From NCBI RefSeq assembly GCF_014174165.1, contig NZ_JABEQN010000019.1, positions 1 through 64,000 on the forward strand: a stretch of 64,000 bases of DNA, written 5' to 3'. Position numbers and translations under genes: made by a program. The notes under the pieces are model-generated. The model searched no databases. It was not told the origin of the DNA and was given only the letters and a program-made list of their open reading frames with translations. Source of the stretch: Gluconacetobacter dulcium. Its GTDB lineage: Bacteria; Pseudomonadota; Alphaproteobacteria; Acetobacterales; Acetobacteraceae. How positions within the stretch are numbered: position 1 is the first letter of the stretch; each line of letters opens with the position of its first letter. Positions 1 to 64,000 of this stretch are shown here, one piece after another.

Positions 1-45
1 CCCATGCCCCGGTCGTTTCGCGTCGTTCTTCAGCTCGGTCGTCAT
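1..45 (-). CDS. Partial CDS cut by the left window edge, N-terminus only
   Basis: On the minus strand an ATG at 45 is preceded by a strong ribosome binding site (GGAGGTG, about 52-58 read on the minus strand) at a good distance. The first 15 codons run open to the window edge and encode a charged N-terminus (MTTELKNDAKR). This is too short to assign a family. The call rests on the ribosome site plus open frame only. Confidence 0.45.
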   Translation of the reverse strand, partial: MTTELKNDAKRPGHG

Positions 46-57
46 CGTAACACCTCC

Positions 58-74
58 GCACGTGTCTCACGTGC
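58..74. promoter_or_regulatory. Perfect short inverted repeat upstream of the left-edge gene
   Basis: GCACGTG-TCT-CACGTGC is a perfect 7-bp inverted repeat with a 3-bp spacer. It starts just upstream of the ribosome site of the minus-strand gene at the left edge, so it lies in its leader or promoter. It could be a dimeric regulator site or a leader hairpin. No regulator can be named from sequence. Confidence 0.35.
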
Positions 75-120
75 TTATCGGGTGTCTCAAAAAAACGGGA
101 GGCGGGAGAGTTTCAACTCC

Positions 121-332
121 TAGAGTCATATCCGTTCACACTGGTTCACGGATATGGCTCTAGATTATTGATTTTTCGAGCATCTTTATCCAACCAGATG
201 GGTCCATCTGGTCGGATGATGCTCTAGAGCATTTCCACCGAAAACCGGTTCGGTGGAAATGTTCTAGTTTATTGTTTTTACGAGCATCTTCACCTGTTTG
301 AATGCACGCATTCAAACAGGATCTGCTCTAGA
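121..332. repeat. Cluster of four mosaic palindromic repeat units
   Basis: Four adjacent hairpin units separated by TCTAGA/TCTAG junctions. Unit A (121-163) pairs around CATATCCGT/ACGGATATG. Unit B (164-228) pairs around ACCAGATGG/CCATCTGGT inside GAGCATC/GATGCTC. Unit C (229-266) pairs CATTTCCACCGAA with its complement. Unit D (267-332) pairs CCTGTTTGAATGC with GCATTCAAACAGG. B and D share a TTTATTG/TTATTG plus T-run left flank and CGAGCATCTT. Units A and B recur in inverted order at 5957-6062, and B alone at 12438-12508, so this is a dispersed genomic repeat family of the REP/BIME kind. It is not coding. Confidence 0.8.
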
Positions 333-448
333 GGGGTCGTATCGCTTCGAAATGTTTCCGCATCGGGAAAGGACTGGACTATTCAGTTTGATCCTATTTT
401 GAGTAATGGCGTAAGAAAAATGAAGTTTGATTTTAATGGAGCATTTCT
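333..448. other. Intergenic segment, transition to AT-rich DNA
   Basis: Between the repeat cluster and the first small gene the base composition falls from GC-rich to clearly AT-rich. No convincing reading frame is visible. It probably holds the promoter of the gene at 449, but no clear -35/-10 pair can be assigned. Confidence 0.4.
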
Positions 449-826
449 GTGATAAATTACAAAACTAACTTCGACGATTTTATGCTTAGTATAAATACTG
501 AAAATGGACTTGGTATATGGTGGGCATTGGGTCTTCGCAATGAAAAAACAATGACAACACGGGAGAAATTTTTAAAATTGAAAGAATTTTTTGAGTATGC
601 GATTGTTCATAATCGGATTATCGAATATGATTTGGAAAAAAAGAGACCTATATTTTCCGGCGATGATCCAGATGTTGTTTTCGATCGGATTTTCGCAGAT
701 TTTCCGCTGGATCAATTGCCGGAATATGATGGTGATAACGATAATAGATTCTTTGCTTACATGGCGGTGAAATTTAATGGCTGGGCTGTTCTCAATGAGG
801 GAACAACGCTTTGTCTTCCTGATTGA
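449..826 (+). CDS. Small acidic protein of unknown function, paralogue of the gene at 1206
   Basis: A 125-residue acidic cytosolic-looking protein without signal peptide or membrane segment. It is clearly related to the product at 1206-1580. Shared features in order are FFE(Y/F)AI near residue 48, an (I/V)EYD segment, PIFS followed by an acidic D/SP turn, a (D/E)RIF helix, and a C-terminal AY…GWA…GT stretch. The codon composition is AT-rich, unlike almost all other genes here, which points to horizontal acquisition. Size, acidity, duplication and the nearby transposase relics are typical of immunity proteins of toxin systems (loosely like the DUF596 type), but no toxin is present and this function is only a guess. 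Confidence 0.6.
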   Translation: MINYKTNFDDFMLSINTENGLGIWWALGLRNEKTMTTREKFLKLKEFFEYAIVHNRIIEYDLEKKRPIFSGDDPDVVFDRIFADFPLDQLPEYDGDNDNRFFAYMAVKFNGWAVLNEGTTLCLPD

Positions 827-1205
827 CTTGCGGGTGTCGAGTATAAAGAACCGAGCATTGCACGAGCCTGCGAGACGATCAGGAATGACATGCCTGGTCA
901 GCTTTGGGCAGTTGCGAATGGTTGTTGGACGACATTTTCGTCGGTCGGAAAAATTCTTGATAGGTTGATGTCCAGGACAAAGAATCAATGGCCCAGCCTT
1001 CCGGCGACGGTGGCTGTGATGGTGACGCCCACCGGGCGAAGCCATTGCCGCCGCTTCTCTATTTATAAGATAAAAACAGACTTGAGGGATTTTACTCTCA
1101 GAAACATAATCAAATCCGCATGAGACTGGACGATTGATTTGTCAAAAAATCATCAAACAGTATAAATAAATTATAGTTTTCATTTTATAGGGATAATTTA
1201 TAGAT
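827..1205. other. Gap between the two paralogous small genes
   Basis: About 380 bp. The first part (about 830-1060) is more GC-rich and holds short open frames on both strands that match no family I recognise; it may be a fragment of an old mobile element or a decayed gene. The last 130 bp are strongly AT-rich and probably form the promoter and leader of the gene at 1206. Confidence 0.4.
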
Positions 1206-1580
1206 ATGTTAAAAGAATTTTCAGATGAATTGGAGTGTGTTGCTGGTTTGTCCGTGTATTCCATATGGAAAAACATAAACAAAAACGATAATGAGGATTT
1301 GATTACGGAAGAGGGCATAACGAACCTTATTGATTTTTTTGAATTTGCAATATCAAAGAACGTGATAGTCGAATATGATGAAAAAAAAGAATTGCCAATT
1401 TTCTCGGAAGATTCTCCAAGAGTGGTCGCTGAAAGAATATTTTGTGATATATGGAAAAAGAATCCTGGTATTCCACAGGTGAATCCAACAGATAGTGATG
1501 ATTTTATTGCTTACCTTGTCTATAAAACGGGTTGGGCAACTTTGGTTCATGGAACAGCTATTGTTCCTCCCCAGATATAA
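1206..1580 (+). CDS. Small acidic protein of unknown function, paralogue of the gene at 449
   Basis: A 124-residue acidic protein with AT-rich codon use. It aligns over its length with the 449-826 product: FFEFAI, VEYD, PIFS followed by an acidic turn, ERIF, and a C-terminal AYLVYKTGWA…GTA block. The two copies have diverged strongly, so this is an old duplication or separate acquisition of family members. No signal peptide or membrane helix is visible. It sits immediately beside transposase relics (1602-2139). A role as immunity or antitoxin-like protein is plausible by context only; the sequence gives no catalytic motif. Confidence 0.6.
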   Translation: MLKEFSDELECVAGLSVYSIWKNINKNDNEDLITEEGITNLIDFFEFAISKNVIVEYDEKKELPIFSEDSPRVVAERIFCDIWKKNPGIPQVNPTDSDDFIAYLVYKTGWATLVHGTAIVPPQI

Positions 1581-1601
1581 AATACGTTCAGAGCTTGAAT
1601 C

Positions 1602-1850
1602 AGAAAGCGGTTTGATTGATTTTCGGCAGAACTCTGCGGATATGAGCGATCATCAGCCGTGCGTGGGCCGAGGAAATTATTGCCTCGACATCTCTCGTGA
1701 GGCGGCAACAGCGTCCGAGCCATGCGAAGCTGTGCTCCACGATCCAGCGTTTTGGCAGGACGACAAAGCCTTCTGCCCGATCGCTGCGCTTGATGATCTC
1801 GATCGTCCACCTGGAGGGATCGAAGAACCGTTGATTGATGTGTCCGGCTT
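1602..1850 (-). pseudogene. IS5-family transposase remnant, C-terminal part
   Basis: Read on the minus strand, the segment encodes the C-terminal end of a DDE transposase: KRWIVEHSFAWLGR (the conserved K/RW-V-ER-FAWL block containing the catalytic Glu), followed by HARLMIAHIRRVLP and a stop at about 1602. Upstream of about 1850 the frame is lost and stop codons appear, and no N-terminal domain follows. The element is a non-functional relic. No terminal inverted repeats or target duplication were identified. Confidence 0.75.
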
Positions 1851-1944
1851 ATGATTTCAGGTTTTTGTCGTTCTGATTGACGGTTTACGGGGTGACTTTC
1901 GATCTGTGTTTTGCGCAGATCGGGCGCTGTGCCATTGGGAATGG

Positions 1945-2139
1945 CTACGCGCTCGCGTTCAACCTCTCGAGGAAGCGGAAGCGGCGCATGGTGTTGACGA
2001 TATTGGCCAGCCCGATCTTCATGGTGGCCCGGGTGATACCCACGGTCCGGACGAACAAACCCATCTGCGATAGTCGGGGAAAACGCTTCGAGCTGATCGC
2101 CCAGCCCGCTTGACCGGGCACGGCGCTCGTCAACATCAA
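1945..2139 (-). pseudogene. Second, different IS5-type transposase C-terminal remnant
   Basis: A 64-codon minus-strand frame ends with MGLFVRTVGITRATMKIGLANIVNTMRRF, a pattern typical of the C-terminus of IS5-group transposases (FVRTIG-ARA…IGL-N…N--R). It differs from the relic at 1602-1850, so at least two insertion sequences have decayed side by side here. No catalytic domain remains upstream. Confidence 0.6.
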
Positions 2140-2248
2140 AGAAACCCGCCTGCTTCATGAGCCATTCCCCCAATCATCACAAAAGGGATGGAATCACAGC
2201 CAACAGTTCAGAACCAGGGTTTTTCGAACCCTCCCGCTGAGCTGTCAG

Positions 2249-3232
2249 TTAATTTATTGCACGCTTGGCAATTCCATTTCTCCCTGGAAAGTCTGGCGCC
2301 AGATTGCGCGGAACCGCCAGTTTGAGCCACAGGCGTAATAGTTTGCGACGATGCTCCACATTTTTATCATCGATAAACCCCGTCCGGGAATGAAGGACAG
2401 CGTAGTTGTTTGCAAACTGCATGTCCCCCGGTTCCAAAATCATCTCGAGCCGCAGGTCAGGCTCATCCAGAATTGCATCGAAAATATCACAGGCTCGGCG
2501 TTCGACGCGTGAGAGGGGGAGGCCACGCAGGTCATGCCCCAGTTCAATATACTGGCGCATGTAACGGCAGCTCAGCTTGCCGTCATGAAAAGAAAAAATG
2601 GGGGACAGGCTGGGTTGCGCCTCGCCCAGATGAGCAAAATAAAGCGGGCGATAAAACAGGGCCAGGAACTCCGGATAGTCTTCCATGATCCGGTTATAGA
2701 TCGTGGCAACGCTGATCAGACTGCTGGCCCCGCCTTCGTGTGCCTTGCGCAGGCTCAGGAGGCCGACCACATCAGACAGGTCGGAATGATAGGGCAGATG
2801 GGCATTAGTCTGGTAAACCCGGGTTTTGGGGTCGTTCAGGTCTCCTGTATTGATGACTTCCGCCAGTAATTCGCCCTTTTCGTTCTGGCTGACCGGTGTA
2901 CCCATATGCAGGCCCAATCCGTAATACAGGAGCGCCATATCCTGTTCCGTATAACGTGTTACCGGCAGGCCACGTAGAACCAGAAAGCCTCTTCCATTCT
3001 GGAGTTCGGCAATAAAATCCTCAATTTCGGACTGCACCGTCTTCAAGGAAAAATTTTCCGTTGTCAGGTCCAGAATACCCAGACCCGCGGACTTGGCCGA
3101 TGCAAGGGCTGTGTCCAGCGCTTCAAGCATGGCGGGAGAGAGGGGCCGCAACCATTGATTGCCAGCCTGCAAGGCAGCCCCTTTCCATGCTTCCGGTCCG
3201 GTAATCCTGTCTTTGAGAACGAAAGTCATCAT
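2249..3232 (-). CDS. TauD/TfdA-family Fe(II)/2-oxoglutarate-dependent dioxygenase
   Basis: A 327-residue soluble oxygenase. The metal site is visible as H-x-D in PYHSDLSD (about residue 149) and a distal His in VLHSRTGF (about residue 280). The arginine expected to bind 2-oxoglutarate lies downstream in the EHRRKLLRLWL block. The FLVLRGLPV segment near residue 83 is also typical of the family. Members hydroxylate small organic acids, sulfonates, betaines or amino-acid derivatives; the substrate cannot be read from sequence. The gene is divergent from the LysR regulator at 3337 with about 100 bp between them, a common arrangement for a regulator and its target. Confidence 0.82.
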   Translation of the reverse strand: MMTFVLKDRITGPEAWKGAALQAGNQWLRPLSPAMLEALDTALASAKSAGLGILDLTTENFSLKTVQSEIEDFIAELQNGRGFLVLRGLPVTRYTEQDMALLYYGLGLHMGTPVSQNEKGELLAEVINTGDLNDPKTRVYQTNAHLPYHSDLSDVVGLLSLRKAHEGGASSLISVATIYNRIMEDYPEFLALFYRPLYFAHLGEAQPSLSPIFSFHDGKLSCRYMRQYIELGHDLRGLPLSRVERRACDIFDAILDEPDLRLEMILEPGDMQFANNYAVLHSRTGFIDDKNVEHRRKLLRLWLKLAVPRNLAPDFPGRNGIAKRAIN

Positions 3233-3336
3233 TAGCCCCTATTCAAACAGCCTGCTCTATGGCGAAAAATGTGACATAATTCGAAAACCTATTTCCAATC
3301 GCCATTTTTATGATTCCATAATAAGGATATCTTATA

Positions 3337-4251
3337 ATGAGCACCGATCTGAACCTCCTGCATGTGTTCGACATGCTCATGATCGAACGGCATGTAGGGC
3401 GAGCAGCGCGGCGCCTTAATCGCTCGCAGCCGGCTGTCAGCCAGGCTCTGGCCAGGTTGCGCGACTGTTTCGGGGACCCGCTGTTCGTGCGTGGCGCGGG
3501 AGTGCTTGTTCCAACCCCGCGGGCGCAACAGATCTGGGCCGATTGTCATGAGCCATTGCGATATTTGCAGGAGGTGTTCGCGCCACCGCCCTTCGAACCG
3601 TCCCGCACACGTCTGCGCATGACTTTCGGGGCGGCCGAGGACGTGGAACAACTCCTGCTGCCCGGTATTGTCGATGTTATAAGCTCTCAGGTCGCAGAGG
3701 CGCACTTCGAAATCCAGCCCACGGACTGGCAATCGGTGAACGACGATCTGCTGCGCGGAAAATTCGATATGGCCTTCACGATTTCTGGCGACAGCCCGCC
3801 AGAGATCCAGCGTGAAATCCTGATGAAAACAGGCTTTTCCTGTATGTATGATCCATCCATGATGACACCGCCATCAGTCATCTTGCCTTGGTATCTGGAT
3901 ATTGAGCATGTGATTGTTGCATTTTCAGATAATCGACCGTCTTTCATTAGCGATTATTTCAAAATGATCAATCGTGTGCGGCGCTGCCTTGTGTCAACCC
4001 GGTCTATTCTATCCACTGCCGATTATGTACGGGGGACAAGGGCCGTCGCGACATTGCCCTCACCTATTGCCAGTCTTCTTGCGCGCCGTCATGGGCTTGC
4101 AACATTCCCGCTGCCATTTGATGCGATCAGTATCGATTATTCCATGCTATGGTCTCGTAAACGCGGCCATGACCCTGTGATGTTCTGGCTTGCGGCACAA
4201 ATTCGTGGCTGGGCAAAGGCCCAAACCGGGTCTGATATTTCACCCGTTTAA
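3337..4251 (+). CDS. LysR-family transcriptional regulator
   Basis: A 304-residue regulator. The N-terminal winged helix-turn-helix is clear (LNLLHVFDMLM…RHVGRAARRLNRSQPAVSQALARLRDC), followed by the GDPLFVRG wing and a substrate-binding-like C-terminal domain. The form of the HTH resembles the NodD/LeuO side of the family. It is divergently transcribed from the TauD-type dioxygenase, so it probably controls that gene from the shared roughly 100-bp intergenic region, responding to an unknown inducer. Confidence 0.85.
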   Translation: MSTDLNLLHVFDMLMIERHVGRAARRLNRSQPAVSQALARLRDCFGDPLFVRGAGVLVPTPRAQQIWADCHEPLRYLQEVFAPPPFEPSRTRLRMTFGAAEDVEQLLLPGIVDVISSQVAEAHFEIQPTDWQSVNDDLLRGKFDMAFTISGDSPPEIQREILMKTGFSCMYDPSMMTPPSVILPWYLDIEHVIVAFSDNRPSFISDYFKMINRVRRCLVSTRSILSTADYVRGTRAVATLPSPIASLLARRHGLATFPLPFDAISIDYSMLWSRKRGHDPVMFWLAAQIRGWAKAQTGSDISPV

Positions 4252-4378
4252 AAGCAGGTTGTTTTTATAGGGTGTTATTGGCCTGGCATGATAATCCGCT
4301 TCTTATGAGACCGACTGCGCTCGGTGCTTCAGAGCCAGCCAGGCAATCGGTAAGATCGGGGCGGTAGAGGGCCAGTCC

Positions 4379-5959
4379 ATGAGCGGTGTCCCGTGCCTGT
4401 GCCCGTGTCGTCGGGGTTTGACCGTTATTGCTGATATGCGGTTTTCGATCCGGAACGATCCTGCTATGCAATTATTGCCTTTTGATCAATCTTTGGGGCT
4501 GTTTCCATTGTCTTTAAGCAACATAATCCGGTCTGAAAACGGCGACGAGTTCATCGGGCGGAAGACCAGTAAGTGTCTGTTCGCCGGTGCTGCCCTCGTG
4601 TTCAGTATGGCGGGCCATGCGTGGGCGGCCTCCGCAGGCGACCGCCAGGCGGTGGAGGCGTCGCTGGCTCTGGCGGAAAAGGCGATTGCGTTGCGCTCGG
4701 TCGTCGGGCCGGGGAACCAGACGCCGCAGGTGGCGCAATTGTTTCGGGATGCGCTGGTCGCGGGTGGGTTTTCCGCTTCCGATATTGCGATCACGCCTTA
4801 CAGGGACACCGCTTATCTGATCGCGCGGTGGCCGGGGCGTGATCCGTCGCTGAAGCCGCTGGTGATTTCGGGGCATATGGATGTCGTCGAGGCCAAGGCC
4901 GAGGATTGGACGCATGATCCCTTTACGCCGAAAATGGAGAAGGGCTTTCTGCTGGGGCGCGGCGCCACGGACATGAAGCTGGATGATGCGATTGCGATCG
5001 AGACGCTGGTCGGGTTGAAGTGCGCGGGATACCGGCCCCGGCGCGACATCATCATCGCGTTTTCCGGCGACGAGGAAACCGCGATGGCGACGGGGGCCAT
5101 CATCGCGGAGAAGCTGGCCGGCGCCGAACTGGTGCTGAATGTGGATGGGGCGAACGGCGTCATCGACGAGAAAACGGGCACGCCCGATTATTTCGCCTGG
5201 GAGGGCGGGGAGAAGACCTATGCCGATTATCGGCTGGTCGTGACCAATCCGGGTGGCCATTCTTCCGAACCGCGTCCTTTGAATGCGATTGCCGAGATGG
5301 CGGAAGATATCTTGCGCATTCAGCATTATCGCTTCCGGCCGGAAATCAATGATTTGAGCCGGGGGTATTTTCTGGGTGCGGCGCAATGGGAGGCCGCGCC
5401 GATCGCGGCGGCGATGCGGGCCTTCGCGGCCGAGCCGACGGACGAGGCCGCGATCGAAACCCTGTCGGCCGATCCGTCTTTCGTCGGGCGGATCGGCACC
5501 ACCTGCGTGGTGACCGAAATCAATGGCGGCCACGCCCTCAACGCGCTGCCGCAGCGGGTGACGGCCAATGTGAATTGCCGGATCTTTCCCGGACATTCGC
5601 GCGCGGAGATTCTGGGCGAACTGAAGCAGGCGGCGGCCGATCCCGCCATGACCATCACGGATGTGACGGAAGGGTCGGTCGAGACGCCGGCTTCGCCCAT
5701 GCGGGCCGATGTCGTGGGTGCCATCGAGCATGCCGTGCATGGTGTCTATCCGCGCGTGGCCGTTTTTCCTTCGTTGGGCTCTGGGGCCAGCGACAGCATG
5801 TGGTTCCGGTCCCATGGGGTACCGAGTTACGCCGTGAGCCCGCTGTTCATCCGCAATTCGGATTCGTTCATGCATGGGCTGAACGAGCGGACGCCGGTGG
5901 CGAGCGTGGGGCCGGCACTCGATATCCTGACGGCGATGGTGACGGAGCTTTCGCATTAG
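4379..5959 (+). CDS. Exported M20-family metallopeptidase (carboxypeptidase/dipeptidase type)
   Basis: The zinc site of the M20 family is complete: SGHMDVVEA (His, Asp), GRGATDMKLDD (bridging Asp), GDEET (catalytic Glu and ligand Glu), VDGAN, and the C-terminal DSFMHG His. A hydrophobic segment ending in AGHAWA followed by AS looks like a signal peptide with cleavage site, so the enzyme is probably periplasmic. The true start is uncertain: the upstream ATG at 4379 leaves about 60 residues before the signal peptide, while in-frame ATGs at 4436 and 4469 or a TTG at 4508 give shorter N-termini. The TAG stop is the first three bases of the palindromic repeat at 5957. Confidence 0.85.
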   Translation: MSGVPCLCPCRRGLTVIADMRFSIRNDPAMQLLPFDQSLGLFPLSLSNIIRSENGDEFIGRKTSKCLFAGAALVFSMAGHAWAASAGDRQAVEASLALAEKAIALRSVVGPGNQTPQVAQLFRDALVAGGFSASDIAITPYRDTAYLIARWPGRDPSLKPLVISGHMDVVEAKAEDWTHDPFTPKMEKGFLLGRGATDMKLDDAIAIETLVGLKCAGYRPRRDIIIAFSGDEETAMATGAIIAEKLAGAELVLNVDGANGVIDEKTGTPDYFAWEGGEKTYADYRLVVTNPGGHSSEPRPLNAIAEMAEDILRIQHYRFRPEINDLSRGYFLGAAQWEAAPIAAAMRAFAAEPTDEAAIETLSADPSFVGRIGTTCVVTEINGGHALNALPQRVTANVNCRIFPGHSRAEILGELKQAAADPAMTITDVTEGSVETPASPMRADVVGAIEHAVHGVYPRVAVFPSLGSGASDSMWFRSHGVPSYAVSPLFIRNSDSFMHGLNERTPVASVGPALDILTAMVTELSH

Positions 5960-6062
5960 AGCGTCATCCGACCGGATGGACTCGTCTGGACGGATAAAGA
6001 TGCGTTAAAAATCAATAGTCTAGAGCCGTATCCGTGAACCGGTGTGAACGGATATGGCTCCA
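5957..6062. repeat. Mosaic palindromic repeat (units B and A, inverted relative to 121-228)
   Basis: The reverse complement of units B and A of the cluster at 121-228 is found here with few mismatches: first TAGAGC-TCATCCGACC-GATGGA…GGATAAAGATGC and an AAAATCAATA tail, then a TCTAGAGCC-TATCCGTGAACC-GTGTGAACGGATATG block. It begins exactly at the TAG stop codon of the M20 peptidase and ends shortly before the next gene. Confidence 0.8.
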
Positions 6063-6093
6063 GGTGCGGCCAGACGGGTGGGAGCGTGGCAGG

Positions 6094-6825
6094 ATGAAAA
6101 GGCTTTTTCTGACTGCCGCCTGTCTTGTGCTGACGGCCGCGGCCCCGCCGCCGATGCAGGGGGAGCGTCTGGAGGCAGGTGCGACGTATTTTGTGCTGAA
6201 GATGGACGGTCAGGAAAACGGCCGTCTCTGGCGGGTTCTTCGGAAGACGGAACTGAACGGTCGGCGGGTCTGGGATATCGTATTGCATCTGAAACTGGTC
6301 GGCCGCGAGGTGCGCGAGCATTATGTGGTGGATCGCGCCAGTCTGCTGCCGATCATGATGGATGGTACGCGCGGACGCGACAGGAGCGACAGGAACTGGG
6401 AGAGTATCCGGCTGCGCTACGATGCCCGGCGGATATGGGGGACAAGGGAAAGTTCCTCCGGTAGCAAGAGGATTTCCGTCGCGCTGAACGGGCCGACCTG
6501 GGATGGGCATCTTTTGGGGGTGATGCTCGCGGCGTTGCCGCTGGCCGAAGGTGGCCGCTACACGTTGCCGACATGGCAGTACGATGGAGGAAAGAAACAA
6601 ATCACCGCAGAGGTGGTCGGGGATATCGTGGCCTCGTACGATGGCAAGCCGGCCTGGCTGGTGGAGGCTGGCGATGATCCATCGGACAGGGTTCGTTATG
6701 AAATCGCCAGATCGCCGCGCGCTGAAAGAGGATACAAAGAGGATCTGCACGCGCCGGGATGTGTGACGATATGGGAAACGAGCGAGGCGGTTCTGCATGT
6801 CTCCCGGTTGGAGACGGGGCGCTGA
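6094..6825 (+). CDS. Exported protein resembling the DUF3108 family
   Basis: A 243-residue protein starting with a signal peptide (MKRLFLTAACLVLTAAAPPP). The body is beta-rich with charged strands. The WDGHLLGVMLAALPLAEGG segment, followed by a predicted strand, resembles the DUF3108 family of exported proteins, whose role is unknown. An upstream in-frame ATG at 6034 lies inside the palindromic repeat, so the start at 6094 directly before the signal peptide is preferred. It overlaps the next gene by one base (TGATG), indicating translational coupling. Confidence 0.6.
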   Translation: MKRLFLTAACLVLTAAAPPPMQGERLEAGATYFVLKMDGQENGRLWRVLRKTELNGRRVWDIVLHLKLVGREVREHYVVDRASLLPIMMDGTRGRDRSDRNWESIRLRYDARRIWGTRESSSGSKRISVALNGPTWDGHLLGVMLAALPLAEGGRYTLPTWQYDGGKKQITAEVVGDIVASYDGKPAWLVEAGDDPSDRVRYEIARSPRAERGYKEDLHAPGCVTIWETSEAVLHVSRLETGR

Positions 6826-7574
6826 TGCGGGGAACGGGTCTGTGCAATCGTGGGCACATGCTGGGTTTCGGGGTGGCTGTACTGGGGTCCGTCCTGCTTG
6901 CGCATGCGTTCGATTTCTTTGCGCATGAATATGCGCATTCCTTTGTGGCGTGGGGATTGGGGTGGAAAGGCGATCCGTTGGCCTTGCATTACGGGACGGC
7001 CGCCATCGACAATATTCTCCTTCAGCAGCAGATCGACGAAAATGTCGATTATGCGCCGATCTTCGCGAGCGGGAGGGGCTGGCAGGCCGCGCTGATCGCT
7101 GCGGCGGGGCCTCTGCTGGCCAATGGCGGCACGGCCCTGATCTGTCATCGTCTGATTGGGCGTGTGGCGGCGCCGATCGTCTTGTGGGGGCTGGTGTGGG
7201 TCGATGCGTTTTCGACCTTCAATGTCTGGAGCTATGCCCCGCTTCGGGTTCTGACCAGTCATGGTGATATGGCGCTGCTGGCCAGGGGGTTGGGGATTTC
7301 GGTCTGGGGTCTGTTTCCGTTTGTCAGCGCGTTCGCGGTCTGGCTTGTCTGGCGCTTTGCCTGCCGCGCGTTGCCGGTGGCGCAGGCGCGGCTTTTTCCC
7401 GTGGATCGGCAGAAGATTTTCAGCATGACGGTTCTGGCCGTCAGCCTCGGGTTCTTTTCCATTCCCGGCTTTCTGGGCGGTTATGGGCCTTTCTGTGCCG
7501 TATTGGGTATGGTCAGCGTCTTTATGGTGTTGCCGGTGCTGCTGGCGGCCCAGCAGGAGCCTGCTGGCGGTTGA
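6825..7574 (+). CDS. Membrane protein with HExxH motif, possible M50-like metallopeptidase
   Basis: A roughly 249-residue polytopic membrane protein with about six hydrophobic segments. HEYAH (residues 34-38) lies in the first membrane segment, followed by AAGPLLANGG (matching the AGP-AN region of site-2 proteases) and a later FNVWSYAPLR segment that recalls the N-x-x-P motif but lacks an obvious following DG. It is therefore M50-like but possibly degenerate or a separate branch. The gene starts within the stop codon of the DUF3108-like gene (TGATG), so the two are probably made together. Whether it cleaves proteins is unknown. Confidence 0.55.
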   Translation: MRGTGLCNRGHMLGFGVAVLGSVLLAHAFDFFAHEYAHSFVAWGLGWKGDPLALHYGTAAIDNILLQQQIDENVDYAPIFASGRGWQAALIAAAGPLLANGGTALICHRLIGRVAAPIVLWGLVWVDAFSTFNVWSYAPLRVLTSHGDMALLARGLGISVWGLFPFVSAFAVWLVWRFACRALPVAQARLFPVDRQKIFSMTVLAVSLGFFSIPGFLGGYGPFCAVLGMVSVFMVLPVLLAAQQEPAGG

Positions 7575-7613
7575 ATGGGCGGTTTCCGCGATAAATTGTG
7601 ATTGAAGGCGGGA

Positions 7614-8573
7614 TTATTCGAAACCGACGGGGCGGCTGAGCAGGCGGTCGCGGGCTTCGGGCAGGTCGATGTCGCCGGCCAGGAGCAGCGAGACGGTTTC
7701 GATGACCGGGACCGTGATGCCGTGGGCCCGGGCCAGGGTGAGGATGGCCGGGGCGGTGGCGACGCCTTCGGCGACGGTGGTGCGGCTGCCCAGGATTTCG
7801 GCCAGTGATTCGCCGCGTCCGAGGGCCAGGCCGAGGCTGAAATTGCGTGATGACGGGCCGGTGCACGTCAGGATCAGGTCGCCGACGCCGGCCAGGCCCG
7901 ACAGGGTGGCGGCGCGGCCGCCCAGCCCCAGTGCCAGACGGCCCAGTTCGGCGAGGCCGCGCGTCATCAGCGAAGCGCGGGCGTTTTCGCCCAGGCCCGC
8001 GCCGATGGTGGCGCCGGCGGCGATGGCGATGACGTTCTTGGCGGCGCCGCCGACCTGCACGCCGATGGCGTCGTCGCTGGCATAGAGGCGGAAGGTCGCG
8101 GTGGTCAGGTGATCGGCCAGGGTGCGGGCCAGCGACAGGTCGGCGCAGGCCAGCACGGCGGCGGTGGGCAGGCCCTGGGCCACTTCATGTGCGAAATTGG
8201 GGCCGGAAAGGACGGCGCGCGGTAGGTCTGGGTGACGGTCGGCGATGATCTGCAATGGCAGGGCCAGCGTGTCGCGCTCCACGCCCTTGCAACAGGCGAT
8301 CATCGGGCCGGCGGCGGGCATCTGCGCCAGTACGGCGCGGAGATGCTGCATCGGGACGGCCAGCAGCACGGCGTCGGCCCGGGTGGGCATCGCGCGGGTG
8401 ACGGTGATCGTCTCGGGCAGCGTGATCTGTGGCAGGCGGGGCAGGGTGCGGGCGTCGGTCAGGGTTTCGGGGTTCCGCGCCCACAGATGGACCCGTGCCC
8501 CAGCGCGCGCGGCCTGGGTGGCCAGGGCGATGCCCCAGGCGCCGGCGCCGATGACGGCGATGTGTGCGGCCAT
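7614..8573 (-). CDS. gpsA: Glycerol-3-phosphate dehydrogenase [NAD(P)+]
   Basis: A cytosolic enzyme reducing dihydroxyacetone phosphate to sn-glycerol 3-phosphate for phospholipid synthesis. The N-terminus carries the Rossmann nucleotide-binding motif (IAVIGAGAWGIALA). GPNFAHE and the catalytic-lysine region GGAAKNVIAIAAG with the following GLGENARASLMTRGLAE are all present. At 319 residues it is of normal length. It lies four bases downstream of rlmJ, and tsaD-rlmJ-gpsA form a tight minus-strand operon. Confidence 0.95.
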   Translation of the reverse strand: MAAHIAVIGAGAWGIALATQAARAGARVHLWARNPETLTDARTLPRLPQITLPETITVTRAMPTRADAVLLAVPMQHLRAVLAQMPAAGPMIACCKGVERDTLALPLQIIADRHPDLPRAVLSGPNFAHEVAQGLPTAAVLACADLSLARTLADHLTTATFRLYASDDAIGVQVGGAAKNVIAIAAGATIGAGLGENARASLMTRGLAELGRLALGLGGRAATLSGLAGVGDLILTCTGPSSRNFSLGLALGRGESLAEILGSRTTVAEGVATAPAILTLARAHGITVPVIETVSLLLAGDIDLPEARDRLLSRPVGFE

Positions 8574-8577
8574 GCGC

Positions 8578-9405
8578 CTATTCCTCCACGATGCGCGTGA
8601 CGGTGGCTTCTCCCGTGCCGTCGGGAGAGAGATGGGTCAGCGCGCGCAGGGCGGGAAGGGCGGCTTCGACGAAGCCGAAGGGGGGGTTGATCACTACCAG
8701 TCCGCAGCCGTTGAGGCGCGTGGGGTCGAGCGGCGGGCGCAGGGTGAGTTCCAGCGCCACGATGTCGCGCATTCCCGAATCGCGCAGCGAATCGAGGAAG
8801 GCGCGCACGGGGGCGCGGTGCTTGATCGGATACCAGCCGGCCAGGATGCCGGTGGCGAAGCGCCGGTGCGCCGCCTTCAGCCCTTCGGCCAGGCGGGTGA
8901 ATTCGTCGGGCTGCTCGAAGGGCGGGTCGATCAGGATCAGGCCGCGCCTGGCCTCGCGCGGGGGGAGAAGGGCGGGCAGGGCGGCGTAGCCGTCGCGGGC
9001 GTGGACCGAGACCTGGCTGTTGCCGGCGAACAGGGCGCGCAGGGCTTGGCTGTCTTCGGGGTGCAGTTCGCAGCAGACCAGCCGGTCCTGCGGGCGCAGC
9101 ATCATCGCCGCGATCAGGGGGGAGCCCGGATAGATGTCCGGCGCGCCGGCCCGGCGGACCAGATCGAGATAGGCGGGGGGCAGGTCGGCCGGCGGGGCGT
9201 GCAGCAGGCGGCCGATCCCGCCTTGCCATTCCAGGGTGCGGGTGGCCTGCGTGCCGCCCAGATCGTAGCGTCCGATGCCGGCGTGGGTGTCCAGCACCGA
9301 AAAGGCCGCCGGTTTGCGGGCCAATGCCTGGAGCAGCAGCACCAGCAATGCGTGCTTCATGCAGTCGGCGAAATTGCCGGCGTGGAAGGCGTGGCGGTAA
9401 TTCAT
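8578..9405 (-). CDS. rlmJ: 23S rRNA (adenine-N6)-methyltransferase RlmJ
   Basis: A 275-residue protein close to the length of E. coli RlmJ, which methylates A2030 of 23S rRNA. The N-terminal NYRHAFHAGNFADCMKH signature is characteristic. VLDTHAGIGRYDL forms the AdoMet site, and LIDPPFE is the catalytic DPPF/Y motif of amino-methyltransferases. The start at 9405 overlaps the end of tsaD by four bases (ATGA-type overlap). The frame continues open far upstream, but that part is antisense or out of frame to tsaD and not real. Confidence 0.93.
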   Translation of the reverse strand: MNYRHAFHAGNFADCMKHALLVLLLQALARKPAAFSVLDTHAGIGRYDLGGTQATRTLEWQGGIGRLLHAPPADLPPAYLDLVRRAGAPDIYPGSPLIAAMMLRPQDRLVCCELHPEDSQALRALFAGNSQVSVHARDGYAALPALLPPREARRGLILIDPPFEQPDEFTRLAEGLKAAHRRFATGILAGWYPIKHRAPVRAFLDSLRDSGMRDIVALELTLRPPLDPTRLNGCGLVVINPPFGFVEAALPALRALTHLSPDGTGEATVTRIVEE

Positions 9406-10520
9406 GCGGCGGTGGCGTCCAGGCGTGCCGCCATCTGATCCAGTGGCCAGCGGGGGCGGGGGAGGAGGTCCAGCTCGTCCAATGGCGGCAGGCCGAGGGC
9501 GTGGCGGGCGCGCAGGGTCTCGATGGCGGCCCAGCCGACCATGACGGCGTTGTCGGTGCACAGGCGCAGCGGCGGCGCGGCGAAGGGCAGGCCGCGTGTC
9601 TGGGCCAGCGTGTCGAGGCGGGCGCGCAGGGCGCCGTTGGCCGCGACGCCGCCGGCTGCGACCAGCAGCGTGGCGTCCGGCATCATGTCCAGTGCGTGGG
9701 CCACGCGGTCGCCCACGATATCGGCCACCGCGTTCTGGAAGCTGGCGGCGATGCCGGCGGCGACCGGGCGGGGCAGGGCGTCCATCGCGTAGGGCGCCAG
9801 TTTCTGCGCCACGGCGGTCTTCAGGCCGGAGAACGAGAAATCGCAGCCCGGCCGGCCGTGGAGGGGGCGGGGCAGCGGCCAGGGCGTGGGATCGCCCTCG
9901 CGCGCCAGGGCTTCGACCGCCGGGCCGCCGGGCCAGCCGAGGCCGAGCATCTTGGCGACCTTGTCGAAAGCCTCGCCGGCCGCGTCGTCGATCGTGCCGC
10001 CGAGTTTGCGGTAGCGGCCCACGCCCTCGACGGCGATGCACTGGCAATGGCCGCCGGAGACCAGCAGCAGCAGGTAGGGAAAGCGGGCGCCGCCGGGCAC
10101 CAGGCCGGGCAGGCGCGCGGTAAGGGCGTGGGCCTCGATATGGTTGACCGCGATGAAGGGGCGGCCCAGCGCCACCGCGAGCCCCTTGCCGACGCCCGCG
10201 CCCACGATCAGCCCGCCGATCAGGCCGGGGCCGGTGCTGGCGGCGACGGCGCCCAGGGCCTCGGCCGGCAGGGCCGCCGCGTCGAGCGTCTGGCGCACCA
10301 GGCCGGGCAGGGCCGCCAGATGCGCGCGGGCCGCGATTTCCGGCACCACGCCGCCGAAGGGGATGTGACCGGACTGCGACAGCACGATTTCGGCCAGGAT
10401 GGTGCCGTCGGGGGCCAGGATGGCGCAGGCGGTGTCGTCGCACGACGATTCGATCGCCAGAATAGGCGCTTGGACCGCAGATTCGGCCGGCGCCGGGGCG
10501 CCGAGGGAAGGTGAAGACAT
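9402..10520 (-). CDS. tsaD: tRNA N6-adenosine threonylcarbamoyltransferase
   Basis: An essential enzyme that transfers the threonylcarbamoyl group to A37 of ANN-decoding tRNAs, with TsaB and TsaE. Family features are the N-terminal ILAIESSCDDTACAIL, the metal-binding VNHIEAH, the LLVSGGHCQ segment, GGVAANGALR, and CTDNAVMVGWA near the C-terminus. The ATG at 10520 or the one at 10526 are both possible starts; the more distant upstream in-frame ATG would overlap the divergent hemC. About 372 residues, normal for the family. Confidence 0.95.
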   Translation of the reverse strand: MSSPSLGAPAPAESAVQAPILAIESSCDDTACAILAPDGTILAEIVLSQSGHIPFGGVVPEIAARAHLAALPGLVRQTLDAAALPAEALGAVAASTGPGLIGGLIVGAGVGKGLAVALGRPFIAVNHIEAHALTARLPGLVPGGARFPYLLLLVSGGHCQCIAVEGVGRYRKLGGTIDDAAGEAFDKVAKMLGLGWPGGPAVEALAREGDPTPWPLPRPLHGRPGCDFSFSGLKTAVAQKLAPYAMDALPRPVAAGIAASFQNAVADIVGDRVAHALDMMPDATLLVAAGGVAANGALRARLDTLAQTRGLPFAAPPLRLCTDNAVMVGWAAIETLRARHALGLPPLDELDLLPRPRWPLDQMAARLDATAA

Positions 10521-10597
10521 GATCATTGCATAAAAGACAGTTCCGTCGGGCGTTATGTCATCTTTTCTTTGGGGCGTCGCGGGAATAGAGACAGCAA

Positions 10598-11698
10598 ATG
10601 GTTTTCGTTCCGCCCTCCGTCTCCGACCGGCCGACCGCCCAGGCATCGGCATTGCAAAAGATCGCGGCCGAGGCCGCCGCGCGCCAGAAGCAGGGTGTAT
10701 TGCGCCCCGCCCTGCCGCATCGTCGGCAATTGCCGCTGCGTGTCGGCACGCGGGCGTCGCCGCTGGCGCTGGTGCAGACGCGGGCCTTTCTGACGATGCT
10801 GACGCGCTTCTGCCCCGTGCTGCGCGACATGGGGGCGTTTCAGGAGCATCAGATCAACACTACCGGCGATCAGGTCCAGAACCGCCGGCTGGCGGAGATT
10901 GGCGGCAAGGGGCTGTTCGCCAAGGAAATCCATGATGCGCTGTCGGACGGGCGGATCGATTTCGCGGTCCATAGCCTGAAGGACCTGGAAACCACGCTGC
11001 CGCCCGGCCTGGTGCTGGCCTGCACCCTGCGGCGCGAGGATGCGCGCGATGTGCTGATCCTGCGGCCGGGGGCCGTGCAGCCGGATCAGGTCGATCCGGC
11101 GGCGCCTTTCGACAGTCTGCCGCGGGGCGCGCTGGTCGGCTGCGCGTCGGTGCGGCGGCAGGCGCAGATGCTGCATGACCGGCCCGACCTGCGCTTCGGC
11201 CTGCTGCGCGGCAATGTGCAGACGCGGCTGGACAAGCTGGCGGCGGGGCAGTGCGAGGCCACCCTGCTGGCGCTGGCGGGGCTGCGGCGGCTGGGCATGG
11301 GGGATCGGGCGGATATCATTCTCGACCCCGAGATCATGGTGCCGGCGGCGGGCCAGGGGATCGTGGGCGTGACGGTGCGCGAGAGCGATATCGAATTGCG
11401 CGAACTGCTGTCGGCGATCGAGGATTACGAGGCGCGGGCCGTGTCCACCGCCGAGCGCGCGTTGCTGGCGGAACTGGATGGATCGTGCCGTACGCCGATC
11501 GGCGGGTATGCCCGGCTGATCGATGATGCGCAGGGCGGCGGGCCGATGTTGCGCCTGACCGGGCTGGTGGCGCGGGAGGATGGGTCGTTCCTGCTGCGGC
11601 GCGTCGTGACCGGTGCGCCGGCCGATGCCGAGCGGATGGGGCGCGAACTGGGCCACAGCCTGCGGGCCGACAGCCCCGCGGATATTTTTGCGCCCTGA
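10598..11698 (+). CDS. hemC: Porphobilinogen deaminase (hydroxymethylbilane synthase)
   Basis: Joins four porphobilinogen units into hydroxymethylbilane in heme synthesis. The family start LRVGTRASPLAL, the INTTGD, GGKGLFAKE and HSLKD segments, the (S)VRRQAQ block, and the cofactor cysteine in DGSCRTPIGG are all visible. The annotated protein is 366 residues with about 46 residues before the conserved core, longer than the usual roughly 310, so the true start may be a downstream alternative codon. It is divergent from tsaD and is followed four bases later by hemD. Confidence 0.95.
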   Translation: MVFVPPSVSDRPTAQASALQKIAAEAAARQKQGVLRPALPHRRQLPLRVGTRASPLALVQTRAFLTMLTRFCPVLRDMGAFQEHQINTTGDQVQNRRLAEIGGKGLFAKEIHDALSDGRIDFAVHSLKDLETTLPPGLVLACTLRREDARDVLILRPGAVQPDQVDPAAPFDSLPRGALVGCASVRRQAQMLHDRPDLRFGLLRGNVQTRLDKLAAGQCEATLLALAGLRRLGMGDRADIILDPEIMVPAAGQGIVGVTVRESDIELRELLSAIEDYEARAVSTAERALLAELDGSCRTPIGGYARLIDDAQGGGPMLRLTGLVAREDGSFLLRRVVTGAPADAERMGRELGHSLRADSPADIFAP

Positions 11699-11702
11699 TC
11701 GG

Positions 11703-12440
11703 GTGGGCGCTTCGCCCTCGGGCGGGGCGCGACCGGCGGTGCTGGTGACCCGGCCGGAGCCGGGGTTGAGTGAGACCATGGCGGCCGTGACGGCGCTGGG
11801 CTGGCACGCGGTGGCCCTGCCGGCGCTGCGGGCCGAGCCGATTGTGCATGGGCCGTTGCCGGTGCGCGGCGTGCAGGCGATTCTCGTGACGAGTGGGCAG
11901 GCGGTGACCGCGCTGGCGGGGCAGGTGCCGGCGGACATGCCGATTCTGGCGGTGGGTGCGGCGACGGCGCGGCGTGCGCGGGCGGCTGGATTCGTGCGGG
12001 TGACGGCGGCGGATGGGACGGCCGATGCGCTGGCCGATCTGGTGCGGGCGGAGTGGCCGCCTGCCGGTGGCGTGCTGCTGCTGGCGACGGCGCCGGGATA
12101 TGGGCTGGATCTGGCGGACGCCTTGCGGCGTGGCGGTTTCAGGGTCGCGCGGCGGTGCGTCTATCGCATTCGCTCCGGGATGCCGTCCCCGGAGGGGCTG
12201 CGGGCGCTGATCGGCGGCGGTGGGGTGGCGGCGGCGTTGTTCTTCTCGGCCGAGACGGCGCGCCAGTTCCTGCGGCATCTGCCGCGCGATGTGCGGGAGA
12301 AGTTGCGCGAGGCGCGGGCCATCGCGATTTCCGACAGGGCGGCCGAAGTGCTTGCCTCGGCGCCCTGGGGGGAGATCGTCCGGGCGGCGACGCCCGATCA
12401 GGCGGCGATGCTTGCCCTGCTGGGGGTGGCCGCCCGCTAG
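11703..12440 (+). CDS. hemD: Uroporphyrinogen-III synthase
   Basis: Cyclises hydroxymethylbilane with inversion of ring D. The family is poorly conserved, but the typical N-terminal VLVTRPEPG, the ILVTSGQAV, AVGAATARRARAAGF, LLLATAPGYGLDLADAL-RRGG and FFSAETARQF segments agree well with HemD. The position directly after hemC supports the call. A GTG start at 11703 gives 245 residues and places the start four bases after hemC; an upstream ATG inside hemC would add an unlikely tail. The TAG stop is part of the palindromic repeat that begins at 12438. Confidence 0.9.
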   Translation: MGASPSGGARPAVLVTRPEPGLSETMAAVTALGWHAVALPALRAEPIVHGPLPVRGVQAILVTSGQAVTALAGQVPADMPILAVGAATARRARAAGFVRVTAADGTADALADLVRAEWPPAGGVLLLATAPGYGLDLADALRRGGFRVARRCVYRIRSGMPSPEGLRALIGGGGVAAALFFSAETARQFLRHLPRDVREKLREARAIAISDRAAEVLASAPWGEIVRAATPDQAAMLALLGVAAR

Positions 12441-12508
12441 CGCATCATCCGACCGGATGGACTCGTCCGGTCGGATAAAGATGCGCGCAAAAACAATGCT
12501 CCAGGTGG
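12438..12508. repeat. Mosaic palindromic repeat, unit B only
   Basis: Third copy of the dispersed repeat: TAG-GCATCATCCGACC-GATGGACTCGTCCGGTCGGATAAAGATGC followed by an A-rich tail and GCTCCAGG, nearly matching the copy at 5957-6020. It starts exactly at the hemD stop codon, as the other copy does at the M20 peptidase stop. Confidence 0.78.
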
Positions 12509-12536
12509 GCCAGGCCGCCTGTCGGGCGGCCTGGCC
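12508..12536. terminator. GC-rich hairpin, possible shared terminator
   Basis: GGCCAGGCCGCC-TGTCG-GGCGGCCTGGCC is a perfect 12-bp stem with a 5-nt loop between the convergent hemCD and MFS transporter genes. There is no strong T-run, so intrinsic termination is likely but not certain. Confidence 0.55.
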
Positions 12537-12542
12537 TCGGCG

Positions 12543-13862
12543 TCAATGGAAGGCGGCGACGCCTGCGCTTAGATCCTCGCCCCGAGCGCGGGCCTGGCGC
12601 ATGTAGGCGCGCGCGTGGTCCGGGATCGAGAGGGACAGCGTCAGCAGGCCGGCGAAGACATAGAGGCCGGAGAAGATCCAGATGATCCCCTCGATGCCGT
12701 GCCAGCCCTGGAACCAGGTGACGATGGCCGGCCCGACCCAGGTGCTGGCCCCGGCGCCAAGGCCCAGGGCCGACAGGGCGGCGGCCTTCTCTTTCGGGCA
12801 GATCTGCGGGACCAGGCCCGAGAGCGGGACGAACGCCGCGATGGTCGCGCCGTAGAAGATGCCGACCAGAGCCGCGATGAGGAAATTGCCGTGGAAGGCC
12901 AGCGGCACATAATAGAAGGCCGGGACCGAGACCGCCGCGCCGAGGCAGCCGGCGACAGACACCACCGTGCGATGGCCCAGCCTGTCGGCCAGCATGCCCG
13001 ACATCAGGTTGAACAGGATGTTGCTCATGAACACGATCGAGAGCAGCACCAGCCACTGTGACAGGGAGAAGCCGACCACCTTGGTGAAGAAGGCGGGCAT
13101 GATCACCAGGAACGCATATTCCGACGAGGTGTTGATGGTGCGGACGATCAGCGCCATGAACGTGCGGGGTTCGCGCCACAGGATGGAGATCGAACCGAAG
13201 AAGATGCCGCCCACCGAGACATTGGCGGGGGCCAGGCGGCTGGCGCCACGCGGTTCGCGCGTCATCAGCAGGGCGACGCAGCCGCCTGCGACCACCAGCA
13301 CCAGTGACAGCCAGAAGGTCGTGATTTCGCCGACCAGCGGGATCGTGACGCTGGCGAACAGCGAGCCCAGCGTGGGCAGGCCGCCGGAGAAGGCGAACCA
13401 GAACCAGCCGGCGGCCGAGCCCAGTTGGCGCGGCGGGGTGGCGGCGGCGATCCAGACCAGGAAGCCATAGGCGAACAGCGGATAGCCCAGGCCGCGCAGC
13501 GTGTAGGCGGCGAGCATGACCGTGTAATTGCCGGTCATGATGCCGGCCATCAGGAAGACGACTTCGAAAGCGGCCCAGATGGCCAGGCCGATCCACATGA
13601 CGCGCTTCGGCCCCCACAGATCCGACAGCGGACCCGACAGCCAGGACGAGATGGACACGGCGACGCCGTAGACGGTGAACAGGAAGGCCACGTCACGCGA
13701 CGTGACGCCGTGATTTTCGAGATAGGGGGCCAGGTAGCCGGCCTCGACCCCATCGCCGACCATGAACAGAAGCAGCCCGATGAAGCCCCAGAGCAGGGAG
13801 CGCGGGATGCCCATTCGTTCGACGAGGGAAGGGCTGGGCAGCAGAGTATCTGTCTGCGTCAA
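12543..13862 (-). CDS. MFS transporter of the RbtT/DalT/CsbX (alditol) type
   Basis: An inner-membrane symporter of about 439 residues with 12 predicted membrane segments. The stretches FMVGDGVEAGYLAPYL, SSWLSGPLSDLWGPKRVMW, TLRGLGYPLFAYGFLVW and FGSISILWREPRTFMALIVRTINTSSEYAF match the ribitol/D-arabitol transporter branch. The substrate is therefore probably a sugar alcohol, fitting acetic acid bacteria. A TTG start at 13862 is chosen because a GAGGAG ribosome site lies eight bases upstream and the longer ATG-started frame would add an unusual N-terminus. Expression may depend on the palindromes in the AT-rich upstream region. Confidence 0.8.
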   Translation of the reverse strand: MTQTDTLLPSPSLVERMGIPRSLLWGFIGLLLFMVGDGVEAGYLAPYLENHGVTSRDVAFLFTVYGVAVSISSWLSGPLSDLWGPKRVMWIGLAIWAAFEVVFLMAGIMTGNYTVMLAAYTLRGLGYPLFAYGFLVWIAAATPPRQLGSAAGWFWFAFSGGLPTLGSLFASVTIPLVGEITTFWLSLVLVVAGGCVALLMTREPRGASRLAPANVSVGGIFFGSISILWREPRTFMALIVRTINTSSEYAFLVIMPAFFTKVVGFSLSQWLVLLSIVFMSNILFNLMSGMLADRLGHRTVVSVAGCLGAAVSVPAFYYVPLAFHGNFLIAALVGIFYGATIAAFVPLSGLVPQICPKEKAAALSALGLGAGASTWVGPAIVTWFQGWHGIEGIIWIFSGLYVFAGLLTLSLSIPDHARAYMRQARARGEDLSAGVAAFH

Positions 13863-14050
13863 GGGGAGGGTCTCCTCTTTAACAGGCAGCCAACATAACG
13901 GTGAGGGGCTTCGCCTCATTACGAAGCATCGATGCAAGCTGCGTTCGGAATCGCGATGCGGCGTGCGCAAAGGATCGATTCCGAAATCATCATGTAGGGA
14001 TGCGCGTCCAGGACGCGGAAATCACCATTTCCATGGCGAAATCTCGGTGT

Positions 14051-14065
14051 GCGATAATATATCGC
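14051..14065. promoter_or_regulatory. Palindrome GCGATA-ATA-TATCGC upstream of the MFS transporter
   Basis: A perfect 6-bp inverted repeat with a 3-bp spacer located about 190 bp upstream of the transporter start. It could be an operator for a regulator encoded elsewhere. No regulator gene is adjacent. Confidence 0.35.
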
Positions 14066-14089
14066 GTGGGACGGTTTTTATTATAAAAA

Positions 14090-14110
14090 TATTCTGAATA
14101 GTTCAGAATA
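14090..14110. promoter_or_regulatory. Palindrome TATTCTGAA-TAG-TTCAGAATA
   Basis: A perfect 9-bp inverted repeat with a 3-bp spacer in the AT-rich region upstream of the MFS transporter. The length and symmetry suit a dimeric DNA-binding protein, but it may also be incidental in AT-rich DNA. Confidence 0.4.
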
Positions 14111-14448
14111 GAGTAAAACCGGTATTGATTCCATATTCGCGCATGGGGTGCGCAAATGATACTTTCTGTTCTCCTGTCATCAAGCGTGTGTGTGCATGGT
14201 ATAAGAAATATACGCGGATTTGAAGGAGGAATATCGTAAAATATGGAGAAATTTTGGCAAATATATATCTGTGTTTCTTTGTGTTATTCGTCAAATAAAT
14301 ATGTTGTATGAGAAATTATTTTCAAAAAATTGAGATTTTTTATATAAATACTAGATACTTTTTTATTATACTGTTTGATATCTCTTTAGATAAAAAAAAT
14401 ATATGTTCTTGGATTGCTCGGGGTGGGGCGCCGTGCTCCCCAACAGAA

Positions 14449-14473
14449 AAAGGCCCGCACGGGGCGGGCCTTT
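14449..14473 (-). terminator. Intrinsic terminator of secB
   Basis: AAAGGCCCGC-ACGGG-GCGGGCCTTT forms a stable stem; read on the minus strand it is followed by a T-run (TTTTTCTG). It lies about 30 bp after the secB stop codon. Confidence 0.85.
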
Positions 14474-14501
14474 CCATTCGATAACAGGGACTTGGAGTGG
14501 A

Positions 14502-15020
14502 TCAGGCGTTGCCGGCCGTCTGGGGGAAGTTGGCGCGCTTGGCCTGCCACAGGGCGACGAAATCGATCGGCTGGAGGACGACCGGCGGGAAGCCGCCGTC
14601 GCGCGTGATGTCGCTGATGATGTTGCGCACATACGGGAAGATCAGGCGCGGCACTTCCACCAGCAGGATCGGCTCGACCAGGTCGTCGGGCGCGTTGCCC
14701 AGGGTCACCACCGCGGCGTAGGCCAGTTCGGCGACGAACACCGTGCGGCCGGGGGCGGCGCCTTCCTTTTCCGGGGCTTCCACGGCTTCGGTCTTGATCG
14801 ACACCACGACCTCGAACACCGGCTGCTCGGGCGGCAGGCGGTTGGCCTGCACGTCGATGTTCACCGAAATCTGGGGATTCGAGCGCAGCGTGGCGAAAAT
14901 CTCGGCGCCCGAGGGGACTTCGAACGACAGATCCTTGATATACTGGACGTTGATGGCCAACGGCAGCGCCGGCGGGGCATTCTGGCTTCCGTCGGCGGGG
15001 AGCTGGGTCGAATCTGACAT
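14502..15020 (-). CDS. secB: Protein-export chaperone SecB
   Basis: Keeps preproteins unfolded and hands them to SecA. A 172-residue acidic protein with the family pattern: INVQYIKDLSFEVP at the start, a NIDVQA strand, FEVVVSIKTEA, and the C-terminal block LLVEVPRLIFPYVRNII followed by GFPPVVLQPIDF. The ATG at 15020 fits the usual SecB N-terminus; the longer open frame upstream lacks similarity. It is divergent from the Tim44-like gene, as in many alphaproteobacteria. Confidence 0.95.
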   Translation of the reverse strand: MSDSTQLPADGSQNAPPALPLAINVQYIKDLSFEVPSGAEIFATLRSNPQISVNIDVQANRLPPEQPVFEVVVSIKTEAVEAPEKEGAAPGRTVFVAELAYAAVVTLGNAPDDLVEPILLVEVPRLIFPYVRNIISDITRDGGFPPVVLQPIDFVALWQAKRANFPQTAGNA

Positions 15021-15241
15021 GAACGAGGATTTCCTTGCGGGCAATGAAGGCGGATAACGGGTATCGCCGGTAGCATGCCCCGCGACGTTCGCCAACCTCG
15101 GGGAGCGGCGGGATGGAAATTCATCGTGCCCTGCATCGTCCTGCCGCATTGTGTCGGCAGGATGCGTTGCCTATGTGTTAGGGCAATGGAGAGAGATTGC
15201 GCTGCCGGCTGGTCCGGCGCGCCTTTCGGTTAGGCGTGGTG

Positions 15242-15922
15242 ATGGATTTTTCGTTGAGTCATTTTCCGTTCGACCTGGTGCTGTTCGGGCTGATCGCGGC
15301 GTTCCTCGCGCTGCGTCTGCGCAGCATCCTGGGCACGCGGGTGGGGGTCGAGCCCGCATCGCCCGCCGCCCCGGTGCCACGGCCCGGCCCGGTGATCGAA
15401 GGCCGCGCCGAGCCGCCGGCCCCGTTGACCGACTATGACGTGCCGGCACCCGAGACCAGGGTGGGGCAAGTGCTGGCGGCCATTGCCGCACAGGAGCGCG
15501 ATTTCGTGCCGGCGCAGTTTCTGCGCGGGGTCGAGGTCTCGTTTCGCCAGGTGGTCCAAGCCTTTGCCGCCGGCGACCGGGCCATGCTGCGCGAACGGCT
15601 GACCGCCGAGGCTTTCAACGCCTTCGATGCCGCGATCCAGTCGCGCGAGCAGGCGGGGGAGACCCAGAAGAGCGAGGTGCGCGCCATGACCAGCCTCGCG
15701 ATCGTCGATGCCGCCATCGACCAGTTCGCCGGCGCGCCGCGCGCGCGGATCGACGTGCGCATCGTCTCGGACCAGATCAGTCTGACGCTGGACAAGGATG
15801 GGCACCCCGTGGCGGGTACCGATGCCGTGACCGAGTTTTCGGACCTGTGGACGTTCGAGCGTCTGCTGGGGGCGTCGATCGGTGGCGCGGCGTGGCGTCT
15901 GGCGGCCAGCCGTAGCGCCTGA
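15242..15922 (+). CDS. Tim44-domain membrane-anchored protein (TimA type)
   Basis: A 226-residue protein with one N-terminal membrane segment (FDLVLFGLIAAFLALRLRSILG), a proline-rich linker, and a C-terminal Tim44-like domain (FLRGVEVSFRQVVQAFAAGDRAMLRERLTAEAF…). Bacterial members are linked to inner-membrane biogenesis; the exact role is unsettled. The ATG at 15242 directly before the membrane segment is chosen; a GTG at 15239 and an upstream ATG are alternatives. Divergence from secB and the mltA-Smr neighbourhood are conserved in alphaproteobacteria. Confidence 0.82.
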   Translation: MDFSLSHFPFDLVLFGLIAAFLALRLRSILGTRVGVEPASPAAPVPRPGPVIEGRAEPPAPLTDYDVPAPETRVGQVLAAIAAQERDFVPAQFLRGVEVSFRQVVQAFAAGDRAMLRERLTAEAFNAFDAAIQSREQAGETQKSEVRAMTSLAIVDAAIDQFAGAPRARIDVRIVSDQISLTLDKDGHPVAGTDAVTEFSDLWTFERLLGASIGGAAWRLAASRSA

Positions 15923-16000
15923 TCGCGCGGCTGAGCGGTCCTGTCCGGTGGCGGTTGTCCGCCCGTCTTTTGTATAGATAGAGCAAGTCTGGCTGTTTCC

Positions 16001-17161
16001 TTGAGCTATTTCCGTCTGCCTGCCGTCATGCGGGGCGTTTGCGCCGCCGCGATCCTTCTGCTGTCCGCCTGCGCCGAAACGGGGCAGGAAGGCGAGCGCC
16101 AGCCGGTCGCATTCACCGCCCTGTCGGGCTGGGGGCCGGACGAGGCGGCGCGTGCGTTGCCGGCTTTCCTGGCGGAATGCCGCTATCTGGGTCGCCTGCC
16201 GGCCGAGGCCACGCTGGGGCCTGACAGCGGGCCGGGCGCGCATGTCGGCGACTGGCTGCCGGCCTGTCAGGCGGCGACGGCGGTGCCTGCCGGAGACGGT
16301 GTGGCGGCGCAGCACTTTTATGAAACATGGTTCGCACCGGTGCTGGTGTCGTCCTCGGCGCTCTTTACCGGCTATTACGAGCCCGAGATTCGGGGCGCGC
16401 TGTCGCGGGGGGGCATTTACCAGACGCCGGTCTATCGGGTGCCGGAGGATCTGGCGCGGGCGCGGGCGACCGACGGGCGTATGGTGTCCGGCCGCTGGCA
16501 GGGGGGGCGGTTCGTACCTTACTGGTCGCGGGCGCAGATCGATGCGGGGGCGCTGGCCGGGCGGAACCTGGAATTGCTCTGGGTGGCCGATCCGGCGGAC
16601 CTGTTCTTCCTTCAGATCCAGGGGTCGGGCCGTGTGCGCCTGCCCAGCGGGCAGATCGTGCGGCTGGGCTTCGGCGGCAAGAACGGACAGCCTTATGTGC
16701 CGCTGGGGCGCGTGCTGGTACAGAAGGGCGAGATGAGCGAGGATGTGGTGAGCATGCAGTCGATCCGCGCCTGGCTGACGGCTCATCCCGCCCAGGCCCG
16801 GGCGGTGATGGAGGAGAATCCGAACTACGTGTTCTTCAATGCCCTGGACGATGTGCCGGCAACCCAGGGCGCGCCGGGTGCGATGGGCGTGCCGCTGGAA
16901 CCGGGGCGCTCGGCGGCCGTGGATCGGCGTGTGATTCCGCTGGGTACGCCCGTCTGGGTCGAGACGACGTTGCCTGCGCCGGCGAACCAGACCTGGCGTC
17001 GGCTGGTCTATGCGCAGGATATCGGGACCGACATCAAGGGTGCGGGACGGGCCGACCTGTTCCTGGGCTGGGGCGACGAGGCCGAGCAGACCGCCGGCGC
17101 GATGCGCCAGCACGGCCGGATGATCGCCCTGACGCCGCGCCCCGTCGTTACCCGACCCTGA
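16001..17161 (+). CDS. mltA: Membrane-bound lytic murein transglycosylase A
   Basis: Cleaves peptidoglycan glycan strands to 1,6-anhydro products. The N-terminus is a lipoprotein signal with lipobox LSAC, so the enzyme is probably anchored to the outer membrane. The MltA domain is seen in FTGYYEPEI and YWSRAQIDAG, with FFLQIQGSGRV following; the C-terminal 3D domain contains LGTPVWV and the Asp pair in YAQDIGTDIKGAGRADLF. The TTG at 16001 starts a slightly longer signal peptide than the ATG at 16028, and both are possible; neither has a clear ribosome site. Its stop overlaps the start of the methyltransferase by one base. Confidence 0.9.
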   Translation: MSYFRLPAVMRGVCAAAILLLSACAETGQEGERQPVAFTALSGWGPDEAARALPAFLAECRYLGRLPAEATLGPDSGPGAHVGDWLPACQAATAVPAGDGVAAQHFYETWFAPVLVSSSALFTGYYEPEIRGALSRGGIYQTPVYRVPEDLARARATDGRMVSGRWQGGRFVPYWSRAQIDAGALAGRNLELLWVADPADLFFLQIQGSGRVRLPSGQIVRLGFGGKNGQPYVPLGRVLVQKGEMSEDVVSMQSIRAWLTAHPAQARAVMEENPNYVFFNALDDVPATQGAPGAMGVPLEPGRSAAVDRRVIPLGTPVWVETTLPAPANQTWRRLVYAQDIGTDIKGAGRADLFLGWGDEAEQTAGAMRQHGRMIALTPRPVVTRP

Positions 17162-18015
17162 TGGCGCCGCGAAGCGGGCCGGGAGGCGGCACCCGTGCCC
17201 CCCGTGCCGTGCGCCAGGCGATGGGGCCGCATCTTCTGGTGCGGAACGACTGCCTGCGCGAACTGCGCCGGATGGAGGCGGATTCGGTCGATGTCGTCGT
17301 GACCTCGCCGCCCTATAATATCGGCCTGGGGTATCGGACCTATCGCGACCGCATGTCGGAAGACCAGTATCTGGACTGGATGATGGCGGTGGCGCGCGAA
17401 CTGCATCGGGTGATGCGGCCTGACGGGTCGTTTTTCCTGAATATCGCGGGATCGTCGGCGCAGCCCTGGCTGCCGTTCGAACTGGCGGTGCGGCTGCGCG
17501 AGATCTTCCATTTGCAGAACCATATCAGTTGGATCAAGTCGATCTCGGTCCACGACGATACGTATGGTCATTTCAAGCCGGTCAACAGCGCGCGCTATCT
17601 GCACCGCAATCACGAGCATCTGTTCCATCTGACGCGCTCCGGCACCGTGGAACTGCGCCGGCTGGATATCGGGGTGCCGTACAAGGACAAATCGAACATC
17701 GCGCGGCGCGGGCATGAACAGGACAGGCGCTGCCGGGGGGATACCTGGTTCATCCCCTATGAGACGGTGCGCGACAAGGCGCAGAAATTCAATCATCCGG
17801 GGACCTTCCCGGTGCAGTTGCCGCGTCAGTGCATTCGTCTGCATGGCCGGCCGGATGCGGTGGTGCTGGACCCGTTCATGGGAACAGGGACCACGCTGGT
17901 GGCCGCCCAGATGGAAAGCGCGCGCGGTGTCGGGATCGAATTGGACGCTGCCTATGTAAAAGTGGCGCGGGAGCGGCTGAAACTGGCCATGGAGCAGGAT
18001 GAAATCTCCGCCTGA
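17161..18015 (+). CDS. Solitary beta-class amino DNA methyltransferase
   Basis: A 284-residue AdoMet-dependent DNA methyltransferase of the N6-adenine/N4-cytosine type. The catalytic TSPPYN lies near residues 48-53 and the AdoMet-binding DPFMGTGTT near residue 236, so the motif order is that of the beta class. It lacks the extra C-terminal domain of CcrM and is shorter. No restriction endonuclease or specificity subunit lies nearby, and it is translationally coupled to mltA (TGATG). It is therefore an orphan modification enzyme, which suggests a regulatory or house-keeping methylation role. The recognised sequence cannot be read out. Confidence 0.85.
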   Translation: MAPRSGPGGGTRAPRAVRQAMGPHLLVRNDCLRELRRMEADSVDVVVTSPPYNIGLGYRTYRDRMSEDQYLDWMMAVARELHRVMRPDGSFFLNIAGSSAQPWLPFELAVRLREIFHLQNHISWIKSISVHDDTYGHFKPVNSARYLHRNHEHLFHLTRSGTVELRRLDIGVPYKDKSNIARRGHEQDRRCRGDTWFIPYETVRDKAQKFNHPGTFPVQLPRQCIRLHGRPDAVVLDPFMGTGTTLVAAQMESARGVGIELDAAYVKVARERLKLAMEQDEISA

Positions 18016-18111
18016 TCGACCGGATCAATCGTTTTTATTAAAAATATGACTTTGACAGATGTTTTCTATATCCGGCACACCCTCCCTTGAGACGAAAATG
18101 GAGGAGTGGAC

Positions 18112-19536
18112 GTGTCGGTGCGTAAAGCAATAGTTTCGGTCGCGGTTCTGGGGATTGTCGCCTATGGCGGCGTTGTGGGGTATCTGACCCATTTCGACCA
18201 TGAAACGGCACCGACGCTGGATACCCATTCGCCGACGCTGGCGGACCCGGTGACTTCGGCCGCGTTCGCGGCGATTCGTGAGGCACGATGCGATTATTGC
18301 CATGCGCGCAATGTCGAACTGCCTTTCTACTTCCATGTGCCGGTCGCCAACCAGTTGATGCAGCGCGATGTCGACCGGGGCTTGCGCCATTTCCGCATCG
18401 AGCCGGTGATCGAAGCGTTCCAGACCGGGGCTGTTCCGTCCGAGGAGCAACTGGCGCGGATCGAGGAAGTGATTCGCCAGAACCGGATGCCGCCGACGCT
18501 GTATCTGCTGATGCACTGGCATGCCCATCTGTCGCAGGCGCAGCGTGATGCGCTGCTGAACTGGGTCGCCGCCGAGCGCCGTGCGCATTATGCGACGCCG
18601 GGTGTTGCCGCGCGCTTTGCCGGGGAGCCGGTCCAGCCCGTGCCCGAGAGCGTGCCCGTGGATGCGGCCAAGGTGGCCCTGGGCCAGCGGCTGTTCTTCG
18701 ACAAGCAATTGTCGGGTGACGGCACGCTGAATTGCGCCAGTTGCCACGCGCTGGATCATGGGGGTGTGGACGGGCGCGTCACGGCGCTGGGGATTGGTGG
18801 CCAGCATGGGCCGATCAACGTGCCGACCGTTTATGATTCGGTCTTCAACAAGAGCCAGTTCTGGAACGGACGCGCCGCGACGCTGGCCGAGCAGGCGGCC
18901 GGGCCGGTGATGAACCCGCTGGAAATGGGCTCGCACGACTGGGCGATCGTGGCGGACAAGGTGAAGCAAGACCCGACCTATGTCTCGGCCTTCCATGATG
19001 CGTTCGGGTCCGACGATATCGACAAGGGGCGGATCACCGATGCCATCGCGGAATATGAAAAGACGCTGATCACGCCCGACAGCCGTTTCGACCGCTATCT
19101 GAAGGGTGACGAGCAGGCGCTGAATGCCCAGGAAAAGAACGGGTATGCGCTGTTCAAGAGCATTGGCTGCTCGGGGTGCCATACCGGCGTTTCGCTGGGC
19201 GGGCAGGCTTTCGAGGTGATGGGGCTGGAGGGCGATTACTTCGCCGCGCGCGGCGGGGCCGTGACCGATGCCGACAAGGGGCGCTTTACCGTGACCCAGT
19301 CGCCTGACGACATGGAACGCTTCAAGGTGCCGAACCTGCGCAATATCGCGCTGACCGCGCCCTATTTCCACGATGGCAGCGTCAAGACCCTGGAAGAGGC
19401 GGTGCGGCTGATGGCGCGCTACCAGACGCCCGATCACACGCTGTCCGATCATGATATCGCTGATATCGTGGCCTTTCTGCGCACTTTGACCGGCACCTAT
19501 CAGGGGCAGCCCCTGGCCGGCACGCAGGCGCCCTGA
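18112..19536 (+). CDS. Tri-heme cytochrome c peroxidase (YhjA-type)
   Basis: A 474-residue membrane-anchored periplasmic protein. An N-terminal hydrophobic segment (VSVAVLGIVAYGGVVGYL) acts as anchor. Three heme-binding motifs are present: CDYCH in an extra N-terminal domain, then CASCH and CSGCH in the classical di-heme peroxidase part, with FFDKQLSGDGTLNCASC and PNLRNIALTAPYFHDGS typical of the family. The extra heme domain is known from E. coli YhjA, which takes electrons from quinol. It probably removes periplasmic hydrogen peroxide. The GTG at 18112 is chosen for the GGAGGA site six bases upstream; GTGs at 18106 and 18118 are alternatives. Confidence 0.88.
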   Translation: MSVRKAIVSVAVLGIVAYGGVVGYLTHFDHETAPTLDTHSPTLADPVTSAAFAAIREARCDYCHARNVELPFYFHVPVANQLMQRDVDRGLRHFRIEPVIEAFQTGAVPSEEQLARIEEVIRQNRMPPTLYLLMHWHAHLSQAQRDALLNWVAAERRAHYATPGVAARFAGEPVQPVPESVPVDAAKVALGQRLFFDKQLSGDGTLNCASCHALDHGGVDGRVTALGIGGQHGPINVPTVYDSVFNKSQFWNGRAATLAEQAAGPVMNPLEMGSHDWAIVADKVKQDPTYVSAFHDAFGSDDIDKGRITDAIAEYEKTLITPDSRFDRYLKGDEQALNAQEKNGYALFKSIGCSGCHTGVSLGGQAFEVMGLEGDYFAARGGAVTDADKGRFTVTQSPDDMERFKVPNLRNIALTAPYFHDGSVKTLEEAVRLMARYQTPDHTLSDHDIADIVAFLRTLTGTYQGQPLAGTQAP

Positions 19537-19657
19537 CGCGCCTCACTCGATGCAGCGCGCGTCCGGGCTTCGATCCGGGCGCGAACTGCTTTAAGATCAG
19601 GCGGATCGGGGCGATGGGCGGCATGGGGTCGCCCGCCGGCGGGCGGGGAGAACAGGG

Positions 19658-20248
19658 GTGCGCCGTCGACGGGTCCTCGGGAAAGACGAACAGGCGCTGT
19701 GGTCGGCCTTCGTGCGCGATATCCAGCCGCTGGCCCGCAGGGCTGCCCGGCCGGCGCCTCTGGACGCCGCGCCGCCGGCCGCGCCCGCCGCCGGTCCGGG
19801 GGCGGAGCGACGGGAGCGTGTTGCCCCGTCCGTGCCCGCCGCGCCGCCATCCGAGGTGCCCCGCCTGGCGCGGCCGGGTTTTACGCTGGTGCGGTCGCGG
19901 GCGGAAATCGCCATCGGCCATCGCGGGCCGGGTCTGGACGATACGAGCTGGCGGACGCTGGTCAGCGGCAAGCTGCGTCCGTCGCGGACGCTCGACCTGC
20001 ACGGCCAGAACGCCCATGCGGCCTTCCAGCGCCTGCATGGGTTTCTGATCCAGGCCCGGTCCGACAATCTGCGTTGTGTGGAAGTCATTACCGGCCTGGG
20101 GTCGGGCCGCGATGGCGGGGTTCTGCGCCGCGAACTGCCCTTCTGGCTGGGGCGCCCGGACCTGCGGCCGCTGATCCTGGCGGTGGTGCATCCCCATGCC
20201 GCCAATCAGGGATCGGTGCGCATCCTGCTGCGCCGGGCGCGCGTCTGA
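19658..20248 (+). CDS. Smr-domain protein
   Basis: A 196-residue protein with a charged, proline/alanine-rich N-terminal half and a C-terminal Smr (MutS2-related) domain: TLDLHGQNAHAAFQ, VEVITGLGSGRDGGVLRRELPFWL and a final HPHAANQGSVRILLRR. Smr domains act on nucleic acids as nucleases in other proteins. In alphaproteobacteria a free-standing Smr gene commonly lies beside mltA and the Tim44-like gene; here the methyltransferase and peroxidase are placed between them. The start is the ATG/GTG region at 19658; no strong ribosome site confirms it. Confidence 0.82.
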   Translation: MRRRRVLGKDEQALWSAFVRDIQPLARRAARPAPLDAAPPAAPAAGPGAERRERVAPSVPAAPPSEVPRLARPGFTLVRSRAEIAIGHRGPGLDDTSWRTLVSGKLRPSRTLDLHGQNAHAAFQRLHGFLIQARSDNLRCVEVITGLGSGRDGGVLRRELPFWLGRPDLRPLILAVVHPHAANQGSVRILLRRARV

Positions 20249-20272
20249 CGCTGGTGTCGGGCGGGGTGCCTC

Positions 20273-21367
20273 TTATCCCAGGCGCCATTCCGCCGTGTGG
20301 ACGGCCAGCCAGCGGCGGAGCATCAGCACGGCGGTGATTTCGCCCGTCATGTCGTGCAGGTAGCGGCCGCAATCGGGGCCGCTGACCAGGGTGCGGCCGG
20401 CATCGTTCCTGAGCGTGTCGAGCGCGCCCTGGCTGCTGGCGAGGCCGACCGCGTGGCGCCAGCCGGCGACCTGTTCCGGCGGGGTGAGCATCGGCAGCAT
20501 CAGCCCGATATCGAGCGATGCGGCGGCGGCGACGATCTTCCAGGCGTCGTAGAGGAGGCCGGCGGGGGGGCGGCCGCGTTCCTGATTGAAACGCTCGGCG
20601 AAGCTGGGCACCGGCGTGCCATGGACGGTCACGCGGACATTGTCGGTCAGCGTGAAGAGTGGCGTGGCGCCGGTCTGTTCCAGCGGGGCCAGCAGGGCGT
20701 CCAGCGTCTGGGGGGGCATGGGGTCGGAGATCTGCACCACGTCCACCTTGCCGTCACGCAATGCGGTCAGGGCTTCCTGCGGCGTGGCGAAGCCTGTGAC
20801 CGGGATTGGGCGGAAGCCGAAGATGGCCATGGCCATGACGGTGGCCAGTTCGATGCTGTGATCGCTGGACACCGCGACCCGGATCGGGCGGTCGCGCACC
20901 AGGTCGCGCAGGGTGCGGTGCAGGTCCGCCCGGCCGACCACGATGGGCGAGACCAGGCTGAACAGCAGCGGGACCCAGCGGCCGAAATCGTAATGGGCGC
21001 GAGGATCGCCGGCCAGCGAGGCCACCAGCGCCGCGCCGGGGACCAGCAGGGCGGTGGCGCCGTCCGGCACCGTCTGGGTATCGAACTGGTTGGCGCCGGT
21101 CACGCCGTCCAGCCCGCTGGTGAGGTGCGTGGCCAGCGGAGCGGGCGAGCCCAGCCCCTGTGCCAGGGCCGGGGCCAGCACGGTGCTCCAGCGGCCCGCG
21201 GCGCTCTCGGCGCTGCCGGCGACCAGCAGGGTGGGGTCGATGACGGTGCCGCCGGCAGGGGCGATGGCGGCGATGTGCGTCAGGCCACCCGCGCGGGCGG
21301 CGGCGGGAATACCGGCGAGTGCGGCGAAACCCGCCATGGCAAGAAACTGGCGGCGGTGCATGCGCAT
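20273..21367 (-). CDS. Exported substrate-binding protein, Bug/TctC-like
   Basis: A 364-residue protein with a twin-arginine-like signal peptide (MHRRQFLAMAGFAALAG…AAARA), so it is probably folded before export to the periplasm. The body resembles receptors of tripartite tricarboxylate transporters: ESAAGRWSTVLAPAL, a PDGATALLVPG segment, and IRVAVSSDHSIE followed by DGKVDVVQISDP in the second lobe. No membrane transport subunits are adjacent, so it is an orphan receptor or has another role. It follows hemF on the same strand after about 160 bp and a hairpin. Confidence 0.55.
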   Translation of the reverse strand: MRMHRRQFLAMAGFAALAGIPAAARAGGLTHIAAIAPAGGTVIDPTLLVAGSAESAAGRWSTVLAPALAQGLGSPAPLATHLTSGLDGVTGANQFDTQTVPDGATALLVPGAALVASLAGDPRAHYDFGRWVPLLFSLVSPIVVGRADLHRTLRDLVRDRPIRVAVSSDHSIELATVMAMAIFGFRPIPVTGFATPQEALTALRDGKVDVVQISDPMPPQTLDALLAPLEQTGATPLFTLTDNVRVTVHGTPVPSFAERFNQERGRPPAGLLYDAWKIVAAAASLDIGLMLPMLTPPEQVAGWRHAVGLASSQGALDTLRNDAGRTLVSGPDCGRYLHDMTGEITAVLMLRRWLAVHTAEWRLG

Positions 21368-21445
21368 CTAGGCCCGACCGGGCCGTTGGTCAGAAGAGGG
21401 AACAGGTCGGGTCGCGGGCAAAGGCGGCATCTCCACGGCAGGGGA

Positions 21446-21474
21446 CATTCCAGCGCCTGTTTCGCGCTGGAATG
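21446..21474. terminator. Hairpin between hemF and the substrate-binding protein gene
   Basis: CATTCCAGCGC-CTGTTTC-GCGCTGGAATG is a perfect 11-bp inverted repeat located about 50 bp after the hemF stop on the minus strand. No T-run follows, so it could be a weak terminator or an operator of the downstream gene. Confidence 0.45.
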
Positions 21475-21526
21475 CGGCGAGTCTATGGCAGGTGCCGGGG
21501 CGGCCCTCGGCGGCGAAGGCGGGAGT

Positions 21527-22429
21527 TTACGGCCAGTGGACCTCGGGGGGAAGACTCATCAGGATCGCCTCGGTATTGCCGCCGGTCTTGAGGCCGAACA
21601 GGGTGCCGCGATCGTGGATCAGGTTGAATTCCACATAGCGGCCACGCCGGACCAGTTGCGCGCGGCGTTCGTCCTCGGTCCAGCGTTCGGTCATGCGGTG
21701 GCGGACGATGGCGGGGTAGGTTTCGAGGAAGGCCAGGCCGACATCGCGGGTGAAGGCGAAATCGGCCGCCAGGTCGCCGGTATTCAGCCGGTCGTAGAAG
21801 ATGCCGCCCAGGCCGCGCGGCTCGTTGCGGTGGGGCAGGAAGAAATAGCGGTCGCACCATTCCTTGAAGCGCGGGTAGTAGGCCGGGTCGTGCGCGTCGC
21901 AGGCCGCGCGGAAGCCGGCGTGGAAGCGCACGGCGTCTTCCTGCGCCTCGGGGCTGTCGGGGAACATCGGCGTCAGGTCGCCGCCGCCGCCGAACCAGCC
22001 CTGGGTGGTGATGATCATCCGCGTGTTGAAATGGGCGGCGGGGACGCGGGGATTGCACATATGCGCCACCAGGCTGATGCCGGTGGCGAAGAAGCGCGGG
22101 TCTTCCTCCGCGCCGGGGATGGTGGCGCGGAATTCGGGGCTGAACGTGCCTTCGACCGTCGAGACGTTGACGCCGACCTTCTCGAACACCCGGCCGCGCA
22201 TCAGGCTGATGACCCCGCCGCCGCCCGGCGTGCCGTCTTCGTTCACGCGGTCCCACGGGGTGCGGACGAATGTGCCGGCGGTGTCGCGGCCGGGCAGGGT
22301 CTGCACGTCGGCGGCGTCCTGCTCGATCTGCTCGAAGGCGGCGCAGATGCGGTCGCGCAGGGTTTCGAACCAGGCGCGGGCCTCCGGCCTCAGATGGTCA
22401 TGGGGGATGGGCGCGCGGGTTTCTGTCAT
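21527..22429 (-). CDS. hemF: Oxygen-dependent coproporphyrinogen-III oxidase
   Basis: Oxidatively decarboxylates coproporphyrinogen III to protoporphyrinogen IX in heme synthesis, using O2. It has 300 residues, as usual for the family, with characteristic blocks [52 protein letters not shown], and the C-terminal [20 protein letters not shown]. It is divergent from petB with about 150 bp between starts, placing heme supply beside a heme-protein operon. Confidence 0.96.
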
Positions 22430-22577
22430 GGTCGGGTCATCTTCTGCGTCGGACGGGTCGGCGGAGCGGGGGGTTTGAAACGCTGCCCATAGAGTCCGAT
22501 CATGGGGGCAATTGCAAGAAGGGGCGGGGGGCCGTTATGGAAGGCGGGCGCCGTTGGGGCGGAGGATTGAGGACCGA

Positions 22578-23810
22578 ATGACGGACGCAGGTTCCCGCGA
22601 TACGCAGGATCGACAGGAGAAGACGGGCATTCTGCCCTGGCTGGACGCGCGACTGCCGGTCGTCTCGGCCTTTCGCCGGGAATATGTCGATTATCGGACG
22701 CCCCGCAACCTGAACGGGTTGTGGAATTTCGGTGCGATCCTGACGGTCGTGCTGCTGGTGATGCTGGCGACGGGCATTTTCCTCGCGATCAATTACACGC
22801 CCACCGCCGCCGGGGCGTTTGCGTCGATCGAGGCGATCGAGCGCCAGGTGCCGAGCGGGTGGCTGCTGCGGTCGATCCATGTGACCGGCGCCAGCATGTT
22901 TCTGGCCGCGCTGTATATCCATCTGTTTCGCGGCCTGTATTACGGGTCTTACAAGGCGCCGCGCGAAATGCTGTGGCTGACCGGACTGGTGCTGCTGGCG
23001 ATGGTGATGTTCACCGCCTTTGCCGGATACGTCCTGCCCTGGGGGCAGATGTCGTACTGGGGCGCGGATGTCGCGGGCAAGGCGGTCGATGCGGTGCCGG
23101 TCGTGGGGCCGTGGCTGGAGCATTTTCTCCAGGGGGGCGATGCGCCGGGGGATGTGTCGCTGCATCGCTTCTTCATCCTGCACATGGTGCTGGCCTTCGC
23201 GGTGCTGGGCGTGGTGGGGGTGCATGTCGCGGCGCTGCATGTGACGGGCTCGAACAACCCGCTGGGGATCGAGCCCACAGGGCCGCGCGATACGGTGCCG
23301 TTTCACCCTTATTATACCAGCAAGGACGCGCTGGGGCTGATCCTGTTCGCGCTGCTGTTCGCGGTGGTGGTGTTTTTTCTGCCCAACGTGGTGTTCGAGG
23401 CCGAGAATTTCCGCCCGGCCAACCCGCTGCATACGCCGGCCGATATCGAGCCCGAATGGTATTTCCTGCCGTTCTACGGGATTCTTCAGTCGGTGCCGTC
23501 GAAATTCGGCGGGTTGCTGGCCTCGGTGGGGGCGATCCTGGTGTTGTTCCTGGTGCCGTGGCTCGACCGCTCGCCGATCCGTTCGGCGCGGTTTCGGCCG
23601 CTTTATCGGGTCGGCATGGGGGTGCTGGTCGTCTGCTTCATCCTGCTGGGCTTCGTCGGTCGGCATCATGCGCAGGGGGGGTGGATGATCGCGGGGCGGA
23701 TCGCGGTGGTTTATTATTTCGCGCATTTTCTGGTTCTGCTGCCACTCTCGGCGCGATGGGAGCGGGGGGTCGTGCTGCCGGAGAGCATTGCCGGGGGGCG
23801 CGGGGCATGA
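22578..23810 (+). CDS. petB: Cytochrome b subunit of the bc1 complex
   Basis: An integral membrane subunit of 410 residues that binds two b-type hemes and the quinol oxidation and reduction sites. Visible features are the N-terminal LNGLWNFGAIL, RSIHVTGASMF…YIHLFRGLYYGSY and HRFFILHM…VVGVHVAALH with the four His ligands of the hemes, the PWGQMSYWGA cd segment and the PEWYFLPFY motif of the quinol oxidation pocket. The ATG at 22578 has a GGAGG-like ribosome site. No Rieske iron-sulfur gene (petA) precedes it, which is unusual. It overlaps petC. Confidence 0.95.
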   Translation: MTDAGSRDTQDRQEKTGILPWLDARLPVVSAFRREYVDYRTPRNLNGLWNFGAILTVVLLVMLATGIFLAINYTPTAAGAFASIEAIERQVPSGWLLRSIHVTGASMFLAALYIHLFRGLYYGSYKAPREMLWLTGLVLLAMVMFTAFAGYVLPWGQMSYWGADVAGKAVDAVPVVGPWLEHFLQGGDAPGDVSLHRFFILHMVLAFAVLGVVGVHVAALHVTGSNNPLGIEPTGPRDTVPFHPYYTSKDALGLILFALLFAVVVFFLPNVVFEAENFRPANPLHTPADIEPEWYFLPFYGILQSVPSKFGGLLASVGAILVLFLVPWLDRSPIRSARFRPLYRVGMGVLVVCFILLGFVGRHHAQGGWMIAGRIAVVYYFAHFLVLLPLSARWERGVVLPESIAGGRGA

Positions 23811-24589
23811 GGGGCGGGGTGATCCTGCGGTGGGTGTCGGTGCTGGCTTTTGCCGCGCCGCTGGCCGATCTGTCGCCGGCGCTTGCGCAGGCTGGGCCGC
23901 ATGACCGGGCGCCGCATCGGGCCTGGAGCTTCGAGGGGCCGCTGGGGCGATTCGATCTTTCCGCCGTCCAGCGCGGGTATGCCGTCTATGCCCAGGTCTG
24001 TTCGGCCTGTCATGGCATGAAGGCCATGACCTATGGCGACCTGACGCGCATGGGGCTGACCATGGAGCAGGTCGGCCGGATCGCGGCCACGCAGCAGGTG
24101 CCGGGCGGGGTGGACGCGCAGGGCGACCCGGTGACGCGCGCGGCCACGCCGGCCGATCATTTCCGTGACCCGTTCGTCAATCCCGAGGCCGCCGCGGCGG
24201 CCAATCACGGTGTGGCGCCCCCCGACCAGTCGCGGCTGGCGCTGGTCTATCCCGGCGGGCCGGACCGGATCTATGCGTTGCTGACCGGATATCGGCCGCC
24301 GCCACCGGGGTACCGGCCCAGCCATGCCGGCGCCGTCTACAACCCCTATGCCAGCGACCGCGAAATCGCGATGCCGCCGCCGTTGCGCGACGGGCAGGTT
24401 GTCTATACCGACGGCACGCCCGCCACCACGGCGCAGGAGGCGCGGGATGTCACCACCTTTCTGGCGTGGGTGGCGCAGCCTCATCTGGAGGCGCGCCACC
24501 GGCTGGGCGCGCAGGTGGTGCTGTATCTGCTTTTCCTTGCCGTTCTGGCGTTCCTTCTGAAACGGAGAGTCTGGTCCGATGTCCACTGA
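23807..24589 (+). CDS. petC: Cytochrome c1
   Basis: The c-type heme subunit of the bc1 complex, passing electrons to cytochrome c or directly to an acceptor. 260 residues with an N-terminal signal sequence ending near SPALAQA, the heme motif CSACHG (residues 65-70), a REIAMPPPL segment supplying the methionine ligand, and a C-terminal membrane anchor (VVLYLLFLAVLAFLLKRR). The start codon overlaps the petB stop (ATGA). Its end overlaps mtnP by 11 bases. Confidence 0.94.
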   Translation: MRGGVILRWVSVLAFAAPLADLSPALAQAGPHDRAPHRAWSFEGPLGRFDLSAVQRGYAVYAQVCSACHGMKAMTYGDLTRMGLTMEQVGRIAATQQVPGGVDAQGDPVTRAATPADHFRDPFVNPEAAAAANHGVAPPDQSRLALVYPGGPDRIYALLTGYRPPPPGYRPSHAGAVYNPYASDREIAMPPPLRDGQVVYTDGTPATTAQEARDVTTFLAWVAQPHLEARHRLGAQVVLYLLFLAVLAFLLKRRVWSDVH

Positions 24590-25496
24590 AACCGCCCCCC
24601 TTGCGTCTGCTCAGGACGCCGTCGAACCCGTGATCGGCCTGATCGGCGGATCGGGCCTGTATGATATCGACGGGCTGGAAGACAAGGCGTGGCGCACGGT
24701 CGAAACCCCGTGGGGCCAGCCCTCCGACCAGTTGCTGTTCGGCCGGCTGGACGGCGTGCGCTGCGTGTTCCTGCCGCGCCACGGGCGGGGGCATCCGATC
24801 CCGCCGTCGCGCCTGAACTATCGGGCCAACATCGCGGCGCTGAAGATGTCGGGCGTGACCGACATCGTGTCGCTTTCGGCCGTGGGGTCGCTGAAGGAGG
24901 AGCTGCCGCCGGGGCATTTCGTCATCATCGACCAATTCATCGACCGGTCCTTCGCGCGGGAGAAGAGCTTCTTCGATACCGGCTGCGTGGCCCATGTGTC
25001 GGTGGCCGACCCGCTGTGCCCGCGCATCGGCGACGTGCTGGAAGAGGCGGCGCGGGAACTGAAGCTGGATGTGACGCGCGGCGGCACCTATCTGGTGATG
25101 GAAGGGCCGCAATTCTCGACCAAGGCGGAGAGCAATCTTTACCGGTCCTGGGGCTGCTCGGTGGTCGGCATGACCAACATGCCGGAGGCCAAGCTGGCCC
25201 GTGAGGCGGAGATTTGTTACGCGACCGTGGCCATGGTGACGGATTACGATTGCTGGCACCCCGACCATGACAGCGTGACGGTCGATGCCGTCGTGAAGGT
25301 CATGCTATCGAACGCCGACCGGGCCAGGGCGCTGGTGAAGTCGGTGATCCCGACCCTGGGCCGTCCGCGCGGGCTGTGCCCGGCCGGGTGTGACCGGGCG
25401 CTGGAACATGCGCTGATCACCGCGCCGGAGAAGCGCGACCCGGCCCTGCTGGCCAGGCTGGAGACCATCGCCGGGCGCGTGCTCTCGCGCGGCTGA
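24579..25496 (+). CDS. mtnP: S-methyl-5'-thioadenosine phosphorylase
   Basis: Splits methylthioadenosine, the by-product of polyamine synthesis, into adenine and methylthioribose-1-phosphate. 305 residues with IGLIGGSGLYDIDGL, the PRHGRGH-IPPSRLNYRANIAALK phosphate/ribose region, SLSAVGSLKEEL, and FSTKAESNLYRSWG…VGMTNMPEAKLAREAEICY around the base-binding site. The gene starts inside the end of petC, so it is co-translated with the bc1 genes. Confidence 0.94.
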   Translation: MSTETAPLASAQDAVEPVIGLIGGSGLYDIDGLEDKAWRTVETPWGQPSDQLLFGRLDGVRCVFLPRHGRGHPIPPSRLNYRANIAALKMSGVTDIVSLSAVGSLKEELPPGHFVIIDQFIDRSFAREKSFFDTGCVAHVSVADPLCPRIGDVLEEAARELKLDVTRGGTYLVMEGPQFSTKAESNLYRSWGCSVVGMTNMPEAKLAREAEICYATVAMVTDYDCWHPDHDSVTVDAVVKVMLSNADRARALVKSVIPTLGRPRGLCPAGCDRALEHALITAPEKRDPALLARLETIAGRVLSRG

Positions 25497-25591
25497 CGCG
25501 GGAGCAGGCGGCGTCGGCCTTGCCGGCGCCGCGCGTTCGGCGGACTTTGCGTGGCAGGCATGGATGGATCATGCGCGCCAGGCGGCGCGTT

Positions 25592-26335
25592 CTACGCGCG
25601 GAGGCGGCCCGGTATCGGCCGGGCGGTCGGCGCGGCGGGCGTCGTTTTTTTCCAGACGATCATGTCGTCCCGCATTTCCACGGGGGCATCATCATCGCCG
25701 GATATATCGTCGAGCATGACGGCGAAGGTGCCGGTTTTCGCCCAGTCCTGATAGCGTCTGTAAATCGAGTTCCAGTTGCCGAAGGTGGCTGGTAACGCGC
25801 GCCAGGGCCGGCCGGTCCTGACGATCCATAAGACCGCTTCCACGAAAAGACGGCAGTTTTCGCCTTTCCTGCCTGTGGTGGCGGATGGCTTCCAGCGCTC
25901 CAGCCGTGACCGCATCCGCTCCCATTGCGCATCGCCAAGAACGAACAGGCGATCGGGGGAGGTGTCCGCCGGATCGTCGATTCCGATCGATCCCCGGTTG
26001 ATCGGGGTTTCGACCTCAACGGGCCGTTGAGGTTGTTGAGGTTCGGGCGTCCCTGGCGCGGCGGGAACCCTGCGTGATCGCGGTGCCGGCGCGCCCTGAA
26101 GCAGGTCCAGAGGGCTCGCATCCAGGGCCTTGGCGATCTCGTACAGGCTGATGATGCTGGGATTGCGCATCCCACGCTCAAGATCGCTCAGATATTGCTG
26201 GCTGAACCCGGAGCGTTCCTCGACCTGCTGCTGGGTCAATCCGCGTTCTCGCCGGAGCCGGGCAAAATTTCTGCCGACAAGCTGGCGCATATCCATACGC
26301 CCACAATCCAGCTTTACCCGTTTCCGCGTTATCAA
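25592..26335 (-). CDS. XRE-type HTH protein fused to an IS5-type transposase N-terminal domain (DUF4096)
   Basis: A 247-residue protein with two unrelated parts. Residues about 20-80 form a classical Cro/CI helix-turn-helix (GRNFARLRRERGLTQQQVEERSGFSQQYLSDLERG…). After a proline-rich linker, residues about 128-211 match the N-terminal DUF4096 domain of IS5-family transposases (LGDAQWERM…ENCRLFVEAVLWIVRTGRPWRALP…NWNSIYRRYQDW). No DDE catalytic domain follows; instead the chain ends in an acidic and then basic tail. Codon composition is as for neighbours, and the frame is intact. It may be a domesticated regulator using the transposase part for DNA or partner binding. Start could also be ATG 26296 or 26290. 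It is divergent from the GT25 gene. Confidence 0.75.
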   Translation of the reverse strand: MITRKRVKLDCGRMDMRQLVGRNFARLRRERGLTQQQVEERSGFSQQYLSDLERGMRNPSIISLYEIAKALDASPLDLLQGAPAPRSRRVPAAPGTPEPQQPQRPVEVETPINRGSIGIDDPADTSPDRLFVLGDAQWERMRSRLERWKPSATTGRKGENCRLFVEAVLWIVRTGRPWRALPATFGNWNSIYRRYQDWAKTGTFAVMLDDISGDDDAPVEMRDDMIVWKKTTPAAPTARPIPGRLRA

Positions 26336-26368
26336 CTATAATATGTAAAACGCGTCATTCGGGTTGGG

Positions 26369-27313
26369 ATGCAAATCGTCGCTGCTGACGATGCGGGGTA
26401 CCTGGCGCCAGAAGGGGAAGATCAGTCCGTGCGTCCATTACCATCATCCGGGGCAACGGCGCGGGAGGGTCGGGTCTCGATCCTCTACATCAATCTTGAG
26501 CGCAGTTCTGACCGTCGGATGGCCATGAACGACCAGTTCAGAGCATTGAGCCTGTCGGCGGCGCGCATCGAAGCGATCGACGGACGTGAACTTTCCCCCG
26601 ACCAGGTGGCGCGTTGCGATCAGGACGCGAGGCGGCGGCGACGCGATACCGCCCTGACATCCAACGAAATCGGCTGTTTCCTGAGCCATCGGCGCGCCTG
26701 GGAAACGATTGCGCGCTCCGGGAAATCCACTCTCGTTCTGGAAGACGACGTTGCCTTGTCGGACGATCTGCCCGATCTGTTGCGGCGCCTGTCGGCCGAT
26801 CCGCCTGCGCCGCATTTCATCCGCATGGGCGGAAATCGACGACGGCGGTCGCTGTTCGCTGGAGAGCTGTCGGAACGTTACGAAATCCGCCTTCTTCTCA
26901 GCGGATGCAGCGGTAGCCATGCCTATTGGCTCACCCCTGCCGGCGCGCGCGCCCTGCTGGCGGCATCCGGCAGGTTTGTAGAGGCGGTGGACGTTTTTCT
27001 GGATCATTACTGGAATTCGCGCGGCATCATGTATGCCGTCCAGCCATGGCCGGTCGAATTGCGTGACGATGCCAGTTCCTCGACCATCGGCGACGAGCGG
27101 TTTCGCCTGGAATGCTCCTTGAGACGCAGCGAGACCATGGTTGCCGGCCTGATGCGTTGGTGCCTACGGCAGCGACGCTCGCTGATCAGGCGGTGGTGGA
27201 GTGCGAAAACCTGCGTCGCCTGGAGTGCGAAACATGGCGGACGATCTTTAAAGCCGATGGGCGGACTTTGGCTCCGGCCGCTTTCGACCCGTCGATGGAC
27301 GCGTGTCGGGTAG
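26369..27313 (+). CDS. Glycosyltransferase family 25 protein
   Basis: A 314-residue enzyme of the lipooligosaccharide galactosyltransferase-like GT25 family. YINLERSSDRR near the N-terminus, SNEIGCFLSHRRAWE, and the metal/nucleotide-sugar motif LVLEDDVALS are clear, with GSHAYWLTPAGARALL in the second half. The C-terminal 60 residues are basic and tryptophan-rich. It probably adds a sugar to a surface glycan; donor and acceptor are unknown. It stands alone and is divergent from the HTH/DUF4096 fusion gene. Confidence 0.8.
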   Translation: MQIVAADDAGYLAPEGEDQSVRPLPSSGATAREGRVSILYINLERSSDRRMAMNDQFRALSLSAARIEAIDGRELSPDQVARCDQDARRRRRDTALTSNEIGCFLSHRRAWETIARSGKSTLVLEDDVALSDDLPDLLRRLSADPPAPHFIRMGGNRRRRSLFAGELSERYEIRLLLSGCSGSHAYWLTPAGARALLAASGRFVEAVDVFLDHYWNSRGIMYAVQPWPVELRDDASSSTIGDERFRLECSLRRSETMVAGLMRWCLRQRRSLIRRWWSAKTCVAWSAKHGGRSLKPMGGLWLRPLSTRRWTRVG

Positions 27314-27369
27314 CGGCCGGCATCCGAACGAATGTCACATGACGGACGATATCCTGCGATTTTCGTGCA

Positions 27370-28038
27370 TTAAAGCGTCCGATCGAAGAAGGCCAGGCTG
27401 CGGGTGCGGGCGAGGTGGGCCGCCGGGGCGTTGAAGCTGGCGCGTTCCGGGCAGCCGAAGCCGTGCCCGGCATCCGGGTAGGTGTAGACCGGCAGGTCGG
27501 GGTGGGCGGCGCGGATGGCGGCGATGTCGGAGAGCGGGATCGCGGCGTCGGTCTCGCCGAAATGCAGTTCTACCGGGCAATGAGGCGCAAGGGTTCGCTC
27601 GGCGGCGATGCCGCCGCCATACCAGCCGACGGCCGCGCCGAAAGCGTCGGTGCGGCAGGCGGCCTGCCAGGCGATGGTGCCGCCCCAGCAATAGCCGATG
27701 ATGCCGGTATGGGCCGGTGGCAGGCCCAGTGCGCGCGCGGCGGCGGCGATGTCGCGCAGCGTGTCTTCGGGCGGGATCGCGGCGCGCAGGTCCAGGCCCT
27801 TGCGCACGCCGTCCTGGTCGTAGGGCAGTTCCACGCCGCGCTCCGCGCGGTCGAACAGGGCGGGGGCGATGACGCGGTAGCCTTCGGCGGCGAAGGAGTC
27901 GGCGACGGTGCGAATGTGGTGGTTCACGCCGAAAATCTCCTGCACCACGACCAGCGCGCGGGCGGCATCGGCCGAGCCGGCCGTGTAAGCGGAGAGCGTG
28001 TGGCCGTCGGTGGCGGTCAGGGTGATGGTCTGGCCCAT
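27370..28038 (-). CDS. Dienelactone hydrolase family protein
   Basis: A 222-residue alpha/beta hydrolase. The nucleophile elbow GYCWGG carries the cysteine typical of dienelactone hydrolases; the acid (ETDAAIP) and His (AGHGF) of the triad follow in order. VVVQEIFGVNHHIR near residue 31 is also diagnostic. Members hydrolyse lactones or esters; the natural substrate here is not known. It is transcribed away from the DUF4169 gene at 28085. Confidence 0.88.
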   Translation of the reverse strand: MGQTITLTATDGHTLSAYTAGSADAARALVVVQEIFGVNHHIRTVADSFAAEGYRVIAPALFDRAERGVELPYDQDGVRKGLDLRAAIPPEDTLRDIAAAARALGLPPAHTGIIGYCWGGTIAWQAACRTDAFGAAVGWYGGGIAAERTLAPHCPVELHFGETDAAIPLSDIAAIRAAHPDLPVYTYPDAGHGFGCPERASFNAPAAHLARTRSLAFFDRTL

Positions 28039-28084
28039 GCGGCAGGTCCTTTTCTGTCCCGATCAGGGCCGGTAGAGTGACGGT

Positions 28085-28285
28085 ATGACCGAGATCGTCA
28101 ACCTGCGACAGGCGCGCAAGCGCAAGGTCCGCGCGGAGCAGGCCGCCATTGCGGCGCGCAATCGCGCGCTGCACGGCAGGACGCCGGCCGAACGCGACCG
28201 CGAGCGGCAGGAGGCCGAGCGCGCCCGGCGGGTGCTGGACGGCGCGCAGCTTTCCGCCGAGCCCGAGGGAGATGGGCAGGGGTGA
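28085..28285 (+). CDS. DUF4169 family protein
   Basis: A 66-residue, highly charged helical protein beginning MTEIVNLRQARKRKVRAEQ and continuing with AAIAARNRALHGRTPAERDRE; this matches the small DUF4169 family of alphaproteobacteria, whose function is unknown. Divergent from the dienelactone hydrolase gene with under 50 bp between starts. Confidence 0.8.
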   Translation: MTEIVNLRQARKRKVRAEQAAIAARNRALHGRTPAERDRERQEAERARRVLDGAQLSAEPEGDGQG

Positions 28286-28331
28286 TGAACGCCTGGGGGC
28301 CGTCAGGGGCGTGCGGTCACTGTCGTGCGGT

Positions 28332-28592
28332 TCAATGTAACGTGAGGCATGCCGTGGCGTGGCGCAGCGCCGGCGGGGAGATCGGCCCCTGCTGGGCGAC
28401 CCTGACCGAGTGCAGTTGCCCTTCCAGCGAACGGGTCCAGAAATCGAGGAACCGGCGGAGTTGCGGATAGGACGGCGCCAGGTCGAGCTCCTGCCAGATA
28501 TAGGTCTGGAGCAGGGTCGGGTGATCGGGCAGGCGATAGAGGATTTCGGCGGTCGTCAGGCGGTAGTCGTTGAGCTGGAGCCGCAGAGACAT
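28332..28592 (-). CDS. usg: Usg family protein
   Basis: An 86-residue protein. The block YRLTTAEILYRLPDHP followed by LLQTYIWQELDLAP and FLDFWTRSLEGQLHSVRVA is the conserved core of the alphaproteobacterial Usg protein, of unknown function. The ATG at 28592 is chosen as it begins the conserved region; the frame stays open further upstream without similarity. It is divergent from groESL. Confidence 0.88.
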   Translation of the reverse strand: MSLRLQLNDYRLTTAEILYRLPDHPTLLQTYIWQELDLAPSYPQLRRFLDFWTRSLEGQLHSVRVAQQGPISPPALRHATACLTLH

Positions 28593-28683
28593 GGACACCT
28601 CGCTGGATCGACGGTTGGGCGTGCAAGGCCAGCCTGCTTGAGCCCGCAGGAGGATTTCAAGAAAAATTCTTTGTTCCCAGAAA

Positions 28684-28715
28684 CTTGGCAGTCGTCGAAA
28701 GAAAGTGCTGCCAAG
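28684..28715. promoter_or_regulatory. Inverted repeat CTTGGCAG…CTGCCAAG upstream of groESL
   Basis: Perfect 8-bp arms (28684-28691 and 28708-28715) with a 16-bp spacer, ending just before the putative groESL -35 box. It may be an additional regulatory site of groESL or of the divergent usg gene. Confidence 0.35.
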
Positions 28716-28718
28716 GCG

Positions 28719-28747
28719 TTGACAGGGAGGGGGTGGGCTCCTACCTG
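28719..28747 (+). promoter_or_regulatory. Putative groESL promoter
   Basis: TTGACA at 28719-28724, then 17 bp, then TACCTG at 28742-28747 as a weak -10. The -35 is a perfect consensus and the CIRCE operator follows directly, as in other groESL promoters. Confidence 0.55.
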
Positions 28748-28751
28748 TTGC

Positions 28752-28778
28752 GTGGCACTCTCGCAAGGAGAGTGCTAA
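28752..28778. promoter_or_regulatory. CIRCE operator (HrcA site) of groESL
   Basis: GTGGCACTC-N9-GAGTGCTAA matches the CIRCE consensus TTAGCACTC-N9-GAGTGCTAA with two mismatches at the left end. It sits about 85 bp before groES. HrcA repression with heat induction is thus expected. Confidence 0.92.
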
Positions 28779-28863
28779 AGCGACGCGGCTCTGGCGCGCG
28801 TGCCAACCCGGTGGCGTTGCTTATTCAAGGGCGTTACCTTTTTTAGACGTGGAGCGATCCATA

Positions 28864-29154
28864 ATGACGAATTTTCGGCCCCTGCATGACCGTGTGGTCG
28901 TCCGTCGCCTGACCGGCGAAGAGAAGACGGCTGGCGGCATCATCATCCCCGACACCGCCAAGGAAAAGCCGATGGAAGGCGAAGTCATCTCCGTCGGTCC
29001 CGGCGCGCGGAACGAGCAGGGACAGATCGTCGCCCTCGACGTGAAGGCGGGCGACAAGGTGCTGTTCGGCAAATGGTCGGGCACCGAGGTCAAGATCAAT
29101 GGCGAGGAGCTGCTGATCATGAAGGAAAGCGACATCATGGGCGTGATCGCCTGA
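28864..29154 (+). CDS. groES: Co-chaperonin GroES
   Basis: A 96-residue heptameric lid of the GroEL chamber. [13 protein letters not shown] at the start, the mobile loop around [18 protein letters not shown], and the C-terminal [13 protein letters not shown] end ([16 protein letters not shown]) are standard. The ATG at 28864 is preferred to the upstream in-frame alternative. It is followed after 53 bp by groEL, and the operon is preceded by a CIRCE element. Confidence 0.97.
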
Positions 29155-29180
29155 GGTCCTTCTACTTTCCTTTCTGATGA

Positions 29181-30848
<1,668 letters not shown>

Positions 30849-30860
30849 TCCATCAGCCTG

Positions 30861-30943
30861 TCGGTCCGGGCCTTGTGCCCGGACCGGAAGCCGCTTTTTC
30901 CGGCAGGAAAAGAGCCGTCCGTTCGCGGGCGGCTTTTTTTTGT
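30861..30943 (+). terminator. Terminator region of groESL
   Basis: Two hairpins in tandem: GGTCCGGGC-CTTGT-GCCCGGACC (about 30863-30885), then GCCGTCC-GTTCGC-GGGCGGC-type stem followed by TTTTTTTT (about 30914-30943), the latter being a canonical intrinsic terminator. Confidence 0.85.
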
Positions 30944-30944
30944 T

Positions 30945-31838
30945 CTATTGGCCGGGGGCGATGCCCGCGTGGGCGGTGATGAAGGCCAGCAGGGCTTCCG
31001 CCGCGCGGCTGCGATAGCGCTCCTTGTGGCGGAGCCCGAAGAAGGGCCTTGGGCCGAACGGGACGGGCACCGCATGCAGGACCCCCGCGCGGATGCCGGG
31101 GGCGACGACCAGGGAGGACAGGGCGGCAATGCCGGCGCCGGCCTCGACGGCGGTCCGCACGCTTTCGTTGGATGGCAGCACCAGGGCGATATCCAGCGTA
31201 TCGGGGTCGATGCCGAGCCGGCGCAGATGCTGGTTGAGCGTCGAGCGCGTGCCCGAGCCTTCCTCACGCATGATCCAGCGCGCCTGCTGCATCCATGCGG
31301 CGGTGAGGGGGGTATCCGGGAAGGGCTCGGCCCGCACCAGCAAGAGCCTGTCCTCGCCGATCGGCCAGTGTGCCAGGGCCGGGTCGTCGATTGCGCCTTC
31401 GACGATCCCGATATCGGCTTCGCCGTCATGGACCTGTGCCGCTGCCTGTTCGGTGTTGCGGATTGCCAGGTCGACCGACAGGGCCGGATACTGGCGACGG
31501 AACGCCGCGAGCAGGGCGGGCAGCCAGTAGGCGGCGATGGTCTGGCTGGCGACAAGGCGCAGCGTGCCGCGCCGGAGCGCGCCCAGATCGTCCAGCACAT
31601 GTTCGGCGGCGGTGGCGCGGGCCAGCACGGCGCGGGCCTCGGTGAGGAACAGCCGGCCGGCCTCGGTAAGGGTGATGCCTCGGCCGACCCGGTGGAACAG
31701 CCTGACCTCGTGGCGGTCCTCCAGCGCCGCGATCGCCGCCGATGCGGCCGATTGGGTGACGTTCAGCGCCCGTGCGCCGGCCGTCATGTGCTCGCGTTCG
31801 GCAACGGCGATGAAGAGGCGAAGCTGTTCCAGGGTCAT
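30945..31838 (-). CDS. LysR-family regulator, YeiE-like
   Basis: A 297-residue regulator with the N-terminal HTH (LEQLRLFIAVAEREHMTAGARALNVTQSAASAAIAALED) and a CysB-like effector domain (LRLVASQTIAAYWLPALLAAFRR…). It is divergent from a YeiH-family transporter gene, reproducing the yeiE/yeiH pairing seen in many bacteria; control of that transporter is therefore likely. The effector is unknown, possibly sulfite or a related compound by analogy with YeiE of enteric bacteria. Confidence 0.82.
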   Translation of the reverse strand: MTLEQLRLFIAVAEREHMTAGARALNVTQSAASAAIAALEDRHEVRLFHRVGRGITLTEAGRLFLTEARAVLARATAAEHVLDDLGALRRGTLRLVASQTIAAYWLPALLAAFRRQYPALSVDLAIRNTEQAAAQVHDGEADIGIVEGAIDDPALAHWPIGEDRLLLVRAEPFPDTPLTAAWMQQARWIMREEGSGTRSTLNQHLRRLGIDPDTLDIALVLPSNESVRTAVEAGAGIAALSSLVVAPGIRAGVLHAVPVPFGPRPFFGLRHKERYRSRAAEALLAFITAHAGIAPGQ

Positions 31839-31975
31839 GGCGCGGGGGTCATGGAGCCGGAGTCATGGAGATGATGCGTCCTGATTGATCGGTTTTTCTG
31901 ATTGGAACCACAGAAACGATGCGTTGGATAGAATGATTGGTCCGGGAGTAGCACGGGTGGCGAAAGGAAGCTGCC

Positions 31976-33037
31976 ATGACGATTCCAGTCCTTCACCCGA
32001 TGGTGATATCCGCCGGCGCCACGCGGGAACGGCTTGCGCCGGGCATTCTGCTCAGTCTGCTGGTTACGGTTCTGGCCTATGGGCTGGCGGAGGCGGAGCG
32101 CGTGTTGACCGGCAGGGCTTGGCTGGAGGCGCTGGTGCTGGCGATCCTGTGCGGGACGGCTCTGCGCAGCCGGTGGGTGCCCGCCCGGAAATGGCGGGCC
32201 GGCATTGCCTTCTGCGCGAAATACCCGCTTGAAATCGCGATCGTGCTGCTGGGCGCGTCGGTCAGCGATACGGTGATCCGCGCGGCCGACCCGGCGTTGC
32301 TGGCCGGTATTGCCGGCGTGGTGGCTGTGGCGATCGTGCTGGGGTTCGGGATCGGCCGGCTGTGCGGTGTGCCGGCGCGCATGGCGTTGCTGGTTGCCTG
32401 CGGCAATGCGATCTGCGGCAATTCGGCCATCGCCGCGATCGCCCCGGTGATCGCGGCCGACGATGACGAGATCGCGGCGTCGATCGCCTTTACCGCGCTG
32501 TTCGGTGTGGCGGTCGTGCTGGGTCTTCCGCTGCTTGGCATCCTTCTGGGCATGAGCGGCGTGGCCTATGGTGCCCTGGCGGGATTGACCGTCTATGCCG
32601 TGCCGCAGGTCATTGCCGCCGCCGCGCCGCTGGGGGCGGTGGCGGTGCAGATGGGCATGCTGGTCAAACTGGCGCGGGTGTTGATGCTGGGGCCGGTCTG
32701 TCTGGTGCTGTCGCTGGTGACTCCCTCGGCCGGCGGAGAGGGGGCGGCAGGGGCGGTGACGGGGGCGCGGCGGCCGCGCCTTGTGCCGTGGTTTCTTGTC
32801 GGTTTCCTGCTGCTTGCGGCCTGCCGGCTGCTGGGGCTGGTGCCCGTTGGCGTGGCCGCGCCGCTTGGCGATGGCGCGGCGTTCCTGACCGTCATATCCA
32901 TGGCGGCGCTGGGGCTGGGGGCCGACCTGCGCATGGTGGCCAGGGCGGGGGGACGGGTGATGGCGACGGTGGCGCTGTCGCTCCTTGGCCTGACGGGACT
33001 TGGGCTGGGCCTGATCCGGATGCTGCATCTGGCCTGA
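31976..33037 (+). CDS. YeiH-family putative sulfate/anion exporter
   Basis: A 353-residue inner-membrane protein with about ten membrane segments. The LEIAIVLLGASVS, CGNAICGNSAIAAIAPVI and AALGLGADLRMVARAGG blocks are hallmarks of the UPF0324/YeiH family, annotated as putative sulfate exporters. The CGNAICGNSA segment is the most conserved region. The ATG at 31976 is used. It is divergent from the LysR regulator with 137 bp between starts. Confidence 0.85.
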   Translation: MTIPVLHPMVISAGATRERLAPGILLSLLVTVLAYGLAEAERVLTGRAWLEALVLAILCGTALRSRWVPARKWRAGIAFCAKYPLEIAIVLLGASVSDTVIRAADPALLAGIAGVVAVAIVLGFGIGRLCGVPARMALLVACGNAICGNSAIAAIAPVIAADDDEIAASIAFTALFGVAVVLGLPLLGILLGMSGVAYGALAGLTVYAVPQVIAAAAPLGAVAVQMGMLVKLARVLMLGPVCLVLSLVTPSAGGEGAAGAVTGARRPRLVPWFLVGFLLLAACRLLGLVPVGVAAPLGDGAAFLTVISMAALGLGADLRMVARAGGRVMATVALSLLGLTGLGLGLIRMLHLA

Positions 33038-33247
33038 TGTCCTGCCGCGGCAGGCGGCCCGGCGCGGCCAGGATGTCATGATTTTTAAAAAAACGGGCAC
33101 CCGGATGGTTTGACAAACCGGCAGGGTTCGTGCGCCCATAACCGCATCTGGATCGATGCTGGTCGTCGGCGGTGGCCCGCCGGGTATCGCGTGTCGGGCA
33201 GACATCGGTCGAGCGGCATCATGCCGGCAACAAGGGACGAAGTGACT

Positions 33248-33451
33248 ATGGCGACGGGTACCGTGAAGTGGTTCAACGCAACCAAGGGTTTTGGCTTCAT
33301 CATGCCCGAGGACGGGGGCAAGGATGTGTTCGTGCACATCACGGCCGTTCAGGCGGCGGGTCTGCGGGGCCTGAACGAGAACCAGCGCGTCAGCTATGAC
33401 GTCGTGACCGAGCGCGGCAAGGCGGCGGCATCGAACCTCAAGCCGCTCTGA
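33248..33451 (+). CDS. cspA: Cold-shock domain protein
   Basis: A 67-residue single cold-shock domain. The RNP1 motif KGFGFI and RNP2-like DVFVHI are present, with the usual start [17 protein letters not shown]. Binds single-stranded RNA or DNA as an RNA chaperone. A longer in-frame opening upstream lacks similarity. About 210 bp separate it from the upstream gene, long enough for the extended 5' leader typical of csp mRNAs, though I cannot show a specific fold. Confidence 0.93.
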
Positions 33452-33459
33452 AGGCAGGA

Positions 33460-36444
33460 TTACGGGGCGGGGGGCATCGTATGTTCCCCGTCCGCCGAGG
33501 CGCGCAGGAAGGCTTGCAGGTCCCGCGCGGTTTCGGCCAGCCCGGCCCGGTGGACGGCAACGCCATCGGGGAAGGCCGACATCAGCCGTGAGGGTGCCCG
33601 GCGGTCGAGCAGTACGAACGCCCCCCGGTCTCCCGTGCTGCGGATCAGCCGGCCGAATGCCTGGCGCAGGCGCAGGCGCGCGATCCGGTCGTCATACTCG
33701 CCCGGCGCCCCGTGCGACAGGTGCGTGCGGCGTTCGCGATGCAGGATGTCGGGACGGGGCCACGGCACGCGCTCGAACACCACCAGACGCAGCGCGTTGC
33801 CGGGGACATCGACCCCGTCGCGCATCGCATCCGTGCCCAGCAGGCAGGAATTTTCTTCCGAACGGAAGATATCGACCAGCGTGGCATTATCCATGCCGTC
33901 GACATGCTGGGCGTAAAGCGGGATGCCCGCTTCCTCCAGCGGTTGCGACAGCCGCCGATGCACGGCGCGCAGGCGGGAAATCGCGGTGAACAGGCCCAGG
34001 CCGCCGCCGCCGGCGGCCAGGAACAGCGTGCGATAGGCGGCGGCCAGCGCGCCGATATCGTCATGGGCCACGTCGGTGACGACGAAGGCGCGGCTCTGGT
34101 GGCGATAATCGAACGGGCTGGCCAGCGCGGCGCGCAGTGCCGGCGAGGGCAGGTGGCTGGCGCCGGTCCGGGCCTCGGCGGCCTCCCACGCGCGTTCGGC
34201 TTCCTCCGGGTCGCCCTTGGCGTTTTCGTCGCGCAGGGTGGCCGAGGTGATCAGGACGCCATGGGCCGGGGCCGCCAGCACGGTGGCGAAGGGGATGGTC
34301 GGGTCCAGCCAGTGGCGGTGCAGCCCGACATCCTGCTCGCCGGGGCGCTGGCCCTCGCGGCGGTCCATGCGGATGAAATCGACATATTGCGGGGCGCCGA
34401 GGCTGGTGCCGTCGCGGACCTCGCCGATTGCGCGCAGCATCGCGCTCCATCCGTCCACCCGGCTGAGGGCGCGGCGGCGCATCGTGCGGACCGCGGCCTC
34501 GATCCGCTCGCGGGTCGCGGGGTCGAGGTCGCCCGATTCGTCGTCCAGACGTTCCAGCAGGCGGTCGACTAGAGTGCGCAGGGCGACCGACAGACGGTCC
34601 AGTGCCCGCGCCAGCGTGTTTGCGGCCGGCGACACGTCCTCGGCCAGCGGATGCAGGTCGCATTCGATGGCGCCCGGCATGGTGTGCGGCTGGGCCGGGT
34701 CGCCGGCGCGGCTGCGGGCGAGGACCTGGCAGGCCAGCAGGTGCAGGAACTGTTCGCAGGGATTGGGCAGCGTGTCGCGCGCGGGGGGCGGTGTGTCCCT
34801 GGCCGTGTGGTCCTCGCCGGGCGGGGCGGGCATGGCGGCGCGCAGCATGCCGGCCAGGCGGCCGGACCAGCCGGGCGCGGGCAGGGCGTGGGCGGCCTGC
34901 AACACGGCATCCAGCGGAGATTCCAGTCTGGCGTCGCCCACCACCAGATCGTCCAGCCGGCGCTTGAGGCCACGGGCGCGGGAGCGCGCGCCTTCGGCGC
35001 CCAGCAGCCAGCGGCGGAGTTCGGCCGCTTCCAGCCCCGACAGTTCGACCGAGAAGGCGCTGTCGGCGGCGTCCATCACATGATGGCCTTCGTCGAACAC
35101 GTAGCGGGTGGGGATATTGTCTTCGTCGGAGGCCGTCTCGTCGCCCATCGCGTGCCATGCGGCCTGCGTCATCACCAGCGCGTGGTTGGCGATGACCAGA
35201 TCGGCCTGGCGGGCGCGCCGGATCGAATGTTCGACGAAGCAGCGTTGATAATGCGGGCAGGCGCCGTGGATACATTCGCCCCGCCGGTCCGCCACGCCCG
35301 CCAGCGTGCCGCGCCCGAACAGGTCGCCGAACCAGCCGGGCAGGTCGCCGCCCATCAGGTCGCCATCGGCGGTGACGCCGGCCCAGCGGGCCAGTAGCGA
35401 CAGCGCGATGATGCTGCCTGAGAGGCTGCCAGTGGGGCTGCCAGTGGGACCGCCCCGGTTGCCGGCGACGTTCACGGCTTCTTCCATGTTCAGCAGGCAC
35501 AGGTAGTTTTCCCGGCCTTTGCGCAGGACGACATGTTGCCGCCGGATGGCCGGGTCGGGGTGGAGGCGTGTGAGTTCGCCCTCGATCTGGCGTTGCAGGT
35601 GCCGTGTGTAGGTGCTGATCCAGACGGAGCCGCCATTGCGTTCGGCCCACAGGCTGGCGGGCGCGACGTAGCCCAGCGTCTTGCCGGTGCCGGTGCCCGC
35701 TTCGGCCAGGACCATGTGCGGGTCGCCCCGCGTCAGGCGCGGGGCGAAGGCGGCGCTGGCCGCGCCCGCGAAATCGGCCTGGCCGGCGCGGCTTTCGGCC
35801 TGCGCGCCCAGCATCTCGGCCAGCCGGCGGCGGGCGTCCGCCACCGGGACCGGCTGGCTGGACGGGGGCGGGCGGGGAGCCGTTTCCTCCCATTTGGGCA
35901 GGCGGCGCCAGACGCGGATGGCGTCGCCCGGTTGCAGGGATTCGGCCGGCAGGGGGTGGGCGGCGCCCAGGGTGGCCAGCACGCTGGGACCCCAGGCCCA
36001 GCCGGCGCGGTCCATCCTGACCGCCAGCGCCGCCATTTCCTCGCCCGCCGGGGTGGGGCGCAGGGAAGCGATATGGTCGAGCAGGAGATCCGCGAGGTCG
36101 GGCAGCAGGTCGGCTTCGGCCTTGCCGATCCGCGCCGCATCCAGGCCCAGGGCCATGGCCAGCCCCCGCGCGGTCGGCGGGATCGTGCGGCCGGGCATGG
36201 CGAAGAGGAACAGGTCCAGCAGGTCCAGCCACGCTGTCGGCTGGGGCTGGGGGGGCAGGCCCAGCCGGCGTGCGGTCAGCGGCGCGTGGACGACCAGGGG
36301 CGGCGGCATGTCCCGCAGCAGCCGTGCCGCTTCCTCGCCCGGCACGGCCAGGAGTTCGCCGTCGGACGTCAGCAGCGAGCAGGTGCCGTGACGCGCCACC
36401 AGGGCGGGCGGCAGGTCGGCAGAGGGGGGCGGTGTGGCCATCAA
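33460..36444 (-). CDS. DinG/Rad3-type ATP-dependent DNA helicase
   Basis: A 994-residue superfamily 2 helicase. Walker A is [10 protein letters not shown] (about 247-256); the DEAH-type motif is DEGHH. Cysteines in ENYLCLLN and [12 protein letters not shown] probably hold the iron-sulfur cluster of this family. The C-terminal half carries [27 protein letters not shown] and [15 protein letters not shown] (motif VI). A short repetitive stretch ([12 protein letters not shown], coded near 35435) interrupts the Fe-S region. It likely resolves DNA structures in repair. Divergent from lysK. Confidence 0.85.
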
Positions 36445-36560
36445 GGGAACATATAGGGGACAAATCGCCGTCTGTCGCCCACCCGATGGAGGCCCGATGG
36501 AGGGATGATGTATGGTATGGATTGACCGGTCAGGTTTCAGTTCATAGCTTCCTGCGCATC

Positions 36561-38183
36561 ATGTCCGATCAGAACCGTCTCGATCCCGCTTCCCTGCCCA
36601 AGGCCTGGCCGTTCGAAGAGGCGGCCAAGCTGGCCGCCCATGTCGAACGCAAAGCCCTGCCGGCCGACGCGCCCGCCCTGCTGGAAACCGGCTATGGGCC
36701 GTCCGGCCTGCCGCATATCGGCACCTTCGGCGAGGTGGCGCGGACCAGTTGGGTCCGCCAGGCCTATACGCGCCTGACGGGGCGGCCGACGCGGCTGCTC
36801 GCCTTTTCCGACGACATGGACGCGCTGCGCAAGGTGCCGGACAATGTGCCCAATGGTGACATGCTGCGCCAGCATCTGGGCAAGCCGCTGTCGCGCATTC
36901 CCGACCCGTTCGGCACCCACGAATCCTTTGCCGCCCACAACAATGCGCGGCTGCGGTCGTTTCTGGACGGATTCGGCTTTGAATATGAATTCGCGTCCTC
37001 CACCGAATATTATGCCAGTGGCCGCTTCGACGCGGCGTTGCGCCGGGTGCTGGAGGTGCATGACGAGATCGTCGCCGTCATCGCGCCGACGCTTGGCCCG
37101 GATCGCCGCGCGACCTATTCCCCCGTTCTGCCGATTCATCCGCGCACCGGGCTGGTGATGCAGGTGCGCATGGATGGCATCGACCCCGTGGCGGGGACGG
37201 TGCGCTGGACCGACGAGGACGGCGAGACGTTCGAGACCCCGGTGACCGGCGGCCATGCGAAGATGCAGTGGAAGGCGGACTGGGCCATGCGCTGGTTCGC
37301 GCTGGGCGTCGATTACGAGATGTCGGGCAAGGACCTGATCGACAGCGTGAAGCTGTCGGGCAAGATCTGCCGCATTCTGGGTGGCGAGGCGCCGGCCGGC
37401 CTGACCTACGAGCTGTTTCTGGACGAGAACGGCCAGAAGATCTCCAAATCCAAGGGCAACGGCATCTCGGTCGAGGAATGGCTGCGCTATGCGCCCGCCG
37501 AGAGCCTGGGCCAGTATATGTTCAACGCGCCCCAGCGGGCGAAGCGCCTGTTCTTCGACGTTATTCCCAAGGCGGCGGACGAGTATCTGGCCAATGTCGC
37601 GCGTGCCCGCGCGCAGGAGGCCGATGAGTCGGCGCTGCTGGCCAATCCGGCCTGGTTCATCCATGCCGGGCGGATCGACGACCGCGCGGGCAGCCCGCTG
37701 ACCTTCGCCATGCTGCTCAACCTGGCCAGCGCCGCGAACGCGGATACGCCCGATGTGCTGTGGCGGTTCATTCACCGCTATGATGCGGCGGCCTCGCCCG
37801 AGACCTGCCCGATGCTGGCGCGGCTGGTGGATCACGCGATCGTCTATTACGCGGATTTCGTGCGGCCTTCGAAGACTTACCGGGAGCCCGATGCGCGGGA
37901 GCGCGCGGCCCTGGCCGATCTGGCGGAGACGCTGCGCGGGCTGGAGGGGGACGCGACCGACCCCGACATGTTGCAGAATCTGGTCTTCGAGATCGGCAAG
38001 CGGCATGGGTTCGAGCCGCTGCGGAGCTGGTTCGGCTGCCTGTACGAGGTCCTGTTGGGCCAGAAGGAGGGGCCGCGATTCGGTATTTTCATCGGTCTCT
38101 ACGGGGTGGCGGAAACCGTGGCGCTGATCGAGGCGGCGCTGCTTCGAGCGGTGGCCGGGACCGCGTCTGTCGCCGCCGGTTGA
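36561..38183 (+). CDS. lysK: Class I lysyl-tRNA synthetase
   Basis: Charges tRNA-Lys. It is the archaeal-type class I enzyme, also common in alphaproteobacteria, not the class II LysS. The HIGT motif is at residues 52-55 and KISKS near residue 293, with the [11 protein letters not shown] and EYEFAS…YYASGRFD segments characteristic of the class. 540 residues from ATG 36561. It is followed 42 bp later by an MprF-like gene, whose full-length homologues use lysyl-tRNA, an intriguing adjacency. Confidence 0.96.
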
Positions 38184-38225
38184 CGCAGGGGTGGTGACCT
38201 CTGCCATGGCCGGGTTCGCTCTCTG

Positions 38226-40289
38226 ATGGTTCTGAACTGCTCCCTTCCGCCGGATGGCCCCCCGCCGCCGGCGCCGGGTTGGCGGCGGCTGCTGCGGCAT
38301 CTGCCGCATGTGGTGGGCCTGTGCCTGATGGTCGCCGCGATCGTCGTGGTCCAGCATGAGGTGCGGGACCTGCATTGGGATGATATCCGCGCGGCGCTGA
38401 GGACCATACCGGCCACGACCATGATGCTGGGGATCGGCTGTACGGTCCTGTCCTATTTCATCCTGTCCTTCTACGATTGCCTGGCGGTGGTGCAGGTCGG
38501 GCATCGGCTGTCGTTCCGCAAGGCGGCCTTTGCCTCGTTCTGTTCGTATGTGCTGTCGCACAACCTTGGTTTCGCCGCGATTTCCGGGGCGGCCGTGCGC
38601 TTTCGGCTGTATGGCAACTGGGGGGTGGGGGCGTTCGATATCGCCCAGATCATCGCGTTCTGTTCCGCGACCTATCTGCTAGGGGCGGGGGCGCTGATCG
38701 GGGCCGTGCTGCTGCTGGAGCCCGGTGCGATACCGGTCATCGGCGCGCATCTGCCGCATCTGGTACTGGCGGGGATCGGGCTGCTGCTTTGGGCGGTGGT
38801 GGGAGGCTATATCCTGCTCGGGCTGTGGCTGACGCAGGTGCGGATCTGCCGCTGGACCATCGTGCTGCCCCGGCCGCCCATGGCGTTTGCCCAGATGGTG
38901 GTCGCGGCCGCCGAGGTCGCCGCCACGGCGGGGATTGCCTATATCTTCCTGCCGTCGGGGGTCGGGCTGGGATATGGGGTGTTCCTGGCCATCTATATCG
39001 CCTCCTACACCGCCGGTCTGGTGGCCAGCGTGCCGGGGGGGCTGGGGGTGTTCGACGGGGCGATGATGCTGGCGCTGGGGGCGTATCTGCCGCCGTCGCA
39101 GATCGTCAGCACCATTCTGGTCTTCCGGTTGTTCTATTACATCATCCCGCTCTTTCTCGCCGGGCTGATGTTCGCGGGGCACGAACTGTTCCTGCGCGGG
39201 GATGCCGCCCTGGCGCGCAAGGGCGCGCCCCGTATCCCCCGGCGCGGGCCGCGCGACATCCGGCCCAGCCATGTGATTCGCGAGAGCGAGGCCGATTTCT
39301 CGGTCGTGGTGGCGACGGGGGCGGTTTCGATCTGCGGGGCGCTGCTGATCGCGCTGACGATCCTGGACCCCGCGTCGTGGAGCAATGCCGGCGGGCTGCA
39401 TCATCTGGTGGGCGTGGCGGGCGATTACCTGCTGTCGCTGATCGGCGTGGCGCTGATCGGGCTGGCCGTGGGCCTGTCGCAGCGCGTGACGCTGGCCTGG
39501 AAACTGACGCTGGGCCTGCTGGTGGGGGCGGTCGCGCTGACCCTGCTGCGGGGGGCGTCGCTGGCCGTGCCGGGCATTCTGGGACTGGTGGCGGTTCTGA
39601 TCGCGCCGTTCCGCAGTTCCTACTACCGGCACGCGCGCATCCTGAGCGAACCGCTGTCGTTCCGCACCGGGCTGTCGCTGGTGCTGCTGATCGGCTGCGT
39701 GCTGGTGCTGGTCTGCTCCGGGCCGCAGGACGAGGTGGGCGGGAGTTGGTGGGAGGTCATGCTGTTCACCTCCTCCCACGGCATTGCGCAATGGGTCATG
39801 GGGCTGGCCGTTTTGCTCGGTCTGGTCATGATCGGCCGGCTGGTGCGTCCTGGACGGATTGCCGTGCGGCCCTGGGACACCGCTGGCGACGCCGAATACC
39901 AGGCGCTGGATCATGCGCTGGACGATCTGGGGCCGATCCCGCCCACCGGGCTGATCCCCGGCGAAGCCGGCCTTGCCCTGCTGCCGTTCGTGCGGACGCA
40001 GACCTTTCTCATCGGGCTGGGCGATCCTGCCGGGAAGTCGGCCGATTGTGCCTCCGCCATCTGGTGGCTGCGGGATCTGGCGGTGCAGGAGGGCAGGCAG
40101 CCGGCATTCTGGCAGGTCGGAGCCTCGATGCTCGATGTCTATAACGATCTGGGCCTGACATCCTGGCCGCTGGTGGAGGAAACCGGCGACGACCGGTATC
40201 TGTGCTGCCTGCCGCAGAGCGTGCAGCCTGTCATTGCTGTGATGCAGACGGGTGGGGGCGTGCCCGCCATGCGTCCGGACGGGGCTTGA
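38226..40289 (+). CDS. MprF/LpiA-like membrane protein with a shortened C-terminal synthase domain
   Basis: A 687-residue protein with about 12-14 membrane segments. The N-terminal half is the lysylphosphatidylglycerol flippase-type domain (SYVLSHNLGFAAISGAAVRFRLYG, SVPGGLGVFDGAMM, RLFYYIIPLFLAG). The soluble C-terminus has only the beginning of the aminoacyl-phosphatidylglycerol synthase domain (FLIGLGDPAG…RQPAFWQVGASMLDVYNDLGL) and stops about 60 residues later; full MprF proteins are roughly 840-860 residues. The second catalytic half is not found in any frame downstream. It may be a flippase without synthase activity, or act with a separate synthase. Located directly after lysK. Confidence 0.78.
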   Translation: MVLNCSLPPDGPPPPAPGWRRLLRHLPHVVGLCLMVAAIVVVQHEVRDLHWDDIRAALRTIPATTMMLGIGCTVLSYFILSFYDCLAVVQVGHRLSFRKAAFASFCSYVLSHNLGFAAISGAAVRFRLYGNWGVGAFDIAQIIAFCSATYLLGAGALIGAVLLLEPGAIPVIGAHLPHLVLAGIGLLLWAVVGGYILLGLWLTQVRICRWTIVLPRPPMAFAQMVVAAAEVAATAGIAYIFLPSGVGLGYGVFLAIYIASYTAGLVASVPGGLGVFDGAMMLALGAYLPPSQIVSTILVFRLFYYIIPLFLAGLMFAGHELFLRGDAALARKGAPRIPRRGPRDIRPSHVIRESEADFSVVVATGAVSICGALLIALTILDPASWSNAGGLHHLVGVAGDYLLSLIGVALIGLAVGLSQRVTLAWKLTLGLLVGAVALTLLRGASLAVPGILGLVAVLIAPFRSSYYRHARILSEPLSFRTGLSLVLLIGCVLVLVCSGPQDEVGGSWWEVMLFTSSHGIAQWVMGLAVLLGLVMIGRLVRPGRIAVRPWDTAGDAEYQALDHALDDLGPIPPTGLIPGEAGLALLPFVRTQTFLIGLGDPAGKSADCASAIWWLRDLAVQEGRQPAFWQVGASMLDVYNDLGLTSWPLVEETGDDRYLCCLPQSVQPVIAVMQTGGGVPAMRPDGA

Positions 40290-40383
40290 CGGCCGCGTCA
40301 GTCTGGGAAAAACGATAGCCGGCTTTCGACTGGTGGCGACTGGTCGGGCATTGCCGCCAGATCGCTCCTTGGAATGCGTTCCG

Positions 40384-41115
40384 ATGTCCCCAGGCCTTCA
40401 TGGCATTGCTTCCCTCGGTTGGAAGGATGCGCTCTCCGTCTTCAGCAATACGTTTCTGCTGGCGTTTCCTGCCCTGTTCTCGATCGTCAATCCGCTTGGG
40501 GCGTCGCTGATCTTCTCGCAGGTGACCGCCGGGCGCGAGCGGAGCGAAACGCTGGCACTGGCCCGGACGGTCGCGCTCTATTCGGCGGCGCTTCTGATCG
40601 CTTCGATCTGGGCCGGCAGTGCGATTCTCGCATTCTTCGGCATTACGGTGGATTCGCTGCGGATCGCCGGTGGGCTGGTGGTGGCCGTGCGGGCCTGGGC
40701 GCTGCTTCAGGCGCCGGAGGAAGCCGCCGCGCGCAAGGAAAAGCAGGCCATGCAGGGCGGGCGGACCGTCACGCTGCCGAGTTGGACGGAAATGGCCTTC
40801 TTTCCGATGACCATGCCGTTCACGGTCGGGCCGGGTTCGATCGCGGTCGCGATCGCGCTGAGTGCCTCGCGGCCGGCATCGCCCGCGTGGCTGCCCTTCT
40901 ATCTCGCGGTTTCGGCGGCCGCGATCGTCGTGGCGGGAACGGTGTGGCTGGCTTATTCCTATGCCGAGCGGCTGGTCGTTCTGCTGGGGGTGACGGGCGC
41001 GCGGATCGTCTCGCGCCTTGCCGCGCTGATCCTGCTGTGTATCGGCGTGCAGATCCTCTCGGCGGGGATCGAGGGGCTGGTGGTGACGATCATGCACGCT
41101 GTGGCGGCGTCGTGA
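40384..41115 (+). CDS. MarC-family integral membrane protein
   Basis: A 243-residue inner-membrane protein with six predicted helices. FLLAFPALFSIVNPLGASLIF near the N-terminus, AGGLVVAVRAWALL, and the MTMPFTVGPGSIAVAIAL segment are family hallmarks. The function of MarC (UPF0056) is not established. The ATG at 40384 starts the conserved region; an upstream frame extends into the previous gene without similarity. Its end overlaps the convergent uracil-DNA glycosylase gene by 26 bp. Confidence 0.9.
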   Translation: MSPGLHGIASLGWKDALSVFSNTFLLAFPALFSIVNPLGASLIFSQVTAGRERSETLALARTVALYSAALLIASIWAGSAILAFFGITVDSLRIAGGLVVAVRAWALLQAPEEAAARKEKQAMQGGRTVTLPSWTEMAFFPMTMPFTVGPGSIAVAIALSASRPASPAWLPFYLAVSAAAIVVAGTVWLAYSYAERLVVLLGVTGARIVSRLAALILLCIGVQILSAGIEGLVVTIMHAVAAS

Positions 41116-41722
41116 CCTGTCGGGACGGTGCCAGCAGGGGGGCAATGGCGGCGCGCAGCGCCGGGAGGACCTCTGCCGTAAACCAGGGATTGCGGCGCTC
41201 CCACGCCCCGGTGCGCCAGGACGGATGCGGCAGGGGAAAATAGCGGGGCAGATAAGCGCGGAAATCGCGCACGCGGTCTTCCACGCGGCCCGGCCCCAGG
41301 ACTGCCGCCTGGGCGTAGGACCCGACCAGGAGGGTCAGGGTGATGTCGGGCATGCAGGCCAGCAGCTTCTCCCGCCAGAGCGGGGCGCATTCCGGGCGCG
41401 GCGGGCGGTCGCCACCCTTGGGCATGCGGCCCGGATAGCACAGGCCCATCGGCAGGATGGCGATGCGGCTGGAGTCGTAGAAGGTCTCGCGATCCATGCC
41501 GAGCCAGCCCCGTAGCCGGTCGCCGGAAGCATCGTTGAACGAAATTCCCGTTTCATGAACCCGTGTGCCGGGGGCCTGGCTTGCGATCAACAGGCGGGCG
41601 GTCGGTGAGACATGCAGCACCGGGCGTGGTCCCAGCGGCAGGCTGTCGGCACAGACACGGCATGCGCGCACCTGTGCGACGAGGGCGGTGAGATCGTCCG
41701 CCGCCCTGGTGCGGTCTGTCAT
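41090..41722 (-). CDS. Uracil-DNA glycosylase family protein
   Basis: A 210-residue protein of the YqfB/UdgX-like side of the uracil-DNA glycosylase superfamily: two N-terminal cysteines in VRACRVCADSLPLGPRP, LLIASQAPGTRVHETG with the active-site loop, and a C-terminal LPHPSWRTGAWERRNPWF motif carrying the His. DNA repair function is inferred from the fold. The ATG at 41722 overlaps the stop of cobB (ATGA), so both are one operon. Its last bases overlap marC, which is convergent. Confidence 0.8.
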   Translation of the reverse strand: MTDRTRAADDLTALVAQVRACRVCADSLPLGPRPVLHVSPTARLLIASQAPGTRVHETGISFNDASGDRLRGWLGMDRETFYDSSRIAILPMGLCYPGRMPKGGDRPPRPECAPLWREKLLACMPDITLTLLVGSYAQAAVLGPGRVEDRVRDFRAYLPRYFPLPHPSWRTGAWERRNPWFTAEVLPALRAAIAPLLAPSRQVTTPPQRA

Positions 41723-42441
41723 GCGCCCAGGAGTTCTATGACCCATTGGGGGACCATGCGGGTTGCGGGGCCTATCAGCGTGCGGTCGAACAGGGTGGGG
41801 ACCTGGGGTGGGTCGAGGTTGATGTCCACCGTTTCGGCATGGTCGCGGACCTGAGCCACGAAGCCGGCGGCTGGATAGACCGTGCCGGAGGTGCCGATCG
41901 TCACGAAGCGGTCGCAGCCGGCCAGGGCGGTTTCGATGCGGTCCATATGAAGCGGCACCTCACCGAACCAGACCACATCGGGGCGCAGGGTGGGACGGTG
42001 GCAGGCCGGACAGGGGGTGTCGGGCAGGCAGTCGCCCAGCCATTCGGGGGTGGCGCCGCAGGACGTGCAGCGGACCCGCCGCAATTCACCGTGCATATGC
42101 AGCACGTTGTGGCTGCCCGCGCGTTCGTGCAAATCGTCGATATTCTGGGTGACGATCAGGAGTTCGCCGTTCCAGCGCCCGTCATGCGCGGCTCGCTCCA
42201 GTTCCGCCAGGGCCAGATGGGCGGCGTTGGGCTGGACGCCCGCCAGTTCCGCCCGGCGCCCGTTATAGAAACGGTCGACCAGCATCGGGTCCCGGCGGAA
42301 GCCTTCCGGTGTGCAGACATCCGCGATGTTATGTCGGCTCCACAGGCCGTCGGCGTCACGGAACGTCTCCAGGCCGGATTCCCGGCTGATTCCGGCACCT
42401 GTCAGGACAACGATGCGGTCCGCTGGATGATGCTGGGTCAT
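41719..42441 (-). CDS. cobB: NAD-dependent protein deacylase (sirtuin)
   Basis: Removes acyl groups from protein lysines using NAD+. 240 residues with the family signature: GAGISRESGLETFRD, the catalytic TQNIDDLHERAG and MHGELR, four zinc cysteines (CTSCG and CPACH), and VVWFGE. In acetic acid bacteria it may link to acetyl-CoA synthetase control, but that is not shown here. It overlaps the downstream glycosylase gene by four bases. A strong hairpin separates it from adhB on the upstream side. Confidence 0.93.
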   Translation of the reverse strand: MTQHHPADRIVVLTGAGISRESGLETFRDADGLWSRHNIADVCTPEGFRRDPMLVDRFYNGRRAELAGVQPNAAHLALAELERAAHDGRWNGELLIVTQNIDDLHERAGSHNVLHMHGELRRVRCTSCGATPEWLGDCLPDTPCPACHRPTLRPDVVWFGEVPLHMDRIETALAGCDRFVTIGTSGTVYPAAGFVAQVRDHAETVDINLDPPQVPTLFDRTLIGPATRMVPQWVIELLGA

Positions 42442-42471
42442 GTTTTATCTATGCCCGATCGCCGGACATAA

Positions 42472-42506
42472 GAAAACCGCCGCGGGGAGGCCCCGCGGCG
42501 GCTGAA
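42472..42506 (-). terminator. Intrinsic terminator of adhAB
   Basis: CCGCCGCGGGG-AGG-CCCCGCGGCGG is a perfect 11-bp stem 27-55 bp after the adhB stop; on the minus strand it is followed by TTTTCTT. It insulates adhAB from cobB on the same strand. Confidence 0.88.
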
Positions 42507-42532
42507 AAGAGACCTGGCTGGTCGGACGCTGT

Positions 42533-43942
42533 TTACTGCGCCTCGTCCACCCCGGCATGGGTCTGCGGTGCGAAGGTCCAGCCTGCGCCATAGGGCTGCG
42601 GGTGCAGGAGCAGCCAGCTGCTGCTCGGTGCGCCGAAGCCGCTTCCGCCGATCGCGGCACCGACGTCACGCAGCTTCGCCACATCGGCCGCCGTGACGTT
42701 CGCCGGCGCATGGTTGCCCCATCCGGTCCGGATGAAGTTGACCACATCCGCGATCTGCTGGGCCGACAGCGTCTTGCCGTAGCCCGGCATGGCCACCGCC
42801 GACGGCGCCCAGTTGGTCGGCGGCAGCACGCCGCCATGGACGACCACGTTGACCAGCGAGGTCGGGTTTTCCGTCGCCACCACGGGGTTGCCCGCCAGCG
42901 GCGGGAACATGCGGGCCACGCCGCCGCCGTCATTGCGATGGCAGATGGCGCATTCGCGCAGGTAGACGTCGGCGCCCGGCGAAGAGGAGGTCTTGCCCGC
43001 GTTCAGCATGTCGGTGGTCGAGGCGTCATACGTGTAATTGCCCTGGGCCGGGGGAACCGGCGGCAGGCTCTTCAGGTATTTGGCCATCGCGCGCAGATCG
43101 TCGTCGGTGAAATACTGGGTGCTCCAGCCCACGACGTCGGCCATACCGCCGAAGACGGCGGAATGATCGATACGACCGGTCTTGAGGAAGTAGTACAGGT
43201 CGTCCTCGGACCAGCGCCCGATGCCCACCACCGGGTCGTTGCGCAGGCTCGGCGCCACCCAGTTGTCGATCGGCGCGCCGCCGGCCAGGAAGACCGGGCC
43301 GCCGCTGGCATCCAGCGCTTTTTCCTGCATGGCGAAGCCGCGCGGGGTGTGGCAGGCGCCGCAATGGCCGGGGCCGGTGACCAGATATTCACCGCGCGCC
43401 ACGTCCGGATCGGTGCCGGCCGCGGGCTTGAAGTCGGCCGGAGCCGGCGCGAACAGCGTGCGCCAGATCGCCAGCGGCCAGCGCATGGACATCGGCCACG
43501 AAATCCCGTTGGCCCGGTTGGGCTGGGCCACCGGCTTCACGCCATGCATGAAATACGCATAGAGCGCGCGCATGTCGTCCTGCGTCATGCGCGAGAAGGC
43601 CGGGTAGGGCATGGCCGGATACAGCGTCGAACCGTCCTTGCGGATGCCGTGGCGGACCGCCTGGTCGAATTCCTCGAAGCTGTAGCCGCCGATACCGTCG
43701 GCGCTGGGCGTGATGTTGGTCGAATAGATCGTGCCGATCGGGCTCTTGATCTCCAGACCACCCGCATAGGCTTGTCCGTGGAGGGCGGTGTGGCAGGCCA
43801 CGCAGTCACCCAGGCGGGCGACATAGGCGCCCTTGTCGATCAGCGCCTGATCGGGCGCCTGAGCCATTGCAGCGGTGGCAAGGAGGCTGAACGCCGCCGT
43901 GCCGATCGCAACTTTAAGCCTGTTGAGCATTCTGTTCACCAT
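42533..43942 (-). CDS. adhB: PQQ-alcohol dehydrogenase cytochrome c subunit (tri-heme)
   Basis: The electron-transfer subunit of the membrane quinohaemoprotein alcohol dehydrogenase. 469 residues with a signal peptide ending in TAAMAQA and three heme c motifs: CVACH, CGACH and CAICH. It takes electrons from AdhA and reduces ubiquinone in the inner membrane. The order adhA-adhB with a 45-bp gap and the terminator after adhB match known acetic-acid-bacteria operons. The small third subunit seen in some species is not adjacent. Confidence 0.97.
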   Translation of the reverse strand: MVNRMLNRLKVAIGTAAFSLLATAAMAQAPDQALIDKGAYVARLGDCVACHTALHGQAYAGGLEIKSPIGTIYSTNITPSADGIGGYSFEEFDQAVRHGIRKDGSTLYPAMPYPAFSRMTQDDMRALYAYFMHGVKPVAQPNRANGISWPMSMRWPLAIWRTLFAPAPADFKPAAGTDPDVARGEYLVTGPGHCGACHTPRGFAMQEKALDASGGPVFLAGGAPIDNWVAPSLRNDPVVGIGRWSEDDLYYFLKTGRIDHSAVFGGMADVVGWSTQYFTDDDLRAMAKYLKSLPPVPPAQGNYTYDASTTDMLNAGKTSSSPGADVYLRECAICHRNDGGGVARMFPPLAGNPVVATENPTSLVNVVVHGGVLPPTNWAPSAVAMPGYGKTLSAQQIADVVNFIRTGWGNHAPANVTAADVAKLRDVGAAIGGSGFGAPSSSWLLLHPQPYGAGWTFAPQTHAGVDEAQ

Positions 43943-43987
43943 GCGTCGCGTTGATGCGGAAAAAACGGAAGATCGAGCGGAAGTGTC

Positions 43988-46195
43988 TCATTGTGCGGGA
44001 ATGCCTTCCGCGTTCTTCCGGGCATCAACCTCCCTCTGGTAGGTTTCGTTGGCGCGCTTCAGCAGGAACTGCCGGATATCCTCGATCTGCGTGGGCGACA
44101 TCGAGGAATCGAAGCGATCCATGCCGTAGGCCGTCAGCGCGCCGCGACCGACGACGTTATAGAACGCGTCCTGGTGGCGGATCGCGCCGGACCAGCGCAG
44201 ATCGGGCAGAACACCGCCGGCTTCGCCATTGTCGCCATGGCAGGCCGCGCAATAGGTCTGGAACTGGAAGTAGCCGTTATCCGTCCGCTTCTCGTCGAAT
44301 TCGGCGGGCGGCTTGACCGGCAGATAGCCCTTGTCGTTCTGCGGGGGCAGCTTGGCCTTGCCGTCGAGCGAGAAGGCGATGACGCGGGAATGGTTGACGG
44401 TCCATCCGCTGGTGCGCGCGATGCCGCCCAGGAAGAACGGATAGATGCCGCCCCAGCCCACTTCGACGGCGACATACTGCTTGCCGTTCGCCAGATAGGT
44501 GACCGGCGGTGCGATGATGCCGCTCTGTGCCGCGAAGGTGAACAGGTCGTTGCCGTTCGTGGCGTCGTAGGCGTGGAATTCGCCGTTCGCCAGGCCCTGG
44601 AACAGAAGGTCGCCGCCGGTGGCCACGATGCCGCCGTTCCACGGTCCCTTGTGATCGACGCGGAAGGCTTCCTGCTGCTTGATCGGATCCCAGGCCACGA
44701 TCCAGCCCTTCAGATCCTTGATGAAGGCGTCCTTGACGTCCTGCTTGTCGGGCAGGCCGACCTTGTTCATGTCCAGGCCGAGATTCCAGCTGTCCGGATG
44801 GGCCTTGAAGCCGCCGACCTGGTTGGAATACACGAACGGAACCTGCTGCGCCGGGATGTAGACCAGGCCGGTGCGCGGGCTGAAGGCCATCGCCGCGAAG
44901 TTATGACCGCCCAGGTCACCAGGGATGCCGTACCAGTCCTTGCCGGTGAGGGTCCACAGGGCTTCCGGATTATAGATCGGCCGGCCGGTCTTCGGGTCCA
45001 GGCCGCTGGCCCAGTTCACGTAGACATAGTTCTTGCCCGACAGGAACTCGCCGGTCTTGGCGTCTATGACGTAGAAGAAGCCGTTCTTGGGCGCATGCAC
45101 GATGACGTGGCGCATTTCGCCATTGATCGGCAGGTCGAGGGTCATGATCTGCTGGACCGAGGTGTAATCCCACTGGTCCATCGGCGTTTCCTGGAAGTGC
45201 CAGACATACTCGCCGGTATCGGGCTTGATCGCCACGATGCTGCCCAGGAAGAAATTGTCGCCCTTGCCGTCGGAGCGGAACTTGTAGTTCCACGGCGAGC
45301 CGTTGCCGACGCCCAGGTAGACCAGGTCGGTCACCGGGTCGTAGACGATCGAGTCCCACACGGTGCCGCCGCCGCCCTGCTTGGTCCAGGCGCCGGTGGG
45401 GCTCCAGGTCTGGTAAGCCTTGTTCATCAGCACGCTGTCGGACGCGGCGTGATCGGGCTTGTTCTCGGGATTCGGAACGGTGAAGAAGCGCCAGTCGAGC
45501 TTGCCGGTCTCGGCGTCGAAGGCCGAGACGAAGCCGCGGGCGCCGAACTCCGCGCCGCCATTGCCGATGATGACACGGCCGCGGGCGATGCGCGGCGCAC
45601 CGTCAACCGTATAGGAGCGCTGATGGCCCAGTGCGGCGTCGGTGGGGATGGTGTTGACGCTCCAGACCAGCTTGCCGGTCTTGGCATCCAGCGCGATCAG
45701 GCGGCCGTCGAACGTGCCGAAATAGACCTTGCCGTTCCAGTAGGCCGCGCCGCGATTGACGGTATCGCAGCAGCCCTTGTCGGCGATGTTGCCGGGCACC
45801 CGCGGATCGTACGCCCACAGCAGCTTGCCCGTGGCTGCATCGAGGGCCTTCATCTTGCTCCAGTTCGTCGTCGCGTACATGACGCCGTTGACGACGAGCG
45901 GTGTGCCTTCCTGGCCACGATTGGTGTCCAGATCGTAATACCAGGCCAGCTTCAGATTGCCGACATTGGAGCGGTTGATCTGGTCGAGCGGGCTATAGCG
46001 CTGCTCGGAATAGGTCCGGCCGTATGTCATCCAATCGCCAGGATGGTCATCGGCATGGATGATCGCCTCTCCTGTATCGTTTGCAACAGGGTCAGCCGCA
46101 ATGGCGGCATAGCCGCACAGTGTGACGGCGCATATCGTTCCGGCGGCAAGCGTTCCTCGCAGAGAACGTCCTTTCCGGAAAGCAGCTCGCATCAT
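43988..46195 (-). CDS. adhA: PQQ-dependent alcohol dehydrogenase, catalytic subunit
   Basis: Oxidises ethanol to acetaldehyde in the periplasm with PQQ and Ca2+. 735 residues: a signal sequence (ending CGYAAIAA), an eight-bladed propeller with repeated LDA-TGKL-W motifs, the vicinal cysteines in KGCCDTVNRG, GVGNGSPWN, and a C-terminal heme domain with CAACHG. The start at 46195 (or ATG 46192) follows a GAGGA ribosome site and gives the normal length; the frame stays open about 95 codons upstream but that part shows no similarity. A palindrome lies about 270 bp upstream. Confidence 0.97.
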   Translation of the reverse strand: MMRAAFRKGRSLRGTLAAGTICAVTLCGYAAIAADPVANDTGEAIIHADDHPGDWMTYGRTYSEQRYSPLDQINRSNVGNLKLAWYYDLDTNRGQEGTPLVVNGVMYATTNWSKMKALDAATGKLLWAYDPRVPGNIADKGCCDTVNRGAAYWNGKVYFGTFDGRLIALDAKTGKLVWSVNTIPTDAALGHQRSYTVDGAPRIARGRVIIGNGGAEFGARGFVSAFDAETGKLDWRFFTVPNPENKPDHAASDSVLMNKAYQTWSPTGAWTKQGGGGTVWDSIVYDPVTDLVYLGVGNGSPWNYKFRSDGKGDNFFLGSIVAIKPDTGEYVWHFQETPMDQWDYTSVQQIMTLDLPINGEMRHVIVHAPKNGFFYVIDAKTGEFLSGKNYVYVNWASGLDPKTGRPIYNPEALWTLTGKDWYGIPGDLGGHNFAAMAFSPRTGLVYIPAQQVPFVYSNQVGGFKAHPDSWNLGLDMNKVGLPDKQDVKDAFIKDLKGWIVAWDPIKQQEAFRVDHKGPWNGGIVATGGDLLFQGLANGEFHAYDATNGNDLFTFAAQSGIIAPPVTYLANGKQYVAVEVGWGGIYPFFLGGIARTSGWTVNHSRVIAFSLDGKAKLPPQNDKGYLPVKPPAEFDEKRTDNGYFQFQTYCAACHGDNGEAGGVLPDLRWSGAIRHQDAFYNVVGRGALTAYGMDRFDSSMSPTQIEDIRQFLLKRANETYQREVDARKNAEGIPAQ

Positions 46196-46567
46196 GTCCG
46201 ATGTCCTCGTGACAATAGAAAATATAACCCGACAGCCCCGGTCCTTGACCGGAAGGAAGCAGGCCCACGGCGACCATACTGGGGCTGTAAATTCAGTCTT
46301 CTGACGATTTTGTGTGCTCCGGGAGGCGTGCCCTGACACATCGGGATGTGATGGGGGGGCACGGAACCCGTGACGCAAGAGCATGTTGTCGCTCATCAGA
46401 CTGATTTTATGCCTTTTTTTTGCAGTCGGTCGGGGATGTATAATATATTTCCGGTCTCTGGGCGCAACATTAATATGCATTAATGTAATTAAATATATTC
46501 ATAATCCGGATGAAATTGGGTGTCGGGTTTTTGGCCGAACCGGAATTGAGGGCGGATGAGAATCCTG
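46196..46567. other. adhAB upstream region
   Basis: About 370 bp between thpR and the adhA start, with no gene. The distal part (46430-46510) is AT-rich and carries a perfect palindrome. This is the expected location of the adhAB promoter; no confident -35/-10 pair was assigned. Confidence 0.5.
46467..46486. promoter_or_regulatory. Palindrome ACATTAAT-ATGC-ATTAATGT upstream of adhAB
   Basis: A perfect 8-bp inverted repeat with a 4-bp spacer, about 270 bp upstream of the adhA start and inside AT-rich DNA. It is a candidate operator or activator site for the alcohol dehydrogenase operon. The regulator is unknown. Confidence 0.45.
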
Positions 46568-47110
46568 TCACCGGGCCAGATCGTACTCGGCCAGACTTTC
46601 ATAAACGGGCTCGTCCGGGCCGCGCAGCGATCGGAAAAGGGTCAGGCGCGGGACTTCGACGGGCGGAAGGGGCAGGGGGGACCAGCGGGCCAGCCAGGAA
46701 GCGAGCAGGTCGGGTGCCGGTGAGGTGATTGTGCCGATGGTGATGTGCGGCATGAAGCGCCTGCGTTCGATTTCCATGCCTGCCGAGCGGCGCAGAGCGG
46801 TATCGACCTTGCGGTGCAAATGGAGCAGGGGGTCGCTGCGTTCGATTCCGATCCAGAGGGTTTGCCGGCCGTCATCCCGCTGGAAGACGCCCGGCGCTTC
46901 CGGCTGCAGGATGATGCTCGGAGCGCGGATGGCCGAGAGGGCCATGTCGATCTCATCGAGCCGGTCACGGCCGGAGACTTCGCCGAGAAAGCGAAGCGTG
47001 ACGTGACAGGTGGCGGGATCGACCCATCGGACACCGGCCAGGCTGCCGCGCATGGCCGCGATGGCGTCACTGAGGGGGGAACCGACACCGAGGGCGATGA
47101 AAAGTCTCAC
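46568..47110 (-). CDS. thpR: RNA 2',3'-cyclic phosphodiesterase
   Basis: A 180-residue 2H-phosphoesterase. The two H-x-T/I-x motifs are HVTLRFLGE and HITIGTI, with the N-terminal MRLFIALGV typical of ThpR/LigT. It opens 2',3'-cyclic phosphates of RNA and can ligate tRNA halves in vitro in the family; the cellular role is unclear. It lies upstream of adhA on the same strand but is separated by a long regulatory gap. Confidence 0.9.
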   Translation of the reverse strand: MRLFIALGVGSPLSDAIAAMRGSLAGVRWVDPATCHVTLRFLGEVSGRDRLDEIDMALSAIRAPSIILQPEAPGVFQRDDGRQTLWIGIERSDPLLHLHRKVDTALRRSAGMEIERRRFMPHITIGTITSPAPDLLASWLARWSPLPLPPVEVPRLTLFRSLRGPDEPVYESLAEYDLAR

Positions 47111-47306
47111 GGTCGTGCTTCCTGGCGTGGGGAAGGCTTTGGTGCTTCCTTCCGTTGCCTTATGATATGGGCCGTCTGATGTCGGGTGAGCCTATCTTGC
47201 GGAAAAGTCATCCGGAAACGAGACGATTTTCCTTGAAATGTCGTCGGCTTCTCCCACATCACAGCTACAGTTGTGTCCGGAATTGCCCGGACGAAGGAAG
47301 GATGTC

Positions 47307-48089
47307 ATGGCTTTCAGCCCGGATTTTCGAACAATGTCCCGACCCGCAGGCACCGGGGTCGGCGCTGGAGTCATCGACCAGGGGCTGCGTGCCTATATGC
47401 TCCGGGTCTATAACTGGATGGCGTCAGGGCTGGTGCTGACCGGGCTTGTGGCCTACCTGGTCGCCAACACGAGTCTGCGGGGCGCGTTCTTTGCCGAAAT
47501 GCTGATGCCCAACGGTGGCGTGGCCGTGCGGCCGACCGGGCTGGGCATGCTGGCGATGTTCGCGCCGCTGGGCTTTGTCCTGGTCATGTCGCTGGGGGTG
47601 AACCGGCTGTCGCGGCAGGCGGTGCAGATGCTGTTCTGGCTGTTCTGCGGCGTCATGGGCGCCAGCCTGTCCAGCATTCTCCTGACCTTCACCGGCGTTT
47701 CGGTGGTGCGCGTGTTCTTCGTCACGGCCGGCACGTTCTCGGCCATGTCGATCTGGGGGTATGTGACCCGTACCGACCTGACGCGCTTCGGCTCGTTCCT
47801 GATCATGGGCCTGTTCGGGCTGGTGATCGCGGGGGTGGTCAATCTGTTCCTGCACAGCCCGATGGTCTATATGCTCTACAGTGTCGTCGGCGTGTTCATC
47901 TTTATCGGCCTGACCGCGTTCGACACGCAGCGGATCAAGATGACGTATCAGCAGTTCGCCTATTATGACGGGCCGGACGGTGCGGCCAAGCGGGCGGTCT
48001 ACGATGCCTTGTCGCTGTATCTGAACTTCATCAACCTCTTTCAATTCCTCTTGCAGTTCATGGGTGTGCGTAACAACCAGAACAATTGA
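47307..48089 (+). CDS. Bax inhibitor-1/YccA family membrane protein
   Basis: A 260-residue inner-membrane protein with seven predicted helices. YMLRVYNWMASGLVLTGLVAYLV, LFWLFCGVMGASLSS and the C-terminal GLTAFDTQRIKMTYQQ, SLYLNFINLFQFLLQFMG are characteristic. Family members act as ion channels or protease modulators (E. coli YccA inhibits FtsH). The ATG at 47307 follows an AAGGAAGGA ribosome site; upstream in-frame extension is not conserved. A strong terminator follows. Confidence 0.92.
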   Translation: MAFSPDFRTMSRPAGTGVGAGVIDQGLRAYMLRVYNWMASGLVLTGLVAYLVANTSLRGAFFAEMLMPNGGVAVRPTGLGMLAMFAPLGFVLVMSLGVNRLSRQAVQMLFWLFCGVMGASLSSILLTFTGVSVVRVFFVTAGTFSAMSIWGYVTRTDLTRFGSFLIMGLFGLVIAGVVNLFLHSPMVYMLYSVVGVFIFIGLTAFDTQRIKMTYQQFAYYDGPDGAAKRAVYDALSLYLNFINLFQFLLQFMGVRNNQNN

Positions 48090-48129
48090 GGTCACGCGAA
48101 TCGTTTCCGGCTCGCGCATGACAATCAGG

Positions 48130-48157
48130 GCCCCGCCGAAAGGCGGGGCTTTTTTTT
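48130..48157 (+). terminator. Intrinsic terminator after the Bax inhibitor-1 gene
   Basis: GCCCCGCC-GAAA-GGCGGGGC followed by eight T residues: an 8-bp GC stem with a stable tetraloop. Confidence 0.92.
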
Positions 48158-48747
48158 ATCCCTCGCCGATCGACGCCGAAAAATCAGGCGGGTGGTGATA
48201 TGGAGTATAAAATTTCGTCCAAAATAAGACTTATTCTTCTCGGGAAAGAGTGAGATGACGCGGATGTGATGTTGGGCATCTTATTCTATCCAATTGAAAT
48301 AAAACAAATTATTGCTGTCGTCTCGGCTTGTTCGAAATAATCTGAAACATTCTGTGAAGGCTTGCTTGTGGGGTCCTTCCGGTCGGATAAGGCGGTAAGA
48401 GAACTATGGACGAAAGGATAGCTGCGCAGACAGGACGCTCGAGGCACGCGGCGGCACATGAGGCCCGGTCTGGTTCGGTGGGATGGAAAATACGTATGAC
48501 CATTCCGATCCTTGATCAGGATCAAGGCCAGGAAGCCGACGAAAACTCATGACGGGATCGATCCGGCGAAGGCCTCCTATTCCAAGAGGGAGGTAGACGG
48601 CGGTTGGATATCAACGGATGTAACAGACGGCGAGAGACCCACATCGGGATTCGCGGCAGACGTGAAGCATGGCCGTTGTTGCTTTGGGGGCCCGTGAACG
48701 AAGCGAGCATATGAGCAAGGGTGATGTCGAAACCAACGAGGCGTGAG
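48158..48747. other. Regulatory region upstream of cyoABCD
   Basis: About 590 bp without a convincing gene; short frames in it lack similarity and ribosome sites. The first part (48170-48360) is relatively AT-rich. It contains the FNR/ANR-type box at 48512-48525. The promoter of the oxidase operon must lie here. Confidence 0.5.
48512..48525. promoter_or_regulatory. FNR/ANR-type box upstream of cyoABCD
   Basis: TTGATCAGGATCAA is a perfect match to the FNR/ANR consensus TTGAT-N4-ATCAA, embedded in a wider CTTGATCAGGATCAAG dyad. It lies about 220 bp upstream of cyoA. An oxygen-sensing FNR-family regulator (known in acetic acid bacteria as FnrG) may bind here. Whether it activates or represses depends on the unmapped promoter. 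Confidence 0.7.
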
Positions 48748-49671
48748 ATGAAGAAAAAAATCTTGCCAAGATTATCGAGTTTATTGTGTTTGTCCTCAGC
48801 GTTCCTCTTGGCGGGATGTGACTGGGCACTGTTCGATCCGAAGGGTACTGTCGGTGCCCAGGAGAAGAGCCTGATCCTGACCTCGACCTATGCGATGCTG
48901 CTTGTGGTCGTGCCGGTCATCGTTCTGACGCTGCTGTTCGCATGGCAGTATCGTCACTCGAACACGAGTGCCGAATACCTGCCGAAATGGTCGCATTCGA
49001 ACAAGATCGAAGTGGTGATCTGGGTCGTTCCGTCCCTGATCATTCTCTTCCTGGCAGTGCTGACCTACCAGACCTGTCATTCTCTGGACCCCTACCGTCC
49101 GCTTGAAGAAGAAGCCAACGTGAAGCCGATTCACGTCGAGGTTGTCGCGCTGGACTGGAAGTGGCTGTTCATCTACCCCGACGAGGGGATCGCGACCGTC
49201 AACCAGATGGCCTTCCCGGTGAATACGCCGGTTGACTTCCGGATCACGTCCGACGCGGTGATGAACTCGTTCTTCATTCCGCAGCTTGGCTCGCAGATCT
49301 ACGCGATGGCCGGCATGCAGACCCAGTTGCACCTGGTGGCCAATACGGCCGGCAACTACCTGGGCGAGTCCGCGAATTTCAGCGGCCGGGGCTTCTCGGA
49401 CATGCGCTTCCGCGCGCTGGCGATGAGCAACGACGATTACGCAGCCTGGGTCCAGAAGGTGAAGGCGGCGTCCGAGCAACTCGACAACTCGAACTATTCC
49501 AAGCTGGCCGCGCCCAGCGAGGCGAATCCGGTCGAGTATTTCTCGCATGCCGAACCTGGCCTGTTCGACCAGATCGTGGCCAAGTACAACAATGGCATGG
49601 TCATGGATAAGAGCACGGGCAAGATGTTGCATGTGCAGTCCGCGATGTCCGACATGAATATGAAGGAATAG
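48748..49671 (+). CDS. cyoA: Ubiquinol oxidase (bo3-type) subunit II
   Basis: Quinol-binding subunit of the terminal oxidase. 307 residues from ATG 48748, with a lipoprotein signal (lipobox LLAGC), two membrane helices ([43 protein letters not shown]), then a cupredoxin-like periplasmic domain lacking the CuA ligands, as in quinol oxidases. The [18 protein letters not shown] segment is typical of subunit II. An upstream in-frame ATG at 48724 is an alternative; 48748 is preferred for the GAGG ribosome site and short signal peptide. First gene of cyoABCD. Confidence 0.94.
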
Positions 49672-49676
49672 GACCG

Positions 49677-51671
49677 ATGTTAGGAAAATTAAGCTGGTCG
49701 GATATTCCGATCGATGTGCCTATCCTTGTCGGCACCTTTGCCGGTGCGGCGATCGCCGGTCTGGCGGTGCTTGGGCTCATCACCTATTACGGCAAGTGGG
49801 GCTATCTCTGGAAAGAGTGGTTCACTTCGGTAGACCACAAGCGTCTGGGCGTGATGTATATCGTCCTGGCCCTGGTCGCCCTGTTCCGTGGCTTCGCGGA
49901 CGCCATCATGATGCGCTCGCAGCTCGCGCTGGCTTATGCCGGCAACCCGGGCTACCTGCCGCCGCATCACTACGACCAGATCTTCTCGGCCCACGGCACC
50001 ATCATGATCTTCTTCATGGCGATGGCGTTCATGACCGGGCTGATGAACGTGATCGTGCCGCTGCAGATCGGCGCGCGCGACGTGGCCTTCCCCTTCCTGA
50101 ACTCGCTCAGCTTCTGGATGACGACCATCAGCTTCGTGCTGATCAACGTGTCGCTGTTCATCGGTGAGTTCTCGCAGTGCGGCTGGCTGGCGTATCCGCC
50201 TCTGTCCGAGCAGCAGTTCAGCCCTGGGGTCGGTGTCGACTACTATATCTGGGCGGTTCAGCTTTCGGGTGTCGGCACCCTGCTGACCGGTGTGAACTTC
50301 TTCACCACCATCGTGAAGATGCGCGCTCCGGGCATGACCTTCATGAAGATGCCGGTGTTCACCTGGACCATCTTCTGCACCAGCGTGCTGATCATGCTTT
50401 CCTTCCCGATCCTGACCGTGGCCCTGGGCCTGCTGGGTCTGGACCGTTACCTGGGCATGCACTTCTTCACCAACGATGGTGGCGGCAACCAGATGCTCTA
50501 TCTGAGCGTGATCTGGGGCTGGGGACATCCGGAAGTTTACATCCTGGTTCTGCCCGCGTTCGGTGCGTTCTCGGAAATCACGCAGACCTTCTCGCGCAAG
50601 CCGCTGTTCGGCTACAACACCATGGTCTATGCGACCTGCTCGATCATGGTCCTGTCGATGGTCGTGTGGCTGCATCACTTCTTCACCATGGGTGCCGGCG
50701 CCAACGTCAATACGTTCTTCGGCATCATGACGATGATCATCGCCATTCCGACGGGCGTGAAGATCTTCAACTGGCTGTTCACCATGTATAAGGGCCGCGT
50801 CGAGTTTCACGCGACCATGTACTGGGTGATCGGCTTCATGATCACCTTCACCATCGGTGGCATGACCGGCGTCATGCTGGCCATTCCGGCCGCCGACTTC
50901 GTGCTGCATAACTCGCTGTTCGTTATCGCCCACTTCCACAACGTCATCATCGGCGGTGTGTATTTCGGCTATGTCGCGGCGATGAACTTCTGGTTCCCGA
51001 AGGCTTTCGGCTTCAAGCTGAACGAAGCCTGGGGCAAGCGGGCGTTCTGGCTGTGGTTCGTTGGCTTCTACTTCGCGTTCATGCCGCTCTATGTCCTGGG
51101 CTTCGAAGGCATGACCCGTCGTATGAACCACTACGACAACCCCGAGTGGTATCCGTGGCTGCTGGTTGCCGAAGCCGGCGCCGTGATGATCGCCCTGGGC
51201 ATCGTCTGCCAGCTGACGCAGCTCTATGTCTCGATCCGTGACCGCAACCTGGCCGAAAACCGCGATCTGACGGGTGATCCGTGGAACGCGCGCACGCTGG
51301 AATGGTCGACCTCCTCGCCCCCGCCGTTCTACAACTTCGCGGTTGTTCCTGCGGTGCATGACCTGGATGCGTTCGCCCATGACAAGGAAGCCGGCATCGA
51401 CACCCGTGCCGCCGGTTCGAACTACCAGCCGATCCATATGCCGAAGAATACGGCTGCCGGCTTCTTCGTCGGCATGTTCAGCCTGATCCTCGGCTTTGCC
51501 GCGGTCTGGTGGATCTGGTGGCTGGCGGCGGTCGGCCTGATCGGTGTCATCGCGACCGTGATCGCGCGGAGCAGCAACAACGATGTCGACTACTATGTGC
51601 CGGCGTCCGAGGTTGCCCGTATCGAGAACGAGCATACCCGTAACCTTCTGGCAGCACAGGCGGCGGAATAA
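49677..51671 (+). CDS. cyoB: Ubiquinol oxidase subunit I
   Basis: The catalytic subunit with heme b, the binuclear heme o3/CuB centre and proton channels. 664 residues with about 14-15 membrane helices. [14 protein letters not shown] contains the CuB His and the cross-linked His-Tyr; WLHHFFTMG holds the further CuB histidines; HFHNVIIGG supplies heme ligands. [11 protein letters not shown] is the first heme ligand region. It starts six bases after cyoA. In acetic acid bacteria this enzyme is the main terminal oxidase during ethanol oxidation. Confidence 0.97.
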
Positions 51672-52276
51672 TGGCGCACGATATGACTGCTGATGCGGCC
51701 CACGCCCACGACGAGCACCACGAATCTCCCGTGGTGTTCGGGTTCTGGCTGTATCTGATGACCGACTGCATCATCTTCGGAACGCTGTTCGCGGTGTTCT
51801 CGGTGCTGCGGACCCAGTTTGCCGGTGGTCCCACCGGCAAGGACGTCTTCGAACTGGGCGGGGTCGGGATCGAGACGGCGATCCTGCTGCTCAGCTCGAT
51901 CACCTACGGCTTCGGCATGATCTGCGCGCACCAGAACAAGGTGGGCGCACTGCGGGGCTGGCTCGGGATTACCTTCCTCCTGGGCCTGGGCTTCCTGTTC
52001 ATGGAAATCCGTGAGTTCTCGCACATGGTTGCGGAAGGCAACGGACCGGATCGCAGTGCGTTCCTGTCGGCCTTCTTCACCCTGGTCGGGACCCACGGGC
52101 TGCACGTGACCTGCGGCCTGCTGTGGATGGCGGTTCTGATTGTTCAGACGGGCGGCCAGACCGTTCTGTCCGAGCGGATGACGAACAAGCTGACCTGCCT
52201 CAGCCTGTTCTGGCACTTTCTGGACATCGTCTGGATCTGTGTCTTCACCTTTGTCTATCTGATGAGTGTGATCTGA
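51671..52276 (+). CDS. cyoC: Ubiquinol oxidase subunit III
   Basis: A 201-residue subunit with five membrane helices. FGFWLYLMTDCIIFGTLFA, LFMEIREF and the GTHGLHVTCGLLW segment are conserved in subunit III. The His-rich N-terminus (DAAHAHDEHHES) is also usual. The ATG overlaps the cyoB stop by one base (TAATG), and its own stop overlaps cyoD. Confidence 0.96.
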   Translation: MAHDMTADAAHAHDEHHESPVVFGFWLYLMTDCIIFGTLFAVFSVLRTQFAGGPTGKDVFELGGVGIETAILLLSSITYGFGMICAHQNKVGALRGWLGITFLLGLGFLFMEIREFSHMVAEGNGPDRSAFLSAFFTLVGTHGLHVTCGLLWMAVLIVQTGGQTVLSERMTNKLTCLSLFWHFLDIVWICVFTFVYLMSVI

Positions 52277-52614
52277 TGGCTGACGCGCACGCGCATACGG
52301 ACCATTCGGGAGCGAGCCACGGGAGCGTAGGGTCTTACCTTACCGGGTTCGTTATCTCTGTCCTGCTGACGGTCGCGGCTTTCGGCATCGTGATGGCTCA
52401 CAGCTTCTCGCCCTCCGGGACGATTGCTGCCATTGCGATCCTGGCTGCCGTGCAAGTTGTGGTTCATCTGGTGTTCTTCCTCCATATGAACACGTCGTCG
52501 GAACAGCGTTGGAACGTGATGGCGTTTGCCTTCACGGTTCTGACGGTCTTCGTTCTGGTTGTCGGCACGCTGTTCATCATGCATGACACCTCGATCAACA
52601 TGATGTCGCGCTGA
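52276..52614 (+). CDS. cyoD: Ubiquinol oxidase subunit IV
   Basis: A 112-residue small subunit with three membrane helices (SYLTGFVISVLLTVAAFGIVM; AIAILAAVQVVVHLVFFLHM; FTVLTVFVLVVGTLFIM) and a His-rich N-terminus, the standard CyoD pattern. It assists assembly of the CuB site. Start overlaps the cyoC stop (TGATG). Last gene of the operon, followed by hairpins. Confidence 0.95.
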   Translation: MADAHAHTDHSGASHGSVGSYLTGFVISVLLTVAAFGIVMAHSFSPSGTIAAIAILAAVQVVVHLVFFLHMNTSSEQRWNVMAFAFTVLTVFVLVVGTLFIMHDTSINMMSR

Positions 52615-52625
52615 TATCCGCCTGT

Positions 52626-52647
52626 CCGGGTGCCGCGAGGCACCCGG
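52626..52647 (+). terminator. Hairpin directly after cyoD
   Basis: CCGGGTGCC-GCGA-GGCACCCGG, a perfect 9-bp stem 12 bp after the cyoD stop. No T-run follows; it probably stabilises the 3' end or acts with the longer palindrome that follows. Confidence 0.6.
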
Positions 52648-52660
52648 ATTGGATGGATGC

Positions 52661-52712
52661 CAGACATGAAAAAGGCCGGTGAGGGAAACCTCACCGGCCT
52701 TTTTCATGTCTG
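52661..52712. terminator. Long bidirectional terminator between cyoD and fdxA
   Basis: A perfect 24-bp inverted repeat with a GAAA loop (stem CAGACATGAAAAAGGCCGG…, positions 52661-52684 and 52689-52712). GC-rich core with A-run on one side and T-run on the other makes it work in both directions, for cyoABCD and the convergent fdxA. Confidence 0.93.
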
Positions 52713-52750
52713 GGTCGAAAGCGGCGGGTTGCCGCTCCGATCTTGTGGCG

Positions 52751-53083
52751 TCAGTCCTTGTGCGGTTCCGGCGACAGGAGATCTTTCTTGCCGGGCTCGT
52801 CCTTCCATTCCTCGGCATCGGCGGGCGCGGTGCCTTTGCGGGTGATGTTGGGCCATTTGGTGGAATAGCTGGCATTGATCTCGGCCCAGGCGGCGGCGCG
52901 GTCGTCGCTGTCGGGGACGATGGCTTCGGCCGGGCATTCCGGCTCGCACACGCCGCAATCGATGCATTCGTCGGGGTTGATGACCAGGAAGTTTTCACCG
53001 GCATAGAAGCAATCGACCGGGCACACCTCGACACAGTCCATGAACTTGCAGCGGATGCAGTTTTCGGTGACCACGTAGGTCAT
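52751..53083 (-). CDS. fdxA: Ferredoxin FdxA (7Fe type)
   Basis: A 110-residue electron carrier. Cysteines [17 protein letters not shown] near the N-terminus hold the 3Fe-4S cluster (with its distinctive extra Cys), and [12 protein letters not shown] holds the 4Fe-4S cluster. Length and sequence match alphaproteobacterial FdxA. It is the last gene of the minus-strand SUV3-helicase/S4/fdxA group, separated by 173 bp from the S4 gene, and ends at the shared terminator. Confidence 0.95.
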
Positions 53084-53256
53084 CGTTCATCTCCGATTAT
53101 CTATAGCTGCGATAACGTCGTGACGACGACATCATCAGCCTTGGGCCTGCGAGGCGCCGCCAACGGGCTCCCCACCTATGATGCGGGCTGGTATGAAAGT
53201 CTTTTGAAGCCATGGCAAGTCAAAGACGCCATGCCGCCATGTCGGGATGCTGGCGC

Positions 53257-53574
53257 TTACTCCGCGGGCGACAGGGCGCGTTCGGGCACGACCTCGTAGA
53301 GCAGGCGTGCGACGGGGGCCGATCCGCGCCGCTGGGCCAGTGCCACGATGCGCAGCACCATCACGCCGTCACCGGTCGGCGGCGGCAGGGTCAGGACATC
53401 TCCGGGGCGTACCAGCGCATGGGCCTTTTCGGTGCGCTGCCGGTTGATGCGCACCAGGCCGGCCTGGGCGATGCGGGCGCAGTCGGCCCGGCTGCGGGCG
53501 AAGCGCGCGCACCATAGCCAGCTATCGAGCCGCTGGGTCGCGGCGTCTTCGGGCGCGGAGCGTTCGCGGCTCAT
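53257..53574 (-). CDS. S4-domain RNA-binding protein (Hsp15-like)
   Basis: A 105-residue protein with an S4 domain (QRLDSWLWCARFARSRADCARIAQAGLVRINRQR…VRPGDVLTL). Hsp15 recycles stalled 50S subunits in E. coli; this protein probably has a related ribosome-linked role. The ATG overlaps the helicase stop codon by four bases, so the two are coupled. Confidence 0.88.
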   Translation of the reverse strand: MSRERSAPEDAATQRLDSWLWCARFARSRADCARIAQAGLVRINRQRTEKAHALVRPGDVLTLPPPTGDGVMVLRIVALAQRRGSAPVARLLYEVVPERALSPAE

Positions 53575-56216
53575 AGCCGTGGGTATTTCAGGGCGGCGAG
53601 TGCCGCGAACGGGCCGTCGGGGATGGGGCGGGGTGCCCGGACCGGCGGGACGGGACGAACGGCGCCGGGTGCCTGGCCCTTTGGCTTTGATGGCCGGGGT
53701 GGTGCTTCGGTCGGCGGGTTGGGTGTCCGGTGTCGCTGCCGGCGTCGCGCGTCTTGAGTTACCGCCAGCATTGCCGGCGCGGCCGGGCCGTATTCGCCGG
53801 CGCCGAGGGGGCGGGCGGCGCGGACGGGAATCTCCAGTGCCTTCAGGATCGCCGCCACCATTTCCGGACGGACGCCCAGCCGCGAGGGCAGGCCGTCTGG
53901 CAGGGGGACCGGGCCGTTGCGCGCGCGCCAGCGTAGCTCGCCGGACAGTTTCTCGGCGATATCCAGCCTGAGACGCACCGGGCCGGCGGCGATCCAGCCC
54001 AGTTGCGCCAGGATGGCGTCATGCGGGCCGTCGGCCGGGACCGAGACCGCGCCGGCGGGTGGCAGGTCGGGCAGTTTCCGCCCGGCCCGCGCCGCCAGCA
54101 GGATGGCGCGCAGGTGCATGGCGTGGGGGCGGAGCAGCGACGGCATCAGCACCGCATGACGCCCGATGCGCACGCCGAGCGCCTTGAGACGAGCCCGTTG
54201 GGCCGGGGGCACGGATAGGCTGTCGGCGACCACGCCGCCCTGTTCTTCCAGCCGGTGCAGGATGCCGCGCAGGGTCGGGTCCGCTTCCACGGCGGCGCGG
54301 GCGGCGAACAGGGGGGCCATCGCGCCGCGCACCTGCCGGTCCAGCCACTGGGCGAGATGCGCCCGGATACGTTCCTTCTGCGCGCCGTCGAGGAAGGAAT
54401 TGTCCATGACCTCGATGCGGGGCCGCAGCAGGTGGTCGCCGCCGCGCAGGCGGGCGACGGTGCCGCCGTCCCATTCCACGAAGCGCCCGTCGGCGGAGAA
54501 CGCGAAGGCGTCGTCGGGGGCCTGGGTGAGCGCCTGGACGCGGCGGGGGATTTCGGTGCGCAGGGCGCGGCGGGCGGCGCGCAGCAGGAGGCGCTGGTCG
54601 GGCAGCGCCCCGGCGGTGTCCGCCACCAGGTCCAGGCCGACCACCCGGCCCACCGGATGGCCCTCCACCACCACGTCGCCCTGGGCGGTGACGGCGGACA
54701 GCAGGTCTTCCTCGGCGGCTTCGTCCAGGCGGCGGATCAGGGAGGCGGCGCGGCGGTCGACGAAGCGGGCGGTCAGCCGTTCGTGCAGCGCATCGGACAA
54801 CTGGTCCTCGACCGCGCGGGTGCGCTCCTGCCACTGGGTAGCGTGCCGTACCCAGTCGCGGCGGGCGGCGATATAGGCGCAGACGCGAATGCCCGAGAGG
54901 CGGTGCATCAGGGAGTCGATATCGCCTTCGGTCTTGCTGAAGCCCGCGATCTGGGACTCCATCCACGCCTCTGGCACATGCTCGTCGCGCATGACGTGGG
55001 TGAAGATCCGCGCGCAGAGCCGGGTGTGGCTCTCGTCGCCCAGTTTGCGGAAATCGGGGATCTGGCAGGCTTCCCAAAGCAGACGGGTGGCGCGGGGGGA
55101 GCGGACGAGGGTGCGGATGTCCGGCACCGCCGCCAGGCTGCCGAGGGTGAGGACATCCGTCGCCTCGTTGCCGGCGGTGAGGCCGATCGTCGGCGGGGGG
55201 CGGTTCAGGCTGGCCAGAAGGGCCTCGGGGTTGGCGAAATCCAGATCGCTGTTGCGCCAGAACAGGCGCTCGATCGGGTCGAAACGGTGGGTTTCGACGG
55301 CCTCGACCACCTCCTCGGGCAGGGGCGGGCAGGTGCCGGCGGTGCCGAAGGTGCCGTCGCGCATGCCGCGTCCGGCGCGGCCGGCGATCTGGGCGATTTC
55401 GGCGGGATGGAGGCGGCGCGCCCGCAGGCCGTCGAATTTCGACAGGCCGGCGAAGGCGACATGGTTGACGTCCATGTTCAGGCCCATGCCGATGGCGTCG
55501 GTCGCCACCAGGTAATCGACCTCGCGCTCCTGATAGAGCGCCACCTGTGCGTTGCGCGTGCGTGGGGAGAGCTGGCCCATGACGACGGCGCAGCCGCCGC
55601 GCCGCCGCCGGATCAGTTCGGCGATCGCGTAGACTTCGGTGGCCGAGAAGGCGACGATGGCGGAGCGGGGGGGCAGGCGCGTCAGCTTGCTGGCACCCAG
55701 ATGGGTCAGGCTGGAGAGGCGGGGCCGGGTGTCGATCTCGATGCCCGGTACCAGGCGGCGCAGCAGCGGGCGAATGGTCTCCGCGCCCAGGAACATGGTT
55801 TCCACCATGCCGCGCGCATGGAGCAGCCGGTCGGTGAAGATATGGCCCCGGTCGGGGTCGGCGCAGAGCTGGATTTCGTCGACCGCGACGAATTCGGCGC
55901 GCTGGTCGAGCGGCATGGCCTCGACGGTGCAGGAGAACCAGCGGGCGTTCGGCGGGACGATCTTTTCCTCGCCGGTGATCAGCGCGACGGCGCCGACACC
56001 TTTGGCGGCGACCATGCGCTCGTAATTCTCGCGGGCCAGCAGGCGCAGGGGAAAGCCGATGATGCCGCTGGAATGGGCGAGCAGCCGCTCGATGGCGAGA
56101 TGGGTCTTGCCCGTGTTGGTCGGCCCGAGGACGGCCCTGATTCGCCTGGCATGTGCAGGGTGGAAGGCGTGTCGCGCGGCACTGGGGGAGCCGGCCCCCG
56201 GGGATGCACCCATCAT
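53571..56216 (-). CDS. SUV3-like DEAD/DEAH RNA helicase
   Basis: An 881-residue helicase related to mitochondrial SUV3. Walker A is GPTNTGKTH at the N-terminus, the Walker B region is VDEIQL, motif III-like FSATEVYAI follows, and QIAGRAGRGM is motif VI. The remainder is a SUV3-type C-terminal extension rich in Ala/Pro/Arg at the end. Its E. coli counterpart is absent; in alphaproteobacteria it stands with an S4 protein and fdxA. It probably takes part in RNA turnover. ATG at 56216 (or 56213) is used; an upstream in-frame extension overlaps the divergent pepA-like gene. Confidence 0.87.
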   Translation of the reverse strand: MMGASPGAGSPSAARHAFHPAHARRIRAVLGPTNTGKTHLAIERLLAHSSGIIGFPLRLLARENYERMVAAKGVGAVALITGEEKIVPPNARWFSCTVEAMPLDQRAEFVAVDEIQLCADPDRGHIFTDRLLHARGMVETMFLGAETIRPLLRRLVPGIEIDTRPRLSSLTHLGASKLTRLPPRSAIVAFSATEVYAIAELIRRRRGGCAVVMGQLSPRTRNAQVALYQEREVDYLVATDAIGMGLNMDVNHVAFAGLSKFDGLRARRLHPAEIAQIAGRAGRGMRDGTFGTAGTCPPLPEEVVEAVETHRFDPIERLFWRNSDLDFANPEALLASLNRPPPTIGLTAGNEATDVLTLGSLAAVPDIRTLVRSPRATRLLWEACQIPDFRKLGDESHTRLCARIFTHVMRDEHVPEAWMESQIAGFSKTEGDIDSLMHRLSGIRVCAYIAARRDWVRHATQWQERTRAVEDQLSDALHERLTARFVDRRAASLIRRLDEAAEEDLLSAVTAQGDVVVEGHPVGRVVGLDLVADTAGALPDQRLLLRAARRALRTEIPRRVQALTQAPDDAFAFSADGRFVEWDGGTVARLRGGDHLLRPRIEVMDNSFLDGAQKERIRAHLAQWLDRQVRGAMAPLFAARAAVEADPTLRGILHRLEEQGGVVADSLSVPPAQRARLKALGVRIGRHAVLMPSLLRPHAMHLRAILLAARAGRKLPDLPPAGAVSVPADGPHDAILAQLGWIAAGPVRLRLDIAEKLSGELRWRARNGPVPLPDGLPSRLGVRPEMVAAILKALEIPVRAARPLGAGEYGPAAPAMLAVTQDARRRQRHRTPNPPTEAPPRPSKPKGQAPGAVRPVPPVRAPRPIPDGPFAALAALKYPRL

Positions 56217-56349
56217 GGGGCCATGCTCAGATGACGCCGGATGGATTGCAAGCAAAACCCGCGCCCGGATTGTAGAATACGTGCGCGACCGGTTGCGTTG
56301 CCCGACCGCAGGACGCACGCTGATGGTGTTCGGGTTGCGGAGGTCGCTG

Positions 56350-57768
56350 ATGTCCATTGAAGAATTCCCCTGCCTGCTGCCGTCCACGCGAGGGCGACGC
56401 AGCGGCGTGCGCGTGATTCACGCGATCACGCCTGCCGAGTTCGGCACCCTGGCCGAACGAGTCGGTGAATCCGGCGCCGCGTTCCTGCGCGAGTCGGGTT
56501 TTCGGGGGCTGGTCGGGGAACTGGGGCTGGTGCCGGGCAAGGACGGGGTGGCGGCGGCGGTGCTGGTCGTGCAGGCGGGGGCGGACCCGTTTCAGTTCGG
56601 CAGGCTGGCGAAGGATCTGCCGCCGGGCGCGTGGAAGATCGCGCTGCCTGCGGGCATTGCCCCGGATATCGCGGTTCTGGGCTTCTGCCTCGGGGCGTAT
56701 CAGATGCCCGCCTTTGGCCGGGCCGCGCGGCCGGAGCGGGATATCGCGCGTCTGGTCGTGCCGGCCGGCGGGGCCGCCGGAGCGGAGGTCGCGCAGGCGA
56801 TCCGGCTGGGGCGGGACCTGATCAACGCGCCGCCCAACCTGATGGGGCCGGCCGAACTGGCCGAGGCGGCCCGTACCCTGCTGGAACCGCTGGGAGCGCG
56901 GGTGGAGATCGTGAAGGGGCGGAAGCTGGCGCGGGCCTATCCCACCGTCGCGCATGTCGGCGCGGGATCGGAGCGGGCGCCCAAGGTGGTGATCGCGCGC
57001 TGGGAGGGCAGCCGGGCCGGAGCGAAAGCCCCGCTGCTGTCGCTGGTGGGCAAGGGGGTGTGTTTCGATACCGGCGGTTACGACATCAAGCCGGCGGCGG
57101 GCATGCTGCGCATGAAGAAGGACATGGGCGGGGCCGCCATCATGCTGGCCCTGGCGCATCTGGTGATGACGCGCGACCTGCCCGTTCGGCTGGAACTGCG
57201 CCTGGGATGCGTGGAGAACAGTATCTCGGGCACGGCCATGCGGCCATCGGACGTGGTGGTCACGCGGTCGGGCCTGACGGTGGAGATCGGCAATACGGAT
57301 GCCGAGGGGCGGCTGGTGCTGTGCGACCTGCTGACCGAGGCCAGCGAGACGGACCCGGACCTGCTGATCGACGCCGCCACCCTGACCGGTGCCGCCCGTG
57401 TGGCGCTGGGCCCGGACCTGCCGGCGCTGTTCAGCAATGACGACGCGGTCGCGCAGGCGATTCTCGACGCCGGCACGTCGTGCGGCGACCCGCTGTGGCG
57501 GCTGCCCCTGTGGGACGATTATGCCGCGTGGCTGCGGAGTCCGGTGGCCGATTTGAACAATGTGGCGGCAAAACCTATGGCGGGCGCGCTCACGGCGGCG
57601 CTGTTTTTAAAAAAATTCATCAAAACAGGCGTGCGCTGGGCACATATCGATGTGTATGCGTGGAACGATCATTACCGTTCCGGACGGCCGGAAGGAGGGG
57701 AAATACCGGTTTTGCGGGCCGTGTACGCATCTTTGTTGCGAACGCTGCCGACAAGGGAAAATACGTAA
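56350..57768 (+). CDS. Leucyl aminopeptidase family (M17) protein
   Basis: A 472-residue cytosolic metallo-exopeptidase. The metal and active-site segments are present: LVGKGVCFDTGGYDIKP, MKKDMGGAAIML, and the signature NTDAEGRL. AVLGFCLGAYQMPAF lies in the N-terminal domain. It releases N-terminal amino acids from peptides. ATG 56350 follows a GGAGG ribosome site; a longer frame upstream overlaps the divergent helicase. The last about 60 codons include an unusual run of A-rich codons around 57607. Confidence 0.93.
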   Translation: MSIEEFPCLLPSTRGRRSGVRVIHAITPAEFGTLAERVGESGAAFLRESGFRGLVGELGLVPGKDGVAAAVLVVQAGADPFQFGRLAKDLPPGAWKIALPAGIAPDIAVLGFCLGAYQMPAFGRAARPERDIARLVVPAGGAAGAEVAQAIRLGRDLINAPPNLMGPAELAEAARTLLEPLGARVEIVKGRKLARAYPTVAHVGAGSERAPKVVIARWEGSRAGAKAPLLSLVGKGVCFDTGGYDIKPAAGMLRMKKDMGGAAIMLALAHLVMTRDLPVRLELRLGCVENSISGTAMRPSDVVVTRSGLTVEIGNTDAEGRLVLCDLLTEASETDPDLLIDAATLTGAARVALGPDLPALFSNDDAVAQAILDAGTSCGDPLWRLPLWDDYAAWLRSPVADLNNVAAKPMAGALTAALFLKKFIKTGVRWAHIDVYAWNDHYRSGRPEGGEIPVLRAVYASLLRTLPTRENT

Positions 57769-57935
57769 TCGTGAAATAATGAACATGAACGAACTATTCT
57801 CATTTCACGGGCTTATATCTGTCGCATTCTGAAACTATATACGGTTCTGGAATGACCGTCGGACCCTGAGCGGGAACGCTGACGGCAAAAATTTTGGGGG
57901 GCGTTGCCGACCTCCCCGGGAAAGGCTTTTTCACT

Positions 57936-58343
57936 ATGGCTCAGAACTCATCGACCACCGATCAGCTGGTCAACACGCTGCGCGATACCATCGTTGCCAT
58001 GGTGCGCCGTGACGGGCCGGATCTGTCGGCCCGCCAGCTTGGCGTCTTCCTCACCTGCTACCTTGAGGAAGGGGCGCATACCGTCCGTGGCCTCGCCGCC
58101 GCGCTGAACGTATCCAAGCCGGCCATCACCCGTGCGCTCGACCGGCTCGGGGAACTGGATCTGGCCCGCCGCAAGGTGGACCCGATGGACCGCCGCTCGG
58201 TTCTGGTGCAGCGCACGCTGAAGGGCTCGGCCTATCTGCGCGAACTGCGTTCGATCATGGGCGAGGCCGCCGGTGTGCCCACGGCCGCCCGCACTGCCAA
58301 GATCGTGCGCGAAGAGCGCGCGCCGCGTCGCGCCGCCGGCTGA
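57936..58343 (+). CDS. MarR-family transcriptional regulator
   Basis: A 135-residue winged-helix protein. The HTH is seen in HTVRGLAAALNVSKPAITRALDRLGELDLARR, followed by the wing KVDPMDRRSVLVQRT. No N-terminal signal. It is shorter than most MarR proteins at the C-terminus (basic ending ERAPRRAAG). Target and ligand unknown. An upstream start at 57894 would add 14 residues; ATG 57936 is preferred. Confidence 0.85.
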   Translation: MAQNSSTTDQLVNTLRDTIVAMVRRDGPDLSARQLGVFLTCYLEEGAHTVRGLAAALNVSKPAITRALDRLGELDLARRKVDPMDRRSVLVQRTLKGSAYLRELRSIMGEAAGVPTAARTAKIVREERAPRRAAG

Positions 58344-58350
58344 CGCGGTG

Positions 58351-58378
58351 GGGTGGTGGCCCGTCCGGGCCACCACCC
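58351..58378 (+). terminator. Hairpin after the MarR gene
   Basis: GGGTGGTGGCCC-GTCC-GGGCCACCACCC, a perfect 12-bp stem a few bases after the stop codon. Only a short T-rich tail (GTTCCATT) follows, so termination is likely but weak. Confidence 0.65.
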
Positions 58379-58539
58379 GTTCCATTCTGGAAGACGACAG
58401 ACCGATCGGATGAATTGGCCGGTGGCCGTGCGTGACCGATGGTCCGCACGCGCGTTTCCGCGCCCGCCGATTCCCCCTGATGGCGTGTATTTTCGGGCGT
58501 TAATTCAGCCGATCAGAACAGACGATTAGGAGAAAGATC

Positions 58540-59004
58540 ATGCGTATGGCATCGCGTATCGCTGCCGTGGCCGCTCTCGCCGTTCCGTTTCTGATGACGT
58601 CCCTTCCTGGCCCGGTCACCGCCCGTGCCGCCGACGACCTGGGGACGCCCGTCGGGCATATCCGGCTGGTTGCGAAATCGGCCGATGTCGGCGTCGGCTG
58701 GACGTGGGGCTCCGGCAAGCTGACCTTCGGGCACCATACCTACAACTTCACCGTCAAGGGCGGGTCGATCGCCGCCGTCGGCTATTCGAAGATCGAAGGT
58801 ACGGGCACCGTCTATAACCTGAAGAACCTGCACGATTTCGACGGCACCTATGTGGCCGGCAACGGTGAAGCCACGGTTGGCAATGGTGTGGGTGGCAGCC
58901 TGCTGCACAACGGCAATGGCGTGACGATCAAGATCGAAACCATCTCGAAGGGTGCGCGGCTGGCCGCCGCTGCCCAGGGGCTGGAACTGACGCTGACCCA
59001 CTGA
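58540..59004 (+). CDS. Exported protein, EipA/DUF1134-like
   Basis: A 154-residue protein with a signal peptide (RIAAVAALAVPFLMTSLPG…TARAADD). The body is beta-rich and small-residue-rich with segments DVGVGWTWGSGKL, GYSKIEGTGTVYNL and a C-terminal GVTIKIETISKGARLA. This resembles the EipA/DUF1134 family of periplasmic proteins linked to envelope integrity in alphaproteobacteria, but the similarity is only judged by eye. An AGGAG ribosome site precedes ATG 58540. Confidence 0.5.
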   Translation: MRMASRIAAVAALAVPFLMTSLPGPVTARAADDLGTPVGHIRLVAKSADVGVGWTWGSGKLTFGHHTYNFTVKGGSIAAVGYSKIEGTGTVYNLKNLHDFDGTYVAGNGEATVGNGVGGSLLHNGNGVTIKIETISKGARLAAAAQGLELTLTH

Positions 59005-59035
59005 CGGGTCTTTCGGCGCCGGCCCGGTTCGTCGC

Positions 59036-60097
59036 TCAGACGGGCCGGGTCGGTTGCCGCATGCGCCGCTCGACGACGGCGCTCCAGGCCAGTTGCGGCA
59101 GCAGGACCATGAGCAGACCCGCTGCCGTGCCCGACAGGCCATGCAGGCCCGACAGGCCATGTAGAACGGTCCAGGCCGTCACGCTTCCCCACAGGACGAA
59201 CCCCCAATGTATGAGGGTGACGGTGACCGGCGAGAGGCCGGACTGTGTTGCGCGCTGGTAGAGATGCTCGCGGTGGCCCTCCATCAGGCGGGCGCCGTTT
59301 CGCCAGCGGCGGGCCAGCGTATAGAGGACATCGTAGATCAGGCCGGCCAGCAGCATCGGCACCACGTACCATGCGGTCAGGCCCGGCTGGGTGGCGCAGG
59401 CGAGGCCGAATGCGCCGGCCAGCAGGCCGCAGGGCTGGCTGCCGACATCGCCCATGAAGATGCGGGCCTTTGGAAAATTGAACGGCAGGAAGCCGGCCAG
59501 CGCCGCCGCCAGCACCAGAGCCATGCCGCCGAGAGTCGTCCCCGCCGCCAGGAGGCCGAGGGCGAGGGCGGCCAGCATGACCGAACCCGATACCAGCCCG
59601 TTCAGCCCATCCATGAAATTGACCGCGTTGGTCATGAACACCAGACAGCAGACCGACAGGACGAACCACGCGGGCGCGGCCAGCGATGCGGCCCAGGGAA
59701 GGGGCAGCGTGGCGGGCAGGCCGGCGGGGACCGGGAGCGTGAGAGCCACCAGGACCGATGCCGCGACCTGTGCCCCCAGCTTCAGCAGAGGGGACCATTG
59801 ATAGACATCGTCCAGCCAGGAGACCGCGCCCAGCAGGGCCGTCGCGGCCAGCAGGCCGGCGAGGGGCAGGTCCAGCGGCGGCAGGCCGTGCAGCATGCGC
59901 CCGGCCGGGACCGCCAGCACGAACGCCGCCACGATGCCGATGCCGCCGCCCTTGGGCGTGGGAAGCGTGTGCGAACTGCGATGCCCCGGATGGTCCATGA
60001 CGCCCAGGCGGATCGTCGCCGCCACGGTCAGGGCGGCGGCGATCCAGGTGGCGAACAGCAGGAACGGGAAGGCCAGGGGCGGGGGGGAGGCGATCAC
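59036..60097 (-). CDS. MraY/WecA-family glycosyl-1-phosphate transferase (GT4)
   Basis: A 353-residue membrane protein with about ten helices. DHPGHRSSHTLPTPKGGGIGI at the N-terminus, the catalytic LLGAVSWLDDVY, NAVNFMDGLNGL and NFPKARIFMGDVGSQPCG match the WecA/WbpL branch, which transfers a sugar phosphate to undecaprenyl phosphate to start a glycan. The C-terminus contains a duplicated LHGLSG hexapeptide (tandem 18-bp repeat near 59129). Divergent from the CapD-like gene, hence part of the same glycan locus. Confidence 0.9.
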   Translation of the reverse strand: MIASPPPLAFPFLLFATWIAAALTVAATIRLGVMDHPGHRSSHTLPTPKGGGIGIVAAFVLAVPAGRMLHGLPPLDLPLAGLLAATALLGAVSWLDDVYQWSPLLKLGAQVAASVLVALTLPVPAGLPATLPLPWAASLAAPAWFVLSVCCLVFMTNAVNFMDGLNGLVSGSVMLAALALGLLAAGTTLGGMALVLAAALAGFLPFNFPKARIFMGDVGSQPCGLLAGAFGLACATQPGLTAWYVVPMLLAGLIYDVLYTLARRWRNGARLMEGHREHLYQRATQSGLSPVTVTLIHWGFVLWGSVTAWTVLHGLSGLHGLSGTAAGLLMVLLPQLAWSAVVERRMRQPTRPV

Positions 60098-60158
60098 GAC
60101 CGCCTGCCGTGCTGTTTTGTCGTCATGGCTTCTTCTAGCATGGAATGGGCTGGGCTAT

Positions 60159-62162
60159 ATGATCGGCACAATGGCTTCGCAACGCCCTGACCCCGGTGAC
60201 GACCCCGGCGAGCCCGACGCCGGGCGGCGCCCGGTCAACCGAATCGCCGTCAACGTGATGCTGGATGGGGGGCTTGCCGCGCTCTCGGCCCCGCTTGCCC
60301 GCTGGCTGGCCGACCCCGGCGGCGGGCTGCTGCATCCTTTGTGGTTTATCGCGGGCGGGGCGATCACGCTGGTGATCAGCAGTCTGCCGTTTCGCGTCCA
60401 GCAGCAATATTGGCGCTTTTCCGGGGTGGATGACCTGCTGGGAATCGCCGGGGCCTCGGCGGCGAGCGCCATGCTGTTCTCGCTGGGTCTGTATGTTACC
60501 GGCTTTCCGATCCCGACGCCGGCTTTTCCCTTTATCCATGCGCTGGTGCTGCTGGTGCTGCTGGGGGGCGTGCGGGTGGTCTATCGCCTGTCCTGCCGGC
60601 ATTCCACGCGGCGTTATCCGTCCGCGCAGGTGGTGCTGATCGGGTCCGATCAGTCCGCCGACCTGTTCATCCGCGCCATCGAGCGCGCGGCGCATCCGGC
60701 GTTCCGGGTCGCGGGCATCATGACCGGGGGGCGGCGGCAGACGGGGCGCCGAATCCACGGTGTGCCGATTCTGGGCCATGTGCGGACGATGGACGAGATC
60801 CTGGACCGGGCGCGCGGCGGGAGCGGGTGGCCGGACCTGCTGATCGTGACCGATGCCGACTTCCGGGGCGAGGAACTGGCGCGGGTGCTGACATCGGCCG
60901 AGCAGCGCGGCCTGTCCGTCCAGCGGGCGCCGGACCTGACCGACCTGACCCCCGCCGCCCGGCTGGAACTGCGGCCGATCGCGATCGAGGAACTGCTGAA
61001 CCGGCCGCTGGTCGATCTGGACCGGGAGGGGATGGCGGCGCTGCTGGGCGGCCGCACGGTTCTGGTGACCGGGGCGGGGGGCTCGATCGGCTCGGAACTG
61101 GCGCGGCAGATCGCGGGATATGCGCCGGGGCGCCTGCTGCTGCTGGACCATGGGGAGTTCGCGCTGTGGCAGATCGACCTTGAATTGTCCGAGCGCGCGC
61201 CGGATATCCGGCGCGAGGCGATATTGGCCGATGTGCGCGATCGCGACCGGATGGAAGAGGTCTGTGCCCTCTATCGCCCCGAACTGGTCTTTCATGCCGC
61301 CGCCCTGAAGCATGTGCCGATGGTCGAGGCCAATCCGTGCGAGGGGGTGTTGACCAACGTGATCGGCACCCGCGTGGTGGCCGATGCGGCGGCGCGCAAC
61401 GGGGCGCTGGCGCTGGTGATGGTTTCGACCGACAAGGCGGTGAATCCGTCCAGTCTGATGGGGGCTTCCAAGCGCGCGGCCGAAATGTACTGCCAGGCGC
61501 TGGATGTCGCGGCCCGCAGCCGCGGCGGCGAGGCCATGCGCTGCGTGACCGTGCGGTTTGGCAATGTGCTGGGATCGACCGGATCGGTCGTGCCGCTGTT
61601 TCGCCGCCAGTTGGAGCGGGGCGGGCCGCTGACCGTGACCCACCCCGACATGCAGCGTTATTTCATGACGGTCTCGGAAGCGGTGGGGCTGGTCCTGCAG
61701 GCCAGCGTGCGCGGGACGATCCGCGACCAGGCGGGAAGCGGGACGGATACGCTGCTGCGCAATGGCGGGATTTTCGTGCTGGACATGGGCAAGCCGGTGA
61801 AGATCGTCGATCTGGCGCGGCAGATGATCCGGCTGGCGGGGCTGCGCCCGCAGGTGGACGTGCCGATCCGCTTCACCGGCCTTCGGCCGGGCGAAAAGCT
61901 GTTCGAGGAACTGTTCCACGGGCGCGAGGCGCCGGTGGCGACCGACCACCCCGGCCTGCGCATGGCGACGCCGCGTATCGTGGACAGCCGCGCGGTGGGG
62001 CTGGTGATCGACCGGCTGGCCGTGGCCTGCCATAGAGGGGACGCGCCGGCCGTCCTTGCGCTGATCAGGGGTCTCGTTCCCGAATTCGCCCATAACCCGA
62101 CCGGCGATCCGCACGATACGATGGCGGAACCGACCGACGCCGAAAGGACGATGCATTCATGA
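60159..62162 (+). CDS. CapD/WbpM-type nucleoside-diphosphate-sugar epimerase/dehydratase
   Basis: A 667-residue inner-membrane enzyme with four N-terminal helices, a first nucleotide-binding-like domain (AQVVLIGSDQSADLFIRAIE), and the catalytic SDR domain: VTGAGGSIGSELARQI, HAAALKHVPMVE, and the STDKAVNPSSLMGASKR motif with the Met-Lys active site of this family. Such enzymes convert UDP-GlcNAc-type sugars to 4-keto-6-deoxy sugars for surface glycans. ATG 60159 (or 60171) is chosen; the upstream open frame overlaps the divergent GT4 gene. The stop overlaps the aminotransferase start (ATGA). Confidence 0.9.
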   Translation: MIGTMASQRPDPGDDPGEPDAGRRPVNRIAVNVMLDGGLAALSAPLARWLADPGGGLLHPLWFIAGGAITLVISSLPFRVQQQYWRFSGVDDLLGIAGASAASAMLFSLGLYVTGFPIPTPAFPFIHALVLLVLLGGVRVVYRLSCRHSTRRYPSAQVVLIGSDQSADLFIRAIERAAHPAFRVAGIMTGGRRQTGRRIHGVPILGHVRTMDEILDRARGGSGWPDLLIVTDADFRGEELARVLTSAEQRGLSVQRAPDLTDLTPAARLELRPIAIEELLNRPLVDLDREGMAALLGGRTVLVTGAGGSIGSELARQIAGYAPGRLLLLDHGEFALWQIDLELSERAPDIRREAILADVRDRDRMEEVCALYRPELVFHAAALKHVPMVEANPCEGVLTNVIGTRVVADAAARNGALALVMVSTDKAVNPSSLMGASKRAAEMYCQALDVAARSRGGEAMRCVTVRFGNVLGSTGSVVPLFRRQLERGGPLTVTHPDMQRYFMTVSEAVGLVLQASVRGTIRDQAGSGTDTLLRNGGIFVLDMGKPVKIVDLARQMIRLAGLRPQVDVPIRFTGLRPGEKLFEELFHGREAPVATDHPGLRMATPRIVDSRAVGLVIDRLAVACHRGDAPAVLALIRGLVPEFAHNPTGDPHDTMAEPTDAERTMHS

Positions 62163-63304
62163 CTGCTCCGCTGCCCGACAGCCTTCCGCCCATCGCGTTT
62201 CTCGACCTGCCGGCGCAGCAGGCGCGGCTGGGCGATGCGATCCGACGGCGGGTCGATACCGTGATGGCGCATTGCCGGTTCGTGATGGGCCCCGAGGTGG
62301 CGGAACTGGAGCAGGCGCTGGCGGCCTATGCCGGGGCGGACCAGTGTGTCGGCGTGTCCTCGGGCACCGATGCGATCCAGATCGTGATGATGGCCGAGGG
62401 AATCGGGGCGGGGGACGCCGTTTTCCTGCCGGCCTTTACCTACACGGCGACGGCCGAAGTGCCGCTGCTGCTGAAGGCGACGCCGGTTTTCGTCGATGTC
62501 GACCCCCGGACCTTCCAGATCGACCCGGCCAGCCTGGAACGGCGGATTGCCCAGGTGCGGGCCGACGGGCGACTGCGCCCGCGTGCGATCGTGGGGGTCG
62601 ATCTGTTCGGCCAGCCGGCGCCGTGGCCGGAACTGCGCGCGATCGCGGAGCGGGAAGGGCTGTTCCTGATGGATGATTGCGCCCAGTCGTTCGGCGGCGC
62701 GCTGGCGGGCCGCAAGCTGGGATGCGAGGCGACAGCCACCACCCTGTCCTTCTTCCCGTCCAAGCCGCTGGGCGGTTATGGCGATGGCGGCGCGATCCTG
62801 ACCGACGACCCGGAGCGGGCGGAGCTGTATCGCTCGCTGCGCACCCATGGCGAAGGCACGACGCGGTACGAGGTGCTGCGTATCGGCATGAACGGGCGGC
62901 TCGATACGCTTCAGGCGGCGGTGCTGCTGGCGAAGCTGGAAGGGTTCGATGCCGAACTCGCGCGGCGAGACGCCATTGCGGATGCCTATGACGCCGGGCT
63001 GGAAGGGCATGTCGTGACGCCGGCGCGGGTGCCGCATGCGCAGAGCGCGTGGGCGGTTTATGCCGTATTGACCGAAAATGAAGCCGCGCGCGCGGCGTTG
63101 CAGGACCGGCTGAAGGCGCGGGGCGTGCCCTCGGCGATCTATTATCCGCGGCCGCTCCATCTTCAGCCCGCATATCAGGGCTCGCATGACGGAACGCCGT
63201 TGCCTGTTGCCGAAGAACTGGCTTGCCGTATTCTTGCGCTGCCCATCCACCCCGAACTGACGGATGCGGAGGTCGCGCGGGTTATCGCGGCCGTTCGCGG
63301 TTAA
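62159..63304 (+). CDS. DegT/DnrJ/EryC1-family sugar aminotransferase
   Basis: A 381-residue PLP enzyme. SSGTDAIQIVMMAEGIGAGD, DDCAQSFGG and the PLP lysine in SFFPSKPLGGYGDGG are diagnostic, with GMNGRLDTLQAAVLLAKL in the second half. It aminates a keto-sugar nucleotide, very likely the product of the upstream CapD-like enzyme, to which it is translationally coupled. The pair would make an amino-deoxy sugar for exopolysaccharide, LPS or a glycosylated protein. Confidence 0.92.
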   Translation: MTAPLPDSLPPIAFLDLPAQQARLGDAIRRRVDTVMAHCRFVMGPEVAELEQALAAYAGADQCVGVSSGTDAIQIVMMAEGIGAGDAVFLPAFTYTATAEVPLLLKATPVFVDVDPRTFQIDPASLERRIAQVRADGRLRPRAIVGVDLFGQPAPWPELRAIAEREGLFLMDDCAQSFGGALAGRKLGCEATATTLSFFPSKPLGGYGDGGAILTDDPERAELYRSLRTHGEGTTRYEVLRIGMNGRLDTLQAAVLLAKLEGFDAELARRDAIADAYDAGLEGHVVTPARVPHAQSAWAVYAVLTENEAARAALQDRLKARGVPSAIYYPRPLHLQPAYQGSHDGTPLPVAEELACRILALPIHPELTDAEVARVIAAVRG

Positions 63305-63322
63305 ACGAGAAAGACAACAGGT

Positions 63323-63805
63323 ATGAGACGGGAAACAGCACTGCTTCTGGGCTTCCTGACGGTCACGGTCGGGACTTCGGCCGTGCTGTGGTCCTTCGCG
63401 ATGCCGAATTTCAAGCCCCTGACCATTCCCGAGATGACGAGTGGCGTGATCAGTGTGGGGCCGATGCGCCAGCAGCGCGCGCTGTCGGCGGCGGAGATCC
63501 ATACGCTCAACGACTGGTTGCAGCATCATCGCGCCGTCTGGGGGCCGCTGGGGCAGACGCCGCCCTCGTCGGGTGATGCCACCATTACTTTGACGGCGAA
63601 CCGGCCGGTCGGGGCAGACGGCAAGCCCGTGCCCTATAGCATGACGCTGTGGACCGGCATCAGCGCCGCCGACTGGAACAATACCGTGTTCCTTGAGGAT
63701 CGGCCGGGGGCGGTGATCCGCGTGCATCAGTTTTCCGAAGCCGATTTCGCGGCGCTGCGCCAGCTTGTGGACCAGCATCCGTACGAGCGGACCGCTTTTC
63801 CGTGA
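63323..63805 (+). CDS. Exported or membrane-anchored protein of unknown function
   Basis: A 160-residue protein with an N-terminal hydrophobic segment (TALLLGFLTVTVGTSAVLWSF) that may be a signal anchor. The remainder is soluble with LSAAEIHTLNDWLQHHRAVW and a WTGISAADWNNTVFL segment. No family is recognised. It follows the aminotransferase after 18 bp and overlaps the HAD gene by four bases (GTGA), so it is part of the same operon. Confidence 0.7.
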   Translation: MRRETALLLGFLTVTVGTSAVLWSFAMPNFKPLTIPEMTSGVISVGPMRQQRALSAAEIHTLNDWLQHHRAVWGPLGQTPPSSGDATITLTANRPVGADGKPVPYSMTLWTGISAADWNNTVFLEDRPGAVIRVHQFSEADFAALRQLVDQHPYERTAFP

Positions 63806-64000
63806 TCGCCGTTCCGGCGCGGACGGCGGCGCTGATCTTCGATTGCGATGGCACGCTGGTCGATACGCTGCCGCTCTATCTGCGCGGGTGGCTGGCGGCG
63901 TTGCAGGCGGAGGCCGCGCATGAGGTGGCGCCGGAATGGTTCCACGGCCGGGGCGGCCTGTCGGAACAGATGGTGCTGGACCTGATGGAAACGGAACTGG
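63802..64000 (+). CDS. HAD-superfamily hydrolase, N-terminal part cut by the window edge
   Basis: A GTG start at 63802 overlaps the preceding stop codon (GTGA). The first 66 codons contain the HAD motif I as LIFDCDGTLVDTLP, with two catalytic Asp residues, followed by a helical cap-type region (LYLRGWLAALQAE). This is typical of phosphoglycolate-phosphatase-like enzymes. The C-terminal two thirds lie outside the window, so the substrate class cannot be judged. Confidence 0.85.
   Translation, partial: MIAVPARTAALIFDCDGTLVDTLPLYLRGWLAALQAEAAHEVAPEWFHGRGGLSEQMVLDLMETEL

Follow-up and report, generated by a model that had tools for sequence, protein, structure and literature searches.

A rare fusion of an XRE-type helix-turn-helix with DUF4096, the N-terminal domain of IS5-type transposases, in Gluconacetobacter dulcium

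That bacterial regulators can co-opt parts of mobile elements is not a new idea, and a gene in the stretch of Gluconacetobacter dulcium DNA analysed here (64,000 nucleotides of contig NZ_JABEQN010000019.1, hereafter the window) raises the question of whether the front domain of a transposase has become part of a working repressor or has merely been joined to one by accident. An earlier reading, made from the sequence alone, proposed that a transposase N-terminal domain had been domesticated into a cellular regulator, possibly one that dampens IS5 elements. We examined the gene, its relatives, its upstream DNA and its neighbourhood, and we find that the first proposal is supported and the second is not.

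Frame, start and domains of the fusion gene

A single intact frame does join a Cro/CI helix-turn-helix (HTH) to DUF4096, as had been claimed. Counted from a TTG codon at 26335, the frame (25592-26335, minus strand) comprises 247 codons, is open throughout and gives Pfam matches over the curated cut-offs for both halves (Table 1). In 247-codon numbering, HTH_3 occupies residues 26-77 with a score of 56.4 bits (cut-off 23), which places the protein among the Cro/CI-type regulators, and DUF4096 occupies residues 133-206 (79.2 bits against 34.3). The start assumed by the sequence-only reading, however, has to be revised. Since the TTG falls inside the conserved operator-like site described below, and since both the close homologue P0002 and standalone XRE relatives begin at the equivalent of a downstream ATG, translation most likely starts at that codon. 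The gene converges on mtnP, with 95 bp between the two stops.

Table 1. Features of the fusion gene and its surroundings (window coordinates)
Feature	Position	Strand	Evidence or remark
XRE-DUF4096 fusion gene	25592..26296	-	234 aa, probable start ATG 26296; open frame
XRE / Cro-CI helix-turn-helix (HTH_3)	26105..26260	-	Pfam E 3.1e-15
Proline-rich linker, predicted disordered	25949..26092	-	pLDDT under 50, residues 69-116 of 234
DUF4096, N-terminal domain of IS5/IS427-type transposases, without catalytic domain	25718..25939	-	Pfam E 2.7e-22
Short tail around first catalytic Asp, HxHGxGAKGG motif largely lost	25592..25717	-	column comparison, alignment
Operator/promoter-like site TTACATATTATAGTTGATAACGCGGAAACGGGTAA	26314..26348	-	left half intact, right arm degenerate
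Sigma-70-like promoter TTTACC-18-TATAAT	26313..26342	+	consensus scan; points at glycosyltransferase gene
Divergent glycosyltransferase family 25 gene	26369..27313	+	Pfam Glyco_transf_25 E 1.4e-25
Segment between mtnP and dienelactone hydrolase gene	25497..27379		absent from bare-junction congeners

The AlphaFold model gives the HTH a pLDDT of about 90 and five helices, and it predicts that the proline-rich linker between the domains is disordered. The absence of a DDE catalytic domain within or after the frame was borne out: when five full-length IS5-type transposases (247-250 aa) were compared with the region 24500-27400, every alignment ended at transposase residues 96-98 and no catalytic part was matched. 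Similarly, the protein aligns to positions 4-102 only of the 258-position NCBIfam model for IS5 transposases (NF033580), with a score of 78.4 bits, below the cut-off of 110. Of the parts that make up an IS5/IS427 transposase, DUF4096 is therefore present and the DDE catalytic domain is not. As a side observation, the DUF4096 part also matches the phage protein family PHROG 6657, which has no assigned function; the match lies close to the end of the 463-position profile, so that other long proteins may also end in DUF4096.

Relatives, conservation and a probable single old fusion

Whole-length homologues fell into three clusters in a search of about 5.8 billion proteins. The full-length homologues P0002 (Gluconacetobacter, 234 aa, 97% identical) and the metagenome proteins P0003 (51%) and P0004 (48%) cover 92-95% of the query. 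No fourth full-length member appeared in an alignment-based search (best 120 of 136 matches listed; 7994 candidates scored) or in a search started from P0004; the three protein searches reach only relatives with shared short exact words. A search for the same architecture in Acetobacteraceae, which the sequence-only reading had recommended, returned a place covering both domains in the fusion's own genome only, among the matches listed for 397 family genomes. A profile of the four fused proteins likewise returned the fusion's own genome only (E 1e-40) in samples of 395 genomes from the order, 385 from the class and 398 from the phylum, samples that overlap and in which at most about 7 candidates were scored per genome. 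Genome searches that read through stops listed no broken copy spanning both domains. Judged by these sequences, the fusion is conserved across lineages but rare, and the architecture is not widespread in Acetobacteraceae.

The DUF4096 domains of the four fused proteins form one clade with support of 100/99 (tree of 67 rows). The HTHs of the three fused lineages form a clade together with P0005 (98/95; tree of 40 rows); a clade of fused HTHs only was not recovered, since P0005 falls inside it, although a tree with such a clade was not rejected (p-AU 0.31). The simplest reading of both trees would be one old fusion. P0005 itself carries the XRE HTH and the linker of the fusion up to a TDDEW stretch, followed by 250 residues without a Pfam match, and is possibly a member in which DUF4096 was replaced or shifted. 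Some other relatives of the HTH carry unrelated C-terminal parts, one example being P0020, where a 582-bp contig encodes a related HTH with an IS66 transposase part behind it.

Conservation between the three lineages follows the domains. The HTH is identical at 47-52 of 65 residues and the DUF4096 helical core at 28-31 of 43, which makes the core the best-kept part outside the HTH, while the loop before it (9/29 to 17/34), the tail (10/37 to 16/40) and the linker (12/43, 9/40 and 13/48 in the three pairs) have diverged. When drift to 55% identity was simulated on the window gene, 2% of 300 copies stayed free of stops; this argument is biased towards function because the protein search, from which the distant members P0003 and P0004 came, sees open frames only. 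An alignment with nine IS-type proteins shows that the core R-F-A-W-RTG-PWR-LP-FG-WN-R-W is retained in the fusions, whereas GKxxDPGRSG and HxHGxGAKGG are largely lost. The position of the first catalytic aspartate holds D in P0001 and P0004 and G in P0003, and none of the three lineages has the remainder of the catalytic domain. All three also share the changes S176R, F192Y and F195Y, at each of which eight of the nine references have the usual residue.

This pattern, in which three lineages with one DUF4096 clade conserve the domain cores while the linker and the catalytic motifs have diverged and no catalytic part is present, supports domestication. So do two findings described below, namely that the closest IS group has no copy of its terminal repeat in the window and that the gene keeps an operator-like site. 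The sequence-only reading had named the outcome that would overturn it, namely a fusion confined to one strain and created by a recent IS insertion flanked by IS ends. Such an insertion is rejected here because two lineages at about 50% identity share the fusion, the DUF4096 domains form one clade and that repeat is absent.

A second family has a comparable layout. The search started from P0004 turned up three metagenome TetR proteins of 319-322 aa (P0131, with P0169 and P0170 respectively 95% and 75% identical to it), which combine an SbtR-like C-terminal domain with a variable linker and a strongly conserved DUF4096 core at the end, again without a catalytic part. The TetR and XRE fusions lie apart in a tree of 74 rows, each group with support of 100/99, and a joint clade is 16.5 log units worse, though not formally rejected (p-AU 0.08). 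Regulators thus appear, from this tree, to have captured DUF4096 more than once. We tentatively extend this to a broader proposal, which we regard as plausible but somewhat doubtful, in which repressors would have captured DUF4096 repeatedly (XRE once, TetR apparently independently) to become two-headed proteins that tie an operator to transposon-like sites. If true, bacteria would have an equivalent of the fusions between host proteins and transposases that are known from animals.

The upstream site and the chromosomal neighbourhood

Standalone XRE relatives carry a 35-bp site 17-18 nt before their ATG, with the best form TTACATAC-N19-GTATGTAA. The comparison drew on 14 loci with an HTH identity of at least 60%, which provide 10 distinct sites; loci with less similar HTHs have other upstream sequences in its place. 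The window site agrees with the majority of these relatives at 19 of 20 positions on the left, the one mismatch being a position that also varies among the relatives, and at 7 of 15 on the right. L052 and the viral-contig locus L133 have a degenerate right arm as well. The site scores highest among all window positions (25/35, against 20 for the runner-up), and its 20-base left half occurs at one place in the 4.4-Mb genome when up to 3 mismatches are allowed. The same 35-bp site was seen upstream of standalone XRE genes in L052-L073, L100-L102 and L110. It would mark this XRE subfamily across Acetobacteraceae and rhizobial plasmids, and an XRE-DUF4096 gene that appears to have retained it is a new observation.

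The site lies between the fusion gene and the divergent glycosyltransferase family 25 gene and overlaps the sigma-70-like promoter listed in Table 1. The consensus scan found this one promoter-like site against a mean of 0.3 in 50 shuffles, and found none on the strand of the fusion gene. The glycosyltransferase gene is a possible regulatory target of the fusion protein.

Both genes lie in a spot that is variable among congeners. mtnP is present in 12 of 13 congeners, and in seven of these 12 (G001, G002, G004, G007, G009, G010 and G012) the junction is bare, with 19-98 bp between aligned ends and the match resuming in the dienelactone hydrolase gene, where the G. dulcium genome has 1.9 kb with the fusion and glycosyltransferase genes. 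Four others have different DNA at the junction: 1.3 kb with a transporter-like gene in G006, 6.1 kb in G005 and at least 5.6 kb in G003, whose translations, judged by eye, include proteins resembling glycosyltransferases and acyltransferases, and at least 5.7 kb in G008. The G011 alignment picks up again only past the hydrolase gene. The fusion and glycosyltransferase genes have GC3 values of 0.73 and 0.69, below the 0.82-0.89 of four neighbours, and for the glycosyltransferase gene just 4 of 13 congeners gave a match, in each case weak and partial (27-33%). Since GC3 is low and the glycosyltransferase is weakly matched in few congeners, the segment probably arrived by horizontal transfer.

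Function, rival explanations and known systems

The fusion is likely, from these comparisons, to be a working regulator rather than a broken gene. We propose specifically that the XRE head and the catalysis-free DUF4096 constitute a regulator that would act on the operator-like site immediately upstream to repress the promoter of its own gene, a reading to which we assign a probability of about 0.5. In this model the XRE head would form a dimer on the site and repress its own gene, and probably the divergent glycosyltransferase gene too, while DUF4096, as a second head on a flexible tether, would make another DNA contact at a transposon-end-like or derived site and thereby bridge or strengthen DNA binding. 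As to origin, we infer that an XRE regulator of a mobile element, similar to those located next to traM (see below), captured an IS427-type orfA once, and that the fused product later reached the present chromosome by horizontal transfer.

Several lines of evidence argue for this regulator: (i) the fusion is common to three lineages with one DUF4096 clade and is conserved domain by domain; (ii) the operator-like site has an intact left half, is unique in the genome and overlaps a divergent promoter-like site; (iii) the fold of the HTH matches that of autoregulatory controller proteins; and (iv) the TetR-DUF4096 family has the same layout. Against it stand the great rarity of the fusion, with two distant members that are metagenome proteins from a search of open frames, the degenerate right arm of the site and the empty promoter scan on the gene's own strand. 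The failure to recover a clade of fused HTHs only, the lack of a clear match of DUF4096 to a solved structure and a GC3 below that of four neighbours, as expected of a recent arrival, also count against it.

Whether DUF4096 is a second DNA-binding head is where the most serious rival departs from this proposal. The helical core of DUF4096 is expected to contact DNA in transposases, and DNA binding by the fused domain is inferred from the position that the domain has there. AlphaFold models the domain mainly with confidence (mean pLDDT for the domain alone 82.8 in the best and 65.0 in the worst of five models); the PDB contains no sequence match to it, and a fold search gave no convincing match to solved structures. 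It is conceivable, though we think it unlikely, that the protein is fused but not two-headed, i.e. an autoregulatory XRE repressor in which DUF4096 is now a module that mediates oligomerisation, binds a partner or adds stability but does not touch DNA. The lack of a convincing fold relative, the divergence of the loop before the core and the change of several near-invariant transposase positions in all three lineages would fit such a module, whereas it is the helical core, the part expected to touch DNA in transposases, that is best kept outside the HTH.

A role as a dampener of IS elements, in which the protein would bind IS427-type ends or mix with the transposase to hold down transposition, was suggested by the sequence-only reading and finds little in the genome to sustain it. 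The retention of the helical core without a catalytic part would suit such a role, and OrfA-type products of some other IS families inhibit transposition. Among elements whose ends were mapped, IS427-type ISs of the congeners G011 and G005 come closest, at 50-51% identity; the repeat of this group is GGGTCTGTGGGGATTT, in elements of about 0.8 kb, and was mapped on six G011 copies. These six (L112-L117) are near-identical and have CTAG flanks. The repeat is absent from the window at up to 3 mismatches, so that the fusion gene lacks the terminal inverted repeats of this closest group, and the linker DNA holds no trace of its left end (796 of 1000 shuffles were equal or better). The G. dulcium genome has 10 DUF4096 places besides the fusion gene, of which only one matches significantly, at 25% identity, and the repeat occurs there as just four two-mismatch sites scattered on four contigs, against one for a control. 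With 11 places including the fusion gene, against a median of 6 (0-34) in 13 congeners, DUF4096 is not depleted and its number is unremarkable. No close IS with matching ends was found in this genome, an assembly of 76 contigs in which repeats may have collapsed. Taken with these counts, we regard the dampener role as improbable.

Under chance read-through, an IS5-type orfA would have come to lie behind an XRE gene, leaving a functionless fused frame in this genome. This would fit the finding of the fusion in its own genome alone in each large sample, the position of the segment as an insert of horizontally acquired composition in a variable spot and the unrelated C-terminal parts of other HTH relatives such as P0020. 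It is nevertheless very improbable, given that the frame is open and the domain cores are conserved in three lineages that share about 50% identity, and given the absence of the closest IS group's repeat and of any trace of its left end in the linker, and the kept operator-like site.

Among known systems, the nearest relatives of the XRE half are small regulators beside traM on rhizobial conjugative plasmids (e.g. WQP22773.1 on S. meliloti pMl2), whose HTHs are 74-78% identical (three loci). On three such plasmids the small XRE gene diverges from traM across the 35-bp promoter/operator-like site, which lies 17-18 nt before the ATG, as it does in the fusion gene. By its close HTH and shared site the fusion belongs with this subfamily and differs by its C-terminal extension: the traM-adjacent proteins have 72 aa and end after the HTH, without linker or DUF4096, and sit in transfer regions, whereas the fusion gene sits beside mtnP. 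RHE_PA00165 and SFGR64A_00149, the neighbouring genes treated in PMC4294206, are just 32% identical and represent other subfamilies.

The DUF4096 half is about 50% identical to the OrfA transposase protein of the IS427 group (IS5 family) from near the first residue of OrfA on, while the fusion lacks the DDE domain and the terminal repeats of the closest group and places the domain behind an HTH. Some IS427-group elements have two overlapping ORFs with a frameshift motif, according to PMC3281130.

In fold, the HTH resembles C.AhdI, C.BclI, C.Esp1396I, DdrO and ClgR (Foldseek), with target TM-scores of 0.74-0.89. The structure of C.Esp1396I is a tetramer on a 35-base operator, the same length as the window site. 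Controller proteins of the C.AhdI, C.BclI and C.Esp1396I type are autoregulatory; they share the HTH fold with the fusion, which has an extra C-terminal domain, and no restriction-modification genes are present among the neighbours examined (mtnP, the glycosyltransferase, dienelactone hydrolase, cytochrome b and GroES genes).

In the part of the open-licence literature on bacterial transposase-regulator fusions that we surveyed, no title names an XRE- or TetR-DUF4096 protein. The excerpted text of the review PMC8987985 treats XRE factors taken from mobile elements and names no XRE-transposase fusion. A classical repressor with the front domain of a DDE transposase, in separate lineages and mirrored by TetR proteins, was likewise not met there. 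If real, it would offer a small, directly testable system in which to ask if DUF4096, as found in a large IS family, can bind DNA, and by what route parts of transposases become transcription factors in bacteria. Known domesticated transposases and fusions of host proteins with transposases (TldR, CSB-PGBD3) resemble the fusion in using a transposon-derived DNA-binding part in a cellular protein, whereas these cases involve other transposase families and are RNA-guided or human.
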